Shown: one piece after another, positions 1-20,171 of the stretch | Position numbering within the stretch: position 1 is the first letter of the stretch | How the letters are laid out: the number at the start of each line of letters is the position of its first letter | IMG/VR virus record: IMGVR_UViG_3300047171_000142 | Span: 1 to 20,171 of that record | Strand: one strand, 5' to 3' | Source: a virus | DNA: 20,171 bases | Notes under the pieces: model-generated | What the model was told of the DNA's origin: nothing | What the model saw: only the letters and a program-made list of their open reading frames with translations | Databases searched by the model: none | Program-made: the position numbers and the translations under genes

Positions 1-1860
1 ATGGCGCGATCCGCGAGCAAGGGCGCCGCTGCGCCCACCGCCGACCTCATGCGCCTCAAGCGCTATTTCACCGAGCACGAGCAACTCACCTATGGCGCGC
101 GGCGCAACAGCCTCGTCGCCCTGGATTATTACGACTCCGATCAGTTCACCCGCGCCGAACTGGCCAAGCTGGCCGAACGCGGTCAGCCGCCCATCGTGGT
201 CAACCGGATCAAGCCGGCGATCAATGGCATCATCGGGGTCAGCGAGAAGGGGGTTTCCGATCCGAAATGCTGGCCGCGCAATCCGGGCGATGAGGACAGC
301 GCCGACGCGGCGACGGATGTGCTGCGCTATATCGCCGACTTCAACCGCTTCAAGCGGGTCAAGCTGGAGGTGTTCCGCGATATCCTGGTTCCCGGCACCG
401 GCGCGGCCCTGATCGGGGCGGATGCGGACAGCCAGGTCACGATTACACAGATCAGGTGGGAGGAATTCTTTTACGATCCCCGCGCGCGGCGGCCGGATTT
501 CAAGGACGCCCGATACATGGGCATCGCCAAGTGGATGTATGCCGACGATCTGGCGGCGCTGTATCCGGACAAGTCCGCCGCCATCGAGACCAGCGTCCAG
601 GCCTCGGGCGGGGCGGGGATGATGGTTCCCGACGAGAGCTTCCAGGATCGCCCACTTGTCGGCCCGGGAACGGGCGGCGCCTGGGTGGACCCAAAGCTGC
701 GCCGACTTCTTGTGGTGGAGATGTATTGGCGGGACGCCCAGAGCTGGAGCCGTTCGGTCTTCACCGGCTCCGACGTGCTGGAGCATGGGCCCAGCCCCTA
801 TCAGGATCACAAGGGCCGGCCGGACTGCCCCATCGAGGCCCAGAGCGCCTATGTGCGCCGCGACAACGGTCGCTACGGCGCGGTGTGGGATATGATCGGG
901 CCTCAGGACGAGGTGAACAAGCGCCGGTCCAAGAGCCTGCACCTGCTCAGCGTCAGCCGCATCGAGGTCAAGGACCCGAGCGCCATCAATGTGGATGCCG
1001 AGGAAGCGCGGCGCGAGGCGGCCCGGCCTGACGGGGTTCTGCCCTATGGCTGGGGGATTTCCCCCAATACCGCCGAGTTCCAGGGCAATCTGGAGATGAT
1101 GGCCGAGGCCAAGGCCGAGCTGGAGCGCATGGGGCCTAGCCCCGCGGTGCTCGGGCGGTCGAGTGAGGATGCGTCCGGCCGTGCGCTGCTGGCCCGCCAG
1201 CAATCGGGCCTGACGGAGCTGGCCAATCTCTACGGCGCCCTGGAGGACTTCGAGCTGCGCGTCTATCGCCAGTGCTGGGGCCGGGCCAAACAGTTCTGGC
1301 GCGCGCCTCAGTTCATCCGGGTGACGGACGACGAGAACGCGCCGCGCTTCGTGGGGCTGAACCAGCCGCAAGTGCACCCGGCGACCGGCGAGGTGCTGGG
1401 CTATTCCAACCCGATCGCCGAGATGGACGTGGATATCGAGATCGACACCCAGCAGGATGTGGGCAACCTCCAGGCCGAGGCCTTCAGCGAAATCCTCGAC
1501 CTGGTGAAGATGAGCCCCGTTTACCAACAGCAGATCAGCCTCAAGCAACTCATCCTGCTCTCACCCATCCCGCACAAGCGCTCCGTCATCGACGCCGTGG
1601 ATCAGGCGAGCCAGGCGCAACAGGCCGCCCAGGCCCAGCAACAGCAGATCGGAGCGGCCCACGCCGTGGCCCAGATCGACAAGACCAAGAGCGAGACCGC
1701 GCGGAATGAGGCGGAGGGGACGGCCAGGATGCTGAACGCGCTGAGCGAGGCTCATGCGGTTCACGCCGAACACGCGGCGGCGGGGTTTGAGGCGGGTCAG
1801 AGCCAAGCCCAGAGCGATCAGGCGGGGGCGGAGACCATCGCGCCGGACACCGGGCAATGA
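1..1860 (+). CDS. P22-like portal protein
   Basis: The portal forms the dodecameric ring at one capsid vertex through which the terminase pumps DNA and to which the tail adaptor binds. The 619-residue product starts at the first base of the window. It has the P22-portal pattern: an N-terminal helical part with 'PPIVVNRIKPAINGIIG' near residue 63, a clip/stem region with 'WEEFFYDPRARRPDFKDARY' near residue 154, and a wing/crown part with 'GRALLARQQSG' near 394. The last roughly 90 residues are rich in Ala, Gln and Glu and look helical, as in the portal barrel. P22 gp1 is about 725 residues, so this barrel is shorter. The terminase genes should lie just upstream, outside the window. The next structural gene (scaffold) is 1.36 kb away because an accessory island intervenes. 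The family call is firm. The domain limits are approximate. Confidence 0.9.
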   Translation: MARSASKGAAAPTADLMRLKRYFTEHEQLTYGARRNSLVALDYYDSDQFTRAELAKLAERGQPPIVVNRIKPAINGIIGVSEKGVSDPKCWPRNPGDEDSADAATDVLRYIADFNRFKRVKLEVFRDILVPGTGAALIGADADSQVTITQIRWEEFFYDPRARRPDFKDARYMGIAKWMYADDLAALYPDKSAAIETSVQASGGAGMMVPDESFQDRPLVGPGTGGAWVDPKLRRLLVVEMYWRDAQSWSRSVFTGSDVLEHGPSPYQDHKGRPDCPIEAQSAYVRRDNGRYGAVWDMIGPQDEVNKRRSKSLHLLSVSRIEVKDPSAINVDAEEARREAARPDGVLPYGWGISPNTAEFQGNLEMMAEAKAELERMGPSPAVLGRSSEDASGRALLARQQSGLTELANLYGALEDFELRVYRQCWGRAKQFWRAPQFIRVTDDENAPRFVGLNQPQVHPATGEVLGYSNPIAEMDVDIEIDTQQDVGNLQAEAFSEILDLVKMSPVYQQQISLKQLILLSPIPHKRSVIDAVDQASQAQQAAQAQQQQIGAAHAVAQIDKTKSETARNEAEGTARMLNALSEAHAVHAEHAAAGFEAGQSQAQSDQAGAETIAPDTGQ

Positions 1861-1901
1861 CCTACCGCACGGGACGGGTTCAGAGGACCAATCGCGAGCC
1901 G

Positions 1902-1929
1902 ATGACTGCCTGCGTTAGGGTGTGATAAT
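1902..1929 (+). promoter_or_regulatory. Possible extended -10 promoter for toxin island
   Basis: A TGT-GATAAT extended -10 (1921-1929) follows ATGACT (1902-1907), which matches the -35 consensus at four of six bases, with 16 bases between the hexamers. Transcription would begin near 1936, only a few bases before the ATG at 1941, so the message would be almost leaderless. The site lies in the only gap before the toxin pair and would uncouple it from portal transcription. This is a consensus match by eye only. Confidence 0.3.
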
Positions 1930-1940
1930 ATCAGAGGATA

Positions 1941-2393
1941 ATGTCCCTCGCCGAAGCCAGCACTGTCGAACGCTTCGCCCACGAGCTTGCCGGCCCGGGG
2001 TTCGGCGATGCGCGCGATGATATGGCCGCGCGGTCGAGGCGCATGGGCGAGGTTGTGGACGAGGTGTTGGTGCGGATGGGGCCAAAGCCGGGTCAGAGCG
2101 AGTCGGAGAGAGCGCGCAATTTGGCCTTGGTGGAGGGCCTCGCGGCGCTGATGACCTCCGGTCTCGATGTCCTGCGCGACAATCTCGACGCCATGGACCC
2201 CGAAGGCGAGACGTTCGATCTCGCGGTGGCGGCCTATGACGACACGGTGCGCGAATATGAGCGGCTGAAGATCCTGGCTATCGCGCTTGATCCTCTGGCG
2301 AACGCTGGTCCTGATGCCCCTGTTCTCGACAGCGCGGCCGCCATCGATGCGTGGTCGGAGCGGCTGTTTACGGGTCTTGACGCCCGAGGTTAA
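1941..2393 (+). CDS. Hypothetical helical acidic protein, candidate antitoxin
   Basis: I do not recognise the family of this 150-residue protein. It is acidic, looks helical throughout, and has no membrane segment or recognisable DNA-binding motif. The C-terminal half carries 'YDDTVREYERLKILAIALDP'. The ATG at 1941 is preceded closely by GAGG. Its stop overlaps the start region of the RelE-like toxin downstream by about 17 bases, the tight coupling typical of type II toxin-antitoxin pairs. From that context it is the best candidate for the antitoxin, but nothing in its own sequence proves it. It could equally be an unrelated accessory gene. It sits between portal and scaffold, where P22-like phages normally have no gene of this kind. 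Confidence 0.6.
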   Translation: MSLAEASTVERFAHELAGPGFGDARDDMAARSRRMGEVVDEVLVRMGPKPGQSESERARNLALVEGLAALMTSGLDVLRDNLDAMDPEGETFDLAVAAYDDTVREYERLKILAIALDPLANAGPDAPVLDSAAAIDAWSERLFTGLDARG

Positions 2394-2652
2394 AGCGAGC
2401 CGGAGGTTTGAGCGCGCCTTCGCCAAATGGGGCGCGGGCGCTTCCGTGCGACGCGAGCAGGCCATTCGGGCGATAAAGCAATTCGTCGCGGATCCGGACC
2501 ATCCGAGTTTGAATTTCGAGCGGCTGGCCGGCTCCGACCTTTTTTCCATCCGCGTCAATCGTGGCGACCGCATCATTCTGAGACGGCTCGACGGGGATTC
2601 ATTTGAACTCGTCGATCTGGGATCGCACGACATCTATCGCAGGTATCCTTGA
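2377..2652 (+). CDS. RelE/ParE-superfamily toxin
   Basis: This is a 91-residue protein of the RelE type, a family of small toxins many of which cut mRNA on the ribosome. Supporting motifs are 'FERAFAKWG' near the N terminus, 'HPSLNFERLAGSDLFSIRVN' in the middle (the core strand with SIRVN), then 'DRIILRR' and 'FELVDLGSHDIYRRYP' at the end, where RelE proteins keep catalytic basic and aromatic residues. I chose the TTG at 2377, which gives the usual family N terminus. An in-frame ATG at 2347 would add ten residues. It overlaps the upstream 150-residue gene, its likely antitoxin. A REP-like repeat begins about nine bases after its stop. The superfamily is clear. The mode of action (mRNA cleavage or gyrase poisoning) is not settled by sequence. 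Confidence 0.75.
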   Translation: MTPEVKASRRFERAFAKWGAGASVRREQAIRAIKQFVADPDHPSLNFERLAGSDLFSIRVNRGDRIILRRLDGDSFELVDLGSHDIYRRYP

Positions 2653-2660
2653 GCATCCGA

Positions 2661-2722
2661 AATCGCGCCCAGTCACCTGGGTCCCGCATCTTCGCTGCGC
2701 TTCGTGCGGGATGACGGGGAGG
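2661..2722 (-). repeat. REP-like palindromic unit, family 1, left of GIY-YIG gene
   Basis: Read on the minus strand this runs CCCGTCATCCCGCA, a loop containing GAAGCGCAGCGAAG, TGCGGGACCCAGG, then ACTGGGCGCGATT. It holds two stems: TCCCGCA pairing with TGCGGGA, and CCCAG pairing with CTGGG. It overlaps the 3' end of the GIY-YIG gene and supplies its last codons and stop. It is an inverted counterpart of the unit at 3091-3146. Confidence 0.8.
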
Positions 2723-3074
2723 GGTGTCTGCGGGATGAGGGAGTTTGCGGGCGTTGGAGGTGGCTGAGGGGGCCTTCGGGGACGGCGTTGATTGAGTCCC
2801 AGAGGTCGAGCCACTGGGGGTTGGCGGCTTCGATGAGGGCGATTTTCCAGGCGCGGCGCCAGCGTTTGATGACCTTCTCGCGGGTGATCGCGGCTTCGAT
2901 GTCGCCGTGGTCTTCGAACCAGACCAGATGTTTGACGCCATAACGGGTGGCGAAACCGGGGGTGAGCCCCAGGCGGTGTTCAGAGACGCGTCGTAAGAGG
3001 TCGCTCGTCACGCCGGTATAGAGCGTTCCGTTGCGCCGGCTGGCGAGGATGTAAACGCAACCACCCTTTTCCAT
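2673..3074 (-). CDS. GIY-YIG nuclease domain protein
   Basis: A single-domain GIY-YIG endonuclease of the small UvrC-N/YhbQ-like type, found in many copies in some alphaproteobacterial genomes. The N terminus has 'CVYILASRRNGTLYTGVTSD' (VYI...YTG replaces GIY...YIG). The conserved Arg is in 'DLLRRVSEHR' and the metal-binding Glu is in 'AITREKVIKRW'. The domain ends with 'ANPQWLDLW' near residue 91. The remaining roughly 40 residues are low-complexity, rich in Pro, Ser and Arg, and the last 17 or so are encoded by a REP-like repeat. I chose the ATG at 3074; a GTG one codon upstream is possible. It runs opposite to all surrounding genes and is bracketed by inverted repeat units. The natural substrate of this family is not established. 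Confidence 0.88.
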   Translation of the reverse strand: MEKGGCVYILASRRNGTLYTGVTSDLLRRVSEHRLGLTPGFATRYGVKHLVWFEDHGDIEAAITREKVIKRWRRAWKIALIEAANPQWLDLWDSINAVPEGPLSHLQRPQTPSSRRHPSPSSRTKRSEDAGPR

Positions 3075-3090
3075 CACGCCCTAACCTTAA

Positions 3091-3146
3091 CCGTCATCCC
3101 GCGCGCAGCGAAGCGGAGACGCGGGACCCAGGGGACTGGGTGCGAT
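3091..3146 (+). repeat. REP-like palindromic unit, family 1, right of GIY-YIG gene
   Basis: CCGTCATCCCGCG starts at 3091, followed by a loop with GCAGCGAAGCGGAGA, CGCGGGACCCAGGGG, and ACTGGGTGCGATG. It has the same two-stem design as the unit at 2661-2722 but opposite orientation. It begins 16 bases upstream of the GIY-YIG start codon, so the nuclease gene fills the whole interval between the two units. Confidence 0.8.
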
Positions 3147-3224
3147 GATTGCAAGTCGACCCCGCCGCCGGGGGTAACGGGCGTTACGGGCCGCCACCGT
3201 GTGGGCGAAATAGGAAACACCAAC

Positions 3225-3908
3225 ATGGATAAGGACGATTTGGCCTCCCTCATTGAGGGGGAGCCTGAAGGCGTGGCCGAAGAGGAAACTCCGGTCACGG
3301 AGCAGCCGGCGGCGGAGCGACAAGAGGCGGGCGAGACGCCCACCCTCCAAGTGACGCCGCCACCCACCCAACCAGAACCTGGTCACGTTCCCGTGGCCGC
3401 GCTTTTGGATGAGCGGGATAAGCGCAAGGCTCTGGAGAAGCGCCTGGCCGATATTGAGGCCGAGCGGAAAATCGAGGGTCCGGCGCCGGAGCCGACCACC
3501 GCCCAGCAGATGTGGGCGCTGCGGATGGATGTCTCGCGGGAGCTGATGGTCAGTCAGCACGGCGAGGAAGAAGCCAAGGCGCTACATGAGTGGGGGGAGG
3601 CGAGGTGCGGGTCTGATCCGCACTTCAATGCTCAGGTCTATGCCTCGAAGAATCCGTACGCGTTCATTCGTCAGGCCCGCCAACGCGAGCAATTGCTCGC
3701 CGAGGTGAGCCCGGACGAGTTGGATGACTACAAGGCGTGGCGGGCCTCCCGTTCGGCGCCGAAAGAGGCGGGCGGGACGCCCACCCTCCAACCGACGCCG
3801 ACCCCGCCCAGATCCCTGGCCAACGCCCCGAACGCCGGCGGGGCCGGAGCCCAGGCGGAAACGCCGCTGGGGCCCGGCGCGGCTTTTGCTCAGACGATCC
3901 GACGTTAG
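3225..3908 (+). CDS. Putative capsid scaffolding protein
   Basis: Position between portal and major capsid protein, a hydrophilic acidic composition, and central coiled-coil helices ('ALLDERDKRKALEKRLADIE' around residue 80) point to the scaffold that guides procapsid assembly and then leaves. From the ATG at 3225, with AGGAAA seven bases upstream, the product is 227 residues; an upstream GTG frame to 3201 has no better site. The helix-rich middle runs from about 70 to 185, flanked by Pro/Thr/Ala-rich linkers. Two linkers contain the same peptide, EAG(E/G)TPTLQ, near residues 34 and 181, encoded by two almost identical 27-base copies of a dispersed repeat. The C terminus is basic (TIRR), and scaffolds usually bind coat protein through a basic tail. 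The role is inferred mainly from position and composition. Confidence 0.72.
   Translation: MDKDDLASLIEGEPEGVAEEETPVTEQPAAERQEAGETPTLQVTPPPTQPEPGHVPVAALLDERDKRKALEKRLADIEAERKIEGPAPEPTTAQQMWALRMDVSRELMVSQHGEEEAKALHEWGEARCGSDPHFNAQVYASKNPYAFIRQARQREQLLAEVSPDELDDYKAWRASRSAPKEAGGTPTLQPTPTPPRSLANAPNAGGAGAQAETPLGPGAAFAQTIRR
3324..3350 (+). repeat. Repeat half-unit, family 3, inside scaffold gene
   Basis: GAGGCGGGCGAGACGCCC followed by ACCCTCCAA. It differs by one base from 3765-3791 and closely resembles the right arm of the inverted repeat at 9219-9245. It is read in frame as EAGETPTLQ. Confidence 0.6.
3765..3791 (+). repeat. Repeat half-unit, family 3, second copy inside scaffold gene
   Basis: GAGGCGGGCGGGACGCCC followed by ACCCTCCAA, in the same orientation and reading frame as 3324-3350, read as EAGGTPTLQ. 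One base separates the two copies over 27. Confidence 0.6.
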
Positions 3909-3961
3909 CTCGGTCCGCATCGTGCGGCCGGGTACACCCTCAATTTAAGGAGCCTTAGGCC

Positions 3962-5101
3962 ATGGCCGAGACCATTCTTTCCACCGCGCTTGAGCGTCAG
4001 GTGTGGATCACCAAGTACTTCCAGGAATATGTCCGCACCTCGCGGTTCATGCCCTATATGTCCAACGCCGACATCAATAAGGGCGGCATCATCCTCACCA
4101 AGTTCCAGCGGGAGGATGAGGCGTTTCGCACCATCAATATCCCCTTCATCGCGCGCCTCAAGGCCGCCGGCGTCACCGGCGCCACGGTGCTGGACGGGGC
4201 GGAAGAGGAGCTCGTCAACTATAACTGCCCGATCACCATCGACTGGCGTCGGAACGGTGTTCGTCTGCCGAAATCCACCACCTTCCGCACCGAGATCAAT
4301 CTGTGGGACGCCGCTAGAGACGCCCTGATGGTCTGGGAATCGGAGAAGCTGCGCGACGACATCATCAAGGCGCTGGCCATGGTGGTGGTGGACGCCAATG
4401 GCACGATCGCCTTCTATGATCAGGCCACGGCGGCGCAGCAGAATGCGTGGAACGCGGCCAATTCCGACCGGGTGCTGTTCGGCTCCAACATCTCCGACTA
4501 TTCGGCGACCTTCGCCACGGCCATGGCCAATGTGACCCCCAGCATGACCGCCAGCGCGGCCATGGTCTCCAAGGCCAAGCGCATCGCCAAGCAGGCGGAC
4601 CCGCATATCCGGCCCTATCGGGTCGAGGACGGGGACGGGCGGGAATATTATGTGCTGTTCAGCGGCTCGCGCACCTTCCGTGATCTGAAGCTGGATACGA
4701 ACATCATCAACGCCAATTCCAACGCCCGGGCCCGCGAGGGGATGGGCATGGAGAAAAACCCGATCTTCCAGGACGGGGACCTGCTCTGGGATGGGGTGAT
4801 CATCCGGGAAATCCCGGAGATCGACACCTATTGCGGCAATATCTCCAACCCGAATGGCGGCACGGCCTTCAACGGCGTGGGCGGATCATCCGGCGACATC
4901 CGCCCGATGTTCCTCTGCGGCGGCGGGGCCGTGGGCGTCGCCTGGGGCCAGGAGCCGACGCCCCGTACCGACATGATCAAGGACTATGGCTTCCGCCCCG
5001 GCGTCGCCATGGAGGAGCTGCTGGGCGTCAAGAAGATCAACTTCAACGGCGTCCAGAACGGCATGGTCACGATCTTCGCCGCGGCCTCGGCTGACGCTTA
5101 A
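3962..5101 (+). CDS. Major capsid protein, N4-gp56/DUF4043-like
   Basis: A 379-residue shell-forming capsid protein with an expected HK97 fold. The N-terminal arm has 'ERQVWITKYFQEYVRTSRFM'. The signature 'VLDGAEEELVNYNCPITIDW' followed by 'RRNGVRLPK' (around residues 78-107) is the pattern of the N4-gp56/DUF4043 capsid family. A long spine-helix region follows ('INLWDAARDALMVWESEKLR'). The later part has 'HIRPYRVEDGDGREYYVLF' and 'GVAWGQEPTPRTDMIKDYGF', also typical. The ATG at 3962 follows AAGGAGCC. It comes directly after the scaffold and before a small possible decoration protein. The role is secure. Assignment to the N4-gp56 group rather than P22 gp5 is by motif recall. Confidence 0.88.
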   Translation: MAETILSTALERQVWITKYFQEYVRTSRFMPYMSNADINKGGIILTKFQREDEAFRTINIPFIARLKAAGVTGATVLDGAEEELVNYNCPITIDWRRNGVRLPKSTTFRTEINLWDAARDALMVWESEKLRDDIIKALAMVVVDANGTIAFYDQATAAQQNAWNAANSDRVLFGSNISDYSATFATAMANVTPSMTASAAMVSKAKRIAKQADPHIRPYRVEDGDGREYYVLFSGSRTFRDLKLDTNIINANSNARAREGMGMEKNPIFQDGDLLWDGVIIREIPEIDTYCGNISNPNGGTAFNGVGGSSGDIRPMFLCGGGAVGVAWGQEPTPRTDMIKDYGFRPGVAMEELLGVKKINFNGVQNGMVTIFAAASADA

Positions 5102-5110
5102 GGTTTTTTG

Positions 5111-5264
5111 ATCCACAGATTTACACAGATGAACACAGATGGGCCCGGGGCGCGGCTCGGCCTCGCGAACCTAGCGCCGCAGGCAATAATGGCCTTCGGC
5201 CGATTAGCCCGAGAGACCGCCGCACCCCGCACTCATCTGTGAACATCTGTGTCAATCTGTGGAC
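5111..5264. repeat. Large composite palindrome, CACAGAT type (family 2)
   Basis: The left arm (5111-5141) carries three CACAGAT blocks. The right arm (5234-5264) carries three ATCTGTG blocks and is the reverse complement of the left at 27 of 31 positions. The interior contains a core, 5170-5210, with GCGCCGCAGGCAAT and the small hairpin GGCCTTCGGCC. The same core occurs in the element at 16654-16806. It fills the gap between capsid and decoration genes and could also act as a transcription terminator or attenuator. Confidence 0.85.
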
Positions 5265-5310
5265 AAACATTCCTTCCCCCATCCCTCACATCTGAAAGGA
5301 GCGGATCGCC

Positions 5311-5781
5311 ATGTCGACCGCCTATACGACCGCGCTGTTCAATTCCAAGGTGGGCGCGTCCTCCGGGCACGGGCTCAGCCGGATGCATACCTCGCTCCAC
5401 GCCGTGTCCGGGAGCATTTCCACCTGGGCGGCGGGTGACACCATCGCCGTGGGCTATATCCCCCGCAACGCCATCGTCAGTAACGTGATCCTGAAGGCCG
5501 CGAGCCAGCTGGACAGCAATGGATCGCCGACCCTGGCCCTCGATGTCGGGGTCGTGGGAACCCCGCAGCTCTTCAAGGCCGCCGTGACCACGGTGGGCCG
5601 GGCCTCGGGCGCCAGCGTGGACACCACCAACACCGCCGCCGGCTATCTCTATCAGAACACCTCAGGCGCCGATCAGCAGGTGGTGATCACCGTCCACACC
5701 GCCGCCGCGACGGCGGTCGCCGGAACCCTGGAACTCGACGTGGAATATTATGTCGAGGATGTCGCCGGCGCGAACCCCTAG
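5311..5781 (+). CDS. Putative capsid decoration or minor structural protein
   Basis: This 156-residue protein directly follows the major capsid gene, where many phages encode a decoration or cement protein. It is rich in Ala, Ser, Thr, Gly and Val with alternating beta-strand patterns ('GTLELDVEYYVEDV' at the C terminus), has no membrane segment, and no catalytic motif is visible. The ATG at 5311 is preceded by GAAAGGAG at 5293-5300. I do not recognise a named family. The decoration role comes from position and the all-beta look only. It is separated from the capsid gene by a 154-base palindromic repeat, so its expression may differ from that of the capsid. Confidence 0.65.
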   Translation: MSTAYTTALFNSKVGASSGHGLSRMHTSLHAVSGSISTWAAGDTIAVGYIPRNAIVSNVILKAASQLDSNGSPTLALDVGVVGTPQLFKAAVTTVGRASGASVDTTNTAAGYLYQNTSGADQQVVITVHTAAATAVAGTLELDVEYYVEDVAGANP

Positions 5782-5792
5782 GGGCCGCCGCG

Positions 5793-6038
5793 GTGACCGT
5801 CGAGGATATCCGTCGCGTCGGCCAGCATTGGTTACAGGCGGTCACCACGGCGCTCGCCCTGGTGGCCGTCGCCCTGCTGGGCTGGACCGGATCGCAGCTC
5901 ATCGCCATGCGCGATGACATCCACAGCCTGAAGGACGCCCTGCCGAGCCTTCAGGCGCGGGTGGACCGCCTGGAGAGCCGCCAGGACAAGGTGATCGAGG
6001 TTCTTTACGATCAGATCGACCAGGATAAGCGCCCATGA
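5793..6038 (+). CDS. Small membrane coiled-coil protein of lysis region
   Basis: An 81-residue protein with one strongly hydrophobic segment ('ALALVAVALLGWTGSQLIAM', about residues 20-40) followed by a short coiled coil ('LKDALPSLQARVDRLESRQD') to the C terminus. It starts at GTG 5793, twelve bases after the preceding stop. Its stop overlaps the endolysin start (ATGA at 6035-6038), so the two are translationally coupled. A bitopic protein with a coiled-coil tail next to an endolysin could be an accessory holin, an antiholin or an inner-membrane spanin. No outer-membrane spanin partner is visible, so the spanin option is weaker. Confidence 0.7.
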   Translation: MTVEDIRRVGQHWLQAVTTALALVAVALLGWTGSQLIAMRDDIHSLKDALPSLQARVDRLESRQDKVIEVLYDQIDQDKRP

Positions 6039-6631
6039 CCACGCCCCTGCTTATCGCGGATCTGAAGCGGGACGAGGGCCTGCGGCTGGAGGCTTACCGG
6101 GACACGCGCGGCGTCTGGACCATCGGTTATGGCCACACCCCGGCGATGGAGGGCGCGGTCTGGACGCCGGAGGCCGCGGCGATCCAGCTGGCCGCCGATC
6201 TCGACCGGGTGCTGGCCGGGCTCGACCGGGAGATCGCCTGGTGGCGGGGCCTCGATGATGTCCGCCAGGATGCCCTGGCCAATATGGCGTTCAATCTGGG
6301 CGTCGGCGGGCTTCTGGAGTTCCGGCACATGCTGGAGGCCCTGGAGGCCGGTGATTGGCACACCGCCAGCGCCGCCATGCTGGTGAGCCACTGGGCCGCC
6401 GAGGTTGAAGACCGCGCCGAGCGCCTCGCCTTCATGATCCGCACGGGGACGCGGGCGTCCACGGCGCCCCACCTTTCCCCGTCATCCCGGCCAAGCGAAG
6501 CGCGAGCCGGGACCCAGGGGACCGGACCGCGCCTCGCAACGGCGAACCCAAACGCATCGCCCAGTCCTCTGGGTCCCGGATCCGCGCTGCGCTCCGTCCG
6601 GGATGACGATTTTGAAGATCAGGGATCAACA
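6035..6631 (+). CDS. GH24 endolysin (T4-lysozyme family), 3' end repeat-derived
   Basis: A muramidase that cleaves the glycan strands of peptidoglycan at lysis. The GH24 triad is intact in 'LKRDEGLRLEAYRDTRGVWT' followed by IGYGHT: Glu14, Asp23 and Thr29, with the 9- and 6-residue spacing of T4 lysozyme. The helical lobe has 'ALANMAFNLGVGGLLEF', and the domain ends at 'AERLAFMIRTGT' near residue 147. There is no signal peptide, so it should need a holin. No stop follows the domain. The frame runs through a REP-like inverted pair (6480-6609) and continues into the holin, giving a 338-residue frame that ends at 7051. I split the entry at the holin ATG. The true product may be lysozyme with a repeat-encoded tail fused to the holin. 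Confidence 0.85.
6480..6609. repeat. REP-like inverted pair, family 1, within endolysin-holin frame
   Basis: A forward unit starts with CGTCATCCCGG at 6480 and carries CGGGACCCAGGGGACCGG. An inverted unit ends with CCGGGATGACG at 6599-6609 and carries ATCGCCCAGTCCTCTGGG. The two units lie tail to tail around a spacer of about 30 bases. The whole piece lacks a stop codon in the endolysin frame and encodes a linker rich in Pro, Ser and Arg. Confidence 0.85.
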
Positions 6632-7051
6632 ATGACAGATACGCACACCCCCACCCCCATCCAGACCGCGACCCTCGACATGGCCCGCTCGGCGCTCATG
6701 GCGGCGGGAGCGATTCCCTTGGCCCATGGCCTGGCCACGGCGAGCCAGTGGCAGGCCATCGTGGGCGGGGTGATCGCCATCGGCTCGGCGGTGTGGTCCT
6801 ATCTCGCCGCCCATCCCTCGCGGACGAGCGCGCTGACGAGCCTCCTCGGCATGATCCGCAAAGGCGGTCAGGGCCCGGCCTGGAACGGCGATGTCACCGC
6901 CCTTGAGGCCGCCGTTCTGCCCCTCGTGGAAAAGGCCGTGGACGCCCGGATCAAGGCCCGCGCGGGCGTCCTCGCCGGGCCCGTCGATCTCGCCGCCAAC
7001 GCCGTGATCAAGGACGCGGCGGGCCAGGTGGTCAGCCACCTTCGTATTTAA
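6632..7051 (+). CDS. Pam3-gp28-like putative phage holin
   Basis: The 139-residue product starting at ATG 6632 has an N-terminal region like the Pam3-gp28 holin family. A first hydrophobic helix ('MARSALMAAGAIPLAHGLA', about residues 13-31) and a turn ('TASQWQ') precede a second helix ('AIVGGVIAIGSAVWSYLAAH', about 38-57). The C-terminal 80 residues are an extra helical, alanine-rich domain ('LPLVEKAVDARIKARAG'). Holins open the inner membrane so endolysin reaches the wall. The ATG has only a weak ribosome site (CAGGGA), and the frame is open into the upstream endolysin, so the holin may be made as a separate protein or as a fusion domain. Confidence 0.72.
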   Translation: MTDTHTPTPIQTATLDMARSALMAAGAIPLAHGLATASQWQAIVGGVIAIGSAVWSYLAAHPSRTSALTSLLGMIRKGGQGPAWNGDVTALEAAVLPLVEKAVDARIKARAGVLAGPVDLAANAVIKDAAGQVVSHLRI

Positions 7052-7074
7052 CACTTAACCCGCCCCCACCCCAC

Positions 7075-7117
7075 CCGTCTTCCCGGAAAGGCGCGCAGCG
7101 AAGATGCGGGATGACGG
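7075..7117. repeat. Short REP-like hairpin, family 1
   Basis: CCGTCTTCCCG (7075-7085) pairs with CGGGATGACGG (7107-7117) at 10 of 11 positions around a loop with GCGCAGCGAAGAT. It consists only of the head of family 1, without the CCCAG...CTGGG second stem, and lies between the holin and the next gene. Confidence 0.75.
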
Positions 7118-7159
7118 TGAGGGGGAATGACCAACCTTTTGTAATCATGGAGAAAAATC

Positions 7160-7549
7160 ATGTCCTGGTTCTCTGAATATGTCGGCGATCCCTTGAAGGC
7201 CCTGGTGGCCAAGGCCGCCGCCAGCCTGGATGCGGAGCTGAAGTCCTTGGCGGGACAGGTCGCCAAGGATTTGCCGCCCGCGCCCATTTCGGCCAGCGCC
7301 GAGACGGCGTTTGAAACCTCCCTCCAGACCGCCATGGATGTGGTGATCACCGACGCGGTGGGGGATATCCCCGTGGCCGGCGCCCTCCTCGCTCCTGAAG
7401 CCGTGGCGGCGGGCAATGCGGCCATCGACTATGCTGTGCAAAAGGGCGTGGCGGCGCTGAACAGCCTGGCCGCAACGGCGAAGGCGCAGCTCGCCAATTT
7501 CGCGGCCAAACCGGCCCCCACGGGCATCGCCCCCGGCGGCGTGGCCTAA
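7160..7549 (+). CDS. Hypothetical alanine-rich helical protein
   Basis: A 129-residue protein with a good ribosome site (GGAGA at 7149-7153, seven bases before the ATG). It begins 'MSWFSEYVGDPLKALVAKAA', is predicted helical and amphipathic with no clear membrane span, and ends in a short Pro/Gly tail. I do not recognise the family. Its Ala/Val/Asp-rich style resembles the C-terminal extension of the upstream holin, so a common origin is possible but unproven. It lies between lysis genes and the tail adaptor and stops six bases before the adaptor ATG, so it is probably co-translated with it. Confidence 0.6.
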   Translation: MSWFSEYVGDPLKALVAKAAASLDAELKSLAGQVAKDLPPAPISASAETAFETSLQTAMDVVITDAVGDIPVAGALLAPEAVAAGNAAIDYAVQKGVAALNSLAATAKAQLANFAAKPAPTGIAPGGVA

Positions 7550-7554
7550 GGCCC

Positions 7555-8202
7555 ATGTCCACCGTCCGGGCGGCGATCATACAGGCCCTGCGCTTGCTGC
7601 GCGCGGCCGTGCCCGGGGATGAGCCCACGGCGGAGGAGCTGAGCGTCGGCCTGGAGGGGGCGCAAGCCCTGGTGCTGGAGATCCATGAGGCGCGGGGTCC
7701 GCTCCTCACCCTGGATATCAGCGCCAACCGGATTGCGGGGGAGAACCAGCGCCTGCGCGTCCAGGCCGGGGCGGATGTGACGGTCACCCTGCCCAATACG
7801 GTGGCCATGGCCGGGAGTGACGATCCCTATGATTACGGTTTCCAGGCCGCCGCCGCAAACCCGGCGCTGGGCTCGACCGGCCCCGCCGATTACGTCGCCT
7901 GGCGTCCGCCCACGGACGGCGCGCGCATCGAGATCGTGGGGACGCAAGCGGGCCTCTATTTCTACCGCGAGGACACCAATGCCTGGGTTCCGGCCCTGGC
8001 CCTGACGGTGAACAGCGAATTGCCCTTCAACCAGCGCCTCCAGGGCGCCTTCGCCGCGCTCCTGGCCGAACGCCTGGCCGATGTGCTGGGCGCGCAGGCT
8101 GAGGTGACGCCCGCCCAGAAGGCCCGCCTCGTCCACGCCCGGGAACAGATGTTCACCCGCACGGGCAACCGTCACGCCCCGACGCGGGCGGGGTATTTCT
8201 GA
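7555..8202 (+). CDS. gp4-like tail adaptor protein (first copy)
   Basis: A 215-residue protein resembling P22 gp4, the head-to-tail adaptor that binds the portal ring and closes the packaged head. The N-terminal helices have 'AIIQALRLLRAAVPGDEPTA' followed by 'EEL', like the start of gp4-type adaptors. A beta-rich insert spans about residues 50-155 ('RLRVQAGADVTVTLPNTV', 'IEIVGTQAGLYFYREDTNAW'). The C-terminal helices have 'LPFNQRLQGAFAALLAERLA' and 'VTPAQKARLVHAREQMFTR', again gp4-like. A second protein with the same architecture is encoded at 13027-13710. Remote similarity: architecture and gene order support it more than sequence identity does. Confidence 0.72.
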   Translation: MSTVRAAIIQALRLLRAAVPGDEPTAEELSVGLEGAQALVLEIHEARGPLLTLDISANRIAGENQRLRVQAGADVTVTLPNTVAMAGSDDPYDYGFQAAAANPALGSTGPADYVAWRPPTDGARIEIVGTQAGLYFYREDTNAWVPALALTVNSELPFNQRLQGAFAALLAERLADVLGAQAEVTPAQKARLVHAREQMFTRTGNRHAPTRAGYF

Positions 8203-8279
8203 TCCTGCAACTTCCATGGGACAAAGAGGGCGAGAGGTTCTAGTTTTTGCGCGTTGAAATCCGTCCGGAGGGTGCGCGG

Positions 8280-9149
8280 GTGGGGATGGCGAGCCTGATC
8301 GCGGCGCTGAGGCCTATCGCGTCGAAATCCCCCACCCTGTCGCGCCTCTATCGGCAATTCCGGGATGAACGCCTCTCGCGCCGGCCGCCCGTGCCGACGC
8401 CCCTCGGATTCAGGTTCGCGGGGCCCAAGGCCATGGAGGCCGGACGTTTTGAACCCGCCGAGACCCGGTTGGTGGCGGCTCTGGCGCCGCATTTCACCAC
8501 CGTGATCAATGTCGGGGCCAATGTCGGTTATTATTGCTGTCTGGCGCTCCAGGCCGGCAAGACGGTTGTCGCCTTCGAGCCCATGCCCCTCAACCAGCGG
8601 GCCCTGTATCGCAATATCCGGGCCAATGGCTGGGAGGGCCGGTTCGAATGTTACCCCATCGCCCTCTCCGACCGGGCGGGTCTGATGGACATCTATGGCG
8701 GCGGCACGGGCGCCAGCCTGATCGCGGGCTGGAGCGGTCAGACCTATTCCACCACCGTGCCGGTTTCGACCCTGGATAGGGTTCTGGGCGCGCGTTTCGA
8801 TACCGCGCCGCGCCTGATCATCATCGATGTGGAGGGCGCTGAACTTGGTGTGCTGAAAGGCGCCTTGGGTTCACTTACCGCCCGGGTGCGACCGATCTGG
8901 TTGGTCGAGATCGAGATGACCAGCCACCAGCCCACGGGATCGCGGGTCAATCCGGATTTCATCAAGGTATTCGAGCTTTTCCATTCGTTGGGCTATGCCG
9001 CGCTCAGCGCGACCCTGCCGCCCCGGCCCGTGACGATGATGCAGGTGGAAGAGGCCATGCGCTCCGGCGTCAGCACCTTTGGCGCCCACAATTTCCTCTT
9101 CGTCGAGGCCTCGCGCCGGGACGAGATCGCCGCCGTCCTCCGCGTCTGA
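8280..9149 (+). CDS. FkbM-family methyltransferase
   Basis: A SAM-dependent methyltransferase of the FkbM family, whose members commonly O-methylate sugars in polysaccharides or natural products. The SAM-binding motif I is 'TVINVGANVGYYCCLALQAG'. The acidic residue for ribose follows in 'VVAFEPMPLNQRALYRNI', and the family motifs 'APRLIIIDVEGAELGVLKGA' and 'PIWLVEIEM' follow. I chose GTG 8280, with GGAGGG seven bases upstream (289 residues). ATG 8286 and an upstream TTG 8247 are alternatives. With the tailspike and polymerase downstream it forms a polysaccharide-related cassette inserted between two adaptor genes. Methylation of the host O-antigen or capsule by the lysogen is a reasonable inference. 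The substrate is unknown. Confidence 0.87.
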   Translation: MGMASLIAALRPIASKSPTLSRLYRQFRDERLSRRPPVPTPLGFRFAGPKAMEAGRFEPAETRLVAALAPHFTTVINVGANVGYYCCLALQAGKTVVAFEPMPLNQRALYRNIRANGWEGRFECYPIALSDRAGLMDIYGGGTGASLIAGWSGQTYSTTVPVSTLDRVLGARFDTAPRLIIIDVEGAELGVLKGALGSLTARVRPIWLVEIEMTSHQPTGSRVNPDFIKVFELFHSLGYAALSATLPPRPVTMMQVEEAMRSGVSTFGAHNFLFVEASRRDEIAAVLRV

Positions 9150-9159
9150 TCCCATCTTC

Positions 9160-9245
9160 GGAGCGTGGGCGTCCTCGCCCGCGTCTCAAACCCGCCACGC
9201 CCGAGACGCCGCAAGCCAAGACGCGGGCGAGGACGCCCACGCTCC
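9160..9245. repeat. Perfect 27-bp inverted repeat (family 3)
   Basis: The left arm 9160-9186 starts GGAGCGTGGGCGTCC. The right arm 9219-9245 is its exact reverse complement, ending GGACGCCCACGCTCC. The loop is 32 bases. It lies just after the FkbM stop and could form a very stable hairpin. There is no T-tract, so a classical terminator is unlikely. The right arm resembles the two half-units inside the scaffold gene. Confidence 0.88.
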
Positions 9246-9298
9246 TTAAGAGACGCCTCGCCCCTCGGCCCACGGCGGAGTGATCGGAGGCAAGCCCA

Positions 9299-9457
9299 AT
9301 GCCCGTCAAAGGCCATCAGGCTTTCGACCCTCAGGCTGAGATCGATCTCGCCATCGACGCCGACCAGGACGCCCTGGAGATCGACGCCCAGGACGACGTG
9401 CTCGAGGTCAGCCCTCAGGTCGTCTGGACCGGAAAAACCGCATCGGAGGAACTGTGA
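9299..9457 (+). CDS. Small acidic protein coupled to tailspike
   Basis: A 52-residue frame with a strong ribosome site (GGAGG at 9286-9290, eight bases before ATG 9299). Its stop overlaps the tailspike start as TGATG (9455-9459). It is very acidic, with alternating Asp/Glu and hydrophobic residues ('EIDLAIDADQDALEIDAQDD'), and ends 'VVWTGKTASEEL'. No known family is recognised. The good start site, coupling and residue pattern support a real gene. Possible roles are a tailspike chaperone, an adaptor linking spike to tail, or only a translational leader. Confidence 0.6.
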   Translation: MPVKGHQAFDPQAEIDLAIDADQDALEIDAQDDVLEVSPQVVWTGKTASEEL

Positions 9458-11400
9458 TGAGGCGCACCCATTTTGCCGCCGTGTCGGCGCTCGCCCTGCT
9501 CGCCGCGTCCTGCGCCGCCGACCCCGCCTTCGCCCAGAACCAGCCCCCCAGCGGCCTCCCGCCCCGGGGCGCGGTGCGGGCGACCGATGTGATCGTCGAT
9601 CAGCCGGCGGGATCGGCCACGGTTCAAGGCGCCCAGGCCAGCGCCATCGCCACCTATGTGCAGCAGACCGCCGCGGCCGGGACCAGCGGTCAGGTGCAGA
9701 TCAACAATGGCGGCGCCTTCGCCGGGGTGACGGTCTCGGGCGACGGGACGCTCTCCGGCAGCGGCGCGCTGACGGTGACGAAGATCAACGGATCCACGCC
9801 CGGCACCTTCGCCTTTCAGAACTACGGCGCGCTCCCCTCGGCCTCCGGCTCGCCGCCGATCACGGCGGCCACGGTGTTTCCGTGCATCCCCGCCGGCACG
9901 CTGGATGGCTGCACGGGCGCGCAGCTCTTGGCCTATGTGACGAACGGCCCCTTTGGCGCGGACCCCACGGGCGGCGCCGACAGCACCAGCGCGCTTCAGG
10001 CCTGGCTGAACGCCGGATCGCCGGGGGTGATCCCCTGCGGGATCTACAAGACCACGGCCACTCTGACCCTGGAGCTGGCGCTCAATAATGGCCAGCAGGT
10101 GCGCGGCTCCGGCTCCGGCTCCGCCCCGCTGAAGACCGGCGGCTGCTATACCGTGATCCGCCCCACCAGCGCGGTCGCCAAGGCCCTGGTGATCGATGGG
10201 ACGCCGGTCAGCCAATATCTGATGGGGATCGGGCTGCACGATATCGCCTTCGACATGACCAACATGTCGGACGTCTCGACCAGCGTGGCGATCAACCAGA
10301 TCCAGGCCTATGACGTGATGTACGAGCGCGTGCGGGTCATCAATGACGGCGCCAACAAGCGCGGCTGGCTCTTCAACGCCGGCGCCTTCACCACAACGCT
10401 GCTGAACACCCAGGCTAATATCGTGGATTTCGAGGGGGCGTCGCTGGGGAACGAGGTCACGACGATCTCGCTGATAAACGCGGATATCGGGCGAATGGTA
10501 GGAAACTATGCGTTCGGTGTTTCGGTCATCGGTGGCGCTATCCAGCCAGCCTACAACGGCGGAATGTCGGTGATTTACCTCGCTGGAGGCGCTGCGGCGA
10601 CACCGCCGGCACTTTCAACGGCGTGTGCGCCGGGGTGCTATCTCATCGTCGCTGAGACGATCACCAACAGCGACAGTTTCACTATCACCGGCGACATTGA
10701 GAACGGCGGCGGTTACCCTTCCACCTATAACGACGGCACTCATGGGATGCTTAACGCTTACCCAGTTCTATCCGTCCCCTCGACCTGGACCCGGCTTTCG
10801 CTTCTGCCAGGGCAGGTGTCGGGCATGTATCTCTATGACCTATCCAGCAGCACCTTCTCTCTCGGCGCCAATCTAGGCGGGGGATCGCCTTATAATTTGA
10901 TCGACGCGCCCACGACGCTCGCAGGCGGCGCGACGGTGCCATTGGGTAAATCCCTAATCCTTGGTTCATCCCAAACATGGCCTGGGATCCACGTGAAGCC
11001 TTCGGCGGACGCCGACCAAGTTTTCGCCGTTTACACCGCAGCCGGCACCAACATCCTAGATTGTGCAACGAACGCCCTGTCCTGCGTCTATAACAATGGA
11101 GCCGCACTGCTCGGATACAGCGACGCGTACAGTACCCAGACATTCGGGCTAACCACGCAATCTGGCGCCGGGAAACTCACTCTTTTGAACGCTGGCACTC
11201 CCACGATCACGATCAATGGCGCGAACGGGACAATCCAGGCGACGAACGGGCTTTATAACACACCCGTCGGCTCTTCGTCGGCATCCACCGTCAATGCAAC
11301 CAACTATGCGATCAACGGAAACCCTGGGGTGAGCTGTGCGGCTGGGTCTGTGTCTCTGGCGACGCTCACGGTGAGCTACGGGATTGTCACCCACTGCTGA
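9457..11400 (+). CDS. Beta-helix tailspike with N-terminal signal peptide
   Basis: A 647-residue receptor-recognition protein. The pectate-lyase-superfamily entry motif 'FGADPTGGADSTSALQAWLN' (around residues 167-186) starts a probable right-handed beta-helix, as in phage spikes that bind or cut surface polysaccharide. Upstream is a low-complexity Gly/Ser/Thr segment; the C terminus ends 'NGNPGVSCAAGSVSLATLTV' followed by a VTHC end, a tail common in alphaproteobacterial prophage fibres. Unusually, it begins with a Sec-type signal: 'MRRTHFAAVSALALLAASC', then 'AADPAFAQ' as a probable cleavage site; 'LAASC' is a weak lipobox. ATG 9457 follows GGAGGA; GTG 9454 is also possible. From about 10480 onward base composition and codon choice shift to lower G+C, which suggests an exchanged binding domain. 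No catalytic residues can be assigned from sequence alone. Confidence 0.8.
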   Translation: MRRTHFAAVSALALLAASCAADPAFAQNQPPSGLPPRGAVRATDVIVDQPAGSATVQGAQASAIATYVQQTAAAGTSGQVQINNGGAFAGVTVSGDGTLSGSGALTVTKINGSTPGTFAFQNYGALPSASGSPPITAATVFPCIPAGTLDGCTGAQLLAYVTNGPFGADPTGGADSTSALQAWLNAGSPGVIPCGIYKTTATLTLELALNNGQQVRGSGSGSAPLKTGGCYTVIRPTSAVAKALVIDGTPVSQYLMGIGLHDIAFDMTNMSDVSTSVAINQIQAYDVMYERVRVINDGANKRGWLFNAGAFTTTLLNTQANIVDFEGASLGNEVTTISLINADIGRMVGNYAFGVSVIGGAIQPAYNGGMSVIYLAGGAAATPPALSTACAPGCYLIVAETITNSDSFTITGDIENGGGYPSTYNDGTHGMLNAYPVLSVPSTWTRLSLLPGQVSGMYLYDLSSSTFSLGANLGGGSPYNLIDAPTTLAGGATVPLGKSLILGSSQTWPGIHVKPSADADQVFAVYTAAGTNILDCATNALSCVYNNGAALLGYSDAYSTQTFGLTTQSGAGKLTLLNAGTPTITINGANGTIQATNGLYNTPVGSSSASTVNATNYAINGNPGVSCAAGSVSLATLTVSYGIVTHC

Positions 11401-11419
11401 GGCTGGCAATCGTACTTGG

Positions 11420-12520
11420 ATGTCCATCGCCTATCCGCGCCGCTCTCAGTACAAGGTGACAGTGCCTGCCCGAGGCTTAATCGCGGCGGCTCTAGTTCTG
11501 ATCGCCATGTGGGCGTTCTATTGGTCGTCGAATGGTCTCGCCGGCATGGGCGACTGGGCAACCTATCGGGTTTTCTATGACACTGGCGGCGGTTATCTGG
11601 CTCGTCAGGGTCGGGACCCAGCATTTGTGTGGTTGATGTCAGTCGCTGCATCGACATTTGGATATGAGGGCTACGACGCTTTCAGGAATGTTCTCTTTGC
11701 GGTCTTTTCTTTTATAGCTGCGCGCTGGGCTTACCTCGCGCGGGGCTTTACGCCAATTACCGCTCTCTCGATTTTTGCGACCTTAATTGTCAAATGCACT
11801 GTGCAAATCAGAGAAGGCGTCGCGTTTTTTCTTCTCGCGTGGCCTTTGATCGGTCTTTACGTCCATAGACCAAAGGGCAAACCGGGCCACGGACGATCCA
11901 TCGTCGGCTCGCTCCTGGGGGGAGTGGTCGCGGCATTTACGCACTTTGGCACATCAATTTTTTTGGGTGTTTGGATGGGTGCGGGCGCGCTCACGCTCGT
12001 TCCACGCAAATTCCTGGCCTGGAGGTATATGCCTCGCACTCTGCTAATATTCGGCGTTGCTGCGGGACTTAGTCTTGGTGCTTCCATCGTTATATACCCA
12101 CAGCCTTTTGAACGCCTTGTATTGGAGCTGACTGGCGGCGCCTCTACGATCCCGCAGGTTTTCCTGTTCAAGATACTTTACTGGCTCACTATGGGTTTGC
12201 TCACTATCGCGTTGGGCAGTCAGATGGTGAAGGCCGCCGTGGACTGTGGTCCGTTTGGCTATGCGTACGCCATCACGCTGGGGCGCTTCGCGCTACCTAT
12301 GGTCTGCTCGACCTGTGTCTTTCTGGTGGTAAGTTCGTTCACGCTCGTCAATGTTACGGAGTGGGGCAATCGGATACTCGTCTCGTTGTTAGAGTTGGCG
12401 ATCATATTGATCACCCTAAGAGGGCGCGCCAATTATCTGACCCTTCTGATGTCTATGCTGCTTCTGGCTAACGAAGCCCGCGCCTTCGTCCCCTATTGGG
12501 GTCTTGACCCGCCGGTCTGA
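11420..12520 (+). CDS. EpsG-like polysaccharide polymerase (membrane protein)
   Basis: About 366 residues with roughly nine or ten hydrophobic segments, from 'GLIAAALVLIAMWAFYW' near the N terminus to the final 'LTLLMSMLLLA'. Family hints are the periplasmic-loop pattern 'GDWATYRVFYDTGGGYLARQ' with 'DPAFVWLMSVAASTFGYEGY', and 'VQIREGVAFFLLAWPLIGLY', typical of EpsG/Wzy-like enzymes that join repeat units of O-antigen or exopolysaccharide in the inner membrane. The ATG at 11420 is preferred but its ribosome site is weak; the frame is open back to a TTG at 11384, which overlaps the tailspike. G+C is clearly lower than in the structural genes, so the gene looks recently acquired. A phage-encoded polymerase next to a tailspike recalls serotype-converting phages. 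Confidence 0.75.
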   Translation: MSIAYPRRSQYKVTVPARGLIAAALVLIAMWAFYWSSNGLAGMGDWATYRVFYDTGGGYLARQGRDPAFVWLMSVAASTFGYEGYDAFRNVLFAVFSFIAARWAYLARGFTPITALSIFATLIVKCTVQIREGVAFFLLAWPLIGLYVHRPKGKPGHGRSIVGSLLGGVVAAFTHFGTSIFLGVWMGAGALTLVPRKFLAWRYMPRTLLIFGVAAGLSLGASIVIYPQPFERLVLELTGGASTIPQVFLFKILYWLTMGLLTIALGSQMVKAAVDCGPFGYAYAITLGRFALPMVCSTCVFLVVSSFTLVNVTEWGNRILVSLLELAIILITLRGRANYLTLLMSMLLLANEARAFVPYWGLDPPV

Positions 12521-12564
12521 GCCCCGGCTCACCACCACTACACCGACATTTTTTGGAGGCCGCC

Positions 12565-12759
12565 ATGTCCGTGAATTTGGATGAGGCGAGCGGTGAACAT
12601 TGGTCCAGTTGCGCGGTGAACAATGCACCGGCGCTGCCGGTAGGGCCTTGCGACTGCGGCGGATTAGACCCTGCAATCGAATATATGGATGACAGGGTCA
12701 CGGGGGTTGTAGCCGCGACGGGGCGCGAGGGAGCTCTGGTCGCGGATGAAGCCGCCTGA
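12565..12759 (+). CDS. Small Cys-containing conserved phage protein
   Basis: A 64-residue protein with GGAGG at 12555-12559, five bases before the ATG. Its core 'HWSSCAVNNAPALPVGPCDC' (residues 11-30) has three cysteines, C-x13-C-x-C, and resembles short 'HW..CAV.N.PA...GPCDCG' proteins that I recall from alphaproteobacterial phages. It may bind a metal. Function is unknown. Its last 96 bases overlap the 3' end of the reverse-strand gene at 12664-13008, so the two converge and overlap. Confidence 0.6.
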   Translation: MSVNLDEASGEHWSSCAVNNAPALPVGPCDCGGLDPAIEYMDDRVTGVVAATGREGALVADEAA

Positions 12760-13008
12760 GGCTTCATCGAGATGCAGCAATTTCCAGCCCACGCGCTCGC
12801 CGCTGACGCTGCCGCCCGCGACCTGCCAGCATCGCATGACGGCGCGGCCATCCTTGGTTCTTCCAACCGCGTGAACTTCCACGAGGCGGCTGTAGCCATC
12901 GTATCGAAGCTCCAAGCACTTATGGACCGCCAGGGCCTCACACGCCGTTCTTGACCACATATCGGCCTCCTCCCGCCGTGCCGCGATAGCTTCTCGATAG
13001 TCAGCCAC
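12664..13008 (-). CDS. Conserved hypothetical protein, WYL-like fragment
   Basis: A 114-residue reverse-strand protein with 'HKCLELRYDGYSRLVEVHAV' and 'DGRAVMRCWQVAGGSVSGER' followed by 'VGWKLLHLDEA', a pattern I recall from short conserved proteins in alphaproteobacterial genomes; the LRYDGYSR...EVHAVG part resembles WYL-type ligand-sensing strands. The annotated start is GTG 13008, but ATG 12960 has a much better site (GGAGGAGG five bases upstream) and would give 98 residues. It opposes the late genes and lies between the surface cassette and the second adaptor. It could be a small regulator or sensor domain. Function is not established. Confidence 0.65.
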   Translation of the reverse strand: MADYREAIAARREEADMWSRTACEALAVHKCLELRYDGYSRLVEVHAVGRTKDGRAVMRCWQVAGGSVSGERVGWKLLHLDEASGGFIRDQSSLAPRRGYNPRDPVIHIFDCRV

Positions 13009-13026
13009 GATTCAAGGAGTCACACC

Positions 13027-13710
13027 ATGTCGCTGAACGTGCGTCAGGTGATCGCGAGGTCTGGGCGGCTGCATGGCTGCTGGGCGTCGGGGGATGACCC
13101 CACGGCCGATGAGGCGGCGGATGCGCTGGTGGCCATCAATAGCCTCAAGCGGTCGATGTTCGGCACTTTGATCGGGCCCCGGCTCGGGCCGATCACGCTT
13201 TCGGGAACCGTTGGCCAGGCGGAGAATGGCGGGGAGTATCAGATCCCCGGCGGGGCGCCCTTTACCCTGACCGCGCCGCTGAATCCGCGCTCGGGCGCCC
13301 GGTTCGGGGTGGTGGACGCCAATCTGGCCTGGGGGACCTATCAGCTGGTGATCAACCGCAATGGCCGGCTGATCAATGGCGCGGCGACGAACTACGCCAT
13401 CAATACGGCGGGTCAGAACACGCGGTTTTGGTTTCGCGGCGACACGGGCGACTGGATCATCGAGGCGGACTTCGCGAGCCTGGATAGCGCCATCGAGTTC
13501 CCCGATCCCCTGATCGATTATCTGCCCAACATGCTGGCCGTGGTGATCGCCGCCGAATATGGCGCGGAGGTGCGGCCGGACGTGGCGGCGGGGGCCCTGG
13601 AGGGTCGCCAGGCCTTCGCGCGGACCTATTACCGGCGGGGAAGGAACCAGATCGATCCGCCGATCGGACTGGTGACGCCAGGCGGCGATCAGCAGCCGGC
13701 GCGGGGTTAG
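13027..13710 (+). CDS. gp4-like tail adaptor protein (second copy)
   Basis: A 227-residue protein sharing the architecture of the adaptor at 7555-8202. The N-terminal helices contain 'GDDPTADEAADALVAINSLK', a beta-rich insert follows ('YQLVINRNGRLINGA', 'TRFWFRGDTGDWIIEAD'), and the C-terminal helices contain 'DYLPNMLAVVIAAEYGAEVR' and 'GRQAFARTYYRRG'. The C-terminal half fits the P22 gp4/phage adaptor pattern better than the first copy does. AAGGAGT lies seven bases before ATG 13027. It probably binds the portal or extends the connector. Whether one or both copies act as adaptor is unknown. The beta insert may be a surface domain exposed on the tail. Confidence 0.72.
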   Translation: MSLNVRQVIARSGRLHGCWASGDDPTADEAADALVAINSLKRSMFGTLIGPRLGPITLSGTVGQAENGGEYQIPGGAPFTLTAPLNPRSGARFGVVDANLAWGTYQLVINRNGRLINGAATNYAINTAGQNTRFWFRGDTGDWIIEADFASLDSAIEFPDPLIDYLPNMLAVVIAAEYGAEVRPDVAAGALEGRQAFARTYYRRGRNQIDPPIGLVTPGGDQQPARG

Positions 13711-13720
13711 AGAAGGAAGG

Positions 13721-13765
13721 TTTTCACCACAAAGCCCACGAAGAGCACGAAGGATTCACGAAGTG
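13721..13765 (+). repeat. Solo CACGAAG-type dispersed repeat (family 4)
   Basis: TTTTCACCACAAAG is followed by CCCACGAAG, AGCACGAAG and GATTCACGAAG, four imperfect direct blocks. This resembles a widespread bacterial intergenic repeat that usually comes with an inverted partner. No partner is visible here. It fills part of the gap before hicBA. Confidence 0.6.
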
Positions 13766-13808
13766 GCTCCGCAGCGGCGGTGAGTCGCCGGTCTCCATTT
13801 TGACGCTC

Positions 13809-13851
13809 TGTCAAGGGAACGTTGACATGATGTCAGGGCGGCGCACATATG
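13809..13851 (+). promoter_or_regulatory. Promoter and operator-like palindromes upstream of hicBA
   Basis: TTGACA (13822-13827), a perfect -35 hexamer, is followed 18 bases later by CATATG, a weak -10. Two palindromes overlap it: TGTCAA-N7-TTGACA (13809-13827) and TGACAT-G-ATGTCA (13823-13835). A palindrome overlapping the -35 suits autorepression by the antitoxin complex, the known pattern for hic operons. This is sequence inference only. Confidence 0.5.
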
Positions 13852-13876
13852 CCTCTCGCCTCAAGGAGCGTGAACC

Positions 13877-14119
13877 ATGGATCGTATGATTATCGTGAAA
13901 GCGATTTTCGATCCCGAGGCCCGCGTTTGGTACACCGAATCCAGCGATGTTCACGGTCTTCGGCTTGAAGATGCGAGGCTGGAAACCCTCGTGGATCGCA
14001 TCCCGGGCGCCATTCAGGACCTGCTTGAGTTCGGGTCAGATGGCGATGGCGAGATCGACATTCCCGTCGAGGTGATCGCCAACGCCACCACCCGCGTGAG
14101 GCGACTGGCGGCTGCTTGA
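13877..14119 (+). CDS. hicB: HicB-like antitoxin (DUF1902 type)
   Basis: An 80-residue antitoxin of the short HicB/DUF1902 group. 'VKAIFDPEARVWYTESSDVH' followed by GLRLE is the ferredoxin-like strand pattern of the family, and 'TLVDRIPGAIQDLLEFG' is the following helix. It lacks the extra C-terminal helix-turn-helix or ribbon-helix-helix domain of longer HicBs, so DNA binding, if any, would need another surface. AAGGAG lies ten bases before the ATG. The stop overlaps the toxin start by four bases (TTGA). The antitoxin-first order is less common than hicAB. It should neutralise the adjacent HicA by binding it. Confidence 0.87.
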   Translation: MDRMIIVKAIFDPEARVWYTESSDVHGLRLEDARLETLVDRIPGAIQDLLEFGSDGDGEIDIPVEVIANATTRVRRLAAA

Positions 14120-14307
14120 ACTACACGCGGCTCGTAAAACAGAAATTGGGCGACGCTGGGTGCTGGTTCGTCCGACAGGGACGCGGTGATCACGAGATTT
14201 GGGAAAGCCCGATCAACGGCAAACGATTCACCGTGGATGGGAGCATCCTGTCACGCCACACGGCTAACGGGACATTGAAGGACGCGGGACTGCCCAAGGC
14301 GTTCTGA
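14116..14307 (+). CDS. hicA: HicA-like mRNA interferase toxin
   Basis: A 63-residue toxin with the HicA double-stranded-RNA-binding-like fold. It has 'LVKQKLGDAGCWFVRQGRGD' followed by HEIW with the conserved catalytic His26, then 'RFTVDGSILSRHTANGTLKD' and AGLP at the C terminus. It cleaves mRNA when free of HicB. It starts at TTG 14116 inside the end of hicB, so translation is coupled. All expected motifs are present and the module looks functional. It lies amid late structural genes, between adaptor and gp10-like genes. Confidence 0.9.
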   Translation: MNYTRLVKQKLGDAGCWFVRQGRGDHEIWESPINGKRFTVDGSILSRHTANGTLKDAGLPKAF

Positions 14308-14321
14308 GCGCGTGGTCGTAC

Positions 14322-14999
14322 CTACTTCGGCTTGGTCCCGATGGTGATCTGGGCGTCGAAGGCGCCGATGTCGCCCTCCGAGGCGGTGACGGGGATCTTC
14401 ACGGCTTCGAACGCGTAGCGGATGGCGGCGCCCCGGGCGTCGCCGGGTTTGACGATGATGCGGACGCCCTTGGGGGCGGGGGTGGGATTGCCGAGGTTCT
14501 GAAGCTGGCCCAGATAATTGGCGCTTTCGATGACCTTGACGATCTCGCTGGCATAGATCGAGGATTCCGGGTCCGAGAGGGTCTGGATGCGCACCTGGGG
14601 CGGCCCGGGAATCGCCTTGAGGGCGGCCAGGAGCCTGGCCTTCTGCGCCTCGCTTAAGGCGCGCGGGGCGTTCAGCGTCATTCTGTTCTGCTCGGCCTTG
14701 GCGGCGGCCTGGGCGGCGGCGAGGTCACGCTCGGTTGCCGTGAGGCGGCTTTTCAGGCCGAGGTTCTCCGCCGTAAGGGCGGCGATCTCCAGGCGATCCT
14801 GTTCCTGTTCGTGAGCCGTGGGACCCTTGGCATGGGGCGCGGCGGCGGCGGCCACGGGATGGGGCGCGGAGACAAGGGTCTTTTCCCGGGCGGCGCCGAA
14901 AATAAGGGTTCCCGCGGCGCCCAGCACCACGGCCACGGCGCCGGAGGCGAGCAGGATTTGCGAGGCGAGCAGCCAGAGCCGCAGGGCCGTTGCGGTCAT
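14322..14999 (-). CDS. Membrane-anchored coiled-coil hypothetical protein
   Basis: About 225 residues. A hydrophobic N-terminal segment ('LWLLASQILLASGAVAVVLG', extending to about residue 35) anchors it in the inner membrane. A Pro/Ala linker and a coiled coil with 'AALTAENLGLKSRLTATERD' follow (about residues 60-110). The C-terminal alpha/beta domain includes 'ALSEAQKARLLAALKAIPGP', 'SSIYASEIVKVIESANYLGQ' and 'GVRIIVKPGDARGAAIRYAF'. I have seen similar C-terminal domains in uncharacterised proteobacterial membrane proteins, but no function is known. ATG 14999 is preferred; a GTG at 15005 adds two codons. It runs against the late genes, head to head with the gp10-like gene, so it likely has its own promoter and may be expressed in the lysogen. 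Confidence 0.72.
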   Translation of the reverse strand: MTATALRLWLLASQILLASGAVAVVLGAAGTLIFGAAREKTLVSAPHPVAAAAAPHAKGPTAHEQEQDRLEIAALTAENLGLKSRLTATERDLAAAQAAAKAEQNRMTLNAPRALSEAQKARLLAALKAIPGPPQVRIQTLSDPESSIYASEIVKVIESANYLGQLQNLGNPTPAPKGVRIIVKPGDARGAAIRYAFEAVKIPVTASEGDIGAFDAQITIGTKPK

Positions 15000-15104
15000 A
15001 TCCACGTTTACGCAAATCCCTCTTGGCGCGGCGCGTTCGGGCCTGACGTCTTAATGCGTAACTAATGTCAAATGTGGCGGGTTCCCGCAAGCTACGGAGG
15101 GGCC

Positions 15105-16634
15105 ATGACCAATGTCGGCCAGGGCTCGGCGCCGCCGGACCAGATCGCGCAGTTTCGCAGTGACGGGATCACGGCGGCGACGGGCCTGCGGATTCCGTTC
15201 TTCACCGACGCCTTCAGCCGGGCCTTTGGGTTTCCGGATGTGGTTCCGGTGAACATGCTGATCGAGGAGACGCCGCTGCGGGAGGAGCGGCCCTATGCTC
15301 CTTACGTGGGGCTGCGGGAGGTGCATTATTCGCGGCCGGGGCTGGTCGCCTACCGGAACTACGGCGCGGGGCCGCTGCGCGGGGTGTTTCGGGCGCCCTT
15401 CAGCTATGGGGCCGGATTGTTCGTGGTCAGCGGGACCACGGCTTACAATGTCGCCACGGGGGGCGCCTGCGGGACCATCCCCGGCGCCGACCGGGCGCGG
15501 TGGGCGGCCAGTGAGCAGCAGATGGTGCTGGTCGCGGACGGAGTCGCCTATCTGTTCGACGGGACCAACTTCAACGCGATCAGCAACGGCGTCCTGCCGC
15601 CCGTCTGTGACGTGGCGTGGCTGGGCGACCGGTTCGCCTTCATGGCCACGGGGAGCGACACCTGGTGGTATTCGGAGATTTCCGACGCGGCCAACGAGAC
15701 GGGGCTCGACTTCGCCACGGCCGAGAGCGCGCCGGACCCGAACATCGCCTGCGCGGTCTTGAACGACGAGCTGGTGATCTTCGGCGCCCAGAGCGTCGAG
15801 TTCTGGCAGGTGACGAGCAGCGCCACGGGCCCCTTCGCCCCGGTGGAGGGGAAGGGATACCAGCGGGGATGTATCGCCCGCGACACGGTCCAGTTCGCCG
15901 ATAACGCCCTCTTTTGGGTTGGCGATGATCTGGTGGTCTATCGCGCCGGCGCCGTGCCGCAGCGGATCAGCAGCTCCAGCATCGAGGACAAGATCCGTCA
16001 GTGCGCGGACCCCACGACGCTCACCGCCATCGTGGTGCAGTTCGAGGGGCACGAGATCTATGTGCTGAACGTGCCCGGCGTCGGCTCCTACGCTTACGAC
16101 ATCAGCCGCATCGGGGTGCAGGCTCAGGCCTATGGCGACAGTTACGCGCGCGGCGAGTGGCAGGAGTGGCAGAGCGCCGGGTTCGACACGTTCCGGGGTC
16201 AAGTGGCCCAGATGGTCAGCGGCGTCGCCTATGTGGGGGACATGACCACGGCGGACCTGTGGGTGATGCGGGTCGGCGCCTATGCCGACGCGGCGGGCCC
16301 CCTCAAGCGCCAGGCCAGCGCCTTCATCAAGGTGGAGGAGGGGACGCCGCGCTGTCTCAACATCGTGCTGCATGGCGTGGTGGGGCAGGGAAACGCGGTC
16401 GATCCGGGGAGTGATCCCACGGTGGAAATGCGGTTTAGCGACGATCAAGGGCGCACCTTCTCAGGCTGGAAGGCGGCGAAGTTAGGCAAGATGGGCGCCT
16501 ATCGCACCCGGGCCTTCTGGCAGAGGCTCGGCCTTCTCCGCGCGCCCGGGCGGCTGGTCCAGGTGCGGTGTTCAGACCCGGTGAACGTCGTCTTCAGCCA
16601 CCTGGAGCTGAACGCGACGCGGCCGGCTTATTGA
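15105..16634 (+). CDS. gp10-like packaged DNA stabilisation (tail hub) protein
   Basis: A 509-residue homologue of P22 gp10, the tail hub that sits below the gp4 adaptor and holds DNA in the head. The beta-propeller-like body has repeated strands ('APFSYGAGLFVVSGTTAYNV', 'ASEQQMVLVADGVAYLFDG', 'VCDVAWLGDRFAFMA', 'ELVIFGAQSVEFWQVTSS') and a C-terminal 'EMRFSDDQGRTFSGWKAAKL' motif typical of the family, followed by the closing 'VFSHLELNATRP'. P22 gp10 is about 472 residues. ATG 15105 has GGAGG four bases upstream and is preferred to ATG 15072, which has none. Its place after the adaptor and before fibre genes matches P22 order. This assignment is strong. Confidence 0.88.
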   Translation: MTNVGQGSAPPDQIAQFRSDGITAATGLRIPFFTDAFSRAFGFPDVVPVNMLIEETPLREERPYAPYVGLREVHYSRPGLVAYRNYGAGPLRGVFRAPFSYGAGLFVVSGTTAYNVATGGACGTIPGADRARWAASEQQMVLVADGVAYLFDGTNFNAISNGVLPPVCDVAWLGDRFAFMATGSDTWWYSEISDAANETGLDFATAESAPDPNIACAVLNDELVIFGAQSVEFWQVTSSATGPFAPVEGKGYQRGCIARDTVQFADNALFWVGDDLVVYRAGAVPQRISSSSIEDKIRQCADPTTLTAIVVQFEGHEIYVLNVPGVGSYAYDISRIGVQAQAYGDSYARGEWQEWQSAGFDTFRGQVAQMVSGVAYVGDMTTADLWVMRVGAYADAAGPLKRQASAFIKVEEGTPRCLNIVLHGVVGQGNAVDPGSDPTVEMRFSDDQGRTFSGWKAAKLGKMGAYRTRAFWQRLGLLRAPGRLVQVRCSDPVNVVFSHLELNATRPAY

Positions 16635-16653
16635 GGTGAGCGGCAAGGTTTTC

Positions 16654-16806
16654 TCCGCAGATTACGCAGATTGCGCAGATTTGGGGGGTAGAAGCGCCGC
16701 TGCTTCACGAGCCTAAAGCGCCGCAGGCAATTAATGGCCTTCGGCCGGATAGCCTCCGGCGCCGGAGCTTCCACAAACCATCTGCGAAATCTGCGTAATC
16801 TGCGGA
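16654..16806. repeat. Large composite palindrome, CGCAGAT type (family 2)
   Basis: The left arm (16654-16682) has three CGCAGAT blocks. The right arm (16778-16806) has three ATCTGCG blocks and is complementary at 26 of 29 positions. The interior (16712-16755) repeats the core seen at 5170-5210: GCGCCGCAGGCAAT, then GGCCTTCGGCC. Compared with the element at 5111-5264, the arms changed CACAGAT to CGCAGAT and ATCTGTG to ATCTGCG together. Confidence 0.85.
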
Positions 16807-16843
16807 CAAAAATCACCTTTCCGCGCCGACACGGAGGACGATT

Positions 16844-17263
16844 ATGGCTGACACCCAGGTGCCCGCGCCGCCCTTCGCGGTTGCGTTTCTGTCCGGCGGC
16901 ATGATCGCGCCGGCGTGGCAATCGTGGTTGCTGGCGGTGTGGAACCGGCTGGGCGGGCAGACCGACAAGGTCGAGGCGGCCTATAGCGCGGCAAGCGCGG
17001 CGGCGCCGGCGACGACGGAGGTGGTGGCCACGGGCGGCCTGCAACAGGGCGGCCAGATCAGCGGCAATGTGGGCGTGGCGCTCTATGTGGCCATGACGGA
17101 TGTGGCGTCCTTACCCACCACGGGGGTGAATGTGGGCGATTGGGCCTATGCCCTGGACGGCTGCAAGGTCGGCGAGGCGAGCGGATCGGGGACGGGAGTT
17201 CCGGTCTGGTGGTCGCGCACCGCCTGGTACGCGGTGGATAGCGGGGCCGTGGTGGGGGCTTAA
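16844..17263 (+). CDS. Small phage tail/fibre-like structural protein
   Basis: A 139-residue protein. Residues 1-45 ('MIAPAWQSWLLAVWNRLGGQ') match the N-terminal pattern of small phage fibre or tip proteins that begin with a 'P..W..wl..lw.r.GG' helix. The C-terminal part is Gly/Ser/Val-rich and beta-like ('GVPVWWSRTAWYAVDSGAV'), like fibre tip domains. GGAGGACG precedes the ATG by a few bases. It follows the gp10-like gene, in the region where P22 has the gp26 needle. Exact role is unknown; tail tip or fibre accessory is likely. Confidence 0.62.
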   Translation: MADTQVPAPPFAVAFLSGGMIAPAWQSWLLAVWNRLGGQTDKVEAAYSAASAAAPATTEVVATGGLQQGGQISGNVGVALYVAMTDVASLPTTGVNVGDWAYALDGCKVGEASGSGTGVPVWWSRTAWYAVDSGAVVGA

Positions 17264-17267
17264 CCTT

Positions 17268-17397
17268 CCCCGTCATCCCGCACGAAGCGCAGCGAAGATG
17301 CGGGACTCAGGGGATCAGTTGCGATGCGTGGGTTCGTGAACCGCGGAATCGCATCCAGTCCCCTGGGTCGGTTCGCTTCGCGCCCCGGGATGACGGG
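17268..17397. repeat. REP-like inverted pair, family 1, upstream of fibre gene
   Basis: A forward unit starts CCCCGTCATCCCG (17268-17280) and has GAAGCGCAGCGAAGATGCGG and a CAGGGGATCAG tail. An inverted unit ends CGGGATGACGGG (17386-17397) and has GAATCGCATCCAGTCCCC. Tails face each other, as at 6480-6609. The pair fills the gap between the two fibre genes. Confidence 0.85.
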
Positions 17398-17432
17398 TAA
17401 GGGTAAGCCCGGGTTTTGAGAGAGATCACGAT

Positions 17433-18185
17433 ATGACCGGCACGCTCCTGCATGATCCCGTGATCCGGGCGGTGGATGACAATGGCGACCCGATCAGCGG
17501 GGCGCAGCTGCAGTTCTATGCGAGCGGCACGACGACGCCCCAGGCGGTCTATACGGACGACACGCTGGGAACACCGCTTTCCAACCCCGTGGTCGCCGAC
17601 TCCGGCGGCCTGTTCGCGCCGATCTTCCTGAACCCCAGCCTGATCTATCGCGCCCTGCTGCTCAACGCCGCGGGGACGCTCATCGCGGAGATCGACCCGA
17701 TCAACGGCAGCCAGACGCCCGCGGCGGGGTCGATCACGGCGGCCATGCTGGCCGCCGGCGCGGCGGCGGGAAATCTGGGATACACCCCGCTGAACAAGGC
17801 GGGCGACACGGCGACGAACCTCTTGATCGTCAATAGCGCCCTTTCCGCCACGAGCGCGGGGTATCTGGGCGCGCCGGTGAATGAGGAGGACGCGGCCTAT
17901 GCGTTCGTCATCACCGACGCGGGGAAGATGGTGCGGGGCAATAATGCCAGCCCCATGGCCTGGACGATCCCGCCAAACAGCGCCGTGGCCTTTCCGGTGG
18001 GCACGGCGATCGTGGTGCGCAATGTCGGGGCCGGAACGATCACCATCACGCGGGGCGCTGGCGTCACGCAGCTGCTGGCCGGCGGCTCGACATCGAAGGA
18101 CGTGGCCCTGGCCCAATGGGGCATGGCGACCCTGATCCAGGAGAGCGCCAATAGCTGGGTGATCAGCGGCACGGGGATTTCGTGA
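17433..18185 (+). CDS. Tail fibre or needle protein
   Basis: A 250-residue fibre protein. The N terminus ('PISGAQLQFYASGTTTPQAV', then 'YTDDTLGTPLSNPVVADSGG') is the immunoglobulin-like attachment domain common in phage fibres. The middle has 'NLGYTPLNKAGDTATN', the phage tail-fibre repeat. The C terminus (about residues 160-250) is beta-rich with 'GTAIVVRNVGAGTITITRGA', resembling knob domains. It sits where P22 encodes gp26 (needle), before a gp14-like gene. The start ATG 17433 has only GAGAG upstream. Its stop overlaps the next gene's GTG start (GTGA). It likely forms a short tail fibre or the needle tip. Family-level recognition only. Confidence 0.78.
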   Translation: MTGTLLHDPVIRAVDDNGDPISGAQLQFYASGTTTPQAVYTDDTLGTPLSNPVVADSGGLFAPIFLNPSLIYRALLLNAAGTLIAEIDPINGSQTPAAGSITAAMLAAGAAAGNLGYTPLNKAGDTATNLLIVNSALSATSAGYLGAPVNEEDAAYAFVITDAGKMVRGNNASPMAWTIPPNSAVAFPVGTAIVVRNVGAGTITITRGAGVTQLLAGGSTSKDVALAQWGMATLIQESANSWVISGTGIS

Positions 18186-18547
18186 GCGGGGCGGTTCTGG
18201 CCCTGGCCGGCGCGGGGGCGACCGGCGGCGGATCGGGAACGCCGGGGACGATCAGCTGGAGCAATGTCTCCTCCGTGGCGGGCGGGGCGACCAATTCCCA
18301 GACCCTCACCGGCGTAACCGGCTCTCTGACGATCAGCGCCACCAATAGCGGGGATTCGACGCTGGGCTATACCCTCAACGGCACGAGCCAGCCCTATACG
18401 GGCGCCTTCGCCTGGCCCAATGGCCAGACTCTGGCCTGGTATCTGATCGCCCCGGGCGCCGGCACGGTGACGGTGAGCGACGCCGGCGGGGTGCTGGCCA
18501 GCTTCAGCTACAGCATCCGGGACCCGAGGAATGGGGAGTTTTCGTAG
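18182..18547 (+). CDS. Small Gly/Ser/Thr-rich fibre accessory protein
   Basis: A 121-residue protein starting at GTG 18182, which overlaps the fibre stop as GTGA. It is rich in Gly, Ser and Thr and reads as alternating beta strands ('SLTISATNSGDSTLGYTLNG', 'GTVTVSDAGGVLASFSYSI'). No named family is recognised. Coupling to the fibre gene and similar composition suggest it is part of the same fibre or tip. The stop TAG shares its final G with the GTG start of the next gene. Confidence 0.65.
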   Translation: MSGAVLALAGAGATGGGSGTPGTISWSNVSSVAGGATNSQTLTGVTGSLTISATNSGDSTLGYTLNGTSQPYTGAFAWPNGQTLAWYLIAPGAGTVTVSDAGGVLASFSYSIRDPRNGEFS

Positions 18548-19017
18548 TGCGCATTCGCGTCGAGCGAGACCCGGCGTTCTGGACAGCGGTGGCGGGCCAT
18601 CCGGCGGTGATCGGGATGATGAACGGGGCTGATCCGAGGATCATCGGGACCCTGGCGCTTTCGGATCGGGTGCTGCCCCTGGCGGCGACGCACGGGGGTT
18701 TTCTGTTTATTCGGCAGGATCCTCTGGGCATGGTCTGCGAACTGCACACCCTGTTTACACCGGAAGGCTGGGGCCGGGAGGCGTGGGCGGCGGGGATCAA
18801 GGCCCTGGGGGCCGTGTGGCTGCTGAACTTCCAACTCATCACCACGCTGGAGATGCGCGCCAACTGGCGCAGCCAGCCGCCCAGGAGCTTCGGGTTTCAG
18901 CGGGCCGGGGACTGGCGCGCGACGCCGCACGGCGAGGCGCGGATGTGGATACTGACCAAGGCCGGGTGGGACGCTTCCCCCGCCGCGAAACGAAGGAGGG
19001 CGAGATGCCTGCACTAA
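18547..19017 (+). CDS. gp14/DUF2824-like protein with GNAT-like fold
   Basis: A 156-residue protein starting at GTG 18547, sharing one base with the preceding stop. 'GGFLFIRQDPLGMVCELHTL' followed by 'FTPEGWGREAW' is the strand-turn-helix of GNAT acetyltransferases, and 'ITTLEMRANWRSQPPRSFGF' resembles their late motif. P22 gp14 (DUF2824) occupies the same place, between the needle and the gp7 injection protein, and is of similar length. Its role in P22 assembly is poorly defined. The Lys/Arg-rich C terminus overlaps the gp7-like start. Whether it has acetyltransferase activity cannot be told. Confidence 0.72.
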   Translation: MRIRVERDPAFWTAVAGHPAVIGMMNGADPRIIGTLALSDRVLPLAATHGGFLFIRQDPLGMVCELHTLFTPEGWGREAWAAGIKALGAVWLLNFQLITTLEMRANWRSQPPRSFGFQRAGDWRATPHGEARMWILTKAGWDASPAAKRRRARCLH

Positions 19018-19697
19018 TTCCAGCCCTGGTGATCGGGGCGGGCGCCGTCACCGGCGCGGCCATCACCGCCGGGGCCACCAACAACGCGGCCAACGCCGCC
19101 ACCAGCGCGGCCGAGGCCAATAACGCCCTGCAAAGCCAGATCTACAGCCAGAACAGCGCCAATGAGCAGCCCTATATCCAGAGCGGCGACACGGCCAATA
19201 CGGCGCTGCAAGAGTTTCTGGGTCTCGGCGGCGACCCGGCCGCCAGCCAGGCGGCGCTGAATAATTACCTCAATTCGACCGGATACCAGTTCAACCTGCA
19301 ACAGGGCGAACAGGCGGCGGAGCAGAACGCCGCTTCATCCGGGATGCTGAACAGCGGGGCGACGCTGAAGGCCCTGGATCAATATGGCACGGGCCTCGCC
19401 GACCAATATGGCCAGCAATATGAGCAGAACCTGCAAGGCGTGGTCAGCACCGGCGAAGGGGCGGCCAATGCCCTCTCCGGCCAGGGCCAGAGCTACGCCA
19501 ATGCGGTGAGCAGCAACAACAACAGCGCCGCCACGGCCACGGGCAACGCGGCCCTGGCGGGATCAAGCAACGTCAACAGCCTGATCGGCAATGCGCTCAG
19601 CGCCTATGGAACCCAGGCCGGCCTCTCCAGCTTCGGCGGGCCCAGCGGCGGGTCGAGCCAGGCGATCAGCAATGCTCTGGGCGCGATTGGAGGTTAA
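19005..19697 (+). CDS. gp7-like DNA injection (ejection) protein
   Basis: A 230-residue protein starting at ATG 19005 after AGGAGGG, inside the end of the gp14-like gene. The N terminus is a hydrophobic Gly/Ala segment ('IPALVIGAGAVTGAAITAGA'), followed by an Ala/Asn/Gln-rich helical body ('AAEANNALQSQIYSQNSANE', 'GYQFNLQQGEQAAEQNAASS', 'DQYGTGLADQYGQQYEQNLQ'). P22 gp7 and similar ejected proteins have this composition and position; they leave the head with the DNA and help it cross the periplasm. No enzymatic motif is seen. Position, hydrophobic start and repeats of AAxA/NAA type support the call. Confidence 0.75.
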   Translation: MPALIPALVIGAGAVTGAAITAGATNNAANAATSAAEANNALQSQIYSQNSANEQPYIQSGDTANTALQEFLGLGGDPAASQAALNNYLNSTGYQFNLQQGEQAAEQNAASSGMLNSGATLKALDQYGTGLADQYGQQYEQNLQGVVSTGEGAANALSGQGQSYANAVSSNNNSAATATGNAALAGSSNVNSLIGNALSAYGTQAGLSSFGGPSGGSSQAISNALGAIGG

Positions 19698-19700
19698 GCC

Positions 19701-20171
19701 ATGCCGGATGGGGTGAATATCGACTGGGGGCTGATCAAACAGCCGGACTATGTGGGGGATTACGCCAATGCGTTCGCCGTGGGGCGGCGGATGGCGCAGG
19801 CGCAAGGAGCGCCGCCCTCCGTGAACGCCTTCACGACAGGCTCGCCGGCCGCCTCGGCGGCCGCGCCCGCGCCCGTCACCACGTCCCCGGACGACATGGC
19901 GGCCCATATGGCCAGCCTGGATGGGCCGGGCCGGGCCCGGGCGGCGGAGCAGGCCGACCTTTTGGCCAGTCTCGGGACGGGACTTCGGGCCTATCCCTAT
20001 GGCCAGCGCCCGGGCATTCTGGCTCACTTGGCCCCGGCCCTGATCGCCCGGGGGGCGCCGCCCGCGGCCCTGGCCGCCTCTGATCCCACAGACGCGGCTC
20101 TGGACGGGATCATCGATCAGGCCCGGATGATCGGCCAGGGCCTTGCCGGGCTTGGCGACGCGGCTCTTTAA
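19701..20171 (+). CDS. Hypothetical late protein in injection-protein region
   Basis: A 156-residue complete protein, stopping at the last base of the window. It starts four bases after the gp7-like stop. The N terminus 'DWGLIKQPDYVGDYANAFAV' then GRRMAQ is a pattern I associate with small late phage proteins. A Pro/Ala linker follows (about residues 40-62). The C-terminal helices contain 'RPGILAHLAPALIARGAPPA' and 'DGIIDQARMIGQGLAGL'. No function is known. P22 has gp20 and gp16 here, and larger injection proteins would be expected just downstream. It may be an accessory ejection protein or a chaperone. Confidence 0.65.
   Translation: MPDGVNIDWGLIKQPDYVGDYANAFAVGRRMAQAQGAPPSVNAFTTGSPAASAAAPAPVTTSPDDMAAHMASLDGPGRARAAEQADLLASLGTGLRAYPYGQRPGILAHLAPALIARGAPPAALAASDPTDAALDGIIDQARMIGQGLAGLGDAAL

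Follow-up and report, generated by a model that had tools for sequence, protein, structure and literature searches.

REPtrons are units in which the gene of a DNA-processing enzyme, the RAYT, is framed by REPs that are also dispersed as dimers; the RAYT is an HUH tyrosine transposase and its repeats carry the tag GTAG. A GIY-YIG nuclease of Neisseria, Ssn, reportedly (in a Nat Commun study said to date from 2025) cuts a repeated sequence in single-stranded DNA only, and together with its repeats it is said to modulate natural transformation. A further class of repeats, the CGTC REPs, is characterized by a CGTC tag, a stem starting with AT and a CCA tail; these units occur mostly as head-to-head dimers, mainly in alphaproteobacteria, and the dRS3 element of Neisseria corresponds to CGTC-1 (Di Nocera et al., 2013; PMC3733652). 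No dedicated transposase was reported for CGTC REPs in that 2013 survey, which checked transposases only (PMC3733652). At the phage locus described here, the partner of CGTC-tagged units is a GIY-YIG nuclease gene.

The window, that is, the whole stretch of DNA analysed, is an IMG/VR virus record of 20,171 bases, in which a P22-like portal, a Phage_capsid_3 capsid and a phage lysozyme are encoded according to Pfam. The gene order portal, cargo, homologue of ORF 3201-3908, capsid, structural gene, lysozyme and holin is common to its sister phages. The slot 3' of the portal gene receives cargo, which is swapped among these phages; of the calls made for genes in this slot, the ParE-like one was checked with Pfam. 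The nuclease cassette lies between this ParE-like small gene, which extends to 2652, and ORF 3201-3908. The first-pass annotation had placed a GIY-YIG gene exactly between two inverted REP-like units, and this layout is borne out, with inverted arms of 56 nt that are 88% complementary, heads that both read CGTCATCCCG, and outer ends that match as had been described (ATCGC.CCCAGTC against GACTGGGTGCGAT). The distance of 16 nt given for the right unit holds for an ATG start at 3074, and becomes 13 nt for the GTG at 3077.

Each unit has the layout CCGTCATCCCGC..loop..GCGGGACCCAGG..GACTGGGYGCGAT, in which an unpaired CGTC tag, a stem starting from AT and a CCA tail are all found. While CGTC REPs typically have a stem of 8-9 bp and a loop of 4-5 nt, the loops in the window are about 20 nt long; we regard the unit as a long-loop variant, since deviant loops are recorded in some species (PMC3733652). 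The heads-outward dimers elsewhere in the window and the alphaproteobacterial distribution are further points of likeness, and by its sequence features the unit is a CGTC-tagged REP of the dRS3 superfamily.

Features of the window and of the equivalent cargo slot in sister phages
Feature	Sequence	Position	Strand	Remarks
ParE-like toxin and partner	window	1941-2652		cargo slot after portal; ParE-like call by Pfam
Cassette, unit-nuclease-unit	window	2661-3147	.	sister-phage flanks diverge at both ends (alignment of L099, L100, L102, L103)
Left CGTC-type REP unit	window	2662-2717	-	head at 2717, toward nuclease gene; inverted repeat
GIY-YIG nuclease ORF, 134 aa	window	2673-3077	-	ATG 3074, GTG 3077; core domain 2790-3074
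Right CGTC-type REP unit	window	3091-3146	+	head at 3091, toward gene; DNA fold -15.2 kcal/mol
Second palindromic repeat family, CCACAGATTTACACAGATG type	window	5100-5275; 16649-16811		CCACAGATTTACACAGATGAACACAGATG; CCGCAGATTACGCAGATTGCGCAGAT
Lysozyme-holin ORF	window	6035-7051		domains fused via translated REP dimer (6480-6608)
REP dimer, heads outward	window	6480-6608	.	between lysozyme and holin domains of fused ORF; one long hairpin, -49.7 kcal/mol
Degenerate REP dimer CCGTCTTCCCGG..CGGGATGACGG, heads outward	window	7074-7116	.	3' of holin
REP dimer, heads outward	window	17271-17396	.	folds as one long hairpin, -37.5 kcal/mol
Fic/Doc-like genes	L100; L111	2648-3043; 852-1909		same portal-side cargo slot; putative
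HicB/HicA-like genes	L110	3635-4084		same portal-side cargo slot; putative

The product of the framed gene matches PF01541 (E=2.5e-13, 50.6 bits) and possesses all of the catalytic-type residues Y9, Y20, R30, H34, E67 and N86, and with them the catalytic Tyr, Arg, Glu and Asn of the GIY-YIG superfamily; R30, H34, E67 and N86 are invariant in 42 relatives, and the active site is predicted to be intact. The AF2 model of the protein has a pLDDT of 94, and a fold search with this model returned UPF0213, Slx1 and the UvrC N-domain as the best solved structures, with E-values that are all weak. The UPF0213 proteins (1zg2, 1ywl) are also the nearest solved structures in a sequence-profile comparison (E 9e-9), with 1zg2 first by fold, although they share only about 25% identity with the window nuclease and are themselves uncharacterised. 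Neither NCBIfam nor PHROGs contains a model that matches the nuclease, and no relative was found among 50,697 cultured-phage records. The protein ends in a tail of 24 residues past the stop of its relatives, translated from the spacer and the repeat, so that in the window the left unit does provide the last codons and the stop (TGA), as the first-pass annotation had it. This read-through is not conserved, because the genes of the four nearest relatives (L002-L005) stop 4-31 nt ahead of the repeat head and the window has lost that stop, with a CAA codon at the site of the TAA in L003. A conserved fusion of the 3' end of the nuclease gene to the repeat was rejected, as it is seen in the window only.

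The likeness to RAYT genes among REP palindromes that had been pointed out extends to the arrangement and stops at the enzyme: the window nuclease has a GIY-YIG domain and a repeat tagged CGTC, and a Pfam search found no HUH/Y1 match in it, which sets the cassette outside the RAYT/REPtron group. A homing endonuclease, which would be expected in an intron or intein of an otherwise intact target gene, was likewise rejected, as the gene is intergenic, with cargo on its portal side and a further phage ORF on the other.

Relatives were gathered by protein similarity alone, yielding 17 viral loci and 80 genome loci, the latter from Alpha-, Beta- and Gammaproteobacteria, Planctomycetota, Elusimicrobia, Cyanobacteria and others. 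A stem-validated unit was present within 200 bp on both sides at 81% of these 97 loci, compared to 0.4% of 1,897 shifted intervals; with a limit of 150 bp, 59 of 80 nuclease genes were framed on both sides as against 2 of 278 other ORFs (Fisher p 7e-47). The comparison with random genes had been proposed as the means of refuting the linkage, and the linkage held; chance or a high repeat density as the source of the framing is rejected by both the ORF-matched and the shifted-interval controls. Our initial definition of a unit required a GTCAY..C head. In a deeper sample, 64% of 50 seemingly unframed genes had flanks that matched each other in inverted orientation over 12 nt or more, perfectly and for up to 35 nt in some, and other tags were found at such genes (CCGCTCATCCCCGCGAAAGCGGGGACCCAG, CGTCATCCTCGGGCTTGACCCGAGGATC and more), as well as hairpins of CGCTC or CGTCATCCTC type. 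The framing fractions are lower bounds, because seemingly unframed genes often carry these other tags. The linkage of nuclease and repeat is general and extends across many bacterial phyla, and this pairing of one nuclease family with matching hairpins argues that the nuclease very probably recognises the repeat. In more distant GIY-YIG clades (L186-L309, for example L262, L268 and L304) the hairpin tag CGCTC replaces CGTC, which suggests that these may be further type-matched pairs.

The inward-facing heads noted at the outset are present in the window and are the minority state among framed relatives: the units were heads-out in 70, heads-in in 33 and direct in 20 of 123. Orientation was discarded as a clade marker, as it clustered only in part (18 changes for heads-in, 29 when shuffled).

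Paralogous nuclease genes within a single Pseudoxanthomonas genome are flanked by different repeats (GTCATTCCCGC, GTCATCCCGGC and GTCATTCCAGC), each being of the type found with the same clade in other genomes. Over 96 framed genes, protein identity correlated with repeat identity (r 0.404); when repeats were shuffled within genomes only, r was 0.313 +/- 0.018 and the observed value was reached in 0 of 2000 permutations. The flanking repeat therefore goes with the enzyme rather than with the genome. Nuclease and repeat also co-occurred across genomes: at least two remote type-A repeats were present in 9 of 15 Pseudoxanthomonas genomes with a clade-A nuclease and in 1 of 23 without (p 0.00025), and the nuclease was present in 12 of the 13 Caulobacteraceae genomes (from 149) that have window-type REPs and in 70 of the 136 others (p 0.006), both p-values being calculated without regard to phylogeny. 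In some REP-bearing Caulobacteraceae genomes, such as G090 and G094, none of the copies examined was a clearly framed nuclease. These data bear on the notion that REPs are terminators or recombination junctions that gather passively round any small cargo gene, the nuclease included. REPs do favour intergenic sites (PMC3733652), and other cargo is swapped at the slot of the nuclease; however, the near-absence of framing at neighbouring ORFs (the 2 of 278 above) and the tracking of nuclease clade by repeat type within genomes make such hitchhiking highly improbable.

The closest described counterpart comes from Neisseria gonorrhoeae, where a homologue that is identical to the window nuclease at 53 of 89 residues (60%) has dRS3 units (ATTCCC-N8-GGGAAT) on either side. 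Its record, L341 (NZ_CP119142.1; also NZ_CP119140.1), is listed in PLSDB as a 2.17-Mb N. gonorrhoeae "plasmid", a size that is chromosome-like. We take this homologue, as a lead, to be Ssn, a site-specific single-stranded nuclease of the GIY-YIG superfamily. The homology, the framing and the within-genome co-variation with a cognate repeat make membership of the Ssn family a lead for the window nuclease as well. Both are small single-domain GIY-YIG proteins, and repeats of the same class frame the Neisseria gene; in contrast, the window nuclease is phage-borne, its activity is predicted, its units face the gene, and its repeat has a CCCGC stem and an extra hairpin tail, CCAGG..CTGGG. The reported effect of Ssn on natural transformation, together with the dRS3 framing of the homologue, lends some weight to a regulatory or barrier function, whereby the enzyme would act on repeat-bearing single-stranded DNA and so control uptake, recombination or competing phages, with the repeats at its gene as targets or as a self-limiting switch. 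The phage slot that holds the nuclease also accepts toxin-antitoxin-like cargo, which fits this proposal. However, no tie of the nuclease to competence or defence genes was found here, and many of the hosts are not known to be competent; we regard such a function as possible, while leaning against it.

Comparison with sister phages bears on mobility. The cassette is present in the window and in L099, L100, L102 and L103. On its left, the sequence switches at the outer boundary of the left unit, with L102 having the left flank of the window, and in L100 a switch in the right-hand sequence coincides with the outer boundary of the right unit. A truncated, inverted remnant of the nuclease gene occupies the same slot in L113. 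L101, whose portal and capsid are 98% similar, has neither the nuclease gene nor the repeats. Occupation of the intergenic slots that follow the capsid, lysozyme and holin by a REP dimer varies from one sister phage to another, and this presence or absence in the same slots is seen among phages with capsids up to 98% similar: the dimer at 6480-6608 is found in L099, L102 and L104 and is missing from L101, while the slot of the degenerate dimer is empty in L100, L101 and L102. Four phages (L114, L117, L118 and L120) have REPs and no intact nuclease in the stretch seen. These differences show exchange or insertion bounded by the repeats.

The first-pass annotation had raised movement of the unit as a package and had called for a search for empty sites in sister prophages. 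Co-varying types and boundaries at the outer repeat ends are as movement or exchange of the unit as a package would predict; the comparison of sister phages revealed neither a clean empty site nor a target-site duplication. L101 was rejected as a clean empty site, its intergenic sequence being too different for a junction or duplication to be read. Of the features of an insertion sequence, the cassette has the inverted ends, and no duplication was seen, there being no clean empty site for comparison. Recombination between phages would look like transposition here, and could yield the slot polymorphism.

The same observations could be read as the work of a true transposon, in which the GIY-YIG protein itself excises and reinserts REPs in the manner of a RAYT and the dimers are non-autonomous derivatives of the cassette. 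The REPtron-like layout, the inverted dimers scattered over intergenic slots and the coincidence of the cassette ends with repeats are all compatible with this, but the lack of an HUH/Y1 match and of a visible target duplication speaks against it, and GIY-YIG enzymes are nucleases that act by hydrolysis, with strand transfer not known among them; we think this account unlikely. We instead consider it probable that the cassette is a phage-borne selfish element, a single-domain GIY-YIG endonuclease bounded by its own recognition element, the CGTC REP, which would cut the hairpin units and leave repair to spread the copies. In this mechanism the enzyme would recognise the hairpin-forming unit, most likely while the DNA is single-stranded during replication, entry or transfer, and would cut at the unit or next to it. 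Through repair or recombination at the break, REP dimers, and in some cases the entire cassette, could then be copied or exchanged, with phage, prophage or host copies of the REP as partners. The REP-bearing Caulobacteraceae genomes and sister phages in which no framed or intact nuclease was seen count against this account, as does the failure to find a target-site duplication or a clean empty site. From the recurrent pairing with matching repeats, recognition of the unit is strongly inferred; its direct binding, the preference for single strands or hairpins, the site of cleavage and the spread of dimers and cassette by cut and repair are more conjectural parts of the model.

The window also contains a second palindromic repeat family, and in the capsid slot of sister phages this palindrome alternates with or adjoins the CGTC dimer. 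In Caulobacteraceae genomes (L311-L340), inverted repeats in the style of this second family, of the types CACAAAGG, CACAGATG and CGCCAAGG, lie on both sides of the genes for GxxExxY proteins (TIGR04256); the flanks shared an inverted match of 12 nt or longer at 70% of 27 genes, compared with 3.2% of shifted controls. The GxxExxY proteins are unrelated to the GIY-YIG nucleases and are a second family whose genes lie within a frame of their own repeat. Judged by title and abstract, neither of two papers that mention GxxExxY deals with repeats.

It is tempting to propose, tentatively, that CGTC REPs are dispersed by cut and repair through cognate GIY-YIG nucleases, with no transposase and with phages as carriers, that GxxExxY proteins act likewise with their own repeat, and that selfish elements in which a nuclease gene lies between copies of its own dispersed repeat form a general class with more than one evolutionary origin. 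CGTC REPs, dRS3 in Neisseria among them, are widespread bacterial repeats that were reported in 2013 with no dedicated transposase (PMC3733652), and one nuclease subfamily is now a candidate partner for them across phyla. Type-matching inside genomes makes this partnership directly testable, and the phage context offers a possible route of REP spread. The type-matched pairs would amount to a catalogue in which each nuclease is listed with its predicted target hairpin.

What the first reader, a model, noticed from the sequence alone, without database searches (positions are those of the whole stretch)
6440..6660. Repeat pair joins endolysin to holin in one open frame
The GH24 domain ends near 6475 with no stop; an inverted repeat pair (6480-6609) without in-frame stops leads straight to the holin ATG at 6632 in the same frame. 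The insertion probably removed the endolysin stop and created a 338-residue lysozyme-linker-holin frame. A soluble lysozyme tethered to its holin could change lysis timing, or the lysis unit may be non-functional. The strong hairpin could also limit holin translation.
Basis: partly seen in the sequence, partly recalled or inferred. Interest (0 to 1): 0.62.

Follow-up and report, generated by a model that had tools for sequence, protein, structure and literature searches.

The report
Phage lysozyme fused to its holin
In a group of uncultured, probably Caulobacter-type phages, the enzyme that digests the host cell wall and the protein that opens the host membrane are read as one continuous protein, joined by spacer DNA that in most members comes from palindromic repeats; this seems to have happened more than once, so a joined lysis protein looks kept rather than broken.

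Summary
ORF 6035-7051 (338 aa) runs from a GH24 lysozyme (catalytic E14/D23/T29 intact) through a 174-nt linker, mostly one 130-nt palindromic repeat, into a Pam3 gp28-type holin, without a stop. It is no assembly error or wreck. Five relatives from four metagenomes have the same fusion. Both domains are under purifying selection (dN/dS 0.10-0.24); the linker is not (about 0.7-1.4). The frame is kept nonetheless: linkers are 174 nt in four members, 102 in one (a different repeat) and 255 in one (two extra insertions, 57 and 24 nt). Sister phages keep the two genes separate with ATGA overlaps. Fusion arose more than once: a second GH24 lineage (contig ends just after the holin ATG) and a glucosaminidase endolysin are also joined to this holin. 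Published neighbours are endolysins with C-terminal membrane domains (Enc34, M4Lys, LysAP) and one holin-first fusion in Clostridium sporogenes. I found no repeat-built endolysin-first fusion in named phages or in my paper searches. Best reading: a real, maintained membrane-tethered lysozyme-holin whose linker sequence hardly matters, probably with free holin also made from the conserved internal ATG. Protein products are untested.

The parts
6035..7051 (+). single ORF, 338 aa: GH24 lysozyme - linker - Pam3 gp28-type holin
6035..6457 (+). GH24 (Phage_lysozyme) endolysin part, residues 1-141, E14/D23/T29 present
   Evidence: dN/dS 0.15-0.24
6458..6631 (+). linker, 58 codons, Ser/Pro/Ala-rich, open in frame
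   Evidence: pair dN/dS 0.7-1.4 among the five members with the same element
6480..6609 (.). two-headed palindromic (BIME-like) repeat, 130 nt
6621..6623 (+). weak Shine-Dalgarno-like AGG 8 nt before the holin ATG (L007, L008, L009 have AGGA and L010 AAGGA there)
   Evidence: 68% of shuffles do as well for the window itself
6632..7051 (+). holin part; ATG (M200) conserved in all six aligned fusions and still usable as an internal start
   Evidence: dN/dS 0.10-0.21
5793..6038 (+). 81-aa protein with one hydrophobic stretch (Rz-like hits not significant); its stop overlaps the lysozyme ATG (ATGA)
7160..7549 (+). conserved downstream gene of unknown function; used as anchor to find relatives
17271..17400 (-). 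second full-length copy of the same repeat, intergenic
2669..2720 (-). half copy of the repeat, intergenic
3091..3139 (+). half copy of the repeat, intergenic

Best explanation
The ORF encodes a real, maintained endolysin-holin fusion: a cytoplasmic GH24 lysozyme tied by a flexible, sequence-indifferent linker to the N-terminus of a Pam3 gp28-type holin. Shown: in sister phages the two genes are separate and overlap by ATGA; in the window's group the stop is gone and linkers of 102, 174 or 255 nt, built from at least two palindromic repeat families, keep the frame; similar fusions exist with other endolysins. Inferred: the product sits on the inner membrane; when the holin part triggers, the lesion lets the tethered enzyme (or enzyme freed by proteolysis in the linker) reach peptidoglycan, as for endolysins with C-terminal membrane domains. 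Free holin is probably also made from the conserved ATG at 6632.
For: Six contigs (window, L007, L008, L009, L010, L011; the five relatives come from four metagenomes) have one frame. Lysozyme dN/dS 0.15-0.24 and holin 0.10-0.21 in all 15 pairs, with E/D/T intact. Linker lengths 174 x4, 102, 255 are all multiples of 3; L011's two extra insertions are 57 and 24 nt. The neighbouring spacer after the holin is 108, 23, 173, 203 and 24 nt in the five members where it could be measured, so it is not held to threes. The frame that would restore the ancestral ATGA ending is also open in 5 of 6, yet none uses it. Repeated gain: the capsid-protein tree needs at least 3 changes of state on starred branches and the lysozyme tree at least 2; glucosaminidase L187 is fused while its relative L188 is not.
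Against: Four of the six share one 174-nt linker by descent, so few events are independent: three length changes all divisible by 3 would happen by chance in 1 of 27. Random substitution leaves the linker open 45% of the time after 30 changes, so absence of stops is weak. The linker is not conserved as protein. On the holin tree one origin of fusion is not excluded. L016 ends a few codons into the holin. No product size, activity or membrane topology was measured; AlphaFold models of the fusion and of the holin were unusable (mean pLDDT 35 and 47). No proteolytic site was sought.
Confidence: 0.6

Rival explanations
1. Tolerated accident: a repeat landed at the ATGA junction and happened to join the frames (1 in 3). 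Holin is made from its own start, the tail on the lysozyme is harmless, and nothing selects for the fusion.
For: Linker evolves as DNA, not protein (dN/dS about 1, and dS lower than in the domains). Repeats land between genes elsewhere in these phages. Holin ATG and a weak SD-like motif persist. One open linker is not improbable.
Against: All length changes keep the frame, while the next spacer does not. Different endolysins are fused to the same holin. The fusion ties every full-length lysozyme molecule to a membrane protein, which is unlikely to be without effect (inference).
Confidence: 0.24
2. Open frame needed for translation only: ribosomes must pass through the strong hairpin to expose the holin start, so stops in the repeat are selected against, but the fusion protein is a by-product.
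For: The hairpin is strong (L010's different repeat also folds, z -3.8). The junction of the sister phages is of the translationally coupled ATGA type.
Against: Another open frame through the repeat ends exactly at the ATGA and would keep coupling without fusion; 5 of 6 members have it open and none uses it. L187 is fused with a six-residue linker without repeat. SD-like motif and ATG lie outside the hairpin in the centroid fold.
Confidence: 0.12
3. The lysis unit is broken, or the open frame is a sequencing error.
For: Only the general unusualness of a lysozyme tied to its holin.
Against: Purifying selection on both parts, intact catalytic residues, five further contigs with the same frame.
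Confidence: 0.03

Closest known systems
Endolysins with a C-terminal transmembrane domain (Siskin, Enc34 ORF39, M4Lys of BSPM4, LysAP of AP1)
   Same: Enzyme first, membrane helices last. In M4Lys and LysAP the membrane part is needed for lysis (passages, abstracts included, of PMC7143992, PMC8943055, PMC8879335 and PMC6498227).
   Different: In the passages read, the membrane part is not described as a member of a holin family and a separate holin gene exists. Here the C-terminal part is a recognisable holin (PF23987) with separate-gene orthologues in sister phages, the enzyme is GH24 (glucosaminidase in L187), and the linker in the window's group comes from palindromic repeats.
Natural holin-endolysin fusion of Clostridium sporogenes (TpeE family)
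   Same: Holin and endolysin in one natural chain; proposed one-shot translocation (passages of PMC9527704).
   Different: Opposite order (holin first), a different holin family, no repeat linker mentioned, six isolates of one species.
Rickettsia palindromic elements and other ORF-carrying bacterial MITEs
   Same: Palindromic repeats of about 100-150 nt read in frame inside genes, with a neutral or slight effect in the one protein tested (review PMC2229807, passages).
   Different: Other host group; sequence kinship not tested. Here the element lies between two genes and joins them, in a phage.
CIR repeats of Caulobacter
   Same: Intergenic palindromic repeats of Caulobacter and relatives, about 110 nt.
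   Different: No GANTC in this element and two open frames. CIRs are said to carry stops in all frames and not to lie in genes.

Membership tests
Phage_lysozyme / GH24 endolysin (PF00959) | profile match above cut-off | tested here: met
   67.8 bits vs 22.3
Phage_lysozyme / GH24 endolysin (PF00959) | catalytic Glu-Asp-Thr with T4-like spacing (T4 numbering recalled) | tested here: met
   E14/D23/T29 in all nine GH24 members checked
Phage_holin_10, Pam3 gp28 holin (PF23987) | profile match above cut-off | tested here: met
   32.7 bits vs 27
Phage_holin_10, Pam3 gp28 holin (PF23987) | membrane-permeabilising activity | not testable with these tools
   hydropathy shows one clear (from residue 241) and one weak (from 212) hydrophobic stretch
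Endolysin with C-terminal transmembrane domain | N-terminal enzyme and C-terminal membrane helix or helices | tested here: met
   domain order, hydropathy; topology not measured
Endolysin with C-terminal transmembrane domain | PHA02564 catalytic domain (Enc34/chi-like group) | tested here: not met
   catalytic part is PF00959
Endolysin with C-terminal transmembrane domain | lysis on expression alone, lost when the membrane part is removed | not testable with these tools
   needs expression in a laboratory strain
SAR endolysin | N-terminal membrane-exiting helix | tested here: not met
   no 19-residue window above 1.0 hydropathy before residue 212
Holin-endolysin fusion, C. sporogenes type | holin N-terminal to endolysin | tested here: not met
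   order is endolysin then holin
CIR repeat | GANTC site and stops in all frames | tested here: not met
   0 GANTC; two open frames
Protein-coding palindromic element (RPE-like in behaviour) | palindromic repeat read in frame inside a protein gene and present elsewhere in the genome | tested here: met
Protein-coding palindromic element (RPE-like in behaviour) | sequence kinship with Rickettsia RPE | not tested
   no RPE sequence was compared
RAYT-linked REP element | Y1 transposase in genomes rich in the repeat | tested here: not met
   PF01797 in 0 of 3 repeat-rich genomes; the control genomes ring in 5 of 14

The most novel reading that the evidence does not exclude
A phage family repeatedly turns its endolysin and holin into one protein, using palindromic repeats as ready-made flexible linkers. 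It makes two products from one gene: a tethered lysozyme-holin that acts as a built-in timer (antiholin-like, because the bulky N-terminus blocks the holin's first helix) and free holin from the internal ATG. This would also be a route by which endolysins with C-terminal membrane domains are born.
Probability: 0.22. Interest if true: 0.8.

Novelty: new variant of a known kind. Interest (0 to 1): 0.6.

Why it matters
The textbook holin-endolysin scheme relies on the two proteins being separate: the enzyme waits in the cytoplasm and the holin sets the time. Natural fusions, apparently arising repeatedly and with different enzymes, would show that separation is dispensable in some phages and give a concrete system for testing how an N-terminal enzyme passes a membrane that its own C-terminus breaks, a question left open for Enc34-type endolysins. 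They also show palindromic repeats of host type acting as raw material for new protein linkers in a phage.

Tried and rejected
Led nowhere: the genome-contig scan with the whole fusion (0 relatives). The holin profile in 398 genomes of the order of L107 (a Caulobacter) gave 0 matches; the profile works on four phage records that hold this holin, two of which (L014, L017) were not in the profile, but no cellular positive control exists. tblastn of the fusion in 50,697 phage records: 0 with 80% coverage in one place; holin alone: none. AlphaFold of the fusion and of the holin too poor to use, so no fold search was run. RAYT transposase not found in the three genomes with the best full-length repeat copies.

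Considered and rejected: SAR endolysin (no N-terminal helix), CIR repeat (no GANTC, frames open), sequencing error (five concordant contigs), decay (purifying selection). Shine-Dalgarno evidence for the internal holin start is weak in single members (shuffles reach it in 2-68% of cases) and counts only as consistent.

Rows dropped: seven of the 23 records with a holin hit are duplicate views of the same contigs (L001, L003, L023, L024, L025, L189, L275), leaving 16; L073's hit is a 59-aa ORF not adjacent to its lysozyme. L012 and L021 end inside the lysozyme and say nothing on fusion. L016 counts as fused only as far as its contig goes. One search compares 15 pairs; for the linker, three pairs with L010 (whose linker is a different repeat and not truly alignable) gave no ratio and two gave 0.33 and 0.78; these L010 values I set aside.

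Full report
What is there. The window is an uncultured virus record of 20,171 bases with a P22-like set of genes: portal and major head protein, Phage_stabilise and a weak gp7-like match. ORF 6035-7051 is 338 codons without a stop. Residues 12-120 match Phage_lysozyme, and residues 211-258 match Phage_holin_10, the Pam3 gp28 holin family. Between them, 6480-6609 is a palindromic element: it matches its own reverse complement at 72%, each half also folds alone, and the RNA of the region folds with z -5.9. The holin ATG at 6632 is in frame with the lysozyme ATG.

Relatives. Scans of the viral collection gave L007, L008, L009, L010 and L011, with 80-87% protein identity to the window's fusion. 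All five have a single frame, of 338, 338, 340, 314 and 366 aa. L009 and L011 come back as L023 and L024 in the holin scan. The lysozyme is followed by a stop in L013, L014, L015, L017, L018 and L019 (141-157 aa). In L013 and L019 the stop TGA overlaps the holin ATG as ATGA. The window's lysozyme itself starts in an ATGA overlap with gene 5793-6038. So the ancestral lysis operon is most simply a chain of ATGA-coupled genes, and the fused state is derived; this is inference from the sisters.

Selection. Codon comparison over the 15 pairs of fused members gives dN/dS of 0.15-0.24 for the lysozyme and 0.10-0.21 for the holin. For the linker, the ten pairs among the five members with the BIME-like element give 0.7-1.4 (0.5-1.7 for the repeat part alone); the five pairs with L010, whose linker is a different repeat, give no value in three and 0.33 and 0.78 in two, and I set them aside as not truly alignable. 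Synonymous divergence in the linker is lower than in both domains in all ten pairs (for example 0.13 against 0.65 and 0.46 for window-L008), so the repeat is conserved, or renewed, as DNA. The palindrome in the right half keeps pairing through a change on both sides between the window and L007/L008. The spacer just after the holin is 108, 23, 173, 203 and 24 nt in the five members where it could be measured (L010 not found). Three length changes all divisible by three have a chance of 1 in 27; absence of stops adds little (45% after 30 random substitutions). The alternative open frame that runs through the linker to the ancestral ATGA would have separated the genes again; it is open in 5 of 6 and used by none. 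I read this as moderate, not conclusive, evidence that the fused frame is selected.

Repeated origin. A model of the holin run over all 276 records held at that point hit 23, which are 16 distinct contigs; lysin and holin lie in one ORF in 7 of 16 (window, L007-L011, L187). L187 carries a glucosaminidase endolysin (Pfam 2.5e-11) joined to this holin by a six-residue linker with no repeat, while the related glucosaminidase of L188 ends in an ATGA overlap with its holin; L186 has an unassigned ORF, also separate, before the holin. L016, whose GH24 lysozyme groups with the separate L019 (97/97 support), is open through a linker of about 25 residues into the holin ATG, but its contig ends a few codons later. 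On the capsid-protein tree starred branches force at least 3 changes between fused and separate; on the lysozyme tree at least 2; on the holin tree deep forks are unresolved and one origin is not excluded. Lysis genes are exchanged between these phages, so the capsid tree alone would not prove it; the pairs L187/L188 and L016/L019 are the cleaner argument.

The repeat. Full-length copies of the element occur in genomes of the order of L107 (Caulobacter sp. CCUG 60055): 31 of 200 match at 1e-8, some only over one half of the element, against 3 of 190 drawn from the class. In the window a second full copy lies at 17271-17400 and half copies at 2669-2720 and 3091-3139, all outside the likely genes of the ORF table. 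L010's linker is another repeat family, whose core occurs in frame in the scaffold-like ORF 3201-3908 of the window (3321-3348, 3763-3789, residues) and in L007, L009, L011 and L012. The host is probably a member of the Caulobacterales; this is inference from the repeats and from lysozymes of about 50% identity in Caulobacteraceae contigs, and this holin was not found in 398 genomes of that order.

How it may work. Hydropathy shows one clear membrane stretch (from about residue 241) and a weaker one before it (from 212); nothing N-terminal of residue 212 is hydrophobic enough for a signal or SAR helix. The simplest topology keeps the lysozyme in the cytoplasm, tied to the membrane. Lysis would then need the holin part to open a lesion large enough for the tethered enzyme, or cleavage in the linker. 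The conserved ATG (M200 in all six aligned fusions) with a weak SD-like motif leaves room for free holin made from the same mRNA. None of these steps was tested; AlphaFold gave no usable model.

What is known. Passages (abstracts included) read here describe endolysins with a C-terminal membrane domain in chi-like phages and in AP1 (PMC8943055, PMC7143992, PMC6498227, PMC8879335). For Enc34, how the N-terminal enzyme reaches the wall is said to be unknown. A natural holin-endolysin fusion is described for C. sporogenes, holin first (PMC9527704, passages). Engineered holin-endolysin fusions exist (PMC12817945, passages). In-frame palindromic elements are known from Rickettsia and enterobacteria, and from Wolbachia by a title in the reference list (PMC2229807, passages). 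My paper searches for endolysin-holin fusions and for palindromic repeats in phage or Caulobacter genes listed no endolysin-first fusion to a recognised holin and none with a repeat as linker; I opened only some of the listed papers, and the library lacks most subscription journals.

Verdict. A genuine and apparently recurrent natural endolysin-holin fusion, most likely functional, with a linker that in the window's group is built from palindromic repeats. It is a new variant of a known kind (endolysin with C-terminal membrane domain), unusual for its recognisable holin part, its repeat-derived linker and its repeated origin.

Noticed in passing
window 3201-3908 (3321-3348, 3763-3789): Scaffold-like ORF carries two in-frame copies of the repeat core that forms L010's lysis linker, so a second gene of this phage family has absorbed palindromic repeat sequence.
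   Followed up: partly
L008 3307-3440: A second full copy of the BIME-like element sits directly after the holin stop.
   Followed up: no
window 13877-14307: Overlapping small genes resembling a HicA/HicB-type toxin-antitoxin pair (DUF1902 1.6e-13; HicA_toxin 1.2e-5, just under its cut-off).
   Followed up: no
window 2287-2652: ParE-like toxin domain (PF24732, 2.8e-6) whose frame overlaps ORF 1941-2393.
   Followed up: no
window 8247-9149: FkbM-type methyltransferase among the virion genes (PF05050 1.5e-19; phrog_8156).
   Followed up: no
L017 and L018, about 5440-6160: About 700 nt of extra DNA, not identified, lies between lysozyme and holin where L014 and L015 have a short gap.
   Followed up: no
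L186, L187, L188, L013: The same holin stands behind different lysis enzymes (GH24, glucosaminidase, and an unassigned ORF in L186): the endolysin seems to be swapped as a module while the holin stays.
   Followed up: partly
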